Source: Bacteroidota bacterium (lineage in GTDB: Bacteria; Bacteroidota; Ignavibacteria; Kapaibacteriales; NICIL-2). From it: DNA of 64,000 nucleotides. Both the position numbers and the translations under genes were made by a program. The stretch lies in contig JAIBAE010000016.1 of the NCBI GenBank assembly GCA_019695345.1, positions 1-64,000 of the forward strand, written 5' to 3'. Positions 1-64,000 of this stretch are shown in pieces; the first letter of the stretch is position 1, and every line of letters starts with the position of its first letter. The notes under the pieces are model-generated. The model made no database searches. It was not told the DNA's origin and saw only the letters and a list, made by a program, of their open reading frames with translations.

Positions 1-1
1 G

Positions 2-1789
2 TTAAAGCATCGCAGAGATAGTAAAGTTTTTCAAGATTTAACAGTAGAGGAAGTTGTAAAGGAGGTCTTAACAAAAGCAGGAATGAACAGTGGCTCTGAT
101 TTTAAAATGAAGATAACCGGTTCATACAACAAGCTTCCTTATTGTATACAGTATAACGAAACAGATTTTGATTTTGTATCGCGCCTTTTAGAACAAGAGG
201 GGCTGTTCTACTTTTTTGAACATAGCGATGAAAATAGTTTGATGGTGATAACAGATGATATTGGTTCGTTTGCTACATGCGAGGGAATAGATACAATTCG
301 TTTTCAGTATGGCAAGAATGTATCAGACATCTCTACTGTATGGAATAATCCTGCTATGTGCGATGAGTGCTATTATGCTGCTAAAACCGAAGAGGTAGTA
401 AGTGGAAAGTACACAACTACTGATTACAATTTTGAACAACCTTTAACATCGCTTTTAACCAATGCCGAAACTGGAATTGGTGTCCCGGTTGCAGGGTCAG
501 ATACGTATGAGTTTCCCGGTGAGATTTACTCAACAAGTGATAGCAGTTCGCTTACCACAAAACGAGCTGAAGAGTTAGAGGCAGAAACTGTACAGTTATT
601 AGGAAAGAGTTATGTACGTTCCTTACGTAGTGGTTACATATATACGTTAACTGAGCATGATAATTCTTCATTTAACGACAGTTATGTTATTACTGAAATG
701 TCAGTACATTGTACATATAACGAGTACCATAATGAGTTTAAAAGTATCAAAAGTTCAACTAAATATCGTTCCAGGCGCACAACACCAAAACCCATGATTC
801 ATGGCTATCTTTCAGGTAAAGTTGTTGGTCCGGCAGGGGAAGAAATTTTTACGGATGAATACGGCAGAATTAAAGTACAATTTCCGTGGGATAGATTAGG
901 GAAAAACAATGAAACGAGTTCGATGTTTATTCGAGTTGCACAGATGTGGGCAGGGAAGGGATATGGCTCGATGTACATACCAAGAATTGGTATGGAAGTA
1001 ATTGTTGCCTTTTTAGACGGCGACCCGGATAGACCGGTTGTAATTGGCACTTTATATAATGCCGATTATACAATTCCGTATGCACAACCAAATAACAAAG
1101 AAACGAGTACAATCTTAACACGCTCATCTCCAAAAGGAGATGCCGGTAATGAGTTGAGATTTGTTGATAAGAAAGATAGTGAGGAAGTGTACATTCATGC
1201 TCAGAAGGATTGGAATAATCTTGTTGAGAATGATAGAACAACACACATTAAAGCCAATGATAAACTTAATGTAGATGAAACGAGAACTGTTGAAGTAATT
1301 AAAGATAATACTGAACACTTTAAAGCTAATCATGCTGTTACCGTAGATGGAAATTATACATTAGATGTAACAGGAACTTCCGAAAACGGTACTCCGGGTA
1401 ATTTTACTATTACGGTAAAGGGTGATTTATCTATCATAGCTGAAAATATTTCTATCGAGGCAAGGAAAGCTATTTCGGTAAAAGCTGGTGAAGGCATAAC
1501 AGTTAGTGCTAAGCAGGATATTGATACGTCAACTGATGCAAAGTATAAGGTTAGTTCAAAACAAGATATGGAACTTAATACTAAAACTAACTTTACAATG
1601 AATGCTACTGCAAATGCAACATTAGATGCCAAAGCAAAGATGGATGTAAAGACGGCTACCCTTACAACCGAGGGGTCTGCAAAGGCAACACACAAAGGTG
1701 GAATGGTGGAAGTTAACGGTCAAGGGATGACAGATGTTAAATCTTCAGGAATAGTAAATGTACAAGGGTCAATAGTAAAGATTAATTAA
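2..1789 (+). CDS. vgrG: VgrG, type VI secretion tip protein (5' partial)
   Basis: Trimeric spike at the tip of the type VI secretion tube, which punctures target cells and carries effectors. The frame is open to the window edge, and the 27 codons before the first ATG (position 83) read like a VgrG N-terminal domain (HRRDSKVFQDLTVEEVV), so the gene starts upstream. About 595 residues are visible. They comprise the gp27-like barrel domain to about residue 260, a gp5-like OB fold with the family signature DEYGRIKVQFPWDR, and from about residue 350 a long Thr/Lys-rich beta-helical stalk of alternating short strands. No extra C-terminal effector domain is seen. It is followed 4 nt later by a MORN-repeat gene and then PAAR, a typical tip/effector cassette. 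The family call is firm; the cargo is unknown. Confidence 0.93.
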   Translation, partial: LKHRRDSKVFQDLTVEEVVKEVLTKAGMNSGSDFKMKITGSYNKLPYCIQYNETDFDFVSRLLEQEGLFYFFEHSDENSLMVITDDIGSFATCEGIDTIRFQYGKNVSDISTVWNNPAMCDECYYAAKTEEVVSGKYTTTDYNFEQPLTSLLTNAETGIGVPVAGSDTYEFPGEIYSTSDSSSLTTKRAEELEAETVQLLGKSYVRSLRSGYIYTLTEHDNSSFNDSYVITEMSVHCTYNEYHNEFKSIKSSTKYRSRRTTPKPMIHGYLSGKVVGPAGEEIFTDEYGRIKVQFPWDRLGKNNETSSMFIRVAQMWAGKGYGSMYIPRIGMEVIVAFLDGDPDRPVVIGTLYNADYTIPYAQPNNKETSTILTRSSPKGDAGNELRFVDKKDSEEVYIHAQKDWNNLVENDRTTHIKANDKLNVDETRTVEVIKDNTEHFKANHAVTVDGNYTLDVTGTSENGTPGNFTITVKGDLSIIAENISIEARKAISVKAGEGITVSAKQDIDTSTDAKYKVSSKQDMELNTKTNFTMNATANATLDAKAKMDVKTATLTTEGSAKATHKGGMVEVNGQGMTDVKSSGIVNVQGSIVKIN

Positions 1790-1793
1790 GCTG

Positions 1794-2444
1794 ATGGAAA
1801 ACTCATTTATATATACATATCATGGAAATGGTTCAGTTGCAGATGAGATTGCTGTTGTTGATGGTATTATGAATGGCACTTACAGACGTTATTTTGAGAA
1901 TGGTATTCTTGAAATTGATGGTGTTGTGGAGAATAACAAGTTTCATGGTGATTTTGTATTTTATAATCCCGACGGTGTAGTTATTCGTACATGTACCTTT
2001 GCTGACGGTTTGCTACATGGAGTGCTTTTAGAATATGATAATAATCAGATACAATCAAAGACTGACTATCTGTTTGGAAAAGTACATGGAGTATTTGAGT
2101 TTTTCGGTAAACAGGGTAATATATTACTCCATTCCGATTATCTTGAAAACAAAAAGAATGGAAACACCACCACATATTCAGATAAAGGAAAGAAAATAAA
2201 AACAGAACAATATAAAGATGATGTACTACATGGAGTAACAATCGTTTATCACGAAGACGGTGTTACAGCAAAAGAGAAAATATCATACTATCTCGGAAAA
2301 TTTCATGGAGATTGTATTCAATATAACAGTGCAGGTGCAGCAATACATATTGTAACATTCGAACACGGTGTTTTGGTACAATCTAAAAAAGATGTTTCAG
2401 AAATCAACAGAACCCCTCAAGGAGTTTGGGTTAAACAAGGATAG
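1794..2444 (+). CDS. MORN/YwqK-type repeat protein in the VgrG-PAAR cassette
   Basis: A 216-residue protein made almost entirely of 20-25 residue repeats of the pattern G-x-(F/L/V)-H-G-x4-Y-x3-G, for example KFHGDFVFYNPDG, KVHGVFEFFGKQG and KFHGDCIQYNSAG. This is the MORN-like repeat of proteins named the YwqK family. There is no signal peptide or membrane segment, so it is probably cytoplasmic. It lies 4 nt after vgrG and 4 nt before the PAAR gene, so the three are surely cotranscribed. In type VI cassettes this slot often holds an adaptor, effector or immunity protein. Which of these applies cannot be told from the sequence, and the antitoxin label of the YwqK family is itself uncertain. 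Confidence 0.75.
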   Translation: MENSFIYTYHGNGSVADEIAVVDGIMNGTYRRYFENGILEIDGVVENNKFHGDFVFYNPDGVVIRTCTFADGLLHGVLLEYDNNQIQSKTDYLFGKVHGVFEFFGKQGNILLHSDYLENKKNGNTTTYSDKGKKIKTEQYKDDVLHGVTIVYHEDGVTAKEKISYYLGKFHGDCIQYNSAGAAIHIVTFEHGVLVQSKKDVSEINRTPQGVWVKQG

Positions 2445-2448
2445 AAGT

Positions 2449-2748
2449 ATGCCTCCAGCAGCACGATTAACAGACATGCACGTTTGCCCTATGGTTACAC
2501 CTGGGGTGCCGCCAATTCCTCACGTTGGCGGACCAGTTTCTGGACCCGGAATTCCTACGGTGTTGATTGGAGGTTTACCAGCTGCAACGTTAGGCGATAT
2601 GTGTGTATGTGTTGGTCCTCCCGATTCTATTATTAAAGGGTCGGCAACTGTGCTGATAGGAAACAAACCGGCCGCACGCATGGGAGATAACACCGCACAC
2701 GGCGGTAGTATTGTTATGGGGTTCCCAACAGTTATGATAGGCGGGTGA
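2449..2748 (+). CDS. PAAR-domain protein, sharpened tip of the type VI spike
   Basis: A 99-residue PAAR-repeat protein that caps the VgrG trimer and can attach effectors. It begins MPPAARLTDMHVCPM and contains the repeated glycine/proline-rich PAAR pattern with His and Cys residues (HVCP, MCVC, NTAHGG) that bind the tip zinc. The length is that of a stand-alone PAAR protein with no effector extension. The frame is open upstream to an ATG at 2368 inside the MORN gene. The ATG at 2449 was preferred because the family N-terminus begins there and it lies 4 nt after the preceding stop. Its stop codon abuts the stop of the oppositely oriented lipoprotein gene. Confidence 0.92.
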   Translation: MPPAARLTDMHVCPMVTPGVPPIPHVGGPVSGPGIPTVLIGGLPAATLGDMCVCVGPPDSIIKGSATVLIGNKPAARMGDNTAHGGSIVMGFPTVMIGG

Positions 2749-3195
2749 TTACTCGTTTGTAATAATCTCAAACTTGGTTTCTCTAAGCTTCAAAGTAACA
2801 TTAGAGCCGGTAATTACTTTCCCTCTGTTTGCAGATGATGATTTACTGTAGTTTACAAAAACTACAGCATCAATTGCACCATTACCTTTTAGCACAATAT
2901 CTTTTTTCTTTTGCCCCGGAATCCATTCAAAGTAATGGCTTACTACTTCATCTTTGTTTGGGTTGTCGCGTAGGAATTGCTCTCGCTTAGTAAACCATTC
3001 CTGCGCCGACATACTATTTACAACATTTTGTATTTCTTGTTTTGTTATAAAAATAAATTCGATTTGAACCGGAGCACTATAATTGGCTTTTTCATCGGCT
3101 TCAATATTTACAGTAGCATTTGTAGATTTAAAAATGCTACAGCTCTGAAAAGTAAAGCATAGACAAAGCAAACTTATTACAGACCAAATCTTCAT
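2749..3195 (-). CDS. lipoprotein, possibly a type VI secretion accessory (TssJ-like)
   Basis: A small exported lipoprotein of 148 residues. It has a hydrophobic signal (MKIWSVISLLCLCFTF) and a lipobox ending QSC, so the mature protein starts at Cys19. The rest is a predicted beta-rich domain with the order PVQIEFIFI, a helix with WFTKREQFL, WIPGQKKKDI and VVFVNY. This resembles the transthyretin-like fold of TssJ lipoproteins, which anchor the type VI membrane complex, but the match is weak and other Bacteroidota T6SS lipoproteins are possible. An ATG four codons upstream (3207) is open too. 3195 was chosen because it follows a GGAG and leaves room after the TATGTTTG box. It is convergent with the PAAR gene with no gap. 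Confidence 0.6.
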   Translation of the reverse strand: MKIWSVISLLCLCFTFQSCSIFKSTNATVNIEADEKANYSAPVQIEFIFITKQEIQNVVNSMSAQEWFTKREQFLRDNPNKDEVVSHYFEWIPGQKKKDIVLKGNGAIDAVVFVNYSKSSSANRGKVITGSNVTLKLRETKFEIITNE

Positions 3196-3216
3196 TTCAA
3201 ACTCCATAACTTTTTA

Positions 3217-3224
3217 CAAACATA
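3217..3224 (-). promoter_or_regulatory. candidate -7 box TATGTTTG
   Basis: Read on the reverse strand, this matches the Bacteroidota -7 consensus TAnnTTTG exactly and lies just upstream of the lipoprotein start. I see no clear TTTG at the usual -33 distance, so confidence is moderate. Confidence 0.4.
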
Positions 3225-3261
3225 AACACATTATGTATAGTACCCTACATTAATCTCTGTA

Positions 3262-3414
3262 TTTGCGTTGCAATCGGCACCCAGCAATTCCTTTATCAAA
3301 TCGTCATGGTGCCGGAAAGTCCCTCACAAAATGGATGGGCATTAATCGTGGATCTGTCCTGCTTAGGTAGGTGCGCACTACAATTGGTGTTTGGTGCAGT
3401 CCTGCGTTAGCAAA
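3262..3414. repeat. family A intergenic repeat, inverted pair (A1)
   Basis: The right end GGTGCAGTCCTGCGTTAGCAAA is the reverse complement of the family A outer end. The left end (TTTGCGTTGCAATCGGCACC) is a degenerate copy. The right arm, read inward, reaches the family core (AAGCAGGACAGATCC on the reverse strand). It fills the gap between the lipoprotein gene and the ald terminator. Confidence 0.6.
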
Positions 3415-3449
3415 AAAGAAAAGGATATACCCTAAATGAGTATATCCTT
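3412..3449 (-). terminator. rho-independent terminator of ald
   Basis: On the reverse strand a 10-bp perfect stem (AAGGATATAC with GTATATCCTT, 9-nt loop) is followed by TTCTTTTTT. It lies about 23 nt beyond the ald stop codon. Its T-tail overlaps the A-run at the end of repeat A1. Confidence 0.85.
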
Positions 3450-3471
3450 CTTTAATTGTTGAGTTTATGCC

Positions 3472-4587
3472 TTATGCTAATAATGTTTTTGGGTCGGTGT
3501 ATGGTAAACCAAATGGCTCGGCAACTGCTTCGTACACGATGTGACCATCGAGAAAGTTAAGACCTAACCATAATTCATGGTTTTGAATACACGCATCTTT
3601 CCAACCTTTGTCTGCCAACTGAATAGCATATGGTAGTGTTGCGTTGGTAAGAGCAATTGTTGATGTGTAAGGAACTGCGCCTGGCATGTTTGCGACGCAG
3701 TAGTGAACAACGTCATCAATTACGTATGTTGGGTTTTCGTGAGTTGTAGGTTTTGTTGTTTCGATACAACCACCTTGGTCAACAGAAACGTCAACAACAA
3801 CGGCACCTTTTTTCATGGTTGGTAACATTTCGCGTGTTACAAGATATGGAGCCTTTGCACCCGGAATTAGTACCGCACCAACAACAACATCAGCTTGTGT
3901 TACAGCTTTACGGATGTTGCTTTGTGTACTCATCATGGTAATAACGTTTTTAGGCATTACATCATCGAGGTAACGCAAACGGTATAGGTTGTTATCCATA
4001 ATGGTAACACGTGCACCAAGACCGGCAGCTATTTTAGCAGCATTAATACCTACAATTCCACCACCAAGTACTAACACGTTACCCGGTTCGGTACCCGGTA
4101 CGCCGGCAAGCAATACTCCGCGTCCGCCCATAGCGCGCTCAAGGTATTTAGCACCTTGTTGCGATGCCATACGCCCTGCAACTTCACTCATGGGAATTAA
4201 CAATGGTAAAGAACCATCTGTTTTCTGAACGGTTTCGTAAGCAATACAAACGCTTTTTGTTTTAACCATGGCTTCAGTTAACTCGCGTGAAGCAGCAGCG
4301 TGAAAATAGGTAAATACAATCTGACCTTCGCGGATAAGTCCGTATTCTTGAGCGATTGGCTCTTTCACTTTCATAATCATATCTGCCTGAGCAAATACAT
4401 CAGCCGCGGTTGGTAAAATTGTAGCACCAACAGACGTGTAATCTTCGTTTGAGAATCCACTTCCAACACCTGCAATATTCTCTACTAATACAGTATGACC
4501 ATGTTTAATAAGCTGCTCGGCACCACCGGGGGTAAGTGCTACACGGTTTTCGTTTGTTTTAATCTCTTTAGGAACGCCAATAATCAT
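3472..4587 (-). CDS. ald: alanine dehydrogenase
   Basis: NAD-dependent oxidative deamination of L-alanine to pyruvate and ammonia, and the reverse, in the cytoplasm. At 371 residues it is the usual full length. It starts MIIGVPKEIK, the family N-terminus. Residues matching the active site of characterised enzymes are visible: Arg15, Lys75 (in MKVKEP) and His96 (in FTYFHAAA), with the later Asp in VDVSVDQGG. A glycine-rich NAD loop is seen (VLGGGIVGINAA). It is a single-gene transcription unit with its own terminator, divergent from the nucleotidyltransferase gene across 140 bp. There is nothing unusual in length or key residues. Confidence 0.97.
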   Translation of the reverse strand: MIIGVPKEIKTNENRVALTPGGAEQLIKHGHTVLVENIAGVGSGFSNEDYTSVGATILPTAADVFAQADMIMKVKEPIAQEYGLIREGQIVFTYFHAAASRELTEAMVKTKSVCIAYETVQKTDGSLPLLIPMSEVAGRMASQQGAKYLERAMGGRGVLLAGVPGTEPGNVLVLGGGIVGINAAKIAAGLGARVTIMDNNLYRLRYLDDVMPKNVITMMSTQSNIRKAVTQADVVVGAVLIPGAKAPYLVTREMLPTMKKGAVVVDVSVDQGGCIETTKPTTHENPTYVIDDVVHYCVANMPGAVPYTSTIALTNATLPYAIQLADKGWKDACIQNHELWLGLNFLDGHIVYEAVAEPFGLPYTDPKTLLA

Positions 4588-4723
4588 AAAACCCTCTGTG
4601 TAAAAATTGAAAAATTATAAAAATCTTGATTTATGACTTACAAAAATGCAACTTTCCTTTGATATGACATACCAAACAATACCGTTAGCTATAGAATCTA
4701 TGTTCCAGTACAGCAGAATGGTT

Positions 4724-4731
4724 TATTTTTG
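4724..4731 (+). promoter_or_regulatory. candidate -7 box TATTTTTG
   Basis: Exact TAnnTTTG match upstream of the CCA-type nucleotidyltransferase. It overlaps the upstream TTG codon at 4729, which argues against that codon as the start. No good -33 TTTG is seen. Confidence 0.45.
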
Positions 4732-4755
4732 CAGTCCTTATTTGGAAATACCTCT

Positions 4756-6204
4756 TTGAATGCAGCTACAACCATAGAATTACACGAAGAAATTTTACAG
4801 GATTTATCAAGAATTGCAGATAAATCCGGTACTGAACTATATGTTGTTGGTGGGTATGTTAGAGACGCAATTTTAGGGCGTCCCCGGAAAGATATAGATT
4901 GTACTGTTGTTGGCGATGTAATAGAATTCTCAAAATTAGTTGCTGAATATTTTAATTCTCACCCTGTTGTGTATGAACGTTTCCGCACCGTGATGGTACC
5001 TGTAAGAGATTATAATTTGGAATTTGTAGGTACGCGAAAAGAAGAGTATAAATCTGATTCACGGAAACCTATTGTAACCGAAGGAACGTTGTTTGACGAC
5101 CTTGAACGAAGAGACTTTACTGTAAATGCATTAGCTGTGAAGTTAACTTGCCAGCGTGAAGGAGAAATTATAGATGAATTTAATGGAATAGAAGATTTAC
5201 AATCAAAAATTCTACGTACACCAAAAGACCCATTCGTAACATTTAGCGATGACCCTTTGCGAATGATGCGCGCAGCACGGTTTGCAAGTCAGTTACAGTT
5301 TAGTATAGATGACAATGCTTTAACTGCCATGCAACAAATGGCTGATAGAATTACAATTATATCACAAGAACGAATAACTGATGAGTTCTTAAAAATCCTC
5401 AATTCACCTAAACCAAGTGTGGGTATAAACATTCTCCACACAACTGGCTTGTTGAAGTATGTATTCCCCGATGTGGAGCGTTTAGCCGGTGTTGATTTAG
5501 CCACGGTGGGGAATAAACGTTATTCACATAAAGATGTGTATCATCATACACTAAAAGTTGTTGATAATGTGTGTTCTACCAGTACTAATGTTTGGTTAAG
5601 GTTAGCAACATTGTTGCATGATATTGCTAAACCAAAAACAAAGAAGTTTATTGAAGGTATTGGTTGGACATTCCACGGTCATGAAGAACTTGGTGCGCGT
5701 TGGGTTGCAAAGATGTTTAGAACTATGAAGTTGCCATTAGAACATGTGCAGTATGTAGAGACGTTAGTTCGCTTACATCAGCGTCCTATGCAGTTGGTAG
5801 ATGAAGGCGTCACCGATTCTGCTATACGGCGTCTGGCTGTTGCTGCCGGAGAAACATTAGATGATTTATTCCTACTGTGTAAAGCTGATATAACAACCCA
5901 AAACGAAGAGCGAGCTAAAAAATATCTTAAAAACTACGAACAAGTGTACCAACGTATTAAAGACGTGATTGAACGTGACAACCTTGCAAAGTTTCAGTCT
6001 CCGGTTCGTGGTGAAGAGATTATGGAGATATGTAGTATACCTCCAAGTAAAATGGTTGGCATCATTAAGCAGTTGTTGGAAGAAGCTATTTTAGATGGAG
6101 TTATTCCAAACGAGTATGAAGCAGTAAGGGCATACTTTCTGGACAACTTGAATGAGATACAAGTTAAAGCAAAAGTGATTCACGATTCAATTCAAAAGAA
6201 ATGA
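4756..6204 (+). CDS. cca: CCA-adding type tRNA nucleotidyltransferase / poly(A) polymerase family
   Basis: Class II nucleotidyltransferase, probably adding or repairing the 3' CCA of tRNAs. About 482 residues: the N-terminal polymerase beta-like head with YVVGGYVRDAILG and the metal-binding pair KDIDCTV, the RRDFTVNAL motif, the RNA-binding region (DPLRMMRAARFASQL), and a C-terminal HD domain (LATLLHDIAKPKTK, HGHEELG). There is no ATG near the N-terminus and the frame has only TTG codons. The TTG at 4756 was chosen because the upstream TTG at 4729 falls within a TAnnTTTG promoter box. The start is therefore uncertain by a few codons. Its stop overlaps the next gene's ATG (ATGA), so the two are coupled. 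HD-containing members can be A-adding or CCA-adding, and the exact specificity is not decided here. Confidence 0.9.
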   Translation: MNAATTIELHEEILQDLSRIADKSGTELYVVGGYVRDAILGRPRKDIDCTVVGDVIEFSKLVAEYFNSHPVVYERFRTVMVPVRDYNLEFVGTRKEEYKSDSRKPIVTEGTLFDDLERRDFTVNALAVKLTCQREGEIIDEFNGIEDLQSKILRTPKDPFVTFSDDPLRMMRAARFASQLQFSIDDNALTAMQQMADRITIISQERITDEFLKILNSPKPSVGINILHTTGLLKYVFPDVERLAGVDLATVGNKRYSHKDVYHHTLKVVDNVCSTSTNVWLRLATLLHDIAKPKTKKFIEGIGWTFHGHEELGARWVAKMFRTMKLPLEHVQYVETLVRLHQRPMQLVDEGVTDSAIRRLAVAAGETLDDLFLLCKADITTQNEERAKKYLKNYEQVYQRIKDVIERDNLAKFQSPVRGEEIMEICSIPPSKMVGIIKQLLEEAILDGVIPNEYEAVRAYFLDNLNEIQVKAKVIHDSIQKK

Positions 6205-7424
6205 CATTACGTTTTCTGTTTATAGTATTATCGCCGGCGTTATTACTTTGTGTATCATGTGATAGCGAGGTCAACATAACTGGTAAACCGGTTATCGCGT
6301 ATGCCGACATCTTTCGGTCGAGCGATTACACAATATATCCTGAATCTGATATCAGTAAGGTTTCCGAAGAAGTAATTGACTCTACTAGAACTTCAGTAAC
6401 GTGTTCGCCTCTTTGCTTAGAAAAAGGTAATGTAATATTTGCACTACAAAACAAAACAGTTGTCTCTACAACATACGCAACGGTTAACTGGAAATTTACA
6501 ACCGATGATGTAGTTAACAACGCGGCACTAATAGCCGACAATGAACATAATTTGTACTTTGTGACATCTAAAGGAACAGTGTATTCTGTAACTTCAGCCG
6601 GAAAGCTTCGTTGGAAAAAAACATTAAGTGCAGATACTTTATTACCATTCAATAGTAATATCCAATTACTCACTAATGGTATTGTTGTAGCTAACGGTAG
6701 TGGACTTGTACAAAAGTTCGATTTTAATGGTAAAGCACTTTGGCAATACATTTCTTCCAATACACCAAATCATACTTTTGCAGCCGATTTAAACAATAAT
6801 ATTATAATGGTGTTTCACGATAAACAAATTGGCGGAACAGATTCCTTGGTTATGATTGGCGATGACGGTAAAATGAAGTGGCAAGAACCAATTAATCAAA
6901 CGAACGTTTCCTGTAATATTAGTTGGGTTGGCGGAAGTATCTATGTAGGTGGCGAACGAATGATAGCCAATAAACGAGTTCCCGTTATTCATTGTTATAA
7001 TAATGCCGGACAGATAGTTTGGTCACGCCAGTTACCGGTAACGCCTCGGGGTATTTCGGTAGGGTTGAGCGATTCGTTGTTGTATGTGGTTGGTTACAAT
7101 GCACAGATTCAACACGAACCTAAAAGCGATGTTATGGCTTTGCATAAAACGGGAGGCAGTATTGTTTGGGAACTGTGGTTCGATTATGCTATCGATCATC
7201 CGGTTATAATTACCGAAAATTATCTTCAGTTTTTGGGTACGCAAAATCACAGTACCGGCTTTTACAGAATGAACAAAAATGGTACGTTACATTCTTTGGT
7301 GTCCTTAAGTAATTCCGATGAAGTCTACCCGCTTCCTACGGTTGCGCCAAACGGAACAATTGTAATGGGAAGTACTCAACATGCAGGTGTAGTAACGCTT
7401 TCCGGCTCATTACTTGGTATGTAA
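6201..7424 (+). CDS. lipoprotein with PQQ-like beta-propeller repeats
   Basis: A 407-residue exported lipoprotein with signal MTLRFLFIVLSPALLLCV and a lipobox ending VSC (Cys20). The mature part consists of repeated blades around a Trp motif (VNWKFTTDD, LRWKKTLSAD, ALWQYISS, MKWQEPIN, IVWSRQLP, IVWELWFD). Each follows a short hydrophobic strand such as LYFVTSKGTVYSV, the pattern of PQQ-like/outer membrane beta-propellers. No catalytic residues are recognised. It overlaps the nucleotidyltransferase stop by 4 nt, yet a functional link to tRNA processing is not obvious. It could be a scaffold or cell-surface sensor; the function is unknown. Confidence 0.8.
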   Translation: MTLRFLFIVLSPALLLCVSCDSEVNITGKPVIAYADIFRSSDYTIYPESDISKVSEEVIDSTRTSVTCSPLCLEKGNVIFALQNKTVVSTTYATVNWKFTTDDVVNNAALIADNEHNLYFVTSKGTVYSVTSAGKLRWKKTLSADTLLPFNSNIQLLTNGIVVANGSGLVQKFDFNGKALWQYISSNTPNHTFAADLNNNIIMVFHDKQIGGTDSLVMIGDDGKMKWQEPINQTNVSCNISWVGGSIYVGGERMIANKRVPVIHCYNNAGQIVWSRQLPVTPRGISVGLSDSLLYVVGYNAQIQHEPKSDVMALHKTGGSIVWELWFDYAIDHPVIITENYLQFLGTQNHSTGFYRMNKNGTLHSLVSLSNSDEVYPLPTVAPNGTIVMGSTQHAGVVTLSGSLLGM

Positions 7425-7429
7425 TAGTT

Positions 7430-7632
7430 TTTGCTAACGCAGCCGCACCAAACGTTACTGCTATTACAAATGTCATTTTGCGGGAGAGAATCCCGCGATG
7501 CTCAACAAACCGTCTATCGTGAGTTATTGTATTCAGGACTCACACGATAAAGGTAATAGAATGATAAAGATTCTCATCCGCACAACCAACGGTTTGATTT
7601 GATTGCGGTACTGTGCGGTCTGGCGAAGCAAA
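7430..7632. repeat. family A intergenic repeat, inverted pair (A2)
   Basis: The left arm begins TTTGCTAACGCAGCCGCACC 6 nt after a stop codon and reaches the core TTGCGGGAGAGAATCC. The right arm, read from the other end, begins TTTGCTTCGCCAGACCGCAC and reaches GTGCGGATGAGAATC. The right arm runs to 10 nt before the helicase ATG and accounts for a false GTG-initiated extension of that gene. Confidence 0.8.
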
Positions 7633-7642
7633 AAATTATTTC

Positions 7643-9679
7643 ATGAAAAAAATAGTATTACATAAGGTTACGCAGGCATCTACCGCAAAGAGTTATTCCA
7701 TTCGATATGAACAGGAATTAAATGCGCGACAGTATGAAGCTGTAATGCACACTAAAGGTGCAGCGTTGGTTATTGCCGGTGCAGGCACAGGTAAAACCCG
7801 GACATTAGTGTACAGAGTTGCGCGAATGATAGAAGATGGCATCCCTCCAGAATCAATTCTGTTGCTAACATTTACGCGTAAGTCTGCTCAGGAAATGTTA
7901 CGCAGGGCTGTGCGTTTGTTAGACGGACGATGTGAGAAAGTAAGTGGTGGGACATTTCATTCTTTTGCCAACCAAATACTCCGCAGATATGCAGTAACGT
8001 TAGGTTTTGAAAGAAACTTTACAATACTTGACCAATCGGACAGTGAAGATGTTATAAACGTATTGCGTGCCCAGAAGGGATTGGATACTTCCAAGAGAAG
8101 ATTCCCGTATAAACAAACAATTTATAGTATTGCATCGGCTTCAGTTAACAAGTGCATGAAGATTGATGAGATTATTGAGCTTGAATATTCACAGTTCATA
8201 AATGAAACAGAAGCCATACAGGAATTGATACGTGAATATCATCTGTATAAGATGAAAAACAACGTGATGGATTATGATGATTTATTGTTGTTTCTGTTGA
8301 AGTTGATGAATGAAAATGCGGCAGTAACGCAGATGCTGCATAAAAAATACACGCACTTAATGGTAGATGAGTATCAGGATACAAACCTGTTACAACACCA
8401 AATTGTATGTGCATTGGCAGGTAAAAACGAAAATGTTATGGCAGTAGGTGATGACGCACAAAGTATTTACTCGTTTAGAGGTGCTAACCATGAAAACATC
8501 ATGCGTTTCCCGGAGTCGTTTACTCATTGCTCAATCATTCCGATTGAGGAGAATTACCGTAGCACACAGCAAATACTTGATGTCTCCAACGAAGTAGTTA
8601 GCAGAGCAGTGTATAGATATAATAAGAATCTTTATACAACTGCAAAGTTTGATGGCGAGAAACCTGCTTTGATTTGCGCCAAAGATGACAAACAACAGTC
8701 GGAATTTGTGGTGCAGCAAATTTTGGAATTGCGAGAACAGGGAGTTTCGCTTGATGATATTGCTGTGTTGTTTCGTTCAGGATTTACCTCCTTCGATTTG
8801 GAAATTGAACTAACAAAAGCAAACATTCCATTTGTAAAATATGGTGGTTTAAAATTGATGGAAACATCGCACATTAAAGATGTGCTTGCATATATCAGAA
8901 TTTTAGTGAATCCATCGGATCTGATTTCTTGGAACCGAGTTTTGTTATTACTTGATGGTATAGGGCAACGAACTGCGGCAATGATTTTGGATAAGTTGCA
9001 GTCCGGTAGTATTCGTGTTGGGATTAAACCAAACATTGACTTTTTACAAAGAGGCAGAAAATCGGTTGAGCTGTTGTTTGATATAATGAATGGGTTGTAT
9101 CAAAGTAACAATTCGCTTATGGATACATTGGGAGTGATTTCGGAATATTACCGTCCGTTACTTAAAGAAAAACACGATGATTGGCAAAAACGTTGGAAAG
9201 ATATTGAGATGTTTTTAAGTATATCCCAACGGTATAATTCTTTAGAACATCTGGTGCATGAAATTTCGCTTGACCCACCAGTTGCCATCGCCTCGGAATT
9301 ATTAGAAGAAGGTGGTGAAACAGAGCACCTAACATTAAGTACCATCCATTCTGCAAAAGGATTAGAATGGGACTCTATTTTTCTGATAACAGCATTGGAG
9401 GGGAGATTCCCATCTTCTAAGGCAGAAGGCTCGTTAGAACAGTTAGAAGAAGAGCGACGATTAATGTATGTAGCTCTAACTCGTGCAAAAAATAGACTTT
9501 ACGTAAGTTATCCTACCAATATTTTTGATAGGGAATCAGGACAGGTACTGGCTTACCCTTCACGTTTTATAGATGGCCTCAGCGAAGAAATATTGGAGCG
9601 TTTTGTATTGGCAGAAGATGAAGTCCATGAGGAATTCCCCGAATTACCACCTCAGGAGAGAAAAAATCTTTTGAATTAA
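7643..9679 (+). CDS. UvrD/PcrA-like superfamily 1 DNA helicase
   Basis: ATP-dependent 3'-5' DNA helicase of the UvrD/Rep/PcrA group, acting in DNA repair and replication fork maintenance. 678 residues with the helicase motifs in order: Q-motif LNARQYEAV, Walker A IAGAGTGKTRT near residue 50, TFTRKSAQEM, GGTFHSFA, Walker B VDEYQDTN, GDDAQSIYSFRGA, ENYRST, LSTIHSAKGLEWDSIFL and YVALTRAKNRLYVSYP. No nuclease domain follows. A GTG 30 nt upstream is open in frame, but those codons are the end of repeat A2, so ATG 7643 is the likely start. UvrD, PcrA and Rep cannot be told apart here. Confidence 0.93.
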   Translation: MKKIVLHKVTQASTAKSYSIRYEQELNARQYEAVMHTKGAALVIAGAGTGKTRTLVYRVARMIEDGIPPESILLLTFTRKSAQEMLRRAVRLLDGRCEKVSGGTFHSFANQILRRYAVTLGFERNFTILDQSDSEDVINVLRAQKGLDTSKRRFPYKQTIYSIASASVNKCMKIDEIIELEYSQFINETEAIQELIREYHLYKMKNNVMDYDDLLLFLLKLMNENAAVTQMLHKKYTHLMVDEYQDTNLLQHQIVCALAGKNENVMAVGDDAQSIYSFRGANHENIMRFPESFTHCSIIPIEENYRSTQQILDVSNEVVSRAVYRYNKNLYTTAKFDGEKPALICAKDDKQQSEFVVQQILELREQGVSLDDIAVLFRSGFTSFDLEIELTKANIPFVKYGGLKLMETSHIKDVLAYIRILVNPSDLISWNRVLLLLDGIGQRTAAMILDKLQSGSIRVGIKPNIDFLQRGRKSVELLFDIMNGLYQSNNSLMDTLGVISEYYRPLLKEKHDDWQKRWKDIEMFLSISQRYNSLEHLVHEISLDPPVAIASELLEEGGETEHLTLSTIHSAKGLEWDSIFLITALEGRFPSSKAEGSLEQLEEERRLMYVALTRAKNRLYVSYPTNIFDRESGQVLAYPSRFIDGLSEEILERFVLAEDEVHEEFPELPPQERKNLLN

Positions 9680-9700
9680 GTTGCCTCAATCATATCTTTG
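9670..9700 (+). promoter_or_regulatory. Bacteroidota-type promoter TTTG-N19-TATCTTTG
   Basis: A perfect -33/-7 pair at the textbook spacing of the group, overlapping the end of the helicase gene. Transcription should start near 9706, which leaves a leader of about 210 nt before the glycosyltransferase. Confidence 0.6.
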
Positions 9701-9918
9701 CCATGCGGGTGTAGGGGAAAAACGTAGAGGCACTTAAATAATCGGGTACAAGAGCCCTTCTGTTCAAAAGGATTTATTAACTCTACCGCATTTCAAGTAT
9801 TGTTTTACGTGAGATTACACGATGATTCACTGATACTGTTTGTGCTATGTATAATATCGTCACGGATGTACCTTTTCATAGACGATATACGGCTTTCGTG
9901 TAATTAACGGGAAATTAT
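9701..9918 (+). other. long untranslated leader or small RNA candidate
   Basis: 218 nt with no gene and no family A or B repeat, lying between a good promoter and the glycosyltransferase ATG. I see no match to a riboswitch, tmRNA, SRP RNA or RNase P RNA core that I know. It may simply be a long leader; a small RNA is possible. Confidence 0.3.
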
Positions 9919-11283
9919 ATGTCGAGTAAAACACCAACACCAACACATACGCTTATCCGCCAGCGATTACGCATTTTGTTCTTGCATACAAGATTCCCTT
10001 TCCCTTTAATTGGTGGTGATAGAATAAAAGCATACCATTTGCTTAAACATCTTGCACAATATCACGATGTAACACTTCTTACTTTCCACCATCGTGGTTC
10101 CGCACCTCCCGAAAAAACTCAAGCACTTGAAGAACTTGGTATTAATGTAATATCGTTGCCGTTAAACCCAATTAAAGCCGGCATACGTTGTATAACACAC
10201 GCACTAAACGATTTACCAATAGAAATTATGTTCTATAACCATCCTGAATACAAACAGGCATTACAGGATTTGGTTAAAGAAAAACACTTTGATGTAGCAA
10301 TGGGTTTCTTTATGCGCGCAGGTGAGTACTTGCGTGAGTTACCTATGAAGAAAGTTTTAATTGCCGAAGATTGTCGCGTACTTTATGAGCATCGCTCTTT
10401 GGTAGCTACTAAAATGAGCGCAGTTCACCAGAAATTTATACGTTGGTGGGAGTTACGTAAACTCTTAGCATACGAACCCAAAATGATGAACGATTTTGAT
10501 ATCACAACATTTGTTACAATGGAGGATATCAATGCTGCTAAAGCAATGAATGCAGACATTCAGTATCGTTTGTTGACAAACGGGGTAGTAACCGACCACG
10601 TAGCCCAGTATGTACCACAGGAGGAACGTAGAGATATCATCTTTACGGGAAAACTTGATGTTTGGGCTAATACAATGATGGTGCATAAAATTGCTACAGA
10701 AATTCTACCAAGAATTCACAAGCGTTTGCCTCATGTAAAATTTCATATTGTTGGTGGGTATCCTCCTAAGTCAATTTTGAAATTGCAATCAGAACACATT
10801 TTGGTGCATGGAAACGTTCCTGATGTGCGCAAATATATGCGTAACGCTGCCGTATTTGTTCACCCACATAGTGGTGCTTCCGGAATACAAAATAAAGTGT
10901 TGGAAGCAATGGCAACCGGGTGTAGTATTGTTACAACAACAACTGGAATCCAAGGTATTCCTGCATGGCACGATAGAGAAGTTATGATAGCACATAACTA
11001 CGATGAAATGGCCGATTACGCTTGCAAACTCTTAGAAGATGTAGAACTCAGAACTCGCATCTCCGAACGAGCAATGAAATTAGTTGGCGAAAAATTCTCT
11101 TGGGAAATAATCAACGAACAATTAGATGGCATCATCGATGAACTATTTCCGCCAAAACCATTTTCCTCGCACGGATATGGCTTATCGGATGATATCGAAG
11201 CCAACAAACTCACACAGTCCATCCTTAATCAGGATTTACCTCTAAGCTCACAACAACAGTATAAGCCACCAAAAAAACGATAA
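9919..11283 (+). CDS. glycosyltransferase, GT4 family (GT-B fold)
   Basis: Retaining sugar transferase of the GT4 type, probably working on cell-surface polysaccharide. 454 residues. The N-terminal Rossmann half begins LRILFLHTRFPFPLIGGDR with a GG motif for acceptor binding. The C-terminal donor half has the E-x7-E signature within HPHSGASGIQNKVLEAMATG, followed by a TTGIQGI segment. The overall shape resembles the sugar transferases of PEP-CTERM/exopolysaccharide loci. The first 10 residues are Thr/Pro-rich and the last 40 or so are a polar tail. The gene is alone on its transcript, so its substrate cannot be inferred from neighbours; other polysaccharide genes lie 12-21 kb away. Confidence 0.85.
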   Translation: MSSKTPTPTHTLIRQRLRILFLHTRFPFPLIGGDRIKAYHLLKHLAQYHDVTLLTFHHRGSAPPEKTQALEELGINVISLPLNPIKAGIRCITHALNDLPIEIMFYNHPEYKQALQDLVKEKHFDVAMGFFMRAGEYLRELPMKKVLIAEDCRVLYEHRSLVATKMSAVHQKFIRWWELRKLLAYEPKMMNDFDITTFVTMEDINAAKAMNADIQYRLLTNGVVTDHVAQYVPQEERRDIIFTGKLDVWANTMMVHKIATEILPRIHKRLPHVKFHIVGGYPPKSILKLQSEHILVHGNVPDVRKYMRNAAVFVHPHSGASGIQNKVLEAMATGCSIVTTTTGIQGIPAWHDREVMIAHNYDEMADYACKLLEDVELRTRISERAMKLVGEKFSWEIINEQLDGIIDELFPPKPFSSHGYGLSDDIEANKLTQSILNQDLPLSSQQQYKPPKKR

Positions 11284-11293
11284 CACTTTTTGT

Positions 11294-11462
11294 TTTGCTA
11301 TCGCATGACTGCTCCGAAACTTGTGTGCAAACAACCCGTTTCTTGCAGGAAAGAACAACTGAGTTTTATCACGATAGTGTACCGATTATACTTGTGAGGA
11401 ACTCTTCCGCAAATCGAATGATTGACGTAAACGTGAGGATTGGTGCGGTCTGCGACAGCAAA
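11294..11462. repeat. family A intergenic repeat, inverted pair (A3)
   Basis: The left arm is TTTGCTATCGCATGACTGCTCC through core TTGCAGGAAAGAAC. The right arm (reverse strand) is TTTGCTGTCGCAGACCGCACC through TTGCGGAAGAGTTCC. It lies between two convergent genes whose stops flank it closely. Confidence 0.85.
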
Positions 11463-11473
11463 TGATAATCTAT

Positions 11474-13240
11474 CTACTTCTTTTTCCGAACAGCTGATAC
11501 TTTGTTTCGGACTTCTTTGGCACTTAAACATTCAACGGCATCCATAAATACTTTTGACGCATGTTTTGCAGATGCTTTTCGTATACGTTGTTTAAGCTCA
11601 GGTAATAGCGACGGTGTAACACTAAGTTCGTTGATACCCATTCCAATAAGTAATTCCGTTGCGGCAGAGTGCCCGCCAAAATCACCACACACACTTACCG
11701 AAATATTGTTCTTTGTAGCTGCATCTACGGTGTGTTTCATTAAACGTAGTACCGCAGGATTGAACGCATCGAAAATAGTACTCACCATTTCGTTGGTGCG
11801 GTCGGCTGCCAATGTGTATTGTGTTAGGTCGTTGGTTCCGATACTAAAAAAGTTTACAAGCTCCGCAAGCTTATGTGCCATTAATGCCGATGAAGGTGTC
11901 TCAATCATGATTCCAACAGGCATTGCATGGTCAAAATCATGACCGCTATCTGTTAGTTGTTTCTTGGCGCGTTTAACCAACTCTAAACTTTCCTCAATCT
12001 CCTGAACATTCGCAATCATGGGGATGAGAAGACGCACGTTTTTGTTTACAGATGCTTTTAAAATAGCCCTGATTTGCGTAAGATAGATGTCTTTACGGTG
12101 TAGAAGAAAACGAACGCCGCGCATACCCAGAGCTGGATTTTTTTCGTGGGGTAATCCTTCAACATGTTTATCGCTGCCTATATCAAAGGCACGGAACGTT
12201 ACAACATTGGGGTACGTTCGTAGCGACATGTCTCTGTAATATTCTTCTTGTTCTGCTTCATCTGGAAACCGTTGTAGTTTAACAATAAACATTTCGGTAC
12301 GAACCAAACCAATTCCTTCTGCACCATGTGTTAACGCTACGTCAACGTCATCGGTAGTATCTGCGTTAGCATTAAGCTGAATGCGTGTTCCGTCCTGGGT
12401 TACAGCAGGGAACTGTGCCTGACGTTGTAGTTTCTTTGATTGAGCTTTTTTCTGTTCCTGTTTGCGTATATACTTCTCTAATGTTTCCGGTTTCGGATTT
12501 GTAATAACAACTCCCGCATATCCATCAATAATTATTACACTATTTGCAACGGTAACAGTAGTTGCATTTGGTACACCAATAACCGCAGGTAAACCTAACG
12601 ACCTTGCAAGAATGCAAGAGTGTGAAGTTATTCCGCCAACTTCGGTAACAAAACCTAAAACTTCACTCTCGTTAAACAAGATCACATCCTGTGGGATGAT
12701 AGATGGAGAAACTATAATCGAGTTTCTGGCTATGGAATGAGATATATGTTTATTATGAAGCACATGTAACAAACGTTCTTTAACATTTTCTATATCATGT
12801 GCACGTTCTCTTAAAATTGCATCCTTTGCATACTGAAAGAAATTCTTCTGTAAATCATATTCAATCGAAACAGCACTCTCGGCTGGAAATCCATCGCGAA
12901 TACGTTTGATTATTGCTTCGTTAATTGTAAAGTCGTTTACAATAAACTCGTACGTTTCTAAAATAGCCGCAACATTACCAATCTCTTTTTCAGCTAATTG
13001 AAAAGTCTGTTGTAGTTCTATTGCACAAAGCCTTACTGCATTCTGATATCGCTCAACTTCGCTAACGCGTTTATCATCACTAATCATGGAGTAATGTAAC
13101 AACGATTGATTATCACCCTGAATTACAACACACCGTCCTATAGCAATACCAGGCGATGCAGGAATACCTTTTAAACGGCTTTCTTCATCCACACATACAA
13201 TAGTGTAGGTACCGAACCTGTGGTTAATTGGGTGGGACAT
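11474..13240 (-). CDS. ptsI: PTS Enzyme I (phosphoenolpyruvate-protein phosphotransferase)
   Basis: Takes phosphate from phosphoenolpyruvate and passes it to HPr. 588 residues, full length. The order is the N-terminal HPr-binding helical domain, the swivelling phosphohistidine domain with active His207 in GGITSHSCILARSLGLPA, and the C-terminal PEP-binding TIM barrel with GVRTEM-type signature (GIGLVRTEMF), RGVRFLLHR, EIPSS-type segment IMIETPSSA, SIGTNDLTQY and active Cys518 in VSVCGDFGG. The N-terminus carries about 20 residues more than most Enzyme I proteins. It is 72 nt downstream of ptsH, so they form an operon. No sugar-specific Enzyme II is in the window, which suggests a regulatory PTS or use by distant genes. 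Confidence 0.96.
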   Translation of the reverse strand: MSHPINHRFGTYTIVCVDEESRLKGIPASPGIAIGRCVVIQGDNQSLLHYSMISDDKRVSEVERYQNAVRLCAIELQQTFQLAEKEIGNVAAILETYEFIVNDFTINEAIIKRIRDGFPAESAVSIEYDLQKNFFQYAKDAILRERAHDIENVKERLLHVLHNKHISHSIARNSIIVSPSIIPQDVILFNESEVLGFVTEVGGITSHSCILARSLGLPAVIGVPNATTVTVANSVIIIDGYAGVVITNPKPETLEKYIRKQEQKKAQSKKLQRQAQFPAVTQDGTRIQLNANADTTDDVDVALTHGAEGIGLVRTEMFIVKLQRFPDEAEQEEYYRDMSLRTYPNVVTFRAFDIGSDKHVEGLPHEKNPALGMRGVRFLLHRKDIYLTQIRAILKASVNKNVRLLIPMIANVQEIEESLELVKRAKKQLTDSGHDFDHAMPVGIMIETPSSALMAHKLAELVNFFSIGTNDLTQYTLAADRTNEMVSTIFDAFNPAVLRLMKHTVDAATKNNISVSVCGDFGGHSAATELLIGMGINELSVTPSLLPELKQRIRKASAKHASKVFMDAVECLSAKEVRNKVSAVRKKK

Positions 13241-13312
13241 TGGGATAAATCAACAGTGGAACTACAGGAAAATAATGGATTTCCACAAAAAATCCAACCC
13301 GATGCCAATGTT

Positions 13313-13585
13313 TTATAAATGTTCTCCAAAACCGGAGGCAAATAGCTCGGAAAGTTTGTCCACAGCTGCGGTTTCATCCTCGCCTGAAACTGTAAGATGG
13401 AGTATAGTACCTTGAGCCGCAGCTAATGTCATAACTCCAATAATGCTCTTTGCATTAATTCGTAATTGATTATCGCCGGTTAAATAAATATCCGACTTAA
13501 ATTGAGCGGCTAATTTTACAATCATGGCGGCTGGTCGTGTATGTACGCCTGCTCTGTTCACAACTGTTATATCTGTTTCAATCAT
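13313..13585 (-). CDS. ptsH: HPr phosphocarrier protein
   Basis: Small phosphocarrier between Enzyme I and its targets. 90 residues, typical length. The phosphorylated histidine is His15 in NRAGVHTRPAA. A serine at position 47 (INAKSIIGVMTL) aligns with the regulatory Ser46 site of Gram-positive HPr, so an HPr kinase could act on it. The C-terminus is about five residues longer than the common form. It is the first gene of a ptsH-ptsI pair. Confidence 0.95.
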   Translation of the reverse strand: MIETDITVVNRAGVHTRPAAMIVKLAAQFKSDIYLTGDNQLRINAKSIIGVMTLAAAQGTILHLTVSGEDETAAVDKLSELFASGFGEHL

Positions 13586-13612
13586 TTTTTTTAATTCAGA
13601 AAAACTCGGCTA

Positions 13613-13620
13613 CAAAAATA
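13613..13620 (-). promoter_or_regulatory. candidate -7 box TATTTTTG for ptsHI
   Basis: Exact TAnnTTTG on the reverse strand, 27 nt before the ptsH ATG. The -33 element is not evident. Confidence 0.45.
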
Positions 13621-13647
13621 CAGTAAAGTAAAATTCTACATCAGAAT

Positions 13648-13711
13648 AATATTTGGGTTTCGCTCCAGCTTTAGTATGACCTTGTGCGCGGCAACCCGGT
13701 CCGCTCCGACC
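13648..13711 (-). repeat. family B intergenic repeat, single unit (B1)
   Basis: On the reverse strand it runs from GGTCGGAGCGGACCGGGTT through GCCGCGCA to GGAGCGAAACCCAAATATT. It lies between ptsH and the convergently placed end of the Sua5 gene's transcript region. Confidence 0.75.
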
Positions 13712-13723
13712 GTCAAAATGCAA

Positions 13724-14677
13724 TCAAACTCTTGAAACTGCTTTCATAATGCGATTCATTAAACCAACATTCGATTCAATATCAGGCGTTAGATGAATAT
13801 ATATTTCGGTTATTCCTAACATATCGGCTCTTCTGAACTCAGAATATAGTGTTTGCGGAGAAAGTTCTCTGTAAAACGTGCCATCAATCAATAATGTTTG
13901 AGAGGTTAGTATTAAAGCAGAGGCCATATCAGGGGGCAAAGATTCTATATCTTCTGTTAAATAAACAACTGCGTTTGGTGAGTAATGGCGATACTTCATT
14001 CCCGGAGAGTGGTGTGTTGTCTTATCATCAGCTACATGAATTGTAATGCCAAGCACTAATTCAAGTTCAGAACGTGTTATCATTCCGGGGCGAAGAATAA
14101 CAGGTTTTTTCACATCAAGTAAACTGATCACAGTTGATTCAATCCCAATTTTACAAGCACCGCCATCAATGATTGCGGCAATTTTTCCATCAAAATCTTC
14201 CATTACATGTGCAGCAGTAGTTGGGCTTGGTTTTCCGGAAATATTTGCTGATGGTGCTACTAAAGGGGTACCAACGGCTTTAATCAAATCCAGCGCTCGT
14301 TGGTGATGTGGCATTCTTACAGCAACAGATGGTAGCCCTGCTGAAACTATATCTGGTACAGCACTCTTCTTTGGTAAAACAACCGTTAACGGACCTGGAA
14401 AAAAATGTGTAGCTAGTACATGATATTCGTCCGGTACCTCTGAAGCAACTGAATATACCTCATCTATATATGCTATATGCACAATCAGTGGATTATCGGA
14501 TGGGCGACCTTTTGAACTAAAAATCTTTTGTATTTGGTTTACGTTAAAAACACCCGCCCCAAGTCCATATACAGTTTCGGTAGGGAAGGCAACTAATTCG
14601 CCTGCTTGCAACAACTTGACTGCTTTTTTAATTGCGTATATAGGTTGATTGATGCCATCCAAAAGTAGTGTGTTCAT
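13724..14677 (-). CDS. L-threonylcarbamoyladenylate synthase (Sua5 type)
   Basis: Makes threonylcarbamoyl-AMP from threonine, bicarbonate and ATP, the first step of the t6A modification of ANN-decoding tRNAs. 317 residues, the long Sua5 form. The N-terminal YrdC domain (to about residue 200) shows ELVAFPTETVYGLG, IFSSKGRPSDNPLIVHI and VAPSANISGKPSPT. A C-terminal Sua5 domain begins with SPGMKYRHYSPNA. It lies 6 nt downstream of the peptide-binding lipoprotein gene on the same strand, so the two are probably cotranscribed, although they are functionally unrelated. Confidence 0.94.
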   Translation of the reverse strand: MNTLLLDGINQPIYAIKKAVKLLQAGELVAFPTETVYGLGAGVFNVNQIQKIFSSKGRPSDNPLIVHIAYIDEVYSVASEVPDEYHVLATHFFPGPLTVVLPKKSAVPDIVSAGLPSVAVRMPHHQRALDLIKAVGTPLVAPSANISGKPSPTTAAHVMEDFDGKIAAIIDGGACKIGIESTVISLLDVKKPVILRPGMITRSELELVLGITIHVADDKTTHHSPGMKYRHYSPNAVVYLTEDIESLPPDMASALILTSQTLLIDGTFYRELSPQTLYSEFRRADMLGITEIYIHLTPDIESNVGLMNRIMKAVSRV

Positions 14678-14683
14678 AGCTTG

Positions 14684-16408
14684 TTACCAGGCAAACCAGG
14701 CATGTTTAATTTGAATTCGATTCATAGCATCTAAAGGGTAATCTCGGACATAAGGTTGTAATAACCGGTAGTGCATATCATAAAAAAGCATTATGCAAGG
14801 TGCATCCTTTGTTACAATCAGTTCTGCTTGTTTATACATCTCGTTACGTGTTTGGATATCAGTTATGGCAACTGATTTTGAAAGTAATGTATTAAACTCA
14901 GGGTTGTTATATCTTGTACTATTAGGGTAACTAGGCTGGTTATCCAATACTGGAACTAACGATCCATCTAATAAACTTAGGTAGTTTTCTACATCAGGAT
15001 AGTCGCCATACCAGCGTGTACACCAGAACTGCAATTTGCCGGCTTCTGCTAAATCTAACAGTTGTGCAAATTGAATTACTTTGATATTGATATTGATATT
15101 AAGATTTTCAGCTAACATTTGTTGTACTGCTTCAGCAACTTGTATAAGTCGTGGTTCCGGATAAATGCTTAATGTTACCTGAGGAAAATCTTTCCCCTTT
15201 GGATAACCTGCTTGCGATAAATACTGTTGAGCCAATGCAGGGTTATATTCAAAACCAGTTATAGAACTTATATCATAACCGGGCATTACTGGTGGGGTGA
15301 TACCATTGTGTGCAGGTTGATATGGTGAATTCCTTAAAACATACTTTGATATTTTTTCTTTATCTATTGCATAACTGAAAGCCCTGCGAACATCTGCATT
15401 ATTAAATGGTGGCTTAGTACATAACATATCAATAAACCACGATAACATTGCAGGTTTTTGTTGAACAACAAAATCAACATTTGATTTGGGAGTTCTGGTT
15501 TCTATATCAAGAATTGCAGGAAATAGTTCAGTTGGGATATTAAAACTCTCATCTAAATTGCCCGACTTAAAATCCTGAAACTGTATTTTATCATCTTTGA
15601 CAAATGATACTATGATAGTATCAAGAAAAGGTAGTCTGTTTAATTGATTATCGTATTGCCAATACTTTGTATTACGACGTAGTACAATTTGATAATCTTC
15701 CTTCCAAGAATCAAATATGTATGCTCCTGTGCCAACCGGATTTTTAAAAAAATCTTGACCATAGAATACTACAGCTTCTTTGGGAACTATACACCCGAGT
15801 GCATTTGCTAATTGCATAATGAATGGGGCGTATGCACGAGTTAGCGTTATCTGAACTGTACTGTCGTTAAGTGGGATGATTCCTTTTACAGATTTAAAGG
15901 AAGTGTCCGGGTTTGGTGAACCATAATTATGATAATACTCATTTGCACCTACAACTTTGTCCTTAAACACCCACATGGCTGCTGTTCGTGTTCTGGGGTC
16001 GCAGCATCTGTTAAATGAATAACAAACATCCTGTGAGGTCATTCTGCGCCCTAAACCATTTGGGAAGCAAATGTTATCATGAAAATATACATCTGTACGG
16101 AGATGAAACGTATATCGTAATCCATCCTGCGATATATCCCAACTCTTTGCTAATTCAGGTTTAATGTTCAGGAGTGAGTCGAAGGTTATGAGTCGGTCGT
16201 ATATCTGTAAGGCAATGTCATCGGCTAATTTGCTGGTTATGATAACGGGGTCTAATCCGTTTGGGTTACCGCGTATCATGTTGATTCTATAGGTACTGCC
16301 ATATTTCTTCCCACCTTTGGCTGGACGAAGTGAGTGTGTTGTTGATTGGTTTTTACACCCCAACAATAGGAATACCAACAACACGATGAATATAGCTGTA
16401 TACTTCAT
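14684..16408 (-). CDS. peptide/oligopeptide-binding lipoprotein of an ABC importer (family 5)
   Basis: Extracytoplasmic solute receptor of the DppA/OppA type. About 574 residues with a lipoprotein signal MKYTAIFIVLLVFLLLGC (Cys18). Family 5 hallmarks are KLADDIALQIYDRLI near the N-terminus, LAKSWDISQDGLRYTFHLR, DVCYSFNRC, VRRAFSYAID and the C-terminal half with NPALAQQYLSQAGYP. ATG 16408 was preferred over a TTG two codons upstream. A TATCTTTG box ends only 3 nt before this ATG, so translation may be near-leaderless. No permease or ATPase genes are adjacent, so the rest of the importer must be elsewhere. Confidence 0.9.
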   Translation of the reverse strand: MKYTAIFIVLLVFLLLGCKNQSTTHSLRPAKGGKKYGSTYRINMIRGNPNGLDPVIITSKLADDIALQIYDRLITFDSLLNIKPELAKSWDISQDGLRYTFHLRTDVYFHDNICFPNGLGRRMTSQDVCYSFNRCCDPRTRTAAMWVFKDKVVGANEYYHNYGSPNPDTSFKSVKGIIPLNDSTVQITLTRAYAPFIMQLANALGCIVPKEAVVFYGQDFFKNPVGTGAYIFDSWKEDYQIVLRRNTKYWQYDNQLNRLPFLDTIIVSFVKDDKIQFQDFKSGNLDESFNIPTELFPAILDIETRTPKSNVDFVVQQKPAMLSWFIDMLCTKPPFNNADVRRAFSYAIDKEKISKYVLRNSPYQPAHNGITPPVMPGYDISSITGFEYNPALAQQYLSQAGYPKGKDFPQVTLSIYPEPRLIQVAEAVQQMLAENLNININIKVIQFAQLLDLAEAGKLQFWCTRWYGDYPDVENYLSLLDGSLVPVLDNQPSYPNSTRYNNPEFNTLLSKSVAITDIQTRNEMYKQAELIVTKDAPCIMLFYDMHYRLLQPYVRDYPLDAMNRIQIKHAWFAW

Positions 16409-16411
16409 AAA

Positions 16412-16419
16412 CAAAGATA
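16412..16419 (-). promoter_or_regulatory. candidate -7 box TATCTTTG very close to a start codon
   Basis: Exact TAnnTTTG on the reverse strand, with GTTG 21 nt upstream of it. The box ends 3 nt before the ATG of the peptide-binding lipoprotein gene. Confidence 0.4.
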
Positions 16420-16486
16420 CGCACAGTTTGTAAAAGTCTTCAACTTCAGATACAAGTCTATACGATGTGGTGTTTTTGTTGGATGA

Positions 16487-16550
16487 GGTTCTCTCCTACA
16501 TGCGGAGATGTTGGTGTTAGTGTTGGTGCGGTGTAGTCTGCGTTAGCAAA
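16487..16550 (-). repeat. family A intergenic repeat, single unit (A4)
   Basis: On the reverse strand the outer end is TTTGCTAACGCAGACTACACC with a 4-nt insertion relative to other copies. It leads through GCATGTAGGAGAGAACC. No partner arm is seen on the left. Confidence 0.7.
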
Positions 16551-16591
16551 AGATTATGAGCTGATGTTGCCGAGTATTCTTGATTCATGAC

Positions 16592-16599
16592 TAATTTTG
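16592..16599 (+). promoter_or_regulatory. candidate -7 box TAATTTTG for glgP
   Basis: Exact TAnnTTTG match, 26 nt before the ATG of the glucan phosphorylase. A GTTG lies 22 nt upstream. Confidence 0.5.
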
Positions 16600-16625
16600 C
16601 GTATTAATCATTAACACGAAAAATA

Positions 16626-19175
16626 ATGAGACCCGTAGTAAAATTTTCAGTTGCCCCAGTTCTGCCTAAAAATATAGAACGTATTAAAGAGTTAGCATAT
16701 AATTATTGGTGGTCGTGGAATCAGGAATGTGAAGAGCTTTTTGCCCGGATTGATAAAGAAATCTGGGAGGAGGTAAATCATAATCCGGTGATGTTGTTAT
16801 CCAGATTGCCACAAGAACATTTAAACAGTATTGCAGTAAGGTCGGAGTTTACCAGCTATTTGGATTATGTGTATGAGCGGTATTCCAATTACATGAATGC
16901 TAAAACTTGGCATTCATCTATTTCGGAAGAACCCGGAACAATAGCATATTTCTGCGCCGAGTTTGGATTGAACGAAAGTTTTATGAATTACAGCGGCGGC
17001 TTAGGAGTTTTAGCCGGAGACCACTTAAAGTCTGCATCGGATTTAGGATTACCATTAGTTGCAGTTGGGTTGTTGTATCAGCAAGGGTATTTTCATCAAT
17101 ATCTAACTCAAAATGGTTGGCAAAGCGAACGGTATACCGAAGCAGATTTTTCGTTAATGCCATTAACGTTGATGAAGGATGAATCGGGTTTGCCCTTGTT
17201 AGTTGATGTAGATTTACCGTTAGGCAAAACGTATGCACAAATTTGGAAAGTTCAAGTAGGCAGAGTACCGTTGTATTTGTTGGACACGAACATACAGCAG
17301 AACGCGGAGATTTTAGAGTACAGAGATATTACAGACCAGCTGTACGGTGGAAATACTGATACCAGGATAATGCAGGAAATTATACTGGGTATTGGTGGCA
17401 TGCGAGCTTTGAAACTCTTAGGTATAGAGCCATCGGTTATTCATATTAACGAAGGTCACGCTGCATTTTGTACGTTGGAACGTACAAGAATGTACATGGA
17501 AAAATACTCGATGGATTTTGCTACTGCCAAAGAGATGACAACAATTGGTAGTTGTTTTACCACGCACACACCTGTACCAGCCGGCAACGAGATATTCACA
17601 CTTACGTTAATAGATAAATATTTTGGAAGTTATGCTAAACTTCTTGGATTAACAATGGCTGAATTCCTTGATTTGGCTAGGCATCCGGATGACACCATTG
17701 GCGAAGGATTCTCCATGACTATTCTTGGTTTGCGTATGTGTGCATTCAGGAATGGTGTGAGTTTGTTGCATTCAAAAGTATCTCAAAAAATGTGGCAACA
17801 CGTTTGGGATAAGGCACCGTTAGATGAAGTACCAATACGTGGAATTACCAATGGTGTGCATTCATTAACATGGGTTGCCAAAGAAATGGCTGAGATGTAT
17901 GACCGGTATTTGGGCCCGCAATGGAGAACCGAAACTGATGATGCAGCTATTTGGCAAAGAGTAGAGACGATACCAAATGAAGAATTATGGAGAATACACC
18001 AACGCAGACGCGAACGATTAGTATTATACACTCGTAACCATTTACGAAGAAAACAAAACAGTCATATTACTCAAGAAACCCTTTCTCGCATTAATGATTG
18101 CTTAGATCCTGACGCACTGACCATTGGATTAGCCAGAAGATTTGCAACATATAAAAGAACAAGTCTGTTGTTTAGCGATATGGAAAGACTTTCTATAATT
18201 CTGAATAACCCTTCAAAGCCGGTACAGATTATTGTTGCAGGCAAGGCTCACCCACGTGATACAGCCGGTAAAGAAATGATGCAGTATATCATTGAGAAGA
18301 TTAAAACGTACAATCTTGAACGTAAGATTGTATTCTTGGAAGACTATGATATGGGAGTAGCAAGGTTTTTAGTGAAAGGTGCGGATATTTGGTTGAATAC
18401 TCCTCGCAGACCATACGAGGCATCGGGTACAAGTGGTATGAAGGCTGCGTTAAATGGCTGTCTGCATTTTAGTATTCTTGATGGTTGGTGGGCGGAAGCA
18501 TATAATGGAGAAAATGGTTTTGCCATTGGAAGAGGCGAAGATTACGAGGATAACGTGGAGCAAGACATGATAGAACGAGAAACACTTTATTCTGTATTGG
18601 AAAATGTTGTAGTACCAATGTTCTACGAACGTGGCACAAACAAAACACCAGATAAATGGGTTCAGAAAATGAAGAACTCCATTATTACCAATGCTGGAGA
18701 ATATTCTACAACAAGAATGGTAAGAGATTATTACAAATTATTCTACTCTAAGGCTCTCGCACAGTTTAATGGAATGAAACAAAGTAAGGGAGAAGATGCA
18801 AGAGATTTGTTATTCTGGAAACGTAATGTAACCGCACAATGGGATGATATTTCCGTTGGGTCTGTTTCTGTTGATGGTGCAAACGAAGCATATGTTGGAA
18901 AAAGAATACACGCTAGTGCTTCGGTGAAACTGGGGAATATAAGTCCGGATAGTATCACAGTTGAGTTGTATTATGGTACTGTGGACTCACACGACAATAT
19001 TACTCATCCAAGAAAAACTGTACTCGATAAAATACAAAGCGAAGGTGATACGCATTACTACGAAGGCGAATACATTTGCGAGGAGAGTGGAATGCAAGGT
19101 GCAACAGTGCGGGTTCTCCCTAAACATAAGCACATAGTAAACCCCATTGATATGAACTTGTGCGTATGGGCTTAA
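16626..19175 (+). CDS. glgP: alpha-glucan (glycogen) phosphorylase
   Basis: PLP-dependent release of glucose-1-phosphate from glycogen or maltodextrins. 849 residues, of the group with an N-terminal DUF3417-type region (LAYNYWWSWNQECEELF). Visible family features are AYFCAEFGLNESF, GGLGVLAGDHLKSASDLG, HINEGHAAF, GITNGVHSLTW, FATYKRTSLL, GKAHPRDTAGKEM and the PLP-lysine segment EASGTSGMKAALNG. A C-terminal beta domain (about residues 740-849) follows the catalytic part, as in this subgroup. The last codon is 3 nt from the Rieske gene, so they are cotranscribed. Confidence 0.95.
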   Translation: MRPVVKFSVAPVLPKNIERIKELAYNYWWSWNQECEELFARIDKEIWEEVNHNPVMLLSRLPQEHLNSIAVRSEFTSYLDYVYERYSNYMNAKTWHSSISEEPGTIAYFCAEFGLNESFMNYSGGLGVLAGDHLKSASDLGLPLVAVGLLYQQGYFHQYLTQNGWQSERYTEADFSLMPLTLMKDESGLPLLVDVDLPLGKTYAQIWKVQVGRVPLYLLDTNIQQNAEILEYRDITDQLYGGNTDTRIMQEIILGIGGMRALKLLGIEPSVIHINEGHAAFCTLERTRMYMEKYSMDFATAKEMTTIGSCFTTHTPVPAGNEIFTLTLIDKYFGSYAKLLGLTMAEFLDLARHPDDTIGEGFSMTILGLRMCAFRNGVSLLHSKVSQKMWQHVWDKAPLDEVPIRGITNGVHSLTWVAKEMAEMYDRYLGPQWRTETDDAAIWQRVETIPNEELWRIHQRRRERLVLYTRNHLRRKQNSHITQETLSRINDCLDPDALTIGLARRFATYKRTSLLFSDMERLSIILNNPSKPVQIIVAGKAHPRDTAGKEMMQYIIEKIKTYNLERKIVFLEDYDMGVARFLVKGADIWLNTPRRPYEASGTSGMKAALNGCLHFSILDGWWAEAYNGENGFAIGRGEDYEDNVEQDMIERETLYSVLENVVVPMFYERGTNKTPDKWVQKMKNSIITNAGEYSTTRMVRDYYKLFYSKALAQFNGMKQSKGEDARDLLFWKRNVTAQWDDISVGSVSVDGANEAYVGKRIHASASVKLGNISPDSITVELYYGTVDSHDNITHPRKTVLDKIQSEGDTHYYEGEYICEESGMQGATVRVLPKHKHIVNPIDMNLCVWA

Positions 19176-19178
19176 CCT

Positions 19179-19607
19179 ATGGACGATAAACGACGCAATA
19201 TTCTGACTTGGCTGTTGAATGGAAGTATATTTATAATTACAGCAAAAGCTATACATTCTTTTATACGTGGAGAATCGTTAACCAAAATTCAACAGCCCGG
19301 TAAAGTGTATGTTGGGAAGGCATCGGAATTGTTTGCATCCACAATAATGGTGAACACTGTTATTAATAATCTCCCCATAGTAATTTATAAGGAGTCCGAT
19401 GAATACAAGGGGTTGTTGTTAGTATGTACACATGCAGCTTGTACATTACATTTTGCAGAAAAAAGTGATACATTTTTATGTGGATGCCATGGGGGTGAAT
19501 TTTACAAGAATGGTAAAGTTAAAACACCACCCCCACAGAAGGATATGACAATGATTACCGTCCGTCAACATGGAGATGAACTTTGGGTTGTAATGCCAAA
19601 AGTTTAA
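19179..19607 (+). CDS. Rieske [2Fe-2S] protein
   Basis: Small iron-sulfur electron carrier of 142 residues. Ligands are visible as CTHAAC (Cys83, His85) and CGCHGG (Cys101, His104). Cys88 and Cys103 are placed to form the disulfide of respiratory Rieske proteins. The N-terminus has RR followed by a hydrophobic stretch (KRRNILTWLLNGSIFIITA), a Tat-like signal or membrane anchor. No cytochrome b or other complex III gene is adjacent: the upstream partner is glucan phosphorylase, so this is an orphan in its locus. It could belong to an alternative complex or serve as a stand-alone ferredoxin-like domain. Its stop overlaps the stop of panC on the other strand. Confidence 0.88.
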   Translation: MDDKRRNILTWLLNGSIFIITAKAIHSFIRGESLTKIQQPGKVYVGKASELFASTIMVNTVINNLPIVIYKESDEYKGLLLVCTHAACTLHFAEKSDTFLCGCHGGEFYKNGKVKTPPPQKDMTMITVRQHGDELWVVMPKV

Positions 19608-20458
19608 ACCATTGTAAACAGCATGTTATCAATTAATCGCGTTTTACCAATTCTGACGGCAAGTAAAGCAACCACAGAATCACCTGCATTAAATACGTCC
19701 GGCTCGTGCAAAGTTTCCTGTAACGCAACGTTTGCGTAGTCTATGATAGCTGATGGTATTTGTTGAATTGTCTGCTGGAGAGTATTGTTTAATATTGTTC
19801 TGTTTTTCTCACCGGCGGAAATCACACGTTGCAGTGTTTGCAGGGCTTGAGATAACACTAACGCCATTTCTCGTTCTTCGGGTGAAAGATATACATTCCG
19901 TGAACTCATGGCAAGGTTATCGTGTTCTCGAAAGGTTGGTTGTATAGATACTTCAACGTCAATGTTTACATCACTAACCAATCGTTTTATTACTAATGTT
20001 TGCTGGTAATCTTTTTGCCCGAAGTAGGCAATGTTGGGCTTTGTAGCAAGTAGTAACTTAGCTACAACGGTTGCAACACCATTAAAATGGTTCGGACGGA
20101 AAACACCTTCAAATTTATCGGTAACACCGGATATGTGAATGGTTGTAGAAAAATGGTTGGGATACATTTCCGATACAGTCGGGTGAAAGATTACAGTGGC
20201 ACCACACGTTTCTGCTAACTCAACGTCGCGCTCAAAGTTTCTTGGATACCTCTCAAAATCTTCGTTAGGTCCAAACTGAGTAGGATTAACAAAAATCGTA
20301 ACCACCACTTCAGTACATTCAGCTGCTGCTTTCGAAATCAAGCTGCCATGCCCTTTGTGCAGGAATCCCATAGTCGGGACGCACCCAATCCTTTTGCCTT
20401 GCAAACGGGTTTCATTAGCCCAATCCTGCATCTCGCGTACAGTTGTTATGATTATCAT
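19604..20458 (-). CDS. panC: pantothenate synthetase
   Basis: ATP-dependent condensation of pantoate and beta-alanine, the last step of pantothenate (vitamin B5) synthesis. 284 residues, usual length. Nucleotidyltransferase signatures are PTMGFLHKGHGSLI (HxGH) and the ATP-binding region MSSRNVYLSPEER. FVNPTQFGPNEDFERYPR and FGQKDYQQ carry substrate-binding residues. panD, which makes the beta-alanine, is in this window about 15 kb away. It is convergent with the Rieske gene by a 4-nt overlap. Confidence 0.96.
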   Translation of the reverse strand: MIIITTVREMQDWANETRLQGKRIGCVPTMGFLHKGHGSLISKAAAECTEVVVTIFVNPTQFGPNEDFERYPRNFERDVELAETCGATVIFHPTVSEMYPNHFSTTIHISGVTDKFEGVFRPNHFNGVATVVAKLLLATKPNIAYFGQKDYQQTLVIKRLVSDVNIDVEVSIQPTFREHDNLAMSSRNVYLSPEEREMALVLSQALQTLQRVISAGEKNRTILNNTLQQTIQQIPSAIIDYANVALQETLHEPDVFNAGDSVVALLAVRIGKTRLIDNMLFTMV

Positions 20459-20525
20459 ACTAACCTAAATGAAAAGTAAAGCTAATCCTAAGTTACTAAT
20501 TAAATATAAATCAACTGCTTTCGGA

Positions 20526-20668
20526 GGTAATATTGTTACCCTCACAAGCCGAAGCGGTTGTTGTGCTCGGCAACCCAGTCCGAGCCCACCGTTGCAGCGG
20601 CGCTGAACGGATTGGTTCCGACAGGGTTACGGCGCTGGCACGTTCGTATCGGTAGAGGAGGGAATCCA
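20526..20668. repeat. family B intergenic repeat, inverted pair (B2)
   Basis: The left unit runs from GGTAATATTGTTACCCTCAC to GGCAACCCAGTCCGAGCCC. The right unit runs from GGTTCCGACAGGGTTACGG to GAGGGAATCC. The two units face each other with their GGxCxGGGTT ends inside. They lie between divergent panC and the dehydrogenase gene, a 295-bp gap. Confidence 0.7.
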
Positions 20669-20715
20669 AAATTCTTTTCTGTGTAAAAAAACGTCGTGCA
20701 TCCGGCGTAGAGGGT

Positions 20716-20723
20716 TATTTTTG
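20716..20723 (+). promoter_or_regulatory. candidate -7 box TATTTTTG
   Basis: Exact TAnnTTTG match 30 nt before the ATG of the SDR dehydrogenase gene. Confidence 0.5.
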
Positions 20724-20753
20724 TAATTGTCTTGAAAATATGGATTACATGAA

Positions 20754-21767
20754 ATGAAATACACACTTATTACCGGAGCAAACGGGGAAATTGGGCATAG
20801 TTTAGTAGAACGTTTACACCAACGTGGCGATAACATTATTGCCGTGGATTTACAACCATTAGATGAAACTGTTGCGGCTAAATGTGCGATTACCTATTCC
20901 GGCGACCTCGGGAACATCACCAACGAGCAACTTTATACCGAATTAGAAAAACTTGACATTACTGAGATTTATCATTTAGCGGCGTTACTTTCCACAAGTG
21001 CAGAGAAGAATCCGGGTTTAGCACAACATGTAAATGTTGGTGGTACAATCCGATTATTAGAGTTAGCAAGAACAACAGGTAAAAGAATACATACTGCCGT
21101 TAAATTCTTATTCCCAAGTACCATTGCGATATATGGGTTTACCTCTGTAGAAGCTAAGAAGTCTGCCGGTAAAGTAAAAGAGGATGAACATACCTTAGCC
21201 CATACCGTGTATGGTATAAACAAGTATTACTGCGAACAGCTTGGCAGATATTATGATAGACATTTTATGCAATTATCAGCGGAAAAAGAAAATGGCTATG
21301 TGGACTTTAGAGGCGTTCGTTATCCTGGATTAATTTCAGCGTTTACAGTTCCAACAGGTGGAACAAGTGACTACGCACCCGAGATGTTACATGCTGCCGC
21401 ACAAGGGAAAGCATATTCATGTTTTGTACGTGAAGATGCCCGCATACCCTTTATGGCAATGCCCGACGGTGTTGATGCAATTGTGCGTTTAGCAGAAGCA
21501 CCCAAAGAACATCTAACAAGGAATATTTATAACATTGCAGCGTTTGCTCCTACAGCAAAAGAGATAGCAGATAAGGTTCGTGAGTTGTATCCTGATTGTG
21601 ATATACAGTTTAAGCCAGATATAAAGCGACAAGGTATTGTTGACACGTGGTGTGAAGATGTTGATGATTCCACTGCACGGGCGGATTGGAACTGGCAGGC
21701 ATCGTTTGATTTTGAACGAACCTTCAAAGAATATTTAGCACCTAACATAAAGCAACGTTATTCATAA
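20754..21767 (+). CDS. SDR-type L-threonine 3-dehydrogenase
   Basis: NAD-dependent epimerase/dehydratase fold enzyme, most likely oxidising L-threonine to 2-amino-3-ketobutyrate. 337 residues. The NAD loop is GANGEIGHSLVERL, followed by HLAALLS, and the catalytic Tyr-x3-Lys is in YGINKYYCE. The C-terminal half has features of the short-chain threonine dehydrogenases: FRGVRYPGLIS, TSDYAPEMLHAA, CFVREDARIPFMAMPDGVDA and VDDSTARADWNW. It is slightly longer than the usual 315-320 residues because of an insertion near residue 170. A threonine aldolase is also encoded in the window, a separate threonine-degrading route. Confidence 0.8.
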   Translation: MKYTLITGANGEIGHSLVERLHQRGDNIIAVDLQPLDETVAAKCAITYSGDLGNITNEQLYTELEKLDITEIYHLAALLSTSAEKNPGLAQHVNVGGTIRLLELARTTGKRIHTAVKFLFPSTIAIYGFTSVEAKKSAGKVKEDEHTLAHTVYGINKYYCEQLGRYYDRHFMQLSAEKENGYVDFRGVRYPGLISAFTVPTGGTSDYAPEMLHAAAQGKAYSCFVREDARIPFMAMPDGVDAIVRLAEAPKEHLTRNIYNIAAFAPTAKEIADKVRELYPDCDIQFKPDIKRQGIVDTWCEDVDDSTARADWNWQASFDFERTFKEYLAPNIKQRYS

Positions 21768-21783
21768 GAACTTAGGTTAGTAC

Positions 21784-23250
21784 TTGAACTCAAATTCGGC
21801 AATCAGGATTGTTACTTTTTGTTTTCTCATAATACATGGGCTAACATTTCTTGCTCCATTTGAATTGTTTTCATTAGGCACTAAAGGATATGAAGTTGGT
21901 GATTTAGGCATAACTGTATTCCTATTATATTCATTCAAGAGATTGATATGGAATGGAGATAGGCTAAGATATTTACATTTGCCAATGTTGGTTATTTTGG
22001 TGTTGCTATTAATAACATGTTTATTATCAGGCATCGCACCTATTTCTTCATCAAATTATTTTTATTTGATACAATATGTAAAGTCGTCGCTTCACTTTGT
22101 ATATCTGGTTTTGTTTACAATTATCTCTGTTGGTATTATACTCCCCTTGGATAAAGTATTATTAATTGTACGAACTTTTATCATTTCCTCGTTAGTTGTA
22201 AATTTATTTGCAATATATCAAACTCCTGCCAGGGCTTTTGATTGGCCTTTTGCTAATCTTGAAATCAAGAATTCCTCGTTAAACTACAGAAATGCAATGC
22301 GTACGGAAGATCAACAACAACTATCGCTTAGTTTTGAAGGGTTCTTTCGTGCCACATCTTTTTTTTCTGAACCGTCAGCCTTAGCCTCATTTGATATGAT
22401 GGTGTTGTGCTTTTTAATAACACCATATATGCTGCAGAATATCAGAATAATAAATAACAAATTTTTGTTTTACTTGATATTGTATTCAACATTTATCGGA
22501 TTATTTCTCACATTTTCACTTACAGCCGTATTTCAACTTGTTGTGTTTATTGCTTTACTATTACTTGTAAGTAAAGGCAAGAAAATTTTACAGGTTGCAA
22601 GCTTTGCTGTTACAATTCTTGTTTTGATTGTTATTACTGATTCTTATGTGGAATCATATGCCGATATAAGCGTGCTCTCGTTGTACAAACAGCGTATATT
22701 TAGTGTTTTACACTTAGGTGGCCCGAGTGTTGAAGAGATTTCTGGTGAATCTTTTGGTGAGCGAAGCAGTTTTATAAAGGGAGCTATACAAATTTGGGGC
22801 AAACGACCTGTTTGGGGAACAGGTATAGGGTGTTTGCAATTTGTAAAAACGCCCGAAGGCGAAGTAATTGTGTTTTCAACCTCTGGTTTCTCAGAAGCAT
22901 TTGGAGTAATGGGAATTCTAGGAGGATTAGCCTTTCTTGCTTTACATATTTATATGCTTCTGATTGCCTATCGTACATATGTTAATTTTAAGAACTTAAA
23001 TGATAAAGACATCAATTGTATACAAACAATAGTACCATTTTTTTCTGCTTTATTGTTTGCATCCAGCATTAGTGGAAATACAGTAATTGATACATTTCAT
23101 TATGCCAAAATAGCGTTATTCCAGTTTATGATTAATGCTTTGTATGTAGGAAAAAGAAGTGAAGTGCTTAATCTTTCATTGTACAAACTATTCACGCCGA
23201 TACAACTTTTATATATGAACATAAAAAAGGTTAAACATGAACTTGATTAA
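21784..23250 (+). CDS. O-antigen ligase/polymerase-like membrane protein
   Basis: Polytopic inner-membrane protein of 488 residues with about 10-12 hydrophobic segments. A large extracytoplasmic loop lies about two thirds along, around residues 300-350. The segment SFGERSSFIKGAIQIWGKRPVWGTGIGC is shaped like the Wzy_C region (R-x3-W-x-Gxx-GxG) of O-antigen ligases and polymerases. It probably joins or transfers polysaccharide repeat units. The start is a TTG 16 nt after the dehydrogenase stop; no ATG lies near the N-terminus. The gene is AT-rich even for this window. It overlaps the folD start by 14 nt. Confidence 0.75.
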   Translation: MNSNSAIRIVTFCFLIIHGLTFLAPFELFSLGTKGYEVGDLGITVFLLYSFKRLIWNGDRLRYLHLPMLVILVLLLITCLLSGIAPISSSNYFYLIQYVKSSLHFVYLVLFTIISVGIILPLDKVLLIVRTFIISSLVVNLFAIYQTPARAFDWPFANLEIKNSSLNYRNAMRTEDQQQLSLSFEGFFRATSFFSEPSALASFDMMVLCFLITPYMLQNIRIINNKFLFYLILYSTFIGLFLTFSLTAVFQLVVFIALLLLVSKGKKILQVASFAVTILVLIVITDSYVESYADISVLSLYKQRIFSVLHLGGPSVEEISGESFGERSSFIKGAIQIWGKRPVWGTGIGCLQFVKTPEGEVIVFSTSGFSEAFGVMGILGGLAFLALHIYMLLIAYRTYVNFKNLNDKDINCIQTIVPFFSALLFASSISGNTVIDTFHYAKIALFQFMINALYVGKRSEVLNLSLYKLFTPIQLLYMNIKKVKHELD

Positions 23251-24115
23251 TGGAAATGAACTGGCACAACAGGTAAGAACTGAAATTACCGATACGATTA
23301 ACAAGATGGTTGCTGAAGGTAAGCAAAGACCCGGACTTGCCTTGTTATTAGTAGGAGAGAATCCAGCCTCTCAGGTATATGTTAATTCAAAAGATAAAGA
23401 TTGCAAAGAAGTAGGAATGTATTCTGAAATTAGAAGAATGCCGGCAGAATCTACTCAGGACGAAATTATTGCAGTGATTAAAGAATGGAATGCCGATGAG
23501 AAAATTCATGGTATGATTGTTCAACTTCCATTACCTAAACACGTAAACGAATTTGAAGTAATAAGTACTATTCATCCTGAAAAAGATGTAGATGGGTTTC
23601 ACCCGATAAATGCAGGCAGATTGTTAATTGGTATGCCGTGTTTTGTATCGTGCACTCCTGCAGGTGTTGTGGAAATGATAAAACGCTATAAGATAGAAAC
23701 GAAAGGAAAACATGTGGTTGTGGTTGGGCGTAGTAATATAGTTGGTAAACCAATGGCTAATTTGATGTATCAGAAAAATGAATATGCAAATGCAGTTGTT
23801 ACTATATGCCATACGGGTGCAAAAGATATTACACAATATACCCGCCAGGCAGATATTTTAATAGTGGCAGTTGGTGTGCCCTTACTCATCAAAAAAGAGG
23901 ATGTTAAACCCGGCGCAGTTGTAATTGACGTTGGAATGAATAGAATTATCGACGAAACAAAGAAATCTGGCTACCGATTAGTTGGTGATGTTGATTTTGA
24001 TGATGTGAAAGATGTTTGTTCTTTTATAACACCAGTACCCGGCGGCGTAGGTCCCATGACCCGTGCAATGTTATTGCACAATACTCTCTTATCAGCAACG
24101 AAAGGTATTTATTAA
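23237..24115 (+). CDS. folD: methylenetetrahydrofolate dehydrogenase / cyclohydrolase
   Basis: Bifunctional enzyme interconverting 5,10-methylene-, methenyl- and 10-formyl-tetrahydrofolate. 292 residues. The active-site Tyr and Lys are in VYVNSKDKDCKEVGM, followed by IVQLPLPKH, DVDGFHPINAGRL, the NADP loop VVGRSNIVGKPMANLM and the C-terminal PGGVGPMTRAML. The ATG lies inside the end of the polymerase-like gene. Its stop overlaps the next ATG (TAATG), so folD and the pseudouridine synthase are translationally coupled. Confidence 0.96.
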   Translation: MNLINGNELAQQVRTEITDTINKMVAEGKQRPGLALLLVGENPASQVYVNSKDKDCKEVGMYSEIRRMPAESTQDEIIAVIKEWNADEKIHGMIVQLPLPKHVNEFEVISTIHPEKDVDGFHPINAGRLLIGMPCFVSCTPAGVVEMIKRYKIETKGKHVVVVGRSNIVGKPMANLMYQKNEYANAVVTICHTGAKDITQYTRQADILIVAVGVPLLIKKEDVKPGAVVIDVGMNRIIDETKKSGYRLVGDVDFDDVKDVCSFITPVPGGVGPMTRAMLLHNTLLSATKGIY

Positions 24116-24885
24116 TGGCTAAGTCTAAGTATTCCATTTTATTTGAAGACAATGATATAGTAGTAATTGATAAGCCGGCAGGTATGTTAACTATTCCTGA
24201 TAGATTTTCACCTGCCGAGAATTTACGAGCTTTGCTAACCAGTAAGTACGGACAAATCTTTGTTGTTCACAGATTGGATAGAGAAACAAGTGGTGTTCTG
24301 GTTTTTGCTAAGAATGCAGATGCTCACAGAAATCTTTCGATACAGTTCGAAAATCATACAGTTACAAAAATATATTCCGCAGTAATCTCTGGTCAACTTG
24401 CAGAAGATGAGCTCTCTATAGATATCCCGCTAATGCCAGACCCTGTTCATAAAGGATTGATGCGTCCATCGGCAAGGGGAAAAGATTCGCTAACTATTAT
24501 GAAAGTTATTGAACGTTATCGCATTGCCACACACGTAGAATGTGACTTAAGAACAGGAAGGCAGCACCAAATCAGAGTACATTCAGCATCAATTGGACAC
24601 CCGCTATTGGTAGATTCCTTATATGGTAAATCAGAGGCATTTCTGCTTTCAACCATTAAAAGAAGATACAATCTCCAGAAAAACGAAGAAGAAAAACCAA
24701 TTATTAGTAGAATTACATTACACTCAAAAACATTAGGGTTTAAACACCCCAGCACAGGTGCTGACGTGGAGTTTACTTCCGAGTTACCGAAGGACTTCAA
24801 AGCATTGCTGTCAGTATTACGGAAATATTCCGCCATTCCTACAATTACAAATAAATTTCAGAATTCTTTCAAAACAATACAATAA
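24115..24885 (+). CDS. RluA-family RNA pseudouridine synthase
   Basis: Converts uridine to pseudouridine in rRNA or tRNA. 256 residues with the catalytic-Asp segment VVHRLDRETSGVLVFAKN, YSAVISGQL, LRTGRQHQIRVHSASIGHPLL and the N-terminal DNDIVVIDKPAGMLTIP. There is no S4 domain, so it is the short RluA/RluC-like form. The frame is open upstream into folD, but ATG 24115, overlapping the folD stop, gives the normal N-terminus. The target site cannot be predicted. Confidence 0.92.
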   Translation: MAKSKYSILFEDNDIVVIDKPAGMLTIPDRFSPAENLRALLTSKYGQIFVVHRLDRETSGVLVFAKNADAHRNLSIQFENHTVTKIYSAVISGQLAEDELSIDIPLMPDPVHKGLMRPSARGKDSLTIMKVIERYRIATHVECDLRTGRQHQIRVHSASIGHPLLVDSLYGKSEAFLLSTIKRRYNLQKNEEEKPIISRITLHSKTLGFKHPSTGADVEFTSELPKDFKALLSVLRKYSAIPTITNKFQNSFKTIQ

Positions 24886-24889
24886 CCTG

Positions 24890-24897
24890 TTATTTTG
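24890..24897 (+). promoter_or_regulatory. weak candidate -7 box TTATTTTG before adk
   Basis: One mismatch to TAnnTTTG, then GCG as in several other copies here, 38 nt before the adk ATG. Confidence 0.3.
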
Positions 24898-24935
24898 CGT
24901 ATTGTTAACACTATCCATTTGTAAGGAACGATAGA

Positions 24936-25481
24936 ATGTACATTGTTTTATTTGGGGCTCCGGGAGTCGGCAAGGGGACACAAGCACAATTATTAGCCGA
25001 ACGAAAAAATTTCGCACATCTATCAACGGGAGATGAATTCAGGCGTAACATGCGTGAAGAAACGGAATTAGGTAAGTTAGTAAAACCCATTGTACAATCC
25101 GGTAACCTGGTTTCCGATGAAATTGTTAGCAGGATTGTAACGGATGCTTTAAGCCAAAAGCGTTTTTCAAATGGATGTATATTCGACGGGTATCCGAGAA
25201 CAACAAATCAAGCACAATATCTTGATTCGTTTTTACAAAGCCGAAATACACCAATTACTAAAGTTGTTAATATTGAAGTAGATGAAGATAATATTGTTAG
25301 CCGTTTGTTGCAACGTGGAAGAGTTGATGATACTGAACAAGTAATCCGTGAGCGGTTGGCTATTTATCAGAACGAAACAGCCCCTTTGTTAGAATATTAT
25401 CAAAATCAAAATATCTTAGTGTCTGTTAATGGTGTTGGTCAATTAGAAGAAGTATACAACAGAATTGTTTCTGTATTATAA
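24936..25481 (+). CDS. adk: adenylate kinase, short (LID-less) form
   Basis: Interconverts ATP, AMP and ADP. 181 residues. P-loop GAPGVGKGT at residues 7-15, AMP-binding STGDEFRRNMRE, the FDGYPRTTNQAQ region and the arginine finger segment RGRVDDTEQVIRERL. The usual LID insertion between the last two regions is absent and no zinc-finger cysteines are present, which is the short form. It has its own leader after the pseudouridine synthase gene and is followed by repeat A5. Confidence 0.95.
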   Translation: MYIVLFGAPGVGKGTQAQLLAERKNFAHLSTGDEFRRNMREETELGKLVKPIVQSGNLVSDEIVSRIVTDALSQKRFSNGCIFDGYPRTTNQAQYLDSFLQSRNTPITKVVNIEVDEDNIVSRLLQRGRVDDTEQVIRERLAIYQNETAPLLEYYQNQNILVSVNGVGQLEEVYNRIVSVL

Positions 25482-25484
25482 CTT

Positions 25485-25650
25485 TTTGCTATCGCAGACC
25501 GCACCTAATCTCTGCATGTAACAAACCATTACACTTGCGGGACATTACCATAGTCCATTTACGAAAGTACATCGTTTAGTAGGTGGCGGAGATTCCGGCA
25601 AGGCATTGATAATAGGAGATGGAGGAGCGGAGCCGTCTTGCGAAGCAGAA
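25485..25650. repeat. family A intergenic repeat, inverted pair (A5)
   Basis: The left arm is TTTGCTATCGCAGACCGCACC, starting 4 nt after the adk stop, to TTGCGGGACATTACC. The right arm (reverse strand) runs from TTCTGCTTCGCAAGACGGCTCC to TTGCCGGAATCTCC. It fills most of the 267-bp gap before the protease gene. Confidence 0.8.
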
Positions 25651-25748
25651 TATGTAATCATATCTCACAAACTCCGAAACAGACAGTACAATAATTAGTT
25701 ATTGCCTTACAGTAAATAAGAAACATTTTTAACAATCTTATAAATTCT

Positions 25749-28265
25749 ATGAACAGAATCTTTACAACGCTTGTAGCCCTTATGGTTTTAGGTATATCTG
25801 CCTATGCCGGAGTTACAATTGATGCCAAGAAATTGGTAACGATTGAACCAGCCAAAAAAACTGCTACACTATTTGCAAACACCGAGTTAGCTAATGCAAA
25901 GGTGCTTACATTTGATAATTCGTTTGCTAAAAGTGCATTCTCAGGCGGCAATTCAAATACAATTACTTTTACAAATTTCCCAATTAGCAAAACTGAGTTA
26001 GGTACTGTTAATGTAACTCGAGTTAACCGTCCTGTAATTGACGGTTCTACTAAGATATATTCCACCGGGCCTAATGGCACCAGAAAAGAAATTAAATGTC
26101 CTGATTTGGTTGCTTATAAAGGTACAATTGCCGGACAGCCAAATTCAACTGTGTTTATGTCGTACTCCGATGCAGGAATGTATTCTGCTATTTATAAAGA
26201 GGATGGTAGTTCTTCTCATATAGCTCCCAATATTTCAAATGAGACAGCATTACAAGGTAAACTCATATTAACATCTACCGACGATAAACCAGTAAAGTTT
26301 GATTGTATGTTAGACCATGTTGATGATTTCAATCGTTATACCGGTGTAAACTTTAATGCTCAATATAAAAGAGTTTCATTACAAGCTGATGCTTTGAAAG
26401 AATTGAGTATTATTATTGAAACCGATAGATATGTTTGGAATGCTTTTAAGAGTCAGGATAAGATTATAGCATATGTATTTTCCGTAATGGGAATGGTAAA
26501 TACCGTTTACGAAAAAGAGATTAATTGTATTATTAATATCAGTGATTTTAATATACATGATAATGATAATCCTGATCCGTATACTGCATTGTCATCTGGT
26601 GGTACTTTACGTGAGCTTTTACCTGAGTTTGCAAAATTCTGGTCGAATAACTTCAGTTCTTTAAATAGAAGCTTTGCCTTTTTAATGTCTGGTCCTGTTA
26701 ACGGTTCAGGTTTATTAGTAGTTGGTATTGCATACAGGAATACATTATGTGATAAAACCGATAAAGGTGGCTACGGAATTACCGGCTTGCGAATGAATGC
26801 TAAGTTACCTACAATAAACTACCATAATGATTATGTAACCACTGCACATGAAATGGGACATATATTCGGTTCACTCCATACACACGATTGTTTCTGGAGT
26901 CCACCTTTAGACACATGTGTAAGTAAGGTAGGCGCAAGTGCTATTGGTGATGCTTGTACTAGCTTATCACCAAGAAAAAATCCCGGTAGTATTATGAGTT
27001 ATTGTGATTTAGTTGGAGTTAGCCCACGGTACACATTTCTACCGCCGGTAGCCGGTGTTGTTCGCGATGGTTTAGATAAAGCACCGTGTGCTAAAGAGCC
27101 AACTCAGCCCGTTATTGGATTGTTTAATCCTTATGGTGGATTTGATTTAACAATTACATCCGGAACCTCAATAGATATAGGTTGGACTTCGGCTAGGGTT
27201 AGTAAGGTAAACGTTGAATATTCCACTGATGCAGGTAGTTCTTGGAATTCTATAGCTACAGAAGTTGCTGCTACAGCAGGGAAACAGGTTTGGACGGTAC
27301 CTATAATCAGCTCAACAAAAGCATTAGTGAGAGTTTATGATTCCAGTAATCCTATTGTCGGTGATACAAGCTTGGGAACGTTTACAATAGCTGCTACAAC
27401 TCTAAATTTGACATATCCATTGGGTGGAGAACGATTAGGAAGAAAAGATAGAGAAGTATTGAGTTGGAATTCTACTCAGGTACAAAAATATAACTTGCAG
27501 TATTCGTTAACAGGGGCTGAACCTTGGACAAATATTGCCACAAATTTAACTACTACAACATATACCTGGACTTTACCTGATGTTGAAGCAGCAAATGTTA
27601 AAGTTCGTGTTATTGATGCTTCTAATAGTTCACTCGTATCTGAAAGCGGTACATTTGCTATTGGCACACCAACTTTAAAACTGTTAGAGCCAACACAAGG
27701 TCAAACACTCTATGCGGATAAGATATATGAAATTAAGTGGGAAAGCGATTTCATTAAGAACATCAAGATTAATTTGTCCTTAAATAGTGGTGCTACATAT
27801 CCTATTAATAACATTATTACAAGTAGTGTAGATGCAACTTCTAAACTTTACTATTGGAAAATACCTGCAAGCAAACAGTCAAAAACTGCAAGAATTAAAA
27901 TTACGAGTTTAAGTAATAACGACACTCCGTTATCTTCGGAACAAACTATGGACTTTGAAATTGCAGCACCAACATCAGTAGTACAAAAAGAGTTTGAAAA
28001 ATCATTTAGCATTAGTGCTTTATCTCCAAATCCTGTTTCTGAAGTATTTACTTTAAATGTGAATAATAACAGTAACCAACCTCAAACATTAGAAATAGGA
28101 TTAGTTGATAATTCGGGTAAATATGTAATGATAGGTGAGAAGTTATCTATGAATGGTTTGAATACCTTTGAATTCAACATTCATGATTTTGTACAAGGAG
28201 CTTACACTCTTATTATTAAGAAAGGTTCTGCTTCTTTATCAACACCACTAAATATTTTACGATAG
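25749..28265 (+). CDS. secreted zinc metalloprotease with type IX sorting-like C-terminus
   Basis: Extracellular or surface endopeptidase of 838 residues. A Sec signal peptide (MNRIFTTLVALMVLGISAYA) is followed by a propeptide-like region. The reprolysin-like catalytic domain comes next, with HExxHxxGxxH at residues 367-377 (HEMGHIFGSLH). Nearby Cys pairs and the segment SIMSY serve as the Met-turn. Three beta-sandwich repeats of about 90 residues follow, starting ITSGTSIDIGW, LGRKDREVLSW and LYADKIYEIKW. The last 75 residues begin ISALSPNPVSEVF and end in a GAYTLIIKKG strand, the pattern of type IX secretion sorting domains. It is a monocistronic gene with a strong terminator. Confidence 0.9.
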   Translation: MNRIFTTLVALMVLGISAYAGVTIDAKKLVTIEPAKKTATLFANTELANAKVLTFDNSFAKSAFSGGNSNTITFTNFPISKTELGTVNVTRVNRPVIDGSTKIYSTGPNGTRKEIKCPDLVAYKGTIAGQPNSTVFMSYSDAGMYSAIYKEDGSSSHIAPNISNETALQGKLILTSTDDKPVKFDCMLDHVDDFNRYTGVNFNAQYKRVSLQADALKELSIIIETDRYVWNAFKSQDKIIAYVFSVMGMVNTVYEKEINCIINISDFNIHDNDNPDPYTALSSGGTLRELLPEFAKFWSNNFSSLNRSFAFLMSGPVNGSGLLVVGIAYRNTLCDKTDKGGYGITGLRMNAKLPTINYHNDYVTTAHEMGHIFGSLHTHDCFWSPPLDTCVSKVGASAIGDACTSLSPRKNPGSIMSYCDLVGVSPRYTFLPPVAGVVRDGLDKAPCAKEPTQPVIGLFNPYGGFDLTITSGTSIDIGWTSARVSKVNVEYSTDAGSSWNSIATEVAATAGKQVWTVPIISSTKALVRVYDSSNPIVGDTSLGTFTIAATTLNLTYPLGGERLGRKDREVLSWNSTQVQKYNLQYSLTGAEPWTNIATNLTTTTYTWTLPDVEAANVKVRVIDASNSSLVSESGTFAIGTPTLKLLEPTQGQTLYADKIYEIKWESDFIKNIKINLSLNSGATYPINNIITSSVDATSKLYYWKIPASKQSKTARIKITSLSNNDTPLSSEQTMDFEIAAPTSVVQKEFEKSFSISALSPNPVSEVFTLNVNNNSNQPQTLEIGLVDNSGKYVMIGEKLSMNGLNTFEFNIHDFVQGAYTLIIKKGSASLSTPLNILR

Positions 28266-28288
28266 TTTAATCGATATAAGTAGTTTTG

Positions 28289-28321
28289 AAGAGTCTGTGC
28301 ATTCCACAGACTCTTTTTTTT
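28289..28321 (+). terminator. rho-independent terminator of the metalloprotease gene
   Basis: An 11-bp perfect stem (AAGAGTCTGTG with CACAGACTCTT, 5-nt loop) is followed by at least six T, 23 nt after the stop. Confidence 0.93.
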
Positions 28322-28339
28322 GTTTGATTGGGTTAGATC

Positions 28340-29389
28340 ATGCCAAACGAAATGTCATTCTCATCATTACGTAAGAATATTATCAGAATTGCTGTATCAC
28401 TTGTTGTACTAGTAATTGCCTTTTGGTGGGCATTTCAGAAAATTGATGCTAAGGCATTAGGTCAGGCCTTTCTAACGGCAAATTATGGAATTGCATTATG
28501 GGTGATTCCAATTGTTATATTGTCCCATTTGATGCGTGCCATACGCTGGAAGACCCTACTTTCGAAAGTATCTAACAACACTAAGATTTACAATCTGTTT
28601 TCTGCTGTTATGGTAGGATATGCTGCAAATAACATCATCCCACGTAGTGGTGAAATTTTACGGCCATTTGTATTTAGTAAACGTGAGAAATTACCATTTA
28701 CTACTATTACCGCTTCTGTCATAGTTGAGAGATTTATTGATGTACTGAACTTGTTGATTTTCTTATCTATAGCATTTTATTTTATTGGTTCTGAACTACA
28801 GTCTATCCTACCTGCGGAATACAATATCTCCATAAACTCAGTAATGAAGTCCATTGGGCTGATGACATTTCTACTGATGGTAATACTTATAGTGTTTACA
28901 ACAACAACATTAGGTGAATGGGTAATACAGAAGTTGTTCTCAAGATTACAAACAGAGCGATTTAGCAAAATTCAGCAGGGAATGGCAACATTTAAGAATG
29001 GCCTGTCTATACTGTCTTCGCCTCAAAATTATATCCGTGTAATTATAGAGTCATTATCAATTTGGGTATTGTATATACTCCCAATGTATGTAATGTTGTT
29101 TGCATTCAATTTTACAACAACCCACCAGTTTACATTCTTAGATTCCTGTGTTATTCTTTTAGTTATGGCTATTGGCACGACCATTGCACCTACCCCTGGT
29201 GCAATAGGTGTTGTTCATGCTTGTGTTACAGCAACCATGACGCAGTTGTATGGTGTCAGTAAGGAAGAAGCTTTAGCTTATACTACATTATCTCATGGTT
29301 TAAACTATATCTCAGTTACCATTGTAGGTGGTTTGTTTATGCTAAGGGAAAATGTTTCTCTAAAAAATACATCAACCCCAGATAGCTAG
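28340..29389 (+). CDS. flippase-like membrane protein (YbhN/UPF0104, LPG synthase TM domain)
   Basis: Integral membrane protein of 349 residues with about eight hydrophobic segments. Features of the UPF0104/lysylphosphatidylglycerol synthase TM family are LSHLMRAIRWKTLL, GYAANNIIPRSGEILRPF, SVIVERFIDVLNLL and the late PTPGAIGVVHACVTA. Family members are implicated in lipid or lipid-linked glycan movement. It is followed within about 40 nt by the CpsB-like phosphatase and then the Wzc-like kinase, which suggests a role in surface polysaccharide assembly. The substrate is unknown. Confidence 0.85.
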   Translation: MPNEMSFSSLRKNIIRIAVSLVVLVIAFWWAFQKIDAKALGQAFLTANYGIALWVIPIVILSHLMRAIRWKTLLSKVSNNTKIYNLFSAVMVGYAANNIIPRSGEILRPFVFSKREKLPFTTITASVIVERFIDVLNLLIFLSIAFYFIGSELQSILPAEYNISINSVMKSIGLMTFLLMVILIVFTTTTLGEWVIQKLFSRLQTERFSKIQQGMATFKNGLSILSSPQNYIRVIIESLSIWVLYILPMYVMLFAFNFTTTHQFTFLDSCVILLVMAIGTTIAPTPGAIGVVHACVTATMTQLYGVSKEEALAYTTLSHGLNYISVTIVGGLFMLRENVSLKNTSTPDS

Positions 29390-29427
29390 TACACCTGTTG
29401 CAGAACTATTCATTTGAGAATACATTT

Positions 29428-30228
29428 ATGTTCTGCGATATCCACAACCATTTGTTACCTGCTGTTGATGACGGTTCACAAAGTCTCGAAGAATCACTGT
29501 GTATGATTGATCATGCTTTAGAGGCTGGAATCTCTCATATCTGTGCTACTCCTCATGTTACAGCATATACTTCTGAATTGTCGGTTCAACAACATCACAT
29601 ACAAGTGTATAATACGCTGAAATCTGAGATTGAAAAAAGAAGTATCCCTTTAAAGTTAGATGTAGGTTGTGAATTGTACTTTACATCGGAATTCTCGGAA
29701 GTGGCAGTGAAACCTATATTTAGATACCGTCAAACGTCTAATTTTTGCTTGGTTGAACTTCCCCCAACCGAAGCGCCACCTTGGTTTGCAGACATCTGTT
29801 TCTCACTAATTATGAATGGCGTACAGGTCGTGTTAGCACACCCAGAACGTAATATGGCGTTACTTCGAAATCCGTTTATGTTGGCAAAGTACATTCGCAC
29901 AGGAATCCATACACAAGTAACAGCCGGTAGTTTGATTGGGAAATATGGAAATGAAATTCAGGAATTTGCACAACGTATTGTAAAATCAAATGCTTGTACA
30001 ATAGTTGCATGTGATGCACATGATACTATACGAAGACCGTTCTCCGATATAAAACCTGCATACGAGGAGCTTTGTTTATCCGTTGGCACAATGATTGCCA
30101 ACCGTTTATGTACTGAAAACCCATATAAAATACTCCAAGGGAATGATGTTCATCATTTACCTTTTGGAGATGATGAGGAGCAGACTTTGATGCGTCCTAA
30201 AAAGAAGAAGAAATTCTTGTTTTTTTAA
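29428..30228 (+). CDS. CpsB/YwqE-type protein-tyrosine phosphatase (PHP fold)
   Basis: Manganese-dependent tyrosine phosphatase that counteracts the polysaccharide tyrosine kinase. 266 residues. PHP metal motifs are FCDIHNHLLPAVDDGS, ICATPHVT, a central acidic GCELYF, VLAHPERN and CDAHDT. ATG 29428 gives the usual start directly before the first metal motif; a TTG ten codons upstream (29398) is also open. It ends in a Lys-rich tail (PKKKKKFLFF). The cognate kinase is encoded next, separated only by repeat unit B3. Confidence 0.92.
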   Translation: MFCDIHNHLLPAVDDGSQSLEESLCMIDHALEAGISHICATPHVTAYTSELSVQQHHIQVYNTLKSEIEKRSIPLKLDVGCELYFTSEFSEVAVKPIFRYRQTSNFCLVELPPTEAPPWFADICFSLIMNGVQVVLAHPERNMALLRNPFMLAKYIRTGIHTQVTAGSLIGKYGNEIQEFAQRIVKSNACTIVACDAHDTIRRPFSDIKPAYEELCLSVGTMIANRLCTENPYKILQGNDVHHLPFGDDEEQTLMRPKKKKKFLFF

Positions 30229-30295
30229 AGGGTTGGAGCGGACAGGGTTACCGCGAAGTAGGATGTGATTTTGCGTGAGAGTAACCCCAAAATTT
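30229..30295 (+). repeat. family B intergenic repeat, single unit (B3)
   Basis: It runs from GGGTTGGAGCGGACAGGGTT through ACCGCG to TGCGTGAGAGTAACCCC and an AAAATTT end. It lies between the phosphatase and kinase genes of the polysaccharide locus. Confidence 0.75.
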
Positions 30296-30324
30296 GAATA
30301 GTTGTAACTTTATTTATCAGCAGT

Positions 30325-32787
30325 ATGGAAACTCTGAATTCAAGTAGGAAAAGCAGCGGAAACCTGCCTACACCTCAGTCTCTAAAGAATCTTGCCTTAA
30401 CACCGGTACAAGAAAAAAGTACAGAATTGTATGATTACATCAGCATTATCATGCGTGGTAAGTGGCTGATTATCTGTTCGTTTTTGGTAGTTACCGGTTT
30501 AACAATTGCGTACACCTGGACACGACCCTGGGTGTATGAATCACATGCTAAGATGCTGATTAGTTCTGAAAAGGGTCAGAACGCATCGGCGTTTTTTATG
30601 GGCATGATGGGGCAAGAAGAACGTAACATTAAGAATGAAATTGAAGTGATGCGCTCTAAGCCATTACTTAGTAGTACAGCGAAAGCACTTCTGAACAGAC
30701 GGTATATAGACCAAGAAAAGAGAGACGTTGTACTTCCAATACTTACGTTTGAGAATGTTAAGGAAAATTTACGTCCTAAAACAACAATTGATACCATAGA
30801 TGCGATATCAGGTAGATTGTTTGAATCACTTCAACTTTCTTCAATACGTGATGCAGATGTTGTAGAGGTGAGAATACGCACTAATAATGCTGAAGAAGCC
30901 GCAATTATTGTGAACACGTTTGTTCATACTTACCAGAATGATAATGAAGATAACAACCGTTCGAATGCTCGCCGTGTTAAGGAGTTTTTATCCGGTCAGG
31001 TTGATAGAACACGTGATACATTAGGTCATGCTGAAGCAGATTTGCAATCATATATGAGTGCAAATGGTGCAATACAAATGGATGAACAATCCAAGAATGT
31101 AATTCAGAAGATGTCGGACTTTGACTCGAAGTATAACGAAGCAAAAATTATGTCGGCAACGGTCAATAAAACATTGGAAGAATACAAAAAACAGTTAAAA
31201 GATGTTGAGCCGGAGTTCAGTGATAATCTTGCTGCATCGGCAAATCCGTACATTGAGAGTTTACAAGGAGAGATTGCGCGTTTGGAAGTTCGTAGAGATT
31301 TGATTATCACTAAGAACGAAGCGTATGCAAGCAAAGTAGCATACGATGCTGCCATGAGTCAACTGGAACAACAGATTCAGGACTTGAAAAATAAATTGCG
31401 TAGTAAAACAGAAGAGTTACGTAAATCCAAACTTGGGTCAGTTCCTGTGTATGCAAATGGTAGCAATACGGGTACAGTTAACCCAACAATGGCGTTAAAT
31501 GCACTGAAGCAAAAGATATTCGATTTAGAAATACAAAAGCAATCGGAAGAATCGAAAGTAAAAGCGCTTGGTTCAGCCAGGAACGAAGCTGAAGGCGACT
31601 TCCGCAGAATCCCATCGCAAGTGATAGACCTGGCGCGGTTAGAGCGTACAAGTTCATCGTTAGGGAAGCTTCACGATTTATTAAGTGAGAAACTTAACGA
31701 AGCGGCAATTGCAGAGCAATCTGTGTTTGGTAATGTTCGCGTGTTCGAACCTGCATCGGCATCGTTTGTACCGGTTAGCCCAAACAGATTATTAAACGTA
31801 GCAATAGGATGTATATTCGGATTTGCATTAGGTATTGGTTTGGTTGTAGCGCGGTCGTTTATCGATTCAACCGTACGCACACCGGAGGAATTGGAAAACC
31901 GCGGATTTGTTGTATTGGCAACTATTCCAAAGATTCCGAGAGATTTATCGCTTGCCGATATTAAGCCAATGCTGAATGAAACAAATAAGGAATTCTTTAA
32001 AGATGTTCCCGAAGAATCAATGATTTCATCACACTTGATTTCGCATGTTAATCCAAAGTCACCAATTGCAGAAAACTACCGTAGTGTGCGTACAGCAATT
32101 CAGTTTGCGCATGTAGATACACACGTACAAACGGTTATGGTTGCAAGTTCGGTACCACAGGAAGGGAAGTCCACTACTTCGGTTAACATAGCGACAACGC
32201 TTGCACAAGCAGGTAACAAAACGTTATGGATTGATTGCGATTTACGCCGACCTGTTGGGCATAACGTGTTCCACACAAGTAAAGAGCCGGGTATTGTTAA
32301 TGTGTTAGTGGGTAATAAAACTATTGAGCAAGCGGCACGACCAAGTGGCATTCCGAATTTGGATATCATGACCAGTGGACCAATTCCGCCAAATCCATCG
32401 GAGTTGCTTGGCTCGCAGCGTATGCGCGATTTACTTGAAGAACTCAAGAAACGTTACGATAACATTATCATTGATACGCCACCTGTTGTTGCAGTTACCG
32501 ATGCGGTAATTCTTTCAACGTTGGTTGATGCTTACATTCTTGTAGCGCGCGCAAATACAACACACATGGAAATTGTATCAAAGAGTAGAGAAAGTATCGA
32601 CCGCGTTGGTGGCAGAATGCTTGGTATCGTGTTAAATGATTTTGATGTCTCCAACAACTACGGAAGCTACTACAAGTATTATCGTTATTATAAATATTAC
32701 AACTATTATGGCGAGGACGCTCCGATGCAAGGCGTTAAAAAGCCACGAGTGGTTTCCAAATCGAAGTCCAAAAAAGTTAGCGCTTAA
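30325..32787 (+). CDS. Wzc-like chain-length regulator and tyrosine autokinase
   Basis: Inner-membrane protein controlling export and chain length of a surface polysaccharide. 820 residues. Wzz domain with first TM at about residue 50 (WLIICSFLVVTGLTIAYTW), a long coiled-coil periplasmic region (about 220-430), and second TM at about 495-512. The cytoplasmic BY-kinase has Walker A SSVPQEGKSTT near residue 612, Walker A' LWIDCDLRRP and Walker B NIIIDTPPV. The tail has an autophosphorylation tyrosine cluster (YYKYYRYYKYYNYY). It pairs with the upstream CpsB-like phosphatase as the usual kinase/phosphatase couple. Confidence 0.94.
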   Translation: METLNSSRKSSGNLPTPQSLKNLALTPVQEKSTELYDYISIIMRGKWLIICSFLVVTGLTIAYTWTRPWVYESHAKMLISSEKGQNASAFFMGMMGQEERNIKNEIEVMRSKPLLSSTAKALLNRRYIDQEKRDVVLPILTFENVKENLRPKTTIDTIDAISGRLFESLQLSSIRDADVVEVRIRTNNAEEAAIIVNTFVHTYQNDNEDNNRSNARRVKEFLSGQVDRTRDTLGHAEADLQSYMSANGAIQMDEQSKNVIQKMSDFDSKYNEAKIMSATVNKTLEEYKKQLKDVEPEFSDNLAASANPYIESLQGEIARLEVRRDLIITKNEAYASKVAYDAAMSQLEQQIQDLKNKLRSKTEELRKSKLGSVPVYANGSNTGTVNPTMALNALKQKIFDLEIQKQSEESKVKALGSARNEAEGDFRRIPSQVIDLARLERTSSSLGKLHDLLSEKLNEAAIAEQSVFGNVRVFEPASASFVPVSPNRLLNVAIGCIFGFALGIGLVVARSFIDSTVRTPEELENRGFVVLATIPKIPRDLSLADIKPMLNETNKEFFKDVPEESMISSHLISHVNPKSPIAENYRSVRTAIQFAHVDTHVQTVMVASSVPQEGKSTTSVNIATTLAQAGNKTLWIDCDLRRPVGHNVFHTSKEPGIVNVLVGNKTIEQAARPSGIPNLDIMTSGPIPPNPSELLGSQRMRDLLEELKKRYDNIIIDTPPVVAVTDAVILSTLVDAYILVARANTTHMEIVSKSRESIDRVGGRMLGIVLNDFDVSNNYGSYYKYYRYYKYYNYYGEDAPMQGVKKPRVVSKSKSKKVSA

Positions 32788-32804
32788 ATTTCCATACTGC
32801 GCAC

Positions 32805-32842
32805 AAAAAACGGTTAGTAGAATTACTCTGCTAACCGTTTTT
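32805..32842. terminator. bidirectional rho-independent terminator
   Basis: AAAAACGGTTAG pairs with CTAACCGTTTTT. The A-run and T-run make it usable from both sides, between the convergent tyrosine kinase gene and gpmA. Repeat A6 follows directly. Confidence 0.85.
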
Positions 32843-32843
32843 A

Positions 32844-32966
32844 TTTGCTATCGCCCGACGGCACCAAATCTCTCATCACGAACAACCCTCTGTTATGCCG
32901 GACGAATCCTTGCGGCAATGCAACGTGCTTTTATGCAGACGGACTGGAGCCGTCCTGCGTTAGCAA
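32844..32966. repeat. family A intergenic repeat, compact inverted pair (A6)
   Basis: The shortest complete pair (123 bp). The left end is TTTGCTATCGCCCGACGGCACC and the right end GGAGCCGTCCTGCGTTAGCAAC. The two cores overlap in the middle (GCCGGACGAATCCTTGCGGC), so the whole element is one imperfect palindrome. Confidence 0.85.
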
Positions 32967-32969
32967 CAA

Positions 32970-33581
32970 CTACCACGGAATATCTTCCATACCTGCTAAG
33001 TTCATGTGCGAATCGAACAAATAGGTAAAAGGCACCGCTGTTGGAATATTGGTTTCTAAAATTTGTTCGGGCGTAAATTTTTGAATGTGCATTACAAGCG
33101 CGCGTAATGAATTACCGTGCGCAACAACCAACACATCTTTTCCTTCTTTTAACATGGGTTCGATGTTGGCAAAGTAGTAGGGAAGTACTCGCTCTTGCGT
33201 CATTTTTAAAGACTCACCGTTTGGAGGCGGAACGTCGTAACTGCGTCGCCAAATCTTTAATTGGTCAGCACCATATTGGCGTCCTATATCATCTTTGTTC
33301 AAGCCTTGTAAATCACCATAGTGACGCTCGTTCAACGCCTCGTTACGTGTGGTTGGAATCTCGGTAATGCCTGCAACACCCAAAGCAATTTCTGCTGTAC
33401 GAATTGCGCGTTTAAGAACCGAAGTAAACAACGCATCAAAATGATGACCCTTAAGTTTTTCTCCGGCGCGGCGAGCTTCTTCTTCACCTTTTGCCGAAAG
33501 GTCAACATCAACCCAACCCGTAAAGCGATTTTCTAAATTCCAGATTGATTCACCGTGACGAATAAGTGTTAACTGAGACAT
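32970..33581 (-). CDS. gpmA: 2,3-bisphosphoglycerate-dependent phosphoglycerate mutase
   Basis: Glycolytic interconversion of 3- and 2-phosphoglycerate. 203 residues with phosphohistidine motif LIRHGESIWN (His8), FTGWVDVDLS, SVLKRAIRTAE, NERHYGDLQGLNK and VVAHGNSLRALV. At 203 residues it is shorter than the 228-250 of many dPGMs but keeps all catalytic elements. It is the last gene of a four-gene reverse-strand operon with panD, a GlmU-like gene and mce. Confidence 0.93.
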   Translation of the reverse strand: MSQLTLIRHGESIWNLENRFTGWVDVDLSAKGEEEARRAGEKLKGHHFDALFTSVLKRAIRTAEIALGVAGITEIPTTRNEALNERHYGDLQGLNKDDIGRQYGADQLKIWRRSYDVPPPNGESLKMTQERVLPYYFANIEPMLKEGKDVLVVAHGNSLRALVMHIQKFTPEQILETNIPTAVPFTYLFDSHMNLAGMEDIPW

Positions 33582-33606
33582 AGTTGAATTACGTTATGTG
33601 TATAAA

Positions 33607-34020
33607 TTAGTGTTCTTCGTTTCTGGGTTGGCAAAATTCTATTAGCACACTATTTGTTGATTTAGGATGCAAGAAACCAACCAACGCATTATGCGCACCA
33701 ACGCGCGGAGTTGTATCAATAGGCGCGAAGCCGTGTTCAATGGCTTGTGTTAAATCGTATGCCGCATCATCGGTTTGTAAGGCAATGTGGTGAATCCCTT
33801 CACCTTTTTTTTCAATGAATTTAGAAATGGCAGATTCGGGCGAAGTGCCTTCCAGTAATTCAATCATGATATTGCCAACAATAAACGACGCCACGTTTAC
33901 CTTTTGTGCTTCCACTGTTTCGCGGTGCACATGTTCAACAGGCATCAACCCCGAAAAAGTTTTTAACGATTCTTCCAGATTCTTTACTGCAATGCCAATA
34001 TGATTAATCCCATTTACCAT
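33607..34020 (-). CDS. mce: methylmalonyl-CoA epimerase
   Basis: Interconverts (R)- and (S)-methylmalonyl-CoA in propionate/succinate metabolism. 137 residues, two glyoxalase-type beta-alpha-beta-beta-beta modules. Metal ligands are in INHIGIAVKNLEES, MIELLEGTSP, GIHHIALQTDD and VLIEFCQ. The mutase that would use its product is not in the window. It lies between the GlmU-like gene (3 nt) and gpmA (25 nt), cotranscribed. Confidence 0.92.
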   Translation of the reverse strand: MVNGINHIGIAVKNLEESLKTFSGLMPVEHVHRETVEAQKVNVASFIVGNIMIELLEGTSPESAISKFIEKKGEGIHHIALQTDDAAYDLTQAIEHGFAPIDTTPRVGAHNALVGFLHPKSTNSVLIEFCQPRNEEH

Positions 34021-34023
34021 ACA

Positions 34024-34770
34024 CTATGCTTTTAACTCGCTGTAATATTGTTCTGCGGCATGTAACTCTGTTGGTGTGTTTATGCCTACCAATTCAATAA
34101 ACTTAGGTGCCTTAAACGCACAAATCTTTTTGCCTTGGTTTCCAAGAATGCTAACAATATCCGTTAAGTAATATTCCTGCGATGCATTGTTACTTTGTAC
34201 ATCTTGCAAAGCGTTGAACAATTCTTGTTTACCAACTATATAGATACCGCTGTTTATTTCATCAATCAATCGTTGCTCGTCGGTTGCATCTTTTTCTTCT
34301 ACAATGCACGAGAAGTTGCCATCTGCATCGCGGACGATTCTGCCGTATCCTTTTGGTTGTTCGGTAACTCCGCTTAATACCGATAAATCTGCCTTGGCAT
34401 CTTTGTGTTTTAAGATAAAGTTCGATAGCGTCTGTGCCGAAATCAACGGTGCATCGCCGCATAGTATCAACACATCTCCATCAAAATTCTCTAATACCGG
34501 TTCACATTGCTGAACTGCGTGTCCGGTTCCAAGTTGTTCTTCCTGAACAGCAAATTCGGTAAACGGAAATCCGGGTAACACGTAGTTCATCACTATCTCG
34601 CGGTGATGCCCCACAATAGCAATAGTGCGTTGTGCATGAAGTGCAGAAATGGTAGAAAGAACATGCCCAATCAACGGCGTTCCGATAAGTTCAACCATAA
34701 CTTTTGGCAGGTCGGGGTTCCCCATTCTTTTTCCCTTACCTGCGGCGAGGATTACAATAGCAAGCGACAT
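34024..34770 (-). CDS. GlmU-like sugar nucleotidyltransferase (pyrophosphorylase domain only)
   Basis: A 248-residue nucleotidyltransferase matching the N-terminal uridyltransferase half of GlmU: LAAGKGKRMGNPDLPKVM, QLGTGHAVQQCEPVL, LILCGDAPLI, GYGRIVRDADG, EEKDATDEQ, INSGIYIV and NNASQEYYLTDIV. The left-handed helix acetyltransferase domain that normally follows is absent, and the gene ends cleanly rather than by frameshift. It should make a UDP-sugar such as UDP-GlcNAc from the sugar-1-phosphate, with acetylation done by another protein. The exact substrate is not certain. Confidence 0.88.
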   Translation of the reverse strand: MSLAIVILAAGKGKRMGNPDLPKVMVELIGTPLIGHVLSTISALHAQRTIAIVGHHREIVMNYVLPGFPFTEFAVQEEQLGTGHAVQQCEPVLENFDGDVLILCGDAPLISAQTLSNFILKHKDAKADLSVLSGVTEQPKGYGRIVRDADGNFSCIVEEKDATDEQRLIDEINSGIYIVGKQELFNALQDVQSNNASQEYYLTDIVSILGNQGKKICAFKAPKFIELVGINTPTELHAAEQYYSELKA

Positions 34771-34779
34771 TCTGTACAG

Positions 34780-35175
34780 TTAGTTATTGGCATACAGCAA
34801 TGTGTTTGCTGCAACCGAATCAGTCTTTTCTAAAATTGTGTTGTTTTCATCAACCAAAACAACAGTTGGTTTGTATTCACGGGCTTCTTGGTCCGATAGG
34901 GTTGTGTAAGTAATTATTATAATTCTATCGCCAACCTGACCTTTTCGTGCCGCCGCACCATTAAGGCAAATAACCTTACTGCCGCGTTCACCGGGAATGA
35001 TATACGTTTCAAAACGTTCGCCGTTATTATTGTTTACAACAGCTACTTTTTCGTACGCAATCATATCGGCTGCATCCATTAAATCTTGGTCTATGGTTAA
35101 ACTGCCTTCGTAGTTTAACTCCGCCTGAGTAATGGTAGCCCGATGTATTTTCGATTTGAACATTATTCTGTTCAT
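34780..35175 (-). CDS. panD: aspartate 1-decarboxylase
   Basis: Pyruvoyl enzyme making beta-alanine for pantothenate. 131 residues from the ATG chosen. The self-cleavage site is Gly24-Ser25 in [18 protein letters not shown] supplies Lys9, and [22 protein letters not shown] is the rest of the core. The frame opens 10 codons further upstream (35205), but that ATG sits in a TAACTTTG promoter box and the family N-terminus begins at 35175. First gene of the operon panD, GlmU-like, mce, gpmA. Works with panC found elsewhere in the window. Confidence 0.95.
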
Positions 35176-35202
35176 TCTGTATCCAATGGTTGTTATACAA
35201 TG

Positions 35203-35210
35203 CAAAGTTA
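35203..35210 (-). promoter_or_regulatory. candidate -7 box TAACTTTG for the panD operon
   Basis: Exact TAnnTTTG on the reverse strand, 27 nt before the panD ATG. No convincing -33 TTTG at standard distance. Confidence 0.45.
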
Positions 35211-35247
35211 CAAATGCAACGGCAAAGACGCGAAAAGAGAATTGTTA

Positions 35248-36109
35248 TTTGCTATCGCAAACCGTTCCTAACCTCGGTAAATTATGGTAACTTGCCTTCG
35301 GCTTCAGAAACTTCAGCAAGAAAGGGTGTTTATCGTTTGGGTGGTTTTATGGTCGTAAATTAGTCTTGTACTTTTTATGTTCCGAAAGACTTCATGAGAT
35401 TACGTTGGGCGTCAAGTAGTAGTTTTAAATATTATTACAATAAATATTAGATAAGTATTAGTTCCAATTTTTCATGATTAATTTACTTGTCATATGTCAA
35501 ATTTTAGTGAGTTATCGTACTGGAATAAGTTGCATTTTATTTATTCAAGGTTGAATATTGATAGGGGAAATGATGTAAAATTCAGTGTTTTTGTTAGTCG
35601 GATTATGTTAAGTGTCCAAGCACTAGTTTTTACATTACCTATTTACAGACTTCTAAATGAATTATACAGTATTCGTAATAGAATATTTGAATTATTAGGA
35701 AATGATGAAACACTATTTCAGGTACTTTATGTCGCCTTAATAGTTACTATTTTAATTATAGTTAAGTTAAGTACCTTAGGTGCAGTGAAAGTATCATTGA
35801 TAAAATCACCATATACTAAAAACGATATTAGAATCAGAGTTGTTTGTTTATTTGTTTTACCACTTTCTGTTGCAGTTTATCTCTCTTAATAAATGTTTTA
35901 AGTTCTGGAAAATTTCAAGAGTTTGCGAAAGGCGTCATGCCGTTGTTGCAAGGCGAGTCAGAGACACTTTGTATACATCCTATCACAACGTAAAAAATGG
36001 TGGATTTCTTTTGAAGTTGTGTTCTGTTTGTAGTTTGTTAGTTGTGGTTCTGTCCGGCAACTTAACGGTGTGATGTTTGTAAGGTTCGGTGCCGTCCTGC
36101 GATAGCAAA
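35248..36109. repeat. expanded family A inverted pair enclosing a gene (A7)
   Basis: The left end is TTTGCTATCGCAAACCGTTCC. The right arm (reverse strand) runs from TTTGCTATCGCAGGACGGCACC to core TTGCCGGACAGAACC. The 862-bp span between divergent panD and the AtuA-like gene holds one small membrane-protein gene plus about 240 bp upstream and 130 bp downstream of it with no other feature I can name. Whether the two arms move as one element or are two single units is not settled. Confidence 0.6.
35494..35889 (+). CDS. small membrane protein, unknown function
   Basis: I do not recognise this 131-residue protein. It has a polar N-terminus (about 30 residues) and three predicted membrane segments: around 38-55 (MLSVQALVFTLPIYRLL), 77-98 (VLYVALIVTILIIVKLSTL) and 112-130. 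A short charged loop follows each of the first two. Its codons are markedly AT-rich compared with the neighbouring metabolic genes. It lies wholly between the two arms of the expanded repeat A7 and has no operon partner. The even coding density and clean ATG suggest a real gene. Confidence 0.55.
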   Translation: MSNFSELSYWNKLHFIYSRLNIDRGNDVKFSVFVSRIMLSVQALVFTLPIYRLLNELYSIRNRIFELLGNDETLFQVLYVALIVTILIIVKLSTLGAVKVSLIKSPYTKNDIRIRVVCLFVLPLSVAVYLS

Positions 36110-36193
36110 ACAAAATGTTATTATTTGTGAAGAAAATAGAAGAATCAACAATTATCTGTAAATTCGCCAAAACTTAAAACACAGTAAAGAAAT

Positions 36194-36523
36194 ATGAAAA
36201 TCCAACTTTCTAAATTAGCTCATGCCCGTAGTGGCGATAAAGGCGATGCCGTTAATTGTGGTGTAATTGCCTTTAAAGAAGAATGGTATCCGATAATCCG
36301 CGATGTACTTACTAAAGAGCGCGTTAAACAACACTTTGATGGAATTTGTTTGGGTGATGTTGAGCGGTACGAAATGCCAAACCTGTGGGCTGTAAATTTT
36401 GTTTTGCATAACACTTTAGGTGGCGGCGGAACAGTATCGTTAAAACTTGACGCGCAAGGAAAAACAATTGCTTCGGCAATGTTGTTGATGGAAGTTGATG
36501 TACCTGATTCTTTGGAAGTATAA
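36194..36523 (+). CDS. AtuA-like ferredoxin-fold domain protein
   Basis: A 109-residue protein matching the small C-terminal domain of AtuA (acyclic terpene utilisation) proteins: LAHARSGDKGDAVNCGVIA at the N-terminus, LWAVNFVLHNTLGGGG and a final LLMEVDVP. In many bacteria this domain stands alone, as here, sometimes next to a separate large subunit. No large AtuA subunit is adjacent. The biochemical role is not established. It is followed 4 nt later by a GNAT gene and then a CBM9-like gene, so probably part of a three-gene unit. Confidence 0.8.
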   Translation: MKIQLSKLAHARSGDKGDAVNCGVIAFKEEWYPIIRDVLTKERVKQHFDGICLGDVERYEMPNLWAVNFVLHNTLGGGGTVSLKLDAQGKTIASAMLLMEVDVPDSLEV

Positions 36524-36527
36524 ACGC

Positions 36528-37004
36528 ATGACAATTGTTAAGTTATCACCCGAAGAATTCGACAGCTTTTTCTCCTTGATTTGTGCTTTAGCCGACTACG
36601 AAAAACTTGAGCGTCCATCTGCCGAGGCACGTGAACGTTTGTACAACGATGCGTTCTCCGATAAACCACGGTATGAATCGTATTTAGTAAAACTTGCCGA
36701 CGGTGTTCCGGTTGCGTATTGTATTGTATTTGAAACGTACTCTTCGTTTCTTGCTAAACCAACGTTGTACCTTGAAGACATTTTTGTGTTACCTGAATTT
36801 AGGAACATGGGAATTGGAACAAAGGTAGTTAAGCATTTAGCCAAGTTGGCTATTGAGCGAAACTGCGGCAGAATAGAATGGGTTGTCTTGGATTGGAATC
36901 AAAATGCCATTGACTTTTACAATAACCTGGGCGGACTTGTACAGAAAGAATGGCTGCCATATAGAATTACCGAAGATAAATTCCCGCAGTTAAGTGGAGA
37001 ATAA
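36528..37004 (+). CDS. GNAT family N-acetyltransferase
   Basis: A 158-residue acetyltransferase. The acetyl-CoA binding motif is in LEDIFVLPEFRNMGIGTKVVKHL (R-x2-GxG). The later segment IEWVVLDWNQNAIDFYNNLGG is typical of the diamine/spermidine acetyltransferase branch, so a polyamine or small amine is a reasonable substrate guess. The frame extends 11 codons into the previous gene, but ATG 36528 sits just after its stop and gives the normal N-terminus. Confidence 0.88.
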   Translation: MTIVKLSPEEFDSFFSLICALADYEKLERPSAEARERLYNDAFSDKPRYESYLVKLADGVPVAYCIVFETYSSFLAKPTLYLEDIFVLPEFRNMGIGTKVVKHLAKLAIERNCGRIEWVVLDWNQNAIDFYNNLGGLVQKEWLPYRITEDKFPQLSGE

Positions 37005-37008
37005 CATC

Positions 37009-38397
37009 ATGACATCGAACCTTTCACGGATGAAACCTAAACACATCAGATTACGTTGGGTAATAGTATTGCTTTTTGTGTTACCATTATTATTTACTAC
37101 TACAAAAACGTTTGCACAAGCAGGAATGCCTTTTGAGGAGTTCTCGCGTAAGCTTGAATTGTATTACGATGAAGAATTTGTAGAAGACATTGAAAAGCAA
37201 TTACCCCAAGGCGCTGATTTTAAAGTATGGGGTTGGGATGTAGGAGATTTTTCCGGTGATGGGTATAACGATGTAGCTTTTACCATACGTTTAGCAAACG
37301 ATAAAAATAAATCTGTCTCTGTGTATTTGTTTGTTGATATTGAAGGGTACATGAACAATGTTGCCACATATCAATATACCTTTGTAGATATACCGTTAGA
37401 AGTTGGTGTAGCCATAAAAAACAACGCTTGCTATGTTACACAGAAACGCAAACTGTACGATTGGATGATACGAGGGTACCGCTACAGTTATGGTTCGGTG
37501 TTGTTATTAGATGAATACACAACCTACCGCGTGGATAAATACACCAAAGAGATATACCATAATTATCAAACACTTCGCGGACAAGAACGGTTTATTCAAA
37601 CATCGAATAATGATGTGGTATTAAGTTCGGATTTTTTGACAATTCCGTGTTATACACGTGGTGTGCAGGTGTATAAAGGATATACTTCAACTACAGAAGT
37701 TCGCTCAATTGACTTTGTAAACAGAGGCTCGTTTTATTGGTCGGGTGAGGAAGATTGTTCATTTACAGTTCGTTCGGCATACGACCAAAATTATTTATAT
37801 GTTAACATTAATGTTCGCGACGATGAAGTTGTAACTGCGCGTTGTGATACCTGTCCGGCAGATAACATAGACCTTTGGTTTGATACCTCGCCACCGGATG
37901 AAGATGGCGATAGAATTACTTCGCGGAAAAACAAAAAGTTGGGATTCAGAACTACAGCAGACTCGAATATCTATAAGGTTACGCTAAACCTTGGAGATTT
38001 TCTGGAGGTTAAGCCAACGGTAAAAGTCAGCAGTACAGAAACCGATGAAAATGAAGTTCAGCAGAAGATAGCTTTGCAACAGATAACCAAAAAGGTTGGA
38101 TTGCGACCAAACGGCTATGTAGTAAAAGTAAGAATACCGTGGAGTTTGTTTGGATTCTCTAATGCTCCGGTGGAAGACAAGAGTATTGTAGATTTAGGAT
38201 GCACGGTAGTAGTTCATGACATTGATAATGAGTTCAGACCTGAGGAGGGGACTGATATTGCTACATCGCAGGTTCAGGCATTGAATCCATCTACATTTGG
38301 TTCGTTGGCAGTAGTACCAAATGAACGGTTTTACGGGGAATCAACCAATATATTTACCGACGCTTTGATGACCCAACTTCAGGATTTAGGATTTTAG
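37009..38397 (+). CDS. secreted protein with CBM9-like domain
   Basis: A 462-residue exported protein. The N-terminus is positively charged, then hydrophobic (WVIVLLFVLPLLFTTTKTFAQA), a Sec signal. An FG-GAP-like segment with DVGDFSGDGYNDVAF near residue 80 is followed by a beta domain. The C-terminal half resembles carbohydrate-binding family 9-like/DOMON folds: FTVRSAYDQNYLYVNINVRDDEV, DNIDLWFDTSPP and VRIPWSLFGF. It ends without a sorting domain. Likely periplasmic or outer-surface carbohydrate binding; no enzymatic motif seen. A GTG five codons upstream was passed over in favour of the ATG. Confidence 0.75.
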   Translation: MTSNLSRMKPKHIRLRWVIVLLFVLPLLFTTTKTFAQAGMPFEEFSRKLELYYDEEFVEDIEKQLPQGADFKVWGWDVGDFSGDGYNDVAFTIRLANDKNKSVSVYLFVDIEGYMNNVATYQYTFVDIPLEVGVAIKNNACYVTQKRKLYDWMIRGYRYSYGSVLLLDEYTTYRVDKYTKEIYHNYQTLRGQERFIQTSNNDVVLSSDFLTIPCYTRGVQVYKGYTSTTEVRSIDFVNRGSFYWSGEEDCSFTVRSAYDQNYLYVNINVRDDEVVTARCDTCPADNIDLWFDTSPPDEDGDRITSRKNKKLGFRTTADSNIYKVTLNLGDFLEVKPTVKVSSTETDENEVQQKIALQQITKKVGLRPNGYVVKVRIPWSLFGFSNAPVEDKSIVDLGCTVVVHDIDNEFRPEEGTDIATSQVQALNPSTFGSLAVVPNERFYGESTNIFTDALMTQLQDLGF

Positions 38398-38472
38398 AGT
38401 AACAGGCAGATCACGATTACTGTAAGATAGCAGAACAAGGTTCTGTCACCGAGTGTGACAAATGATTTTAGA

Positions 38473-39216
38473 ATGAAGACCCGGGCGCAAACCAAAATGA
38501 AAAATCACCAAGAACAACGAGCATTAGAAGGTCCCCATTCCCGTTGGGAAGAACTTACGTTTGTATTTAGAGTTATGATGGAGTTTATCCGTGGATTCCG
38601 CACCTTACACTTTGTAGGCCCGTGTGTTACTGTGTTTGGTTCCGCCAGAATACCCGAAGAACATGAATATTATACATTAACTGAAAAGGTTGGAGCACAA
38701 TTAGTTGAATTAGGATTTACGGTTATGACTGGTGGTGGTGGTGGGTTGATGGAAGCTGCCAATAAAGGCGCGAAGCTTGCGGGAGGAAGGTCGGTTGCCT
38801 GTAATATTGTATTACCGAAAGAGCAAGTTCAAAATCAGTATTTGGACTCTTGGATAACCCTCCGTTACTTCTTTGTTAGGAAAGTACTGTTGTTTAAGTA
38901 TTCGTATGCCTTTATTGCAATGCCGGGTGGAGTAGGAACAATGGATGAGTTGTTTGAAGCGATAACTCTTATTCAAACAAAGAAGATAGAGCGATTTCCG
39001 GTTATCTTAATGGGAGCGGAATACTGGAAGAATATTGGCGAATTGTTTGAACAAATGATTGCCGAAGGTACTATATCTACTGAAGACAGGGACTTGTTAT
39101 TGATCACTGATTCAGTAGAGGAGGCCATGGAACATCTACGGGTGCATGCCTTAAAAAAGTTTATGCTTAAACGTAGTATAACCTTAGAACCAACCACTTG
39201 GCTGAATGAAAAATAA
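38473..39216 (+). CDS. LOG-family (TIGR00730) nucleotide hydrolase
   Basis: Rossmann-fold protein of about 247 residues of the LOG/YgdH family. Several members hydrolyse nucleoside monophosphates to base and ribose-5-phosphate. Signatures are VTVFGSARIPEEHEYY, VMTGGGGGLMEAANKGA, FVRKVLLFKYSYAFIAMPGG and the catalytic PGGVGTMDELFEA. The N-terminal 30 residues are polar. A GTG six codons upstream (38455) is also a possible start. Not obviously linked to the ATP synthase genes downstream. Confidence 0.9.
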   Translation: MKTRAQTKMKNHQEQRALEGPHSRWEELTFVFRVMMEFIRGFRTLHFVGPCVTVFGSARIPEEHEYYTLTEKVGAQLVELGFTVMTGGGGGLMEAANKGAKLAGGRSVACNIVLPKEQVQNQYLDSWITLRYFFVRKVLLFKYSYAFIAMPGGVGTMDELFEAITLIQTKKIERFPVILMGAEYWKNIGELFEQMIAEGTISTEDRDLLLITDSVEEAMEHLRVHALKKFMLKRSITLEPTTWLNEK

Positions 39217-39302
39217 GAGCTTTATTACTATTTTTAGAAGCCTCTTTTGTATTTACACTAAAACCTATCTGCTTTTTTATTTTCCACAAGTTTATTCCAA
39301 GT

Positions 39303-39333
39303 TTTGCTGTATGGCTAGTTTGCCCTATTTTTG
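39303..39333 (+). promoter_or_regulatory. Bacteroidota-type promoter TTTG-N19-TATTTTTG of the atp operon
   Basis: A perfect -33/-7 pair with 19-nt spacing, 38 nt before the first gene of the ATP synthase operon. Confidence 0.65.
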
Positions 39334-39371
39334 CGTGTCTTTTTCAGATTGAACATCAATTATTAGGGTTC

Positions 39372-39656
39372 ATGCAGCACGATTCTGAAGGAAAACCCAA
39401 TACGATTGGTTCCGGTTCCGTAATGCAGGAGTTAGCTCCTTATTTGAACTTAGGAACGCAGCTAACGGCTTCGATTGTATTAACAGGTGCTTTAGGTTGG
39501 TGGCTGGATTCTACTTTCAATACATCTCCGGTTTTAGTAGTAGTGGGTCTTTGTTTTGGGGTAATTGCCGGCATGGTACATTTCTTTAAGCAAATATCAG
39601 TGCTTTTAAAAAGGCAGGAAGAAGCGAAAAAGACCAAAAAAAGTATTCAGCATTGA
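39372..39656 (+). CDS. atpZ: AtpZ/AtpI-family ATP synthase accessory protein
   Basis: A 94-residue membrane protein with two hydrophobic segments (LTASIVLTGALGWWLD and VLVVVGLCFGVIAGMVHFF) and a charged C-terminus, the shape of AtpZ/AtpI proteins. These help c-ring assembly or bind Mg2+ and Ca2+. First gene of the ATP synthase operon, directly behind a consensus promoter. Confidence 0.85.
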   Translation: MQHDSEGKPNTIGSGSVMQELAPYLNLGTQLTASIVLTGALGWWLDSTFNTSPVLVVVGLCFGVIAGMVHFFKQISVLLKRQEEAKKTKKSIQH

Positions 39657-39668
39657 GGAATTACAAGA

Positions 39669-40016
39669 TTGTTTGGTTTATCTCCTGAACTTGAAGGCGT
39701 TATTACCGGCTTATCAGTAAGTGCGGCTAATACGGCAGTTGGAGTTTGGATTGCTAAATACAGCATGACAAAACCGGTAAAACAAACTGTATCTATAATT
39801 CTGGGTGGTATGACTGCCAGACTTTTTGCAATGGCAATTGTAGTTTGGATTTGTATTGCCGTAGTAGAAATACATCAGCTCTCGTTTGCGCTATCGCTGA
39901 TGATTTCGTTCTTCTTGATGCTAATGATCGAGACATTTTTTTTTCATAGGAGCCACGAACGTAACAAAACGCCCTATGTCAGAAAAAAACGGGTTAGATT
40001 CCCCGAATTAGATTAA
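39669..40016 (+). CDS. AtpI-like membrane protein of the ATP synthase operon
   Basis: A 115-residue protein with four hydrophobic stretches (LSVSAANTAVGVWIA, TVSIILGGMTARLFAMAIVV and LSLMISFFLMLMIETFFF among them) and a basic tail. It starts with TTG, 12 nt after atpZ. The position before atpB and the size fit an AtpI/ATP synthase I-like assembly factor. The sequence itself is too degenerate for a firm family call. Confidence 0.65.
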   Translation: MFGLSPELEGVITGLSVSAANTAVGVWIAKYSMTKPVKQTVSIILGGMTARLFAMAIVVWICIAVVEIHQLSFALSLMISFFLMLMIETFFFHRSHERNKTPYVRKKRVRFPELD

Positions 40017-40033
40017 AACCATACTAAGTTATT

Positions 40034-41173
40034 ATGCATAACGACTCAACAGGTACATCAGAAACACAGCATACTTCAAATGAGCATGCAACTCAAGGGC
40101 ATGCTGTTGAACATTCTGCACAACACCAAGCACACGCCGAGCATGTTAATCCCAATGATTTACCAAAGGAACAAATCTTTGACCATTTGTTAAGTGAACT
40201 TGGTGACCACCATGAGTTAAGCATGGCATTTGTAAATGCTGAAGTGTTACCAATAATCGTATATGATGAAAACGGTATCCATGCATGGAGAAACCCTCAT
40301 GTTATGGAAGAAGAAGGAACATATACAATGTTCCATACAGAATCCAAAGATCTTGCAGCATTTAATGGTCAACCTGTTCGAGCTAAAAATGGTGAGGTTG
40401 TTCTCATTAACGGAAAACCTATAAAAGCTTCATTTGATTTTTCGGTAACAAACCTAGTTGCCTATGAGTGGCTTGGTATGTTTATAATGGTAGTGTTATT
40501 CTTTATTGCCGGCAGGAAGTATAAGAAAAATCCTGGTAGTGCACCAAAGGGAATACAGAACGCATTAGAAATGTTAGTGGTGTACTTACGCGATGAAGTT
40601 ATTCGCCCTAATGTAGGTACCAAACGTGTTACAAATCAGTTACTACCGTATTTCCTTACCATATTCTTTTTTATAATGGTATTGAATTACATTGGTTTAC
40701 TACCGGGTATGCACGCTGCCACAGGGGCAATTGGATTTACCTCTGCATTAGCATTGACATCATTCTTTGTAGTGAATATAGTTGCACTTAAAGAAGCCGG
40801 TGTTGGAGCATGGTTCCATCACTTACTTGGTGGCGCACCGTGGTATATGGCAATCATCATGGTTCCTATTGAAGTAATAGGCTTGTTTACAAAACCATTT
40901 GCACTTACTGTGCGTTTGTTTGCAAACATGACCGCTGGTCACGTTGTGTTTTTGTCATTACTTGGTTTGATATTTTTCTTCACAAAACTTTATGGGCCAG
41001 CAGGTGGATTTGGAGTTTCTGTAATCTCCGTTGGTTTTTCGGTGTTTGTGTATTTCATTGAAACGTTAGTGTGCTTCTTGCAGGCATATATTTTTACAAT
41101 GTTAACAGCAGTATTTGTGGGATTAGCAATCGGTGATCACAAGCACGAAGACCCTCATGCTGCGCATCATTAA
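40034..41173 (+). CDS. atpB: ATP synthase F0 subunit a
   Basis: Membrane stator subunit that forms the proton half-channels. 379 residues, longer than the usual 240-270 because of an N-terminal extension of about 130 residues. The extension is His-rich (NEHATQGHAVEHSAQHQAH) and carries an extra hydrophilic domain, seen in Bacteroidota and Chlorobiota. The conserved channel Arg is in ALTVRLFANMTAGH. The C-terminal helix pair contains FIETLVCFLQAYIFTMLTAVF. Confidence 0.95.
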   Translation: MHNDSTGTSETQHTSNEHATQGHAVEHSAQHQAHAEHVNPNDLPKEQIFDHLLSELGDHHELSMAFVNAEVLPIIVYDENGIHAWRNPHVMEEEGTYTMFHTESKDLAAFNGQPVRAKNGEVVLINGKPIKASFDFSVTNLVAYEWLGMFIMVVLFFIAGRKYKKNPGSAPKGIQNALEMLVVYLRDEVIRPNVGTKRVTNQLLPYFLTIFFFIMVLNYIGLLPGMHAATGAIGFTSALALTSFFVVNIVALKEAGVGAWFHHLLGGAPWYMAIIMVPIEVIGLFTKPFALTVRLFANMTAGHVVFLSLLGLIFFFTKLYGPAGGFGVSVISVGFSVFVYFIETLVCFLQAYIFTMLTAVFVGLAIGDHKHEDPHAAHH

Positions 41174-41250
41174 CATTTGAACTTGGACATCAGCAGATAT
41201 ATTAGTTAGATATTATAATTATTCCACTACTTTAATTACAGGAGTTTATC

Positions 41251-41511
41251 ATGGATCCTCAAAATGCAATAGCAGTAGCAAAAGCAACAGCTACAGGTTT
41301 TGCTTGGTTAGCAGCAGGTTTAGGCTGCGGTGTAACAGTAATCGGTGTTGGTACCGGTATCGGTCGTTTAGCTGCTTCAGCTTTAGAAGCTGGTGCACGC
41401 CAACCGGAAGCAGCAGGCGAAGTTCGTACAACAATGATTATCGGTGCAGCTCTTATTGAGGGTGTTGCTCTGTTTGCTATGGTTGTTTGCGTTCTTTTGG
41501 CTATTAAATAA
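41251..41511 (+). CDS. atpE: ATP synthase F0 subunit c
   Basis: Rotor ring proteolipid of 86 residues, a helical hairpin. The ion-binding carboxylate is Glu70 in GAALIEGVALF. The loop is GARQPEAAGE. The Gln and hydroxyl residues of sodium-type c-rings are not seen around the site, so proton coupling is likely. Preceded by a clear Shine-Dalgarno (AGGAG, 8 nt before ATG) and followed by a strong hairpin before atpF. Confidence 0.96.
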   Translation: MDPQNAIAVAKATATGFAWLAAGLGCGVTVIGVGTGIGRLAASALEAGARQPEAAGEVRTTMIIGAALIEGVALFAMVVCVLLAIK

Positions 41512-41517
41512 TTTAAT

Positions 41518-41552
41518 AAGGGGCGTTGCAACTGTAACGCCCCTTACTTTTT
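41518..41552 (+). terminator. intercistronic terminator/attenuator between atpE and atpF
   Basis: A 10-bp perfect GC-rich stem (AAGGGGCGTT with AACGCCCCTT, 8-nt loop) is followed by ACTTTTT. It sits inside the operon, so partial termination or 3' stabilisation would raise atpE mRNA over downstream genes. Confidence 0.85.
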
Positions 41553-41625
41553 ACAGAAAGACAAAAATCAGAGCAAATATTCCATTGCCTTAATTTTTGT
41601 TTTTCAATAACTCACGGTTTTTCCT

Positions 41626-42120
41626 ATGGATAATGTACTTAATGTAAACCCGGGGCTAATATTCTGGACGTTAGTAAACTTTGGTATTTTCTTTATTCTT
41701 TTAATGAAGTTTGGATACCGTCCGATGTTGAACGCACTTAACGAGCGTGAAGAAAAAATTCACAACTCAATTATGGCTGCAGAAAACGCTAATGTTGAAG
41801 CTCAACGTATTTTGGCAGAGAATAAGGAGAAACTTGCCGAAGCTCATCAGCAAGTGGCTGTTGTTGTAAAAGAAGGTCGCGTTCAAGCTGAGAAAATCAT
41901 TGCAAAAGCAAATGAAGAAGCTGAATACATCAAGAAACAAAAGCTGGAAGAAACTGCACGCGAAATGAATCGCATGAAAGACGAAGCTTTCACACAATTG
42001 CGTTCGGAAGTTGCTACGCTTGTTATGCAAGCAACTGAGAAGGTTCTTGATGCAAAACTCGACGATGATTCACACAAAAAACTTATAGATACTGCAATAT
42101 CTCAGGTATCCAAAAATTGA
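41626..42120 (+). CDS. atpF: ATP synthase F0 subunit b
   Basis: Peripheral stalk subunit of 164 residues. One N-terminal TM helix (PGLIFWTLVNFGIFFILLM) is followed by a long charged helix/coiled coil rich in Ala, Glu and Lys. Standard length and layout. Its stop lies 29 nt before the atpH ATG. Confidence 0.95.
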   Translation: MDNVLNVNPGLIFWTLVNFGIFFILLMKFGYRPMLNALNEREEKIHNSIMAAENANVEAQRILAENKEKLAEAHQQVAVVVKEGRVQAEKIIAKANEEAEYIKKQKLEETAREMNRMKDEAFTQLRSEVATLVMQATEKVLDAKLDDDSHKKLIDTAISQVSKN

Positions 42121-42149
42121 TTGAACGAATACATAAACGTAAAGTAAAA

Positions 42150-42692
42150 ATGAAAAATATTCGGGTTGCAAAAAGGTATGCTTTGGCAATGTTTAACTCC
42201 GCAAAGGAAATGAACATATTGGATACTGTACGTACTGATATTGCGCTGATAGAAAAATATATGCACGTTTCGCACGAATTCCGCGCGGTAATGCATAGCC
42301 CAATAATTCAGGCGTGGAGAAAGAAAGGTATCTTAAAAGAGCTGTTAGAAAAAGATGTGCATGGGTTTACACTATCTTTTATGGAATTGTTATGTGATAA
42401 AGGTCGCGAAGATTTGCATACTGAAATCTTTAATCAGTTTACCGAGTTGTATAATGTGCATAATCGGTTGTTACCCATTGTAGTAACTAGTGCAGTAGCG
42501 CTTACCGACTCTGCAAAAGCGACACTCGAAAACAATATCCAAACAAAAACAGCAATGAAACCAATTGCCTCTTACAAAATTGATTCCGATTTAAAAGGTG
42601 GTTTAACGGTTCTTGTTGGCGATACGTTGCTCGATAACAGCGTTCGTTCACAGCTTGATAGATTATATCATTCGTTGCAATCGGGTTTGTAA
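42150..42692 (+). CDS. atpH: ATP synthase F1 subunit delta
   Basis: Connects F1 to the peripheral stalk. 180 residues starting MKNIRVAKRYALAMF, the usual N-terminus of delta. The C-terminal signature is KIDSDLKGGLTVLVGDTLLDNSVRSQL. The frame opens 11 codons earlier at a TTG within the end of atpF, but ATG 42150 fits the family. Followed by a 263-bp gap filled by repeat B4 rather than by the usual short spacer to atpA. Confidence 0.94.
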   Translation: MKNIRVAKRYALAMFNSAKEMNILDTVRTDIALIEKYMHVSHEFRAVMHSPIIQAWRKKGILKELLEKDVHGFTLSFMELLCDKGREDLHTEIFNQFTELYNVHNRLLPIVVTSAVALTDSAKATLENNIQTKTAMKPIASYKIDSDLKGGLTVLVGDTLLDNSVRSQLDRLYHSLQSGL

Positions 42693-42694
42693 GA

Positions 42695-42894
42695 AATATT
42701 TGGGTTACCCTCTCTGTAGTTCACATCTTCAGCGCGGCAACCCGGTCCGAACCAAGCGTTCAGCTATTTGAAAATTTATAGATAGTGTTGGAGTCCAGCC
42801 GTCCAATGTTCTTTGTATTAACTAGTACAAGGGTCGGAGCGGGCAGAGTCGCCGAGCAGAACGATTGGAAATACTGTGAGAGGAACCATAATTC
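42695..42894. repeat. family B intergenic repeat, inverted pair inside the atp operon (B4)
   Basis: The left unit runs from AATATTTGGGTTACCCTCTC to GGCAACCCGGTCCGAACC. The right unit runs from GGGTCGGAGCGGGCAGAGTC to GTGAGAGGAACC. It separates atpH from atpA. Confidence 0.8.
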
Positions 42895-42955
42895 TTTTTA
42901 CAGGTAACTTTGATAATTAGCAATACATAAAAATTACAATCATTGAGGTAGTAAA

Positions 42956-44506
42956 ATGGCAGAAGTTCGTCCTGATGAAATATCAGCAATTCTGAGAAGA
43001 CAATTAGCGGGCTTTGAAAAAGAAGCAGATGTTCAGGAAGTTGGTACCGTGTTGCAAGTGGGTGACGGTGTTGCCCGTGTGTACGGACTGACGAATTGTA
43101 TGTCGTCGGAGCTTATTGAGTTCCCGAACGGCGTTGTAGGAATGGTATTGAACCTTGAAGAAGACAACGTAGGTGCAGTACTATTTGGTGACGACCGTTT
43201 AGTAAAAGAAGGTGATCAGGTTCGCCGCACAGGTAAAATTGCTTCGGTTCCGGTTGGAGAAGCAATGTTAGGCCGTGTGGTTAATCCGCTTGGTATGCCT
43301 ATGGACGGAAAAGGCCCTATCAATACTCCTCACTCATTACCTATTGAACGTAAAGCAGAAGGTGTTATTCAACGTCAGCCGGTTACACAACCATTGCAAA
43401 CCGGTATCAAGGCTATTGATGCGTTGATTCCTATTGGTCGTGGTCAACGTGAGCTTATCATTGGTGACCGCCAAACCGGAAAAACAACTGTTGCTATTGA
43501 TGCTATCATCAATCAGAAATATACGCACACTGCGGAATCGAAAGCTCGCGGCATTGAACCTGTGTACTGTATTTATGTTGCTGTTGGACAAAAAGGTTCA
43601 ACCGTTGCTAACGTGGTTTCTACGTTAGAAAAATATGGTGCAATGGAATATACAACCATCATTGCTGCTAATGCTTCAGACCCAGCGCCGTTGCAGTTCA
43701 TTGCTCCGTATTGCGGTGCTTCCATGGGTGAATACTTCCGCGATTCTGGTCGCCACGCTTTGATTATTTATGATGACTTAACCAAACAAGCTGCTGCATA
43801 CCGTCAGGTTTCGTTGTTGCTTCGCCGTCCACCGGGACGTGAGGCATATCCGGGTGATGTGTTCTATTTGCACAGCCGTTTGTTAGAGCGTGCTGCTAAA
43901 TTGAACGACAATTTAGGAGGTGGTTCGTTAACAGCGTTACCTGTTATTGAAACACAAGCAGGCGACGTTTCTGCATACATCCCAACCAACGTAATTTCTA
44001 TTACCGACGGTCAGATTTATTTAGAGCCAAATTTGTTTAACGCGGGTGTACGCCCTGCTTTGAACGTTGGTATCTCGGTATCACGTGTAGGTGGTAATGC
44101 GCAGATTAAAGCTATGAAAAAAGTGGCTGGCCCGTTGAAACTTGAGCTTGCGATGTTCCGTGAGTTGGAATCATTTGCAAAGTTTGGTTCGGACTTAGAT
44201 AAATCAACACAACAATCATTACGCCGTGGTGCACGTTTAACTGAGATTTTGAAACAAGGTCAGTATTCGCCAATAACTGTAGAAAAACAAGTTGTACTTA
44301 TCTATTGTGCAACAAGTGGATTGTTGGATGAGTTACCTGTTGAATCGTTAAAACGATTTGAGCAAGAAATGTTTGAATATATGGATAATGCGTATTCTGA
44401 CGTATTATCTGATATCATTGACAAACGTGAAATTACCTCTGACAATAAATCAAAATTGGATGCGGCATTAAATACATTTGTTGATGGATTTAAACGCTCT
44501 TTGTAA
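42956..44506 (+). CDS. atpA: ATP synthase F1 subunit alpha
   Basis: Regulatory nucleotide-binding subunit of F1, 516 residues. P-loop [12 protein letters not shown] near residue 170, the signature [42 protein letters not shown], and the C-terminal helical domain. Full length with all expected motifs. A GAGG lies 9 nt before the ATG. Confidence 0.98.
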
Positions 44507-44544
44507 AAATATAGAGTTAAATCATTAAAGCGGAACAAACCCGT

Positions 44545-45510
44545 ATGATAGTTGTAACCGGAGGTGCCGGATTTATCGGCAGTTGTTTCATAAAGAAACT
44601 TAACGACGAGGGAGTTACAGACATCCTTGTTGTTGACCATTTTGGTACGGGTGATAAGTGGAAGAATTTAGTTGGTAAGAAGTTCAGAACCATGATAGAT
44701 AAAGATGCCTTTATGTATGGTTTAGAACAAGGTACATTTGACGAAGGGGTAGAACAGATTGTTCACCTTGGTGCATGTACCAAAACAACCGAACGCGACT
44801 GTGATTACTTGTTAGAAAACAACTATCACTACAGCATTAAGATTGCAACACATTGCATAAACAACGATATCAGATTTATCTATGCAAGCAGTGCCGCAAG
44901 TTATGGATTAGGTGAACATGGATATGATGACCGTTTGTTTGAACAGCTGAAACCATTAAACATGTACGGCTACTCCAAACATCTTTTTGATTTGTGGGTT
45001 TTGCAAAACGGTTTTGACAAACGTTTTACAGGGATAAAATACTTTAATGTGTTTGGTCCGAATGAGTATCATAAAACTGATATGGCAAGTATGGTTTATA
45101 AAGCCTATTTGCAAATTCAAGATACCGGTAAAGTGCGTTTATTCAAATCTACAACTCCACAATACGACAACGGAGCTCAACAGAGGGATTTTGTTTATGT
45201 AAAAGATGTTGTTGCTGTGATGTGGAATATGTTTAAGGATACCAACTTTGCTGGAATCTATAACTTAGGTACAGGCAATGCGCGTTCCTGGAACGACTTG
45301 GTACGTGCAGTGTTTACAGCAATGGATAAACCTGTAGAAATTGAATATGTAGATATGCCTGAGTATTTGAAAAATCAATATCAAAATTATACTCAAGCAG
45401 ACATGCAAAAATTGAATGGCACAGATGCATCAATTCAATTTTCAACATTGGAAGAAAGTGTTGGTGATTACGTAAGGAATTACCTTATGGCTACTTGGCA
45501 ACATTTATAA
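44545..45510 (+). CDS. hldD: ADP-L-glycero-D-manno-heptose 6-epimerase
   Basis: NADP-dependent epimerase of the heptose branch of LPS inner-core synthesis. 321 residues. NADP loop GGAGFIGSCFIKKL, LGACTKTTERD, YASSAASYG, the catalytic Tyr-x3-Lys in MYGYSKHLFD, YFNVFGPNEYHKTDMASMV and QQRDFVYVKDVV. It sits between atpA and atpG with 38 and 24 nt gaps, an unusual insertion into the ATP synthase operon. The sequence itself is regular and full length. Confidence 0.93.
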   Translation: MIVVTGGAGFIGSCFIKKLNDEGVTDILVVDHFGTGDKWKNLVGKKFRTMIDKDAFMYGLEQGTFDEGVEQIVHLGACTKTTERDCDYLLENNYHYSIKIATHCINNDIRFIYASSAASYGLGEHGYDDRLFEQLKPLNMYGYSKHLFDLWVLQNGFDKRFTGIKYFNVFGPNEYHKTDMASMVYKAYLQIQDTGKVRLFKSTTPQYDNGAQQRDFVYVKDVVAVMWNMFKDTNFAGIYNLGTGNARSWNDLVRAVFTAMDKPVEIEYVDMPEYLKNQYQNYTQADMQKLNGTDASIQFSTLEESVGDYVRNYLMATWQHL

Positions 45511-45534
45511 ATTACTAATAGAAACTCGTTTAGA

Positions 45535-46419
45535 ATGGCAACATTACGCGACATACGACAAAGAATAGTAGCTGTTAAAAGTACTGTTAAAATTACTTCG
45601 GCAATGAAGATGGTTGCCGCTGCCAAATTACGCCGCGCTCAGGATGCGATTATAGCAGCCAGACCTTATGCTAACAAACTGGCAGAGGTATTGGGTAACT
45701 TAGCGTCAGCTGAAATTGATTTTGCACATCCGTTTTTTGATAAACGCGAAGATGTAAATAATGTACTGGTTATTGTTGTTTCATCAGACCGTGGATTGTG
45801 TGGTGCGTTTAACTCTAACATCTTAAAGGCAGCAACAGTTCATATTGATAAAACCTTAAAAGCTGAATATCCTAAAGCAAAGTTTCATGTACTACCAATT
45901 GGTCGTCGTGCTGCTACGTTTTTTAACAGAAGAAACAATCCAATAGCTGCATCATTTCCGGATGTATTTGGTAAGTTGGATTTTACTACCATTCTTCAGG
46001 TTGCGCCTATTGTTACAGAAGGTTTTATTAATGGCAGTTACGATAGAGTACATGTAATCTTTAACGAGTTTAAGAGCATGATTAAGCAGGAGATTCGTAT
46101 TAACCCGCTTCTTCCTGTTGAGCCATCAGCAACCGTTGGGCAAAAACGTGCTTCAACTGATTATATCTACGAGCCATCGCGCGGTGAAATTTTGGAAAAC
46201 CTGTTGCCTCGTTATTTGAATCTTCAATTGTGGAGAGCATTATTGGATTCCAACGCCGCTGAACAGGCAGCGCGTATGATGGCAATGGAAAATGCGACTA
46301 CTAATGCTAAAGACTTAATTAACTCCTTACAACTTGAATACAACAAAGCACGCCAGGCAGCAATTACCAAAGAGATGTTGGAGATTGTTGGCGGAGCAGA
46401 AGCGCTAAAGAGTGCTTAG
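45535..46419 (+). CDS. atpG: ATP synthase F1 subunit gamma
   Basis: Central rotor shaft of F1, 294 residues. N-terminal RQRIVAVKSTVKITSAMKMVAAAKLRRAQ and C-terminal RMMAMENATTNAKDLINSLQLEYNKARQA-type helices form the coiled coil. SSDRGLCGAFNSNI marks the Rossmann domain. Last gene of the operon; beta and epsilon are not encoded in this window. A strong terminator follows. Confidence 0.96.
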   Translation: MATLRDIRQRIVAVKSTVKITSAMKMVAAAKLRRAQDAIIAARPYANKLAEVLGNLASAEIDFAHPFFDKREDVNNVLVIVVSSDRGLCGAFNSNILKAATVHIDKTLKAEYPKAKFHVLPIGRRAATFFNRRNNPIAASFPDVFGKLDFTTILQVAPIVTEGFINGSYDRVHVIFNEFKSMIKQEIRINPLLPVEPSATVGQKRASTDYIYEPSRGEILENLLPRYLNLQLWRALLDSNAAEQAARMMAMENATTNAKDLINSLQLEYNKARQAAITKEMLEIVGGAEALKSA

Positions 46420-46443
46420 TAGTTAATGCCACATAAAAAATTT

Positions 46444-46471
46444 AAGCCCGCCAAAGTGCGGGCTTTTTTTT
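46444..46471 (+). terminator. terminator of the atp operon
   Basis: An 8-bp stem (AAGCCCGC with GCGGGCTT, 6-nt loop) is followed by six T, 24 nt after atpG. An A-run precedes it. Confidence 0.92.
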
Positions 46472-46497
46472 GCCCTTTGAAAGTTGTATTATTGTTT

Positions 46498-47319
46498 ATG
46501 CCTACTATTCACATTAATACATTTACATCTGTTCAGGATTCTGCTGATATATTAAGGCAAGAATTTGGAGGAGACATTGAATTAGTTGTGATAGCTGGCT
46601 CCGGTGTGTACAAAGCAATTTCTGAACAAAGTATAGTTAACCGAATTCCATATGCTAAGATTCCCGCGCTAACAACAACATCGGTACAAGGGCATGGAAG
46701 CGATGTGGTATTGGTACGGTTTGGTTCTAAGTACGTATTATTTTTTACCGGTCGTTTCCATTACTACGAAGGAAACACCATTGAGCAAGTTGTTGCACCT
46801 ATACGAATAGCATCGTTGTTAGGTATCCAACAAACTGTACTCACTAATGCTGCAGGCGGTTTAAACCCAGCCTTTAAGGCGGGTGACGTGATGTTAATTA
46901 ATGATGTAGTTAACATGACGGGACTTACTATATCAGATACCAAGAGATTTGCTAGTCAAGACACTAAGGTTGTACGGGATTGGTATGATGAAACAGAAAG
47001 TTATTGTTTAGCACGAGGCGTAAAAGTTCTTTCCGGTTCTTATGTAGCGCTTACTGGACCTTGTTACGAGACTCGCGCAGAAGTGCGGTATTACCGAAAG
47101 ATTGCTGATGCAATTGGTATGTCTACCATTCATGAATATCAGTTTGCTACAATGTGTGGCATGAATGTGTTAAGTTGCTCAATGATAACAAACACGTTAA
47201 CTGATACTACCGTTCAGAGTATAACGCACAATGAAGTGTTAGAAACAGCAGAACGTGCAAGAGGGAAAATGTCTGTTGTTATTGAAGCAGCATGTGTTAA
47301 TGCACCAAAACTAAGATAG
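46498..47319 (+). CDS. purine nucleoside phosphorylase
   Basis: Phosphorolysis of purine nucleosides to base and ribose-1-phosphate. 273 residues of the PNP/MTAP family: VVIAGSGVYKAI, GRFHYYEGNTIEQVVAPIR (phosphate-binding His and Arg region), TNAAGGLNPAFKAGDVMLI, the base-site GPCYETRAEVRYYRKI, and IGMSTIHEYQFATMCGM where most members read MSTVPE. An open frame runs back to an ATG at 46426, but that stretch is the atp terminator; ATG 46498 is the right start. Substrate specificity (guanosine/inosine) is inferred from the family. Confidence 0.88.
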   Translation: MPTIHINTFTSVQDSADILRQEFGGDIELVVIAGSGVYKAISEQSIVNRIPYAKIPALTTTSVQGHGSDVVLVRFGSKYVLFFTGRFHYYEGNTIEQVVAPIRIASLLGIQQTVLTNAAGGLNPAFKAGDVMLINDVVNMTGLTISDTKRFASQDTKVVRDWYDETESYCLARGVKVLSGSYVALTGPCYETRAEVRYYRKIADAIGMSTIHEYQFATMCGMNVLSCSMITNTLTDTTVQSITHNEVLETAERARGKMSVVIEAACVNAPKLR

Positions 47320-47329
47320 AAGCGAAGCA

Positions 47330-47392
47330 GGTTGGTTGGCTCCGCCCGGGTGACGGCGCTGAAGGATTGCTGCGTTGCAGAACAGAAACAAA
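47330..47392 (+). repeat. family B intergenic repeat, single degenerate unit (B5)
   Basis: Contains GGTTGGCTCCGCCCGGGTGA then CGGCGCTGAAGGATTGCTGC, a diverged B unit, running to 12 nt before the pth ATG. It explains the TTG-initiated false extension of pth. Confidence 0.55.
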
Positions 47393-47404
47393 AATTTATT
47401 GAGT

Positions 47405-47998
47405 ATGAACATAGATTGGTTGATAGTTTGCCTGGGAAATCCGGGTAGTAAGTATGCCGATACGCGCCATAACATTGGTTTTATGGTTGGTGAAAAATTG
47501 TGTGCTGCGCATAATGTTGTGCCCGTTGCCGGAAAAGGAGATTGGTATCAGGCGGCTGTAAAAATTCGTGGTAAGGGTTTGTTAGTTATCTTCCCAACTA
47601 CGTACATGAATAACTCCGGCGAGGCAGCGATAAAAGCAATGCGTCAATATGATGTGCAGCCAAACCAAGTAATGATTGTTGTAGATGAGTTCAATTTTCC
47701 GTGCGGGAAAGTACATCTTAAACTTGGCGGTAGCGATGGCGGACACAACGGAACAAGTTCAGTTATTCAGGAATTAAAAACAGAAAACTTCTGGCGGTTA
47801 CGCTGTGGTATATCGAAGAATTTTGGAATGGGACAGTTGGTGGATTATGTGTTACGTCCGTTTAACCCCGATGAAATTGAACTTCGAGATGCCATGATAA
47901 CACGCGGCGTTGAAGCAATTGAATACGTTGTTCATGCCGGCATTGCAAGGGCAACTGCGGCTATTAATTCGGGGAAAGAACTGTTCCCCAAAAAGTAA
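47405..47998 (+). CDS. pth: peptidyl-tRNA hydrolase
   Basis: Releases peptides from prematurely dropped peptidyl-tRNA. 197 residues starting MNIDWLIVCLGNPGSKY. Catalytic His22 in DTRHNIGFM, with TTYMNNSGEAA, VVDEFNFPCGKVHLK and GGSDGGHNGTSSVIQEL. The normal second-half Asp sits in VDEF, where many Pth have DDLD. The start chosen removes ten codons that belong to repeat B5. Confidence 0.94.
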   Translation: MNIDWLIVCLGNPGSKYADTRHNIGFMVGEKLCAAHNVVPVAGKGDWYQAAVKIRGKGLLVIFPTTYMNNSGEAAIKAMRQYDVQPNQVMIVVDEFNFPCGKVHLKLGGSDGGHNGTSSVIQELKTENFWRLRCGISKNFGMGQLVDYVLRPFNPDEIELRDAMITRGVEAIEYVVHAGIARATAAINSGKELFPKK

Positions 47999-48004
47999 AG
48001 TACT

Positions 48005-49231
48005 ATGGAACACAAGTGGATGAATATGAGATTTATTGCCTTGGCTGTTAGCTCAGCTTTTTTGGCAATTGTTCTTCCGCTAAAAATTGTGTTCGATGAT
48101 TTTCATACTCTGTGGGTTGATGTTTGTATCTGGATTGTAAGTGCTGTGTTTGCGGCAGATATGTTTTTTAGCATTCGCAGACGTAAAGTACGCGGACAAA
48201 GAGTGATGACGCAGTATGTAAAGATGTGGTTAGTAATTGATGCTATTTCGATAATACCGGTAGCGGTATTCTTACCTCATTCTCCGTTACAACTTATTCA
48301 GTTGTTAAAAGTGATACACATCACATCGTTTCTGCAAGAGTATACACGGCGTAAACCACGTAATGCTGCATTTCTGCGGTTAGGACAGTTTGGATATATT
48401 ATTCTTGTTGCCATCCATTGGATTGCATGTGCGTGGATGTCTATACGTCCGGAAAATCGTGCTGATGATATTACCCGGTATATTAAATCGTTATACTGGG
48501 CAACTACAACAGTGGCAACAGTGGGGTATGGAGATATTACACCTAACACAAATAACGAAATGATATTTGCAATTGGAGTGATGTTGTTTGGCGTTGTTAT
48601 GTACGGTTACTTAATTGGTAACATCGCATCGTTACTAAATAATATGGACCCCGCACGTGTACACCATCAAGAAAACTTAGATAGAGTTCACGCGTTTATG
48701 CGGTACCGGAATATACCCCACGAGCTTGAACAAAAAATCAACGAGTACTTTAATTACATTTGGGAAAAGCGTTTGAGTTACGATGAAAGCTCAGTAATGG
48801 CAATGCTTCCCGCCGGTTTAAAAACAGAAGTCTCGTTGTACTTAAAACGCGAAGTTATAGAGCGCGTGAGTATGTTCCGAAATGCTTCCGATGAGTTTAT
48901 CAAAGATATTGCCGCACATATTCATCCATCTATTGTACTACCCGGCGAGTTTGTATTTAAAGCAGGAGAAACGGCACGCAGTATGTATTTTATCAGCCGG
49001 GGAGTTGTACAAGTTATATCTACCGATAATGAAACAATTGCAACACTTTCCGATGGTGACTTTTTTGGCGAGATGGCTCTGCTACACAAACGTAAGCGCA
49101 ATGCAAGTGTTCGAGCATCGGACTTTACCGATTTATATGTACTTGATGTTGCTACATTCGAGCGCATTGTAGAGGAACATCCTGACTTTAAACTGCAATT
49201 AGAAGAGACAGCAGAACAACGCTCAAAGTAA
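48005..49231 (+). CDS. cyclic-nucleotide-gated K+ channel homologue
   Basis: A 408-residue inner-membrane ion channel subunit. Six hydrophobic segments lie in the first 215 residues, with a pore loop carrying the potassium filter TVGYGD (172-177). The S4-like segment has few basic residues, so voltage sensing is doubtful. After a C-linker (residues about 220-290) a cNMP-binding domain follows: PGEFVFKAGETARSMYFISRG, GDFFGEMALLHKRKRNASVRA. The phosphate-binding FGEMALL and the RNAS arginine suggest real cyclic nucleotide binding. It follows pth by 6 nt. Resembles bacterial MloK/KAT-type channels. Confidence 0.9.
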   Translation: MEHKWMNMRFIALAVSSAFLAIVLPLKIVFDDFHTLWVDVCIWIVSAVFAADMFFSIRRRKVRGQRVMTQYVKMWLVIDAISIIPVAVFLPHSPLQLIQLLKVIHITSFLQEYTRRKPRNAAFLRLGQFGYIILVAIHWIACAWMSIRPENRADDITRYIKSLYWATTTVATVGYGDITPNTNNEMIFAIGVMLFGVVMYGYLIGNIASLLNNMDPARVHHQENLDRVHAFMRYRNIPHELEQKINEYFNYIWEKRLSYDESSVMAMLPAGLKTEVSLYLKREVIERVSMFRNASDEFIKDIAAHIHPSIVLPGEFVFKAGETARSMYFISRGVVQVISTDNETIATLSDGDFFGEMALLHKRKRNASVRASDFTDLYVLDVATFERIVEEHPDFKLQLEETAEQRSK

Positions 49232-49233
49232 TT

Positions 49234-49594
49234 TTCTGCTACCGCATGACGGCACCGTACCAACAATTCCAAATAGCCACATCTTGCCGGAAGAATTGTT
49301 CAGTTTCAATATACTAGTTAACAACAAAAACATTCCAAGCGTAGCGACGCGATGCCTCGCGCCGAATACATCAAGAAGTTAGAAACAATATTCTCGTAGT
49401 TGTGCAGAGACAACTGTATGTTATGTGTAACACATGACATGACTGTTTACATGGATTTGTTCTCGGGCAAATGTCTATTCGCTCCTACGTGATTGTTACA
49501 CTAATCACGATAACGAAACAGTATTGAATCACGTTTTTTCCCGCAAAAGGTGATAGTGTTATTGTAGAGGTATGGTGCGGTCTTGCGATAGCAA
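49234..49594. repeat. family A inverted pair with spacer (A8), filling a 366-bp gene-free gap
   Basis: The left arm begins TTCTGCTACCGCATGACGGCACC right after the channel stop, with core TTGCCGGAAGAATTG. The right arm (reverse strand) runs from GTTGCTATCGCAAGACCGCACC to TTTTGCGGGAAAAAACG. The middle, about 230 bp, holds no convincing gene or RNA that I can see; a short GC dyad is visible (GCGTAGCGACGC). Confidence 0.8.
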
Positions 49595-49597
49595 CAA

Positions 49598-51247
49598 TTA
49601 TTTACTCTTTCTGAATTGATGAGATTGCCATTCCGCAAATAGGTGCTTTACTTTGTTACGCTGATATTTTCCGGTGGATGTAACCGGAAGTTGCTCGGTG
49701 AACAAAACAACTTTTGGGGCTTTACTAAATGGTAGTTGTTTTTGGCAGTACGCAAGAATTTCTTCCTGCGTTGCATTGAGTTCGGGAATAACTAATGCTC
49801 CTACTTCTTCGCCGTAGAAATCATTAACGAATCCAACACTTATACCAGCTTTAACTCCCGGTGCACAGTTAATCACCTCGTCTATCTCTAACGGTGCAAT
49901 GTTTACACCACCGCGAATGAATAATTCTTTAATACGACCGGTGATAAAGAAGTATGGCTTGCCATCTGGTGAGTTAACCCAGAAACCTTCATCGCCACTT
50001 CTGAACCACGAGTGCTGAAACGTTTCCAGATTTGCTTTGTCATTTTGATAATACTCTTTCATTACGTTCCAACCGCGTATTACAATTTCGCCTCGTTCGT
50101 GTTCGCCAAGTGGGTTACCATTTGTATCGTGTATTTGCATTTCGTTCTGTGGGATAGGTGTTCCGATAGAAGGGAAGCCATAATCGAGTAACCATTTACG
50201 GTGTTGTGTTTCGGTAAGTGATGTTTCTAAAAAACACGAGTAACACGTGGTTTCCGATAATCCATATCCGTGCATTATAGGAATGTTGTAGGTATCCTCA
50301 AATTGTCGGGCAAGCTCGCAGGTAAGCGGTCCGGCACCACATATTATATGTCGGAATCCTTGTTGTTGAACGCCAAGTGAATCTTGCTTTGCTTCTAACA
50401 AGAACGCTAACAGCGTTGGAACAACTGATACCACATGAACATTCTCATCTTTAATTCGTTGGAAGAAATATTCCGTTTGAAATTTTCTGTTAAGTACTAC
50501 CGAGCTGCCTGCTAAAAATGGTGTTACATGTGTAACTATGGTTCCATTAACATGGTGAATTGGCAACACACACATCATCCGCTGGTCTGGTGTAATGTTA
50601 TGCCATTGGGAGATTCCTTCGCCATCCGCCATCAGGTTGCGTTGTACCAACACTACTCCTTTTGGGTTACCGGTTGTGCCACTAGTATAGACAATCATGG
50701 CTTCTTCATCCAGCATGTTCTCTTGTGGTAAAACGTGCTCAGGTTGTTGATGAATTGTTTGGTAATACTCAGTAGATATTGCAACGGTTTCGATTGTGCA
50801 ATGTTCCAACACCTGTGCAAGTTGTGTTTGATAATCCTCTCGCATTAACAACACAGTGGCATTTGAATTCTGCAAGATGTACGTATGGCGCTGACTATCC
50901 TCGGACATATTAAGCGGAACAACACAAGCGCCAAGTAGCCAACAAGCAAAGTACTGAACAATAGTATCAGGGTGGTTATGTGCCGCCGTTGCAACTCGTC
51001 CGCCTTTGGTAATACCTTTTAATTGTAGAAAAGAGGCCGTCTTACGTACCTGAACAGAAAAATCAGAATAGGTAAGTACAGAACGTTCATTATGTTCGGA
51101 ATAGTAGATGATAAATGGAGAATCAGGACGTTCGGCTAGATTATGCTCTAATGCCTGAGCCATAGATGAAAAAATAAAAGAGGCATTGGAAGGGGTAATT
51201 CCGTTTGTTGTTTGGGCTTGGGTTATTTTTTCCTGTATAGAGCTCAT
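49598..51247 (-). CDS. acyl-CoA synthetase / AMP-dependent ligase
   Basis: Class I adenylate-forming enzyme of 549 residues, probably a fatty- or aryl-acid CoA ligase. P-loop-like IVYTSGTTGNPKGVVL, MHGYGLSETT, RSGDEGFW (RTGD variant), GRIKELFIRGGVNIAPLEID and the final catalytic Lys in TSTGKYQRNKV. The chain substrate cannot be read from the sequence. The next genes on the opposite strand include a 4HBT thioesterase, a possible metabolic counterpart. The promoter region is shared with the divergent threonine aldolase gene. Confidence 0.9.
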   Translation of the reverse strand: MSSIQEKITQAQTTNGITPSNASFIFSSMAQALEHNLAERPDSPFIIYYSEHNERSVLTYSDFSVQVRKTASFLQLKGITKGGRVATAAHNHPDTIVQYFACWLLGACVVPLNMSEDSQRHTYILQNSNATVLLMREDYQTQLAQVLEHCTIETVAISTEYYQTIHQQPEHVLPQENMLDEEAMIVYTSGTTGNPKGVVLVQRNLMADGEGISQWHNITPDQRMMCVLPIHHVNGTIVTHVTPFLAGSSVVLNRKFQTEYFFQRIKDENVHVVSVVPTLLAFLLEAKQDSLGVQQQGFRHIICGAGPLTCELARQFEDTYNIPIMHGYGLSETTCYSCFLETSLTETQHRKWLLDYGFPSIGTPIPQNEMQIHDTNGNPLGEHERGEIVIRGWNVMKEYYQNDKANLETFQHSWFRSGDEGFWVNSPDGKPYFFITGRIKELFIRGGVNIAPLEIDEVINCAPGVKAGISVGFVNDFYGEEVGALVIPELNATQEEILAYCQKQLPFSKAPKVVLFTEQLPVTSTGKYQRNKVKHLFAEWQSHQFRKSK

Positions 51248-51276
51248 GGTTATTATTGTTAACGATTAACATTGCG

Positions 51277-51284
51277 CAAATCTA
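51277..51284 (-). promoter_or_regulatory. candidate -7 box TAGATTTG for the acyl-CoA ligase gene
   Basis: Exact TAnnTTTG on the reverse strand followed by GCG, 29 nt before the start codon. Confidence 0.5.
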
Positions 51285-51314
51285 TTAAACACCAAACATA
51301 CAAAAGCAGGTAGT

Positions 51315-51322
51315 TATATTTG
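51315..51322 (+). promoter_or_regulatory. candidate -7 box TATATTTG for the threonine aldolase gene
   Basis: Exact TAnnTTTG followed by CG, 22 nt before the ATG, in the divergent promoter region. Confidence 0.5.
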
Positions 51323-51344
51323 CGAATAAAAAAAGAAGATACTT

Positions 51345-52388
51345 ATGATAGATTTACGAAGCGATACAGTAACCACACCCACAGAGGGAATGAGAAAAGC
51401 CATGGCAAATGCCGTGGTTGGAGATGACGTTTTTAGCGAAGACCCAACCGTTAACGAGTTACAAGAGTATGTAGCCGAACTGTTTGGGAAGGAATCTGCT
51501 CTGTTTGTTCCAAGTGGGTGTATGGGAAACCAGATAAGTTTAGCAGTACATGCAAAAACAGGCGACGAAGTTATTGTAGAAGGGGAATCGCATATTTTTC
51601 ATTACGAAACAACTGCCCCCTCAATTATTGCCAGAGTTCAAGTTAGGTGTGTAAACTCCGCTTCAGGAGAGATGAATCCTTCAGATGTAGAGGCTGCAAT
51701 TCGTCCCGGTGCTTATTATTTCCCAAGAACAAGTGTGGTATGCGTTGAAAACACCCATAACCGTCATGGAGGAACGGTGGTATCGTTAGATAACATCAAA
51801 GCTCTGCGGGAAGTTTGTTCCAAACATTCACTTGCTTTCCATTGCGATGGAGCCAGAATCTGGAATGCATCTGCAAAAACAGGAATTGCAGTGAATGAAT
51901 ACGCACAGTATTTCGATACACTTTCTGTGTGTTTAAGTAAGGCACTTGGCGCTCCGGTTGGTTCGTTGATAGTTTGTAAAAAAGAACACACCGAAGTTGC
52001 CCGGCGCTGGCGTAAAATTCTGGGTGGCGGAATGCGGCAAGCTGGTGTTTTAGCTGCTGCCGGGTTGTATGCTATTAAAGAACATTTTCCGTTACTTCCG
52101 CAAGACCACGAAAATGCAGAGGCATTTGCAACCACTTTGTATGAATCAGAAATAGTACAGGTTGATAATTATCCGGTGCAGACAAATATCGTTGTCTTTA
52201 AACCGAATGCGCCTAATGTTGATATTACTGAGTTTATAGCCGGATGTCAAACAGAAGGATTACGAATATCTCCCGGACGTGAAGGCGGGTGGCTGAGAGC
52301 GGTATTTCATCATCAGGTTTCAAAACAGGATGGATTAAAAGCGGCTGAGGTTATCATCACACAAGCAAAAAAATATAGATTGAGTTAA
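51345..52388 (+). CDS. ltaE: low-specificity L-threonine aldolase
   Basis: PLP enzyme cleaving L-threonine to glycine and acetaldehyde. 347 residues, usual length. MIDLRSDTVTTPTEGMRKAM at the N-terminus, DVFSEDPTVNELQEY, FHCDGARIWNA (Asp binding the PLP ring) and the PLP lysine in CLSKALGAPVGS. RKILGGGMRQAGVLAAAG follows. Cotranscribed with the thioesterase gene 19 nt downstream. Confidence 0.94.
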   Translation: MIDLRSDTVTTPTEGMRKAMANAVVGDDVFSEDPTVNELQEYVAELFGKESALFVPSGCMGNQISLAVHAKTGDEVIVEGESHIFHYETTAPSIIARVQVRCVNSASGEMNPSDVEAAIRPGAYYFPRTSVVCVENTHNRHGGTVVSLDNIKALREVCSKHSLAFHCDGARIWNASAKTGIAVNEYAQYFDTLSVCLSKALGAPVGSLIVCKKEHTEVARRWRKILGGGMRQAGVLAAAGLYAIKEHFPLLPQDHENAEAFATTLYESEIVQVDNYPVQTNIVVFKPNAPNVDITEFIAGCQTEGLRISPGREGGWLRAVFHHQVSKQDGLKAAEVIITQAKKYRLS

Positions 52389-52407
52389 ACAAATTTCAGA
52401 GGATATC

Positions 52408-52911
52408 ATGGCACACGGTAACAGACATCCCGGAGCATCAACACGGGCGATGCAGGATGTGGTTGAACAAGAGCTTAGCAAGTATAAGCACTACATCCGT
52501 ACTCGCGTTCGCAGTTACGATGTTGACCGTCAGAATATAGTACACAACGCTGTGTATTTCTATTGGCTGGAGGCGGCCCGCATAGAGTATTTCCGTGCAA
52601 TCGGGTTGCCCATAGATAGAGAGACCTTTCTTACAAAACATCGTTTTGTAGTTGCACATCAGGAGATTGATTATTTCTACGCTGCTCAGTTCGATGACGA
52701 ATACGAAATCTATACACGAATTCCGTATATTAAAAACACGTCGTTCGGATTTGAACAGATTATTCGTTTAACCGATGGCAGATTGTTGGTTAAGGCATCG
52801 GCTATAATGGTGCATCTTAATCCGGCACGCCACAATCCGGAGCGTATTCAGGATTCGTATCGCAAACTGGTTTCCGAATACGAAGGTAACAATGTAGAGT
52901 TACTATCATAA
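52408..52911 (+). CDS. 4-hydroxybenzoyl-CoA thioesterase-type (hotdog) acyl-CoA thioesterase
   Basis: A 167-residue hotdog-fold protein with the 4HBT motif YDVDRQNIVHNAVYFYWLEAARIEYF; the Asp of DVDRQNIVHN aligns with the catalytic position. HQEIDYFYAAQFDDE is the following strand-turn-strand. It has an N-terminal extension of about 28 residues before the fold. Probably hydrolyses acyl-CoA; the chain length is unknown. An AGAGGA lies before the ATG. Confidence 0.88.
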   Translation: MAHGNRHPGASTRAMQDVVEQELSKYKHYIRTRVRSYDVDRQNIVHNAVYFYWLEAARIEYFRAIGLPIDRETFLTKHRFVVAHQEIDYFYAAQFDDEYEIYTRIPYIKNTSFGFEQIIRLTDGRLLVKASAIMVHLNPARHNPERIQDSYRKLVSEYEGNNVELLS

Positions 52912-52978
52912 TCTGCTATCGCATGACGGCACCGTTCCTTACACTTCGCAATACCAATGCGTTGCCGGAGAGAATCGT
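52912..52978 (+). repeat. family A intergenic repeat, single unit (A9)
   Basis: It begins TCTGCTATCGCATGACGGCACC at the base after the thioesterase stop and ends TTGCCGGAGAGAATC. No clear partner arm follows in the remaining 87 bp before the phosphatase gene. Confidence 0.75.
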
Positions 52979-53065
52979 ATCTGCTGTAGTTAAGCTGGCA
53001 CGGACTGTCCCGCACCGTGACCTTACTTTGGAAGAGTGCCATTATGATGCGGGCGAACAAAGAAC

Positions 53066-54730
53066 ATGAATTCAACAACAATCAATCTTGAATCGTTACT
53101 CGACCTAAGTGCAAAACTGAACGAGAGTAATAGCGTGGAGTATATCCTTAATGCGGCATTGCTTAGCCTGATGGGGAAGTTGCGCATTATGCGAACAGCG
53201 GCGTTGATTCCGGTTAAAGATAGATTACAAGTTCTTGTATCTAAAGGGAAACTGCAAAACGCTGAATACAACAAGATTAATTGTGCCACATTGTTCGAAG
53301 TAACAGAAGAGAATCCCGATTTATTGAGCGACGGATTTGTTACATGTGCACCAATTTGTTCTCGCGGGGAGTTGCGCGCCGTGATATGCTTAGGCAACAA
53401 CATCACCAAAACCCCTTTAGATGGCACAGAAAAACAGTATGTAACGTTAGTGTGTACTATCATTGCTAACGCTTTGCAAACAGCCGAGTTTGTTCATCAC
53501 TTGATACAAGAGAAGGCATCGGTAGAAGCGCGTAACCAGTTGTTGCAAACAATGTTTGATATGAGCTTGGAGTTAAGCTCTACATTTACCAAGGAACAAA
53601 TACTGCAGACATTCTCCTTTAGGTTAATGGGACAGCTAATGGTTAGTAAGTTTGCCTTAGCACTAAAACGTCCTGATGGTTCAATGGAACTACTAGCTAA
53701 CCGATTTCCCATAACATTTACCGATGAACAACTTGAGTTACTTCAGTTGTTACGTAAAACTATCTTTACGAATGCTATAGAATTACCTGAACGCATTCGT
53801 GGTGTAATACAGGAACAGAATATTGCAGTTTTAACTCCGCTAACAGTAAAAGGTGAGGTGCGCGGTGTGTTGGCAATTGGAAAAAAACTACACGGTGAAT
53901 TTACCGAAACGGAAACCAAGTTTGTGGAATCGTTAGGTTCAACAGTAGTTACTGCGTTAGAGAACTCCAGATTATTCCAGGAAGAATTAGAGAAAAAGAA
54001 ACTTGAAAGTGAGTTGGACATTGCTAAGCAAATTCAACGTAAACTCCTACCCGATGTATTGCCAACCCTGCCCGGTTTTGATATTGCCGGAATGAATATT
54101 TCATCGAAGCAAGTTGGTGGCGATTATTATGATGTAATACCGCTTCCTAACAATGTAGCCCATGTTGCTATTGCAGATGTTTCGGGAAAAGGGATGCCTG
54201 CTTCGTTGTTAATGGCAAATGTTCAGGCTGCGTTGCGTGTGTTGGTTCCGTTGCAATTACACCTGCCTGATATGATTGCCCGGCTTAATGACATCGTATA
54301 TACAAATACCAGTGCTGATAAGTTTGTTACATTCTTTGGCGCACATGTTCATGCAACCGAGCGGAAGATTGAGTTTACTAATGCAGGACACAATCCTCCG
54401 TTACTTTGTAAAACAAATGGCGATATTATTGAGCTCAGCGATGGTGGCTTGATACTTGGTGTTATGGAAAGTATGATACCTTACAAGCAAGGTTGTATTG
54501 TAATGGAAAAAGGTGATGTGTTGTTAATGTTTACCGATGGCGTTAACGAAGCTATGGATGAAGACAACAAAGAATTTGGTGATGACAGGTTAAAGATGGT
54601 TTTATGTGACCACGCGCACCTAAGCTCCAACGAGATATTAAATGTTATTGTGCGCGACATAAAGCAACACGCAGGTAAAGCCCCGCAAAGCGACGATATT
54701 ACTCTTTTAGTTATTAAGGCAGTAGAATGA
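53066..54730 (+). CDS. GAF-domain PP2C/SpoIIE-type serine phosphatase
   Basis: Regulatory protein phosphatase of 554 residues. Two GAF-like sensor regions (about 10-150 and 165-310) are followed by a linker helix (LESELDIAKQIQRKLLP) and a PPM/SpoIIE catalytic domain. Metal-binding motifs are VGGDYYDV, IADVSGKGMPASLLMAN, NAGHNPPLL, FTDGVNEAMDED and KAPQSDDITLLVI. Proteins of this build act on anti-sigma antagonists or other phosphoserine partners. No partner switch genes are adjacent. Its stop overlaps the ruvA ATG (ATGA). Confidence 0.92.
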   Translation: MNSTTINLESLLDLSAKLNESNSVEYILNAALLSLMGKLRIMRTAALIPVKDRLQVLVSKGKLQNAEYNKINCATLFEVTEENPDLLSDGFVTCAPICSRGELRAVICLGNNITKTPLDGTEKQYVTLVCTIIANALQTAEFVHHLIQEKASVEARNQLLQTMFDMSLELSSTFTKEQILQTFSFRLMGQLMVSKFALALKRPDGSMELLANRFPITFTDEQLELLQLLRKTIFTNAIELPERIRGVIQEQNIAVLTPLTVKGEVRGVLAIGKKLHGEFTETETKFVESLGSTVVTALENSRLFQEELEKKKLESELDIAKQIQRKLLPDVLPTLPGFDIAGMNISSKQVGGDYYDVIPLPNNVAHVAIADVSGKGMPASLLMANVQAALRVLVPLQLHLPDMIARLNDIVYTNTSADKFVTFFGAHVHATERKIEFTNAGHNPPLLCKTNGDIIELSDGGLILGVMESMIPYKQGCIVMEKGDVLLMFTDGVNEAMDEDNKEFGDDRLKMVLCDHAHLSSNEILNVIVRDIKQHAGKAPQSDDITLLVIKAVE

Positions 54731-55326
54731 TTGCTCGATTACAAGGAACGTTAATAGAAAAGTCAACCAACGAAGTTGTTGTAGATTGTAACGGCGTTGG
54801 ATATGTAGCTTCGGTTTCCGTTGCTACATCGGAAGTGATGCAGTTGGGTGAAAAAGTATCGGTGTATACTTATCTGGCAGTACGAGAGGATGCTCTGCAA
54901 TTGTTTGGCTTTGCTACCAAAGAGGAACGCGATATGTTCTTACTTCTTACGTCAATTTCCGGGATTGGTGGCAAGATTGCATTAGGATTACTGTCGGCTG
55001 CAAGTATCAAGGAGTTACAACAAGCAATTGTAGAAAAGAACGCAACGTTCCTACAACGATTACCCGGCATTGGTAAAAAAACTGCAGAACGTATTGTGTT
55101 GGAATTGCAGGACAAAGTTCAAACACTTGCTATTGGGGTTGATAAAGCGCAGGTGAGTGGAGGAATGTCGTTTGTGCAAAGTGAGGCGGTAGCAGCATTA
55201 TCGGCATTGGGATATCAGCGGGCAGCAGCTGAAAAAGCTGTGAAGAATGCAATGCAAGAACAACCAAGTTTACAATGGACTGCGGAATCGTTGATTCGTG
55301 CTGCCCTGAAGAATGCAGCAAAGTAA
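54727..55326 (+). CDS. ruvA: Holliday junction DNA helicase subunit RuvA
   Basis: Binds the four-way junction and loads RuvB. 199 residues. N-terminal OB fold (MIARLQGTLIEKSTNEVVV, GYVASVSVATS), the tandem helix-hairpin-helix region with LLTSISGIGGKIALGLLSA and LQRLPGIGKKTAERIVLEL, then the flexible linker and C-terminal domain III (AVAALSALGYQRAAAEKAV). Full length; translationally coupled to the phosphatase gene. Confidence 0.96.
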   Translation: MIARLQGTLIEKSTNEVVVDCNGVGYVASVSVATSEVMQLGEKVSVYTYLAVREDALQLFGFATKEERDMFLLLTSISGIGGKIALGLLSAASIKELQQAIVEKNATFLQRLPGIGKKTAERIVLELQDKVQTLAIGVDKAQVSGGMSFVQSEAVAALSALGYQRAAAEKAVKNAMQEQPSLQWTAESLIRAALKNAAK

Positions 55327-55363
55327 TTTGTCTAACTAAACGATTCGTGTTTTGAATACACTG

Positions 55364-55429
55364 AGGTTCTTTCCGGCAAGACGAGGATGTGTTTGTTGAG
55401 TATTGACCTGGTGCCGCTGTGCTAACAAA
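55364..55429 (-). repeat. family A intergenic repeat, single unit (A10)
   Basis: On the reverse strand it begins TTTGTTAGCACAGCGGCACC, passes ACAAACACATCC and ends TTGCCGGAAAGAACC. It lies between ruvA and the HisA-like gene. Confidence 0.75.
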
Positions 55430-55458
55430 AAATTATTGATTATTAGAGTTATTACGTT

Positions 55459-56205
55459 ATGATGTTAATAATACCTGCAATGGACTTTACACAAGGCCAT
55501 TGTGTGAGGAAAATACAAGGTGAACCGGGTACTGAGCATTTTTACGAGCAACTATCGGAGAACCCGCATGAGTTGGCGAAGTTGTGGAGGATAGAAAATG
55601 CAAAGTCTTTACATATAACTGATAGAGACAGTTTAAATGGGAACGATAATTCGGATAACATTGCTTCGATAAATGATGTGATTGATGCCGTTGATATTCC
55701 CGTAGAGTTGTATTCGGATTTTAAATCGGTTGAGGAGTGTGAGCATTGGTTGGAAGAAGGTTGCTTCAGGTTGGTGTTAACAACATTATTGTTGGATGAC
55801 CCCGATGGCGTGCGAAGGTTAGTTAAAGAATTTACGGCAAGCAGAGTTGTTTTAGGAATGCGTACTAATAACAGAATGGTAGAGTTTGCAGGAGAGTATC
55901 CGGCAATGAGAGATACAGATTTTGCAATGCTGGCAAAAGATGTTGGTATAAAGCGTATTGTGTACAGTGATGCTAATTGGGAAGGCACCTATTTTGGACC
56001 AGATGTAGAAACTTTAAAAGCTGTTGCACAAGATACGGGTATGAGAATTACCGCATCAGGTGGAATTGATTCGCCGCAAGAATTATGGATGATTCAGGAC
56101 TTGTATACATATGGTGTTGACTCCGTAGTTGTAGGCAGGGCCTTGTTTGAGAACCGATTTCCATGTCAGAAAATTTGGAGATTAATTGAAGCAGAAACTA
56201 AGTGA
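55459..56205 (+). CDS. divergent HisA-family protein
   Basis: A 248-residue TIM-barrel protein clearly related to HisA, the phosphoribosyl-formimino isomerase of histidine synthesis. The start IIPAMDF carries the first catalytic Asp (Asp9). YSDANWEGTYFGPDVETL matches the DGTL/GPN segment, and ASGGIDSPQELWMIQDL with VVVGRALFE keeps the C-terminal phosphate site. However, the first phosphate loop (GGGIR in HisA) reads YSDFK at residues 85-89, and the second catalytic Asp aligns with Met134 (LGMRTNN). It may be a paralogue with another role or a reshaped enzyme. No other his genes are present. Confidence 0.8.
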   Translation: MMLIIPAMDFTQGHCVRKIQGEPGTEHFYEQLSENPHELAKLWRIENAKSLHITDRDSLNGNDNSDNIASINDVIDAVDIPVELYSDFKSVEECEHWLEEGCFRLVLTTLLLDDPDGVRRLVKEFTASRVVLGMRTNNRMVEFAGEYPAMRDTDFAMLAKDVGIKRIVYSDANWEGTYFGPDVETLKAVAQDTGMRITASGGIDSPQELWMIQDLYTYGVDSVVVGRALFENRFPCQKIWRLIEAETK

Positions 56206-56275
56206 TAATAGCTCTTACTATTAATGTGTTTACACCTGAAAAAGTATTGTGGATAAAACGGTAGAAAAAAAAATC

Positions 56276-56306
56276 TTGACTTCCGTGTGAAATAGATTTA
56301 TTTTCG
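56276..56306 (+). promoter_or_regulatory. candidate promoter TTG-N20-TATTTTCG of the division gene cluster
   Basis: CTTG lies 20 nt before TATTTTCG, one mismatch from TAnnTTTG, followed by CGCC. Transcription would start near 56313, just before a small ORF and ftsQ. Confidence 0.45.
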
Positions 56307-56319
56307 CGCCACGTTTGTA

Positions 56320-56457
56320 ATGGAGCAGCAACCATTACATCTGTTCAAACCAAAAAAATTGTCAATTGATAATCCCGAATCGTCAGTTTGGCTTTGTGGT
56401 ATTCAGCAGTTGGTAACAATTGTTGAAGTGCTATTGATTTTTATTTTTTGTATATGA
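56320..56457 (+). CDS. possible 45-residue upstream peptide overlapping ftsQ
   Basis: ATG to TGA, 45 codons plus stop. The polar N-terminal half (MEQQPLHLFKPKKLSI) is followed after a short middle by a hydrophobic C-terminus (LVTIVEVLLIFIFCI). Its TGA overlaps the ftsQ ATG as ATGA, and its ATG is about 7 nt after the predicted transcription start. It could be a leader peptide, a small membrane protein or chance. I do not recognise a family. Confidence 0.3.
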   Translation: MEQQPLHLFKPKKLSIDNPESSVWLCGIQQLVTIVEVLLIFIFCI

Positions 56458-57212
56458 ATCATACAAGCACAAGCGAGCTACATAAGGAAAGAGGGATAGG
56501 TCAGTTTCTTGTGTATGTGTTGGTTGCTTTGTTTTTTGTTGGGGCTGCCATTAAATGGAACTCCAGACAAAAGATTACCAACCTTTCCTTAAAAGGAAAC
56601 ACCTACATTACAACTGAGGAAATTCAATCCTTATGTACTCAAGATAGCACTGAATCAAATTCAACAATTGATTTAGCACAAACAAGAAGCTTAGTATTAC
56701 AGCATCCGTTTGTTAGAAATGCATCTGTTGAGCACATAAACTCTAACAATGTTTCTATAACAATAACTGAACGAGTGCCCATTGCAGTACTTTTGCTTAA
56801 CGATGGTTCTCTGAAATACGTAGATGAAGAAAATGTGATTCTTCCGTATAGAGTTATTAATGGAATGGCAGACCTTCCGTTGATTAGGGGACTTCAGAAA
56901 AACAGTTCTTTAGAAATTGATACCAATTACTTGCAAAAATGTGTAGCCCTGTTAAATCAGGTTACCCATGAAACCCAGAAGTATATTGCTAATGATATAT
57001 CAGAGATGATAGTAAACAGACAACTTGGTTTGTTGAAGCTGAAAACCTCCGAATCTAACGCAACTATATTGATGGGAAGTATGGAAACAGTTGAAGAAAA
57101 TTTATCGAAACTGAATGCAATGTATGAGTATTGTTCTAAACAAAACAACATGAGATTACAAGGTTTGGTTGATTTACGTTGGAAGAATAAGGTTATAATT
57201 AGAAACAGTTAA
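56454..57212 (+). CDS. ftsQ: cell division protein FtsQ/DivIB
   Basis: Bitopic divisome protein linking FtsA/FtsZ to septal wall synthesis. 252 residues: a short cytoplasmic start, one TM helix (FLVYVLVALFFVGAAI, about residues 18-35), then a POTRA domain (ITNLSLKGNTYITTEEIQ, LQHPFVRNASVEHINSNNVSITITER) and a beta domain. Sequence conservation is low, as usual for FtsQ, but the order before ftsA and ftsZ supports the call. ATG 56454 was chosen over a TTG two codons upstream. Confidence 0.88.
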   Translation: MNHTSTSELHKERGIGQFLVYVLVALFFVGAAIKWNSRQKITNLSLKGNTYITTEEIQSLCTQDSTESNSTIDLAQTRSLVLQHPFVRNASVEHINSNNVSITITERVPIAVLLLNDGSLKYVDEENVILPYRVINGMADLPLIRGLQKNSSLEIDTNYLQKCVALLNQVTHETQKYIANDISEMIVNRQLGLLKLKTSESNATILMGSMETVEENLSKLNAMYEYCSKQNNMRLQGLVDLRWKNKVIIRNS

Positions 57213-57295
57213 TCTCTTGCTTGTAGTTGGTTAATTTGAAGGGACGTTCTTTTAACCAATAACCCGCAAAACATAGATAAACGGATTTACATCTT

Positions 57296-57301
57296 GGGGG
57301 G
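57296..57301 (+). promoter_or_regulatory. six-G ribosome binding site of ftsA
   Basis: GGGGGG followed by AAACC and the ATG. The same layout, six G then AAAT, precedes ftsZ. It is unusually strong for a window in which many genes lack a clear Shine-Dalgarno. Confidence 0.55.
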
Positions 57302-57306
57302 AAACC

Positions 57307-58638
57307 ATGATAGCCACTAAAAATCAGTCCACGGATAGGGCAGATATAATTGATGCTTCTTCGCGTCCGGATATTATTGTAGGTTTAGACATTGGTACTA
57401 CCAAAATATGCGTTATTGTAGCAGCTCCAGACCGCGAACATGATACCGTAAACATTCTTGGCGTTGGTGTTGCAGAAAGCTCCGGCTTAAACCGTGGGGT
57501 TGTTGTTAATATCGAGAAGACAGTTCGCTCAATTGAATTAGCTGTAGAGCGTGCAGAAATGAGTAGCGGTGTTAAAATACACGATGTATATGTTGGTATT
57601 GCCGGCGATCATATCCAATCATTCCAAACAAGAAACATTATTGCAATCTCAAATCCATCCGGAGAAATTACTCAATCGGACGTACAAAGATTGATAGAAG
57701 ACTCACATAACATTGCAATACCATCGGATAGAAGAATTCTCCATATCATTCCACAAGATTTTATCATTGACGGACAGGACGGAATTACCGACCCAATTGG
57801 TATGAGTGGTGTGCGTATGGAAGCAAATGTTCATGTTGTTACCGGTTTGGTAACAGCTATACAGAACATCCACCGTTGTATTGAACGTGCCGGGTTAAAA
57901 GTTCGGGAGTTGGTATTAGAGCCAATTGCAAGCAGTCATGCTGTATTAGATAAAGCAGAAAAAGAAATAGGTGTAGCATTAGTAGATATTGGCGGTGGCA
58001 CAACCGATGTTGCAATATTTGAAGACGGTGTTATCCGTCACACCGCAATGTTTGGTATTGCTGGTAATAAAGTAACGGATGATGTGAAAAAAGGTTTGGG
58101 AATAATCCAAACCCAGGCTGAGTCTGTTAAACTTACATATGGCCACGCACATCAGCAAAGCATTATGCAAGACGAAGTGTTTATGATTCCCGGTATTAAC
58201 GGACGTAAACCAATGGAAGTATCAAAGAGTTTGCTTTGCCAGATTATTCAGCCAAGAATGGAAGAGATATTTGAATTTGCATTTGCTGAAATCAAACGCA
58301 GTGGATATGCAAGAAATCTCTCCGGTGGTATAGTAATAACCGGCGGTTGTTCGCAATTACGCGGAGCAGAAGAATTAGCAGAGCAAGTATTTGGTATGCC
58401 TGTAAAAATAGGGATACCATCGGGAGTGATAGAAGGTGGATTGGCACCGGAAGTTCAAGCACCAATGTATGCTACGGCTGTTGGGTTAGTATTGTATGCC
58501 TTAAATTCCAATGCAAATGTACATCAGGAAATTCCTTATCAAGATGTACAAACACCAATATCACCTTCTCAAAAAACAAATGAAAACGGATATAAAACAT
58601 TCATCAGTAGGGTAAAGAATTTTTTTGATGAATTATAA
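57307..58638 (+). CDS. ftsA: cell division protein FtsA
   Basis: Actin-like ATPase that tethers FtsZ filaments to the membrane. 443 residues. Phosphate-1 motif IIVGLDIGTTKICVIVAA, the 1C subdomain region with GDHIQSFQTRN, phosphate-2 ALVDIGGGTTDVAIF, adenosine motif GGIVITGGCSQLRG, and a C-terminal amphipathic membrane-targeting helix (FISRVKNFFDEL). The N-terminus has about 20 residues before the first motif. 35 nt upstream of ftsZ, same operon. Confidence 0.97.
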   Translation: MIATKNQSTDRADIIDASSRPDIIVGLDIGTTKICVIVAAPDREHDTVNILGVGVAESSGLNRGVVVNIEKTVRSIELAVERAEMSSGVKIHDVYVGIAGDHIQSFQTRNIIAISNPSGEITQSDVQRLIEDSHNIAIPSDRRILHIIPQDFIIDGQDGITDPIGMSGVRMEANVHVVTGLVTAIQNIHRCIERAGLKVRELVLEPIASSHAVLDKAEKEIGVALVDIGGGTTDVAIFEDGVIRHTAMFGIAGNKVTDDVKKGLGIIQTQAESVKLTYGHAHQQSIMQDEVFMIPGINGRKPMEVSKSLLCQIIQPRMEEIFEFAFAEIKRSGYARNLSGGIVITGGCSQLRGAEELAEQVFGMPVKIGIPSGVIEGGLAPEVQAPMYATAVGLVLYALNSNANVHQEIPYQDVQTPISPSQKTNENGYKTFISRVKNFFDEL

Positions 58639-58663
58639 TAGTTATACAAATAATTTCTCAATC

Positions 58664-58669
58664 GGGGGG
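58664..58669 (+). promoter_or_regulatory. six-G ribosome binding site of ftsZ
   Basis: GGGGGG, 4 nt before the ATG; matches the ftsA site. Confidence 0.55.
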
Positions 58670-58673
58670 AAAT

Positions 58674-60038
58674 ATGCCAATTGAATTAGACTGTACACCA
58701 ACATCCGGTGCTAAAATCCGGGTAGTAGGTGTTGGTGGTGGTGGAGGAAACGCCATCAACAGTATGATTAAGCGCGGATTGAACGGCGTAGACTTTATTG
58801 CCGCAAATACCGATGCTCAGGCCTTGCAGGCAAACCTTGCAGGTACAAAAGTTCAGATAGGAAAAGATTTAACACGTGGTTTAGGTGCAGGTGCTGACCC
58901 AACTATTGGCGAATTAGCCGTAGAGGAAAGCATAGAGGATGTTCGTGAAGCACTAAATCAAAGTGACATGATATTTGTTACTGCCGGTATGGGTGGCGGA
59001 ACAGGCACCGGTGGTGCACCTGTAATTGCTCGTATTGGTAGAGAATTAAATGCGTTAGTTGTTGGTATAGTTACCAAACCATTCAACTGGGAAGCACGTA
59101 AGCGCTCTCATTCAGCCGAGCATGGAATTTCATCGTTACGCAAACATGTAGATGCGTTAATTGTAATTCCTAATCAGAAACTCATGAACATTATTGATAA
59201 GAATACCTCGTTTGTACAGGCATTCCAAAAAGTTGATGATGTGTTGTATAACGCAACAAAAGGTATTGCTGATATTATTAGTGGAAACGGATATGTAAAT
59301 GTAGATTTTGCAGACGTTCGCACTATTATGAAAGGCATGGGCGATGCTTTAATGGGAATTGGTATTGCACGTGGCGAATGCAGAGCATTAGAAGCGGCAA
59401 TCAATGCAATAAACTCACCATTGTTAGAAGGCGTAAGTATTAAAGGTGCTAAAGGTGTACTTGTTAATATTACAGCAAGCAGTGATGTAAGTATGCAAGA
59501 AGTTGGCGATGCAATAGCAACCATAGAAGAAGCAGCAGGCGATGATGTAAACTTGATATTTGGTGTTGTGTTTAACGAAGAGTTAGGCGACCAATTAATG
59601 GTTACAGTTGTTGCTACAGGATTTAACAAAGAAGCAATGGAAGAAACAACGGTTGATTTACAAACCGAAGTACTTCCACATATCCAACAGCAGATGCAAA
59701 GCCACATGCAAAATGCACATGTTCAGCAAGTTGAAGTTGTGGCACAAGTTCAGGAACAATTTGTTTATCAAGAAACCAAGATTGCAGCCAACGGTGGTGG
59801 AGTAGTAAGCACACCACAGTTTATTGGTGCTGTTCAACAACAACAGCAACGCTCTATCCCGGCAGCTGCACCAATTGGTGTTGGTGAAACAACTAAATAC
59901 GATGCTCCGGCGTATGCGCGCAGAAACGGTTCTATTCCTTTGAATAACACTGCAGCTGCAACCGTTACAACGGACAACGATTTGAAAGATAAATCACCTA
60001 TTGAAAAACCAGCATTCTTACGTAAGATCATGGATTGA
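58674..60038 (+). CDS. ftsZ: cell division GTPase FtsZ
   Basis: Tubulin homologue forming the division ring. 454 residues, on the long side because of a Gln-rich C-terminal linker (about 325-435, with [14 protein letters not shown] and VQQQQQRS). GTP-binding parts are [14 protein letters not shown], the signature [15 protein letters not shown], and the T7 catalytic loop VNVDFADV. The C-terminal conserved peptide is [11 protein letters not shown], the docking site for FtsA and similar partners. Last gene of the ftsQ-A-Z cluster. Confidence 0.98.
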
Positions 60039-60101
60039 TCGATGTTGCCGGTTTTACTCTGCAACGAGTCATGGAGGACCTTTTTGTTTATTTGTCAGTC
60101 A

Positions 60102-60173
60102 GGTTGTGGTCACCATACTTACCCTACACTACGTCCCAGATAATTGTGGTTTCCTCCCACAAGTTCCACAACC
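60102..60173 (+). other. nested, mutually exclusive inverted repeats downstream of ftsZ
   Basis: GGTTGTGG (60102) can pair with CCACAACC (60166). Between them TTGTGG (60144) can pair with CCACAA (60157). The sequences overlap so that alternative pairings exclude each other. It lies in the ftsZ 3' region, just before the terminator. No gene is seen here. Confidence 0.4.
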
Positions 60174-60176
60174 AGG

Positions 60177-60213
60177 CAACGTCCCGCAATCCCTCGCGGG
60201 ACGTTGTTTTTTT
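60177..60213 (+). terminator. terminator of the fts operon
   Basis: An 11-bp perfect stem (CAACGTCCCGC with GCGGGACGTTG, 8-nt loop) is followed by seven T, 139 nt after the ftsZ stop. Confidence 0.93.
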
Positions 60214-60222
60214 AAAGAGATT

Positions 60223-60388
60223 TTCTGCTTCGCTGTCCGAGTCAATCCTCAAACAAATTAACATACATTCACAGGCGGATATGAACTCCTTATGCTATCT
60301 TCGTAGGGTGTTCGTGATGTACGGATTTCTCCTGCAAGAAATAGGGTATTACGTTACCATTGGTAAGGTGCAGTCACGCGATAGCAAA
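60223..60388. repeat. family A intergenic repeat, inverted pair (A11)
   Basis: The left end TTCTGCTTCGCTGTCCGAGTC is diverged and leads to GGCGGATATGAACTCC. The right arm (reverse strand) runs from TTTGCTATCGCGTGACTGCACC to TTGCAGGAGAAATCC. With the terminator it fills the 361-bp gap between ftsZ and the EamA gene. Confidence 0.75.
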
Positions 60389-60399
60389 TAATACTATAT

Positions 60400-61362
60400 A
60401 TGAATAAAGAAACAATTGGAATACTTGCCTGTCTGGTTACTGTGATATGTTGGACCGGCGGAACATTTGCATTTACACGGGCATCGCGGTTGTATGCGCC
60501 GGCATCGGTGAACAGAGTGCGGTTGTTGTTTGCGTTAGTAATTTTAACTGTTGTTGTAAGTGCTGTATTGATGGTATGGCCTTGGCAATTGTTTGGTATT
60601 GCGCACATAGAACCATTCTTTTGGTTTGGTGTTTCCGGAATTATTGGGTTTACGCTTGGAGACCATTTTTCGTTTTATTCCTTTAGGATATTAGGAAGCC
60701 GAAGAGCGACTGTGTTGGTTAGTATTGCTCCGGCGGCATCGTTACTTTCGGGGATGTATATGCTGGATGAGCATTTATCGTGGGTTGGATTTTTAGGAAT
60801 GATAATCTCGATTGGTGGATTGCTATTACTTACGCTATCCCGCAAAGAACAACAGGATGTTATAGATGAAGGTTATGGGTCGTTTAAGAAGGGGATACTG
60901 TTTGGATTAGCCGGCGCAGTTTGCCAAGGAGTTGGTTTGGTGTTATCCAAAAAAGGATTTACCTCGGCCGAGCCTATGATAATTCATCCGTTGTATGCTA
61001 CATGGATGCGTTTGATAACTGCAACGGTGAGCGGTTTTGTTGTGTACTCTTTTGTTAACAACCCGTTGAGAGAAGTTGTACACGTGGTGCGACATAGAGA
61101 AATATTCTCACCTGTATTACGAGGAACTATATTAGGTCCGGTACTTGGAGTTACGTTCTCGTTGTTAGCCGCGGGTTCCATTGAAGTATCGGTTGCACAA
61201 ACAATTTTATCGCTTACTCCGGTGTTTGTTATGATTACCTCAATGGTATTACATAAAGAGAAGATTCATGCAACATCGATATTAGCAGTTGCAATATGTC
61301 TGCTGGGTGTGTTTGTGTTGGTATGGCGTAATGTTATTTATACGTATTTCTTTGGAGTATAA
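60400..61362 (+). CDS. EamA/DMT-family transporter
   Basis: Polytopic inner-membrane transporter of 320 residues with about ten hydrophobic segments in two EamA repeats. The first repeat contains ILACLVTVICWTGGTFAF and GFTLGDHFSFYSFRILGSRRA. The second contains GLAGAVCQGVGLVLSKKGF and SVAQTILSLTPVFVMITSM, the usual end-of-repeat signature. The substrate (metabolite export or import) cannot be told. It is 2 nt before the M15 peptidase gene, so they form one unit. Confidence 0.88.
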   Translation: MNKETIGILACLVTVICWTGGTFAFTRASRLYAPASVNRVRLLFALVILTVVVSAVLMVWPWQLFGIAHIEPFFWFGVSGIIGFTLGDHFSFYSFRILGSRRATVLVSIAPAASLLSGMYMLDEHLSWVGFLGMIISIGGLLLLTLSRKEQQDVIDEGYGSFKKGILFGLAGAVCQGVGLVLSKKGFTSAEPMIIHPLYATWMRLITATVSGFVVYSFVNNPLREVVHVVRHREIFSPVLRGTILGPVLGVTFSLLAAGSIEVSVAQTILSLTPVFVMITSMVLHKEKIHATSILAVAICLLGVFVLVWRNVIYTYFFGV

Positions 61363-61364
61363 AT

Positions 61365-62144
61365 ATGAGCAAGAAGATTCTACTTCCAGTTATGTGCTTG
61401 TTTTTGCTTCTTCTCTCGTTTATAAACAAACAACCACATACAAATGTGGCCAATATATATTCCAAAGCCTACCCTGCAACTGTGGTAATAAATAGTGATA
61501 ATACAGTATCAGTAAACAAAGGGAGGCATTTGCAGATAGAACCAAAATCAACGCAACAAGATTTTGAGCAATGGTTGAATAATGCCACTTTAACCGACCA
61601 GCTGGAACAAGAATATACAAAAGGAAGTATGACAGTTGTCCCTGCAATAAACTTCGACCCAGGTCGCGCGCGTTGTGAAGAATTTTTTGAAGAAATGTAC
61701 GGTCATAATGCGGGTGAGGTTATTAAGAACTGCACAACAATACAATGGGTGGATGGAACACCGTTAGTAGTAACGAAAGTAAATGGTGTTGATAAACATT
61801 TTAGGCAGATTGTTGCTGAGTTAAAGAAGTTGCCTTCTACATTTAGTAAGTATCTGACTAAACCCGGAGGCACGTATAACTGGAGAAACATTGCCGGAAC
61901 AAACAGACGTAGCACACATAGTTACGGAATTGCTATTGATATAAATGTAGGTCAATCTCACTATTGGAGAAATAGTACGGCAGATAAAAAAGGTGTGTAT
62001 CCCTATAAAAACAAAATCCCTATGGAGATTGTAAACATTTTTGAGAAACATGGATTTATTTGGGGTGGCAAGTGGTATCATTACGACACCATGCACTTTG
62101 AATACCGTCCGGAGTTATGTTCAACCGAATGCTCGTGTAATTAG
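61365..62144 (+). CDS. M15-family peptidase (D,D-carboxypeptidase/endopeptidase type)
   Basis: Zinc peptidase that trims peptidoglycan peptides in the periplasm. 259 residues. N-terminal signal or anchor (KKILLPVMCLFLLLLSFI). The metal and catalytic motifs of M15 enzymes are visible late in the chain: TNRRSTHSYGIAIDIN (His and Asp ligands) and KWYHYDTMHFEYRPEL (His ligand). The upstream 140 residues are not a recognisable binding domain. Exact cleavage (D,D or L,D) is not inferable. It lies directly before a DUF4846-type protein gene. Confidence 0.85.
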   Translation: MSKKILLPVMCLFLLLLSFINKQPHTNVANIYSKAYPATVVINSDNTVSVNKGRHLQIEPKSTQQDFEQWLNNATLTDQLEQEYTKGSMTVVPAINFDPGRARCEEFFEEMYGHNAGEVIKNCTTIQWVDGTPLVVTKVNGVDKHFRQIVAELKKLPSTFSKYLTKPGGTYNWRNIAGTNRRSTHSYGIAIDINVGQSHYWRNSTADKKGVYPYKNKIPMEIVNIFEKHGFIWGGKWYHYDTMHFEYRPELCSTECSCN

Positions 62145-62145
62145 T

Positions 62146-62961
62146 ATGAAGTTACATCATGTAAATATTGTACTATTTGTAGCTGTGTTTTTGGGAACAT
62201 CACTTACTATAGTTGCTCAAGAACAATACTATAGTTCAATCCAACATATACCGTGCCCTAAAGGTTTTGAGCGTGTTACATGTGCAGGTGGCTCGTTTGG
62301 TGAGTGGCTACGAGCATTGAAACTCAAAAAATCAAATGTTGTGTATTTGTATAATGGTCAGTTGAAGGGAAATCAGTTTTCGCAATTTGCTGTGGTAGAC
62401 ATAGATGTTGGTAAACAAGATTTACAACAATGTGCCGATGCCTGCATGCGTTTACGAGCTGAGTATTTGTTTGCTACCAATCAAAAAGAAAAAATTCGAT
62501 TCCGCTTTACCAATGGCACGGATGCAACATTTGTAGATTGGATGAATGGCAAACGTCCGCACATAAAAGGGAATAGTGTTCGCTGGACAAAAGATACAAA
62601 ACCTAACGATAGTTATGCCGCACTTCGCGAGTATTTGATTCCGGTATTCAGATTTTGTGGAACTGCATCGTTAGAGAAAGAACTTCCAACTGTAAGTGTA
62701 CATGATATTCAAATTGGCGATATAGTAATTAAAGGTGGTTTTCCCGGGCATGCTATTATGGCGGTTGATATGTGCCGTAATGCTCAAGGTAAAACCATGA
62801 TGATGCTTGTACAAAGTTATATGCCGGCTCAGGATATTCATGTGCTGCGTAACCCCGAAAATCCAACCTCGCCTTGGTACGAAGTACGTAACGAATCCGT
62901 GCTTGAAACCCCAGAATGGACATTTACCGATTTCACACATCAAATACGTCGGTTTCAATAA
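62146..62961 (+). CDS. secreted DUF4846-type protein
   Basis: A 271-residue exported protein with a Sec signal (KLHHVNIVLFVAVFLGTSLTIVA). It matches DUF4846 as I know it: GSFGEWLRALKLK, VVYLYNGQLKGNQ, QFAVVDIDVGKQDLQQCADACMRLRAEYL, then IQIGDIVIKGGFPGHAIMAVDM and SYMPAQDIHVLRNP. The function of the family is unknown to me; the GGFPGHA segment recalls NlpC/P60-like folds. The gene starts 2 nt after the M15 peptidase stop, so a cell-wall role is a fair guess. An open frame upstream (62041) is overlap with the peptidase gene. Confidence 0.8.
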   Translation: MKLHHVNIVLFVAVFLGTSLTIVAQEQYYSSIQHIPCPKGFERVTCAGGSFGEWLRALKLKKSNVVYLYNGQLKGNQFSQFAVVDIDVGKQDLQQCADACMRLRAEYLFATNQKEKIRFRFTNGTDATFVDWMNGKRPHIKGNSVRWTKDTKPNDSYAALREYLIPVFRFCGTASLEKELPTVSVHDIQIGDIVIKGGFPGHAIMAVDMCRNAQGKTMMMLVQSYMPAQDIHVLRNPENPTSPWYEVRNESVLETPEWTFTDFTHQIRRFQ

Positions 62962-63009
62962 TTGTATTTGCTATCGCCCGACCGCATCAAACCTCTATTT
63001 TACAAACCA

Positions 63010-63264
63010 TTATTTTTGCGGGAGAGAACCTTGATCAGATAGAGGTTGTTGCTCATTCAGTATTTTCTCTTTCTCCTGTGTATCCCAATACAATTGAAAC
63101 AGTGTTAGAATAAAAATTCCAATTGTCGCATCAATTACAATCTTGAGGAAATCTCCCGAAGACATAGTTTTTGCAGAGTCTCCGGAAAAAAGAAAGAACT
63201 CTGCAGTACGCAACGTTACAAGAAATGTAATGCCGAAAATGAAAAATCGAATGTATAGTTTCAT
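63010..63264 (-). CDS. small two-TM membrane protein, unknown function
   Basis: I do not recognise this 84-residue protein. Two hydrophobic segments, residues about 4-28 (YIRFFIFGITFLVTL) and 42-59 (IVIDATIGIFILTLFQLYW), are joined by a polar loop with LFSGDSAKTMSSGDFLK. A charged tail follows. Its 3' end runs into the left arm of repeat A12. The similar neighbour 40 nt upstream suggests a two-gene unit of small membrane proteins. Confidence 0.5.
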   Translation of the reverse strand: MKLYIRFFIFGITFLVTLRTAEFFLFSGDSAKTMSSGDFLKIVIDATIGIFILTLFQLYWDTQEKEKILNEQQPLSDQGSLPQK

Positions 63265-63304
63265 CCTCTCACCTTAGGATATTGGATGATTAAATAAAGC
63301 GTAA

Positions 63305-63523
63305 TTACTTTGAACCTGTTTGTTTCTTAATTGCTCTTTTCTCAATATAGTATTGTATAGCAATAAAGAATATAGTGCTGATTAAAGGACTCACTATTAA
63401 CTTTCGTAAACTTACGTCCTGATGCTCAGAACTTGTATCAAATGCCTCAAACAAATATTGAATTGCAAGTAATACTATAAAATATATCGCCGCCATAATC
63501 AGATATTTTTTTGTGTTTGTCAT
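63305..63523 (-). CDS. small two-TM membrane protein, unknown function
   Basis: A 72-residue protein: Lys-rich start, first hydrophobic segment YLIMAAIYFIVLLAIQYLF, a short acidic loop (FDTSSEHQDV), second segment VSPLISTIFFIAIQYYI and a basic tail (EKRAIKKQTGSK). The frame is open 36 codons further upstream to 63631, but that part is repeat arm; the ATG chosen follows a GGAG. Layout like its downstream neighbour. No family recognised. Confidence 0.5.
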   Translation of the reverse strand: MTNTKKYLIMAAIYFIVLLAIQYLFEAFDTSSEHQDVSLRKLIVSPLISTIFFIAIQYYIEKRAIKKQTGSK

Positions 63524-63620
63524 TTCAGCTCCACGATAATTATTGTTTTGTAGTTGAGATTTAGTCCCGCAAGTTGAGGTTATGTGATGTTGTAGGATTG
63601 GGAGCGGCTGCGATAGCAAA

Positions 63621-64000
63621 TTATCCATCATACCTAATTACATTTTTTACACCTTGTATTTTTTGCAGACGTTGAAAAATTACATTTAGATGCTCGATGT
63701 TTTTTACATACACTGTAACGATACCTTCAAACTCGGCACCAAAGGCATCAATATTTACGCTACGAATGTTTGTGTTGTTATACTGAACAATAGCATTAGT
63801 AATATCGTTCAGCATTCCGGCGCGGTCATCTCCGGTAATACGAACTGCTGCAATAAACTCTCCTTGTTGTAATGATGACCAATTCATTTCAACAAAGCGC
63901 GGTCCAACTTTGTTTGTAAGCTCGGCAACATTTTTACAGTTCGAGCGGTGGATTTTAATACCACTACCAACGGTTACAATGCCTATAATTTCATCGCCCG
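63621..64000 (-). CDS. RelA/SpoT (p)ppGpp synthetase/hydrolase, C-terminal end (partial)
   Basis: The reverse-strand frame is open to the window edge and reads the C-terminal part of a long RSH enzyme. GDEIIGIVTVGSGIKIHRSNC belongs to the linker/zinc-finger region (Cys-containing). It is followed by WSSLQQGEFIAAVRITGDDRAGMLNDI and FEGIVTVYVKNIEHLNVIFQRL, the ACT domain. About 126 residues are visible; the hydrolase, synthetase and TGS domains lie outside. The ACT domain senses amino acids or the ribosome in the stringent response. The stop codon directly abuts repeat A12. Confidence 0.9.
   Translation of the reverse strand, partial: GDEIIGIVTVGSGIKIHRSNCKNVAELTNKVGPRFVEMNWSSLQQGEFIAAVRITGDDRAGMLNDITNAIVQYNNTNIRSVNIDAFGAEFEGIVTVYVKNIEHLNVIFQRLQKIQGVKNVIRYDG

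What the first reader, a model, noticed from the sequence alone, without database searches (positions are those of the whole stretch)
55459..56205. HisA homologue missing a phosphate loop and one catalytic Asp
An ungapped reading against HisA shows the N-terminal phosphate loop GGGIR replaced by YSDFK and the catalytic Asp of the SLDTRGG segment replaced by Met134. Asp9 and the C-terminal phosphate site remain. The gene stands alone, not in a his operon. It may act on a substrate with one phosphate, or have a regulatory role.
Basis: partly seen in the sequence, partly recalled or inferred. Interest (0 to 1): 0.5.

Follow-up and report, generated by a model that had tools for sequence, protein, structure and literature searches.

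The report
Histidine enzyme kept without its pathway
A bacterium that apparently cannot make histidine by the usual route still carries, under strong natural selection, a changed copy of one histidine-making enzyme whose original active site is partly gone, which suggests the protein has a second, still unknown job.

Summary
The gene is real: a 248-aa HisA-fold protein (AF2 pLDDT 95; PriA/HisA top the fold list). The 99.9% complete genome shows no other hisA, no hisF over cut-off, and no hisB, hisG, trpC or trpF family match, so HisA or PriA/TrpF work is unlikely. Relatives, mainly from Kapabacteria and Ignavibacteria, belong to a HisA lineage with nine signature residues (142 of 142 rows; 0 of 27 ordinary HisAs). 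Members scored as true HisA keep the full active site. Of 65 tested genomes with the gene, 44 lack hisB and hisG; 18 genomes also hold an ordinary HisA. The most altered members (f3) keep the barrel's N-terminal face and the C-terminal FPCQxxW helix rather than the active-site face; ordinary HisAs show the reverse; two less altered groups show no significant contrast. dN/dS is 0.02-0.21 where computable. Best reading: a HisA descendant kept for a non-histidine role, carried at least partly by the face opposite the active site. In the window's clade the pocket is remodelled (Arg135, Trp174, Glu175) with one phosphate site kept. Role and partner remain unidentified.

The parts
55459..56205 (+). 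HisA-derived protein P0001, 248 aa, (beta-alpha)8 barrel
   Evidence: first row of VIA-align 2: PriA 2vep Z 28.3, rmsd 2.1, 222 aligned
55483..55485 (+). codon of Asp9 (HisA general base, role recalled); D in 32 and E in 12 of 44 Kapabacteria-group rows
55588..55599 (+). R44-x-E46-N47, at the end of helix alpha1 (N-terminal face of the barrel); R44 and N47 are signature residues
55711..55725 (+). YSDFK (85-89) in place of the N-terminal phosphate loop GGGIR
55861..55863 (+). Arg135 in place of the second catalytic Asp
55978..55986 (+). W174-E175-G176 in place of R/K-D-G; E175 in 43 of 44 Kapabacteria-group rows
56056..56067 (+). C-terminal phosphate site S200-G-G-I203, retained
56152..56190 (+). 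C-terminal motif N232-x-F-P-C-Q-x-I-W-R-x-x-E244, into helix alpha8
54727..55326 (+). ruvA, 132 bp upstream; the nearest upstream ORF is ruvA in 32 of 75 loci (window included)
   Evidence: TIGR00084 204.6 bits, cut-off 85
56448..57212 (+). ftsQ-like ORF, followed by ftsA and ftsZ
   Evidence: ftsQ weak, 29 bits against cut-off 353; ftsA and ftsZ over cut-off

Best explanation
The protein descends from a HisA subtype found in Chlorobi, Ignavibacteria and Rhodothermota-like lineages and is kept for a second, non-histidine function. Shown: the his and trp marker genes tested are absent from this genome; one catalytic Asp and one phosphate loop are gone; relatives are under strong purifying selection; the gene is retained in genomes without his markers and in genomes that also hold an ordinary HisA. 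Inferred: what is under selection in all members lies on the face of the barrel opposite the active site plus the C-terminal FPCQxxW helix, most simply a contact site for a partner protein. Also inferred: in the window's clade the old pocket has been rebuilt (D/E9, Arg135, Trp174-Glu175, one phosphate site) and probably binds a phosphorylated small molecule. Partner and ligand are unknown.
For: No HisF over cut-off and no IGPD, HisG, TrpF or TrpC match in the 99.91% complete genome; the same searches ring in 13 or 14 of 14 control genomes. 44 of 65 distinct tested genomes with the gene lack both IGPD and HisG. In 18 genomes both this gene and an ordinary HisA were read. Of 78 positions fixed in 49 reference HisAs, f3 members (12 rows) keep 6 of 48 on the active-site face and 13 of 24 on the opposite face (Fisher p 0.0004); Kapabacteria rows (44) keep 15 of 48 and 15 of 24 (p 0.02); ordinary HisAs (27) keep 29 of 48 and 4 of 24 (p 0.0005). 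The direction holds with a thinned reference set and without motif-found rows. Nine signature residues in 142 of 142 rows (88 of 88 not found through the motif) against 0 of 27. dN/dS 0.02-0.21 in the 12 of 14 pairs that gave a ratio, ten of them free copies. No stop inside the gene in 36 of 36 rows, window included.
Against: No partner, ligand or phenotype is known. Neighbours differ between clades, so synteny names no partner. The fixed residues may be the folding core of this HisA subtype; they are equally fixed in members that look like working HisA. No coordinates were available, so clustering in space rests on strand order. The face contrast is not significant for f12 paralogues (26 of 48 against 17 of 24, p 0.21) or the ignOrphan group (21 of 48 against 16 of 24, p 0.083); f12 rows keep Asp9 and the second Asp in 12 of 12. 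25 of 61 order genomes gave no copy of this type, so it is not indispensable. One origin of all free copies is not rejected (AU p 0.054). dS exceeds 1 in seven of the 12 pairs, so those ratios are rough.
Confidence: 0.6

Rival explanations
1. A new enzyme: the rebuilt pocket (D/E9, Arg135, Trp174, Glu175, one phosphate site) catalyses a reaction on a one-phosphate substrate, and the fixed residues on the opposite face are only the fold's stability core.
For: In the Kapabacteria group D/E9 in 44 of 44, Arg135 in 40 of 43 and Glu175 in 43 of 44 rows; the C-terminal phosphate site is kept.
Against: The f3 family keeps the gene under selection (dN/dS 0.065-0.10 in three pairs) although position 9 is E, A, D, S or K, position 135 holds seven different residues and both glycines of the remaining phosphate site are present in only 2 of 12 rows.
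Confidence: 0.25
2. It is still a ProFAR isomerase or PRA isomerase (HisA or PriA/TrpF).
For: HisA family membership and fold; Asp9 present.
Against: Second catalytic Asp and one phosphate loop lost; no HisF over cut-off and no HisG, IGPD, TrpC or TrpF match in the genome; TIGR00007 139 bits against cut-off 229.
Confidence: 0.04
3. A relic on its way to loss.
For: Active site partly lost; 25 of 61 order genomes show no copy of this type.
Against: dN/dS far below 1 in the pairs that gave a ratio, no stops in 36 of 36 rows, 23 invariant columns among f3 rows that are 31-83% identical to their first member.
Confidence: 0.03

Closest known systems
HisA, ProFAR isomerase (TIGR00007), Chlorobi-Rhodothermota type with a longer C-terminus (PMC8305728, passages seen)
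   Same: Same lineage by the nine signature residues, including the C-terminal F-x-C-x-x-x-W; Asp9; C-terminal phosphate site. That the C-terminal addition described in the paper is this motif is my inference.
   Different: GGGIR and the second catalytic Asp lost; his marker genes absent; 139 bits against cut-off 229
PriA, SubHisA and SubTrpF of Actinobacteria (PMC5404923, outline, abstract and passages; PMC13055916, abstract and outline)
   Same: First rows of the fold list are PriA/HisAp; precedent for a HisA homologue retained and altered after loss of his or trp genes
   Different: There the retained proteins are described as isomerases of those pathways or of specialised metabolism; here markers of both pathways are absent and catalytic residues are gone
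AglZ/HisF2 and WbuZ (NF038364, TIGR03572)
   Same: HisA/HisF-superfamily proteins named for roles outside histidine synthesis
   Different: HisF-like; the window protein scores 33 and 36 bits against cut-offs of 310 and 300. Such proteins are separately present in five of the 44 genomes without his markers

Membership tests
HisA, ProFAR isomerase (TIGR00007) | HisA/HisF fold and family profile | tested here: met
   PF00977 4.5e-40; model against PriA/HisA Z 28
HisA, ProFAR isomerase (TIGR00007) | score over the curated equivalog cut-off | tested here: not met
   139.2 against 228.95 bits
HisA, ProFAR isomerase (TIGR00007) | first catalytic Asp | tested here: met
   Asp9
HisA, ProFAR isomerase (TIGR00007) | second catalytic Asp | tested here: not met
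   Arg135; Asp in 76 of 76 reference and ordinary HisA rows
HisA, ProFAR isomerase (TIGR00007) | N-terminal phosphate loop GGGIR | tested here: not met
   YSDFK
HisA, ProFAR isomerase (TIGR00007) | C-terminal phosphate site | tested here: met
   SGGI and GR
HisA, ProFAR isomerase (TIGR00007) | his pathway present in the genome | tested here: not met
   no HisF over cut-off, no IGPD, no HisG; hisD, hisC, hisI, hisE and hisH were not searched
PriA / TrpF | trp pathway present with a missing TrpF to fill | tested here: not met
   no TrpF family match and no TrpC; other trp genes not searched
PriA / TrpF | PRA isomerase activity | not testable with these tools
   needs an assay or complementation
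HisF / AglZ / WbuZ | score over cut-off | tested here: not met
   HisF 37 of 295, WbuZ 36 of 300, AglZ 33 of 310 bits
FPC-type HisA lineage (named here) | R44, N47, R104, R166, D221, S222, F234, C236, W240 | tested here: met
   all nine present, as in 142 of 142 rows that I placed in the lineage

The most novel reading that the evidence does not exclude
The HisA of the Chlorobi-Ignavibacteria-Rhodothermota lineages has been a two-job protein since before the his pathway was lost in Kapabacteria: a ProFAR isomerase on one face of the barrel and a partner-binding protein on the other. In Kapabacteria the first job vanished with its pathway and only the second remains; lineages that now carry an ordinary-type HisA kept the old protein because its second job could not be replaced.
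Probability: 0.4. Interest if true: 0.75.

Novelty: new variant of a known kind. Interest (0 to 1): 0.55.

Why it matters
HisA is a textbook enzyme for how barrels evolve, and the retained HisA homologues described in the papers seen here stay isomerases. Here evolution appears to have separated the catalytic face from the rest in two directions, so a hidden non-catalytic role of HisA becomes directly testable: the same nine residues can be mutated in a cultivable Chlorobi HisA. It also warns that a hisA-like hit in such genomes should not be read as histidine prototrophy.

Tried and rejected
HisA in a working pathway, PriA and TrpF were tested by marker genes and rejected for this genome. Neighbourhoods were clustered to find a partner: ruvA recurs within Kapabacteria, a cNMP-binding protein plus Usp in class families f12 and f17, pfkB in Ignavibacteria; I saw no gene recurring across these clades, so no partner is claimed. 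Two structure comparisons showed only HisA, PriA, HisF and designs made from HisF among the 50 rows printed each; rows not printed are not excluded. The last helix of the f3 model has pLDDT 42-47, so its packing there is unproven. Paper searches: HisA with PriA and gene loss; Kapabacteria with histidine and auxotroph (0 papers); Kapabacteria with genome and amino acid biosynthesis (0); HisA with moonlighting or pseudoenzyme; HisA with paralog, orphan and the like; Ignavibacterium with hisA; HisA with Chlorobi and C-terminal. In the listings (capped at 8-15 rows) I saw no paper on this protein; only open-licence full texts are held, so absence from print is not claimed more widely.

Limits of the counts. 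The 80 named loci (L052-L131) were found through two peptide patterns, one of them the C-terminal motif; one search repeats the tests without them. Group labels were assigned by me from context and motif, so 142 against 27 describes a clean split, not a blind test. The group labelled operonFPC, called reference HisAs here, holds 49 rows: 11 named Ignavibacteria-like loci (8 with a hisB-, hisH-, hisA-, hisF-like row) and 38 rows that score over the TIGR00007 cut-off; for most of those 38 the operon and the pathway were not examined. One ordinary row (L202) is truncated. The ignOrphan group holds three rows (L112, L121, L122), kapaOrphan two (L023, L028) and 'other' one (L109) whose genomes do have IGPD or HisG. 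79 genomes were given, not all relatives and named loci; G071 and G059 are one assembly and are counted once. In one search no ratio came out for two of 14 pairs (L095/L103, L020/L027). The quick tree left out 26 of 169 rows (near-copies and L202) and warned that long branches meet; the careful tree used 75 rows, left out f3, and its bootstrap had not settled (0.987).

Full report
Observation. Window 55459-56205 (+) encodes an intact 248-residue protein. It is a HisA/HisF family member (PF00977, 4.5e-40) but scores 139 bits against the HisA equivalog cut-off of 229. The AF2 model from a 36-row alignment has pLDDT 95.3 and pTM 0.91; the first rows of the second-look alignment are PriA 2vep (Z 28.3, rmsd 2.1, 222 aligned) and other HisA/PriA entries.

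Genome. The window lies in a 4.56-Mb assembly of 163 contigs, 99.91% complete. Of six PF00977 matches at E up to 1, this gene is the only full-length one (137.6 bits; the next has 24.1). No HisF passes its cut-off, and IGPD (hisB), HisG, TrpF and TrpC gave no match. Control genomes rang in 13 or 14 of 14. Other his and trp genes were not searched. The gene thus has no evident histidine or tryptophan pathway to serve. The same-family genome G001 has a contig of 2,193,228 bases, the length of the named Candidatus Kapabacteria record KatS3mg040.

Distribution. Of 61 order genomes, own included, 45 gave a match; 36 are of this type, 28-53% identical to the window, and the other nine (f7) match by ordinary HisA/HisF proteins. 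A scan of named genomes gave 271 relatives, the best 80 kept; titles are mostly Kapabacteria, Ignavibacteria, Chlorobiota or Bacteroidetes, with a few others. Of 65 distinct tested genomes with the gene, 44 have neither IGPD nor HisG. Five of the 44 have a second PF00977 protein: AglZ/HisF2 over cut-off in four, WbuZ-like below cut-off in one. Of 26 order genomes with the gene, 24 lack IGPD and HisG, 26 lack TrpC and 22 lack any TrpF-family match.

Lineage. Two HisA types exist in the rows collected. One, called FPC-type here, carries nine residues in 142 of 142 rows, 88 of 88 not found through the motif; none of 27 ordinary rows carries all nine. The careful tree separates the types (100/100). 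The 49 reference rows with the FPC signature, scored as HisA over cut-off or lying in Ignavibacteria-like his loci, have Asp at positions 9, 135 and 175 in 49 of 49. In eight of 81 loci an FPC-type gene sits in a row of IGPD, a class-I glutamine amidotransferase, hisA and a gene that reads as hisF. In print: Chlorobi and Rhodothermota HisA has an added C-terminal region, and Ignavibacterium album and Melioribacter roseus have a shorter HisA in an operon thought to be acquired by transfer (PMC8305728, passages). The passages I saw name extra hisF and hisH copies in M. roseus and no second hisA. Loss of histidine synthesis in Ca. Kryptonia is also in print (PMC4737851, passages).

Retention. In 18 genomes I read both an ordinary HisA and an FPC-type copy: G016, G036, G078, G081, G086, G088, G090, G092, G096, G099, G119, G129, G133, G148, G166, G192, G207 and G215. 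In nine loci the free gene is directly followed by a member of the pfkB family that also lies downstream of the his genes in the eight loci above, and in three more by an AIR carboxylase. This fits deletion of an operon around the gene, or assembly of an operon around it elsewhere; the direction was not tested. Rooted on ordinary HisA, the careful tree puts one free group inside the operon-type clade (99/84) and the other 36 free rows in one clade (92/81, not starred); a single origin is not rejected (AU p 0.054).

What is conserved. Positions were split by the model's strand and helix limits into the active-site face and the opposite face. A position counts as kept if at least 90% of a group has the reference residue. 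Of 78 positions fixed in the reference rows, f3 keeps 6 of 48 active-site-face, 13 of 24 opposite-face and 4 of 6 C-terminal positions (p 0.0004); Kapabacteria rows 15, 15 and 5 (p 0.02); paralogPar 21, 21 and 6 (p 0.0004); ordinary HisAs 29, 4 and 1 (p 0.0005, reversed). f12 paralogues (26, 17, 6; p 0.21) and the ignOrphan group (21, 16, 4; p 0.083) show no significant contrast. With a thinned, motif-free reference set and motif-free rows p is 0.008 for f3 (6 rows), 0.0004 for Kapabacteria (30 rows) and 0.0035, reversed, for ordinary HisA. Relatedness among rows is not corrected for. f12 rows keep Asp9 and the second Asp in 12 of 12 but have Asn at 175 in 12 of 12, so they may still be isomerases of some kind. 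dN/dS is 0.02-0.21 in 12 of 14 pairs; dS exceeds 1 in seven of them.

Mechanism. Shown: marker genes absent, altered active site, strong constraint. Inferred: selection acts on the opposite face and the C-terminal helix. In HisF the matching face docks the glutaminase HisH (recalled, not tested). Against this, the residues may be only the fold's core. In the window's clade the pocket is rebuilt rather than simply eroded: D/E9 in 44 of 44, Arg135 in 40 of 43, Glu175 in 43 of 44. A phosphorylated ligand there is likely. The f3 model is still a HisA-like barrel (first rows Z 25.9) with its last helix at pLDDT 42-47.

Comparison. The nearest precedent is PriA and its sub-families, retained and changed after loss of his or trp genes but still described as isomerases (PMC5404923, abstract and passages; PMC13055916, abstract and outline). 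This case differs in that markers of both pathways are absent and catalytic residues are lost while the gene stays under strong selection.

Verdict. Not an ordinary hisA and not an artefact: a conserved HisA-derived family for which I found no characterisation in the searches named. New variant of a known kind; interest 0.55.

Noticed in passing
G014, G018, G022, G029, G070, G089: A TrpF-family (PF00697) protein scoring only 47-85 bits occurs in these genomes, which have no TrpC match; several Ignavibacteria have such a low scorer beside a TrpF of about 120-167 bits. It looks like a second orphan isomerase-like barrel.
   Followed up: no
L172-L185: In class families f12 and f17 the free HisA copy is followed by a cNMP-binding protein (11 of 14 loci examined) and a universal stress protein (11 of 14), with an IF-2B family protein nearby in 9 of 14.
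   Followed up: partly
L172, L175, L177, L182, L184: An acyl-CoA dehydrogenase family gene lies directly upstream of the free HisA copy in five of 14 loci.
   Followed up: no
window 48005-49231: An ORF that reads as an ion channel with a cyclic-nucleotide-binding domain, judged by eye from its sequence only.
   Followed up: no
G091 (L122): IGPD and HisG match but only one PF00977 gene, the free type, was found; possibly an incomplete assembly.
   Followed up: no
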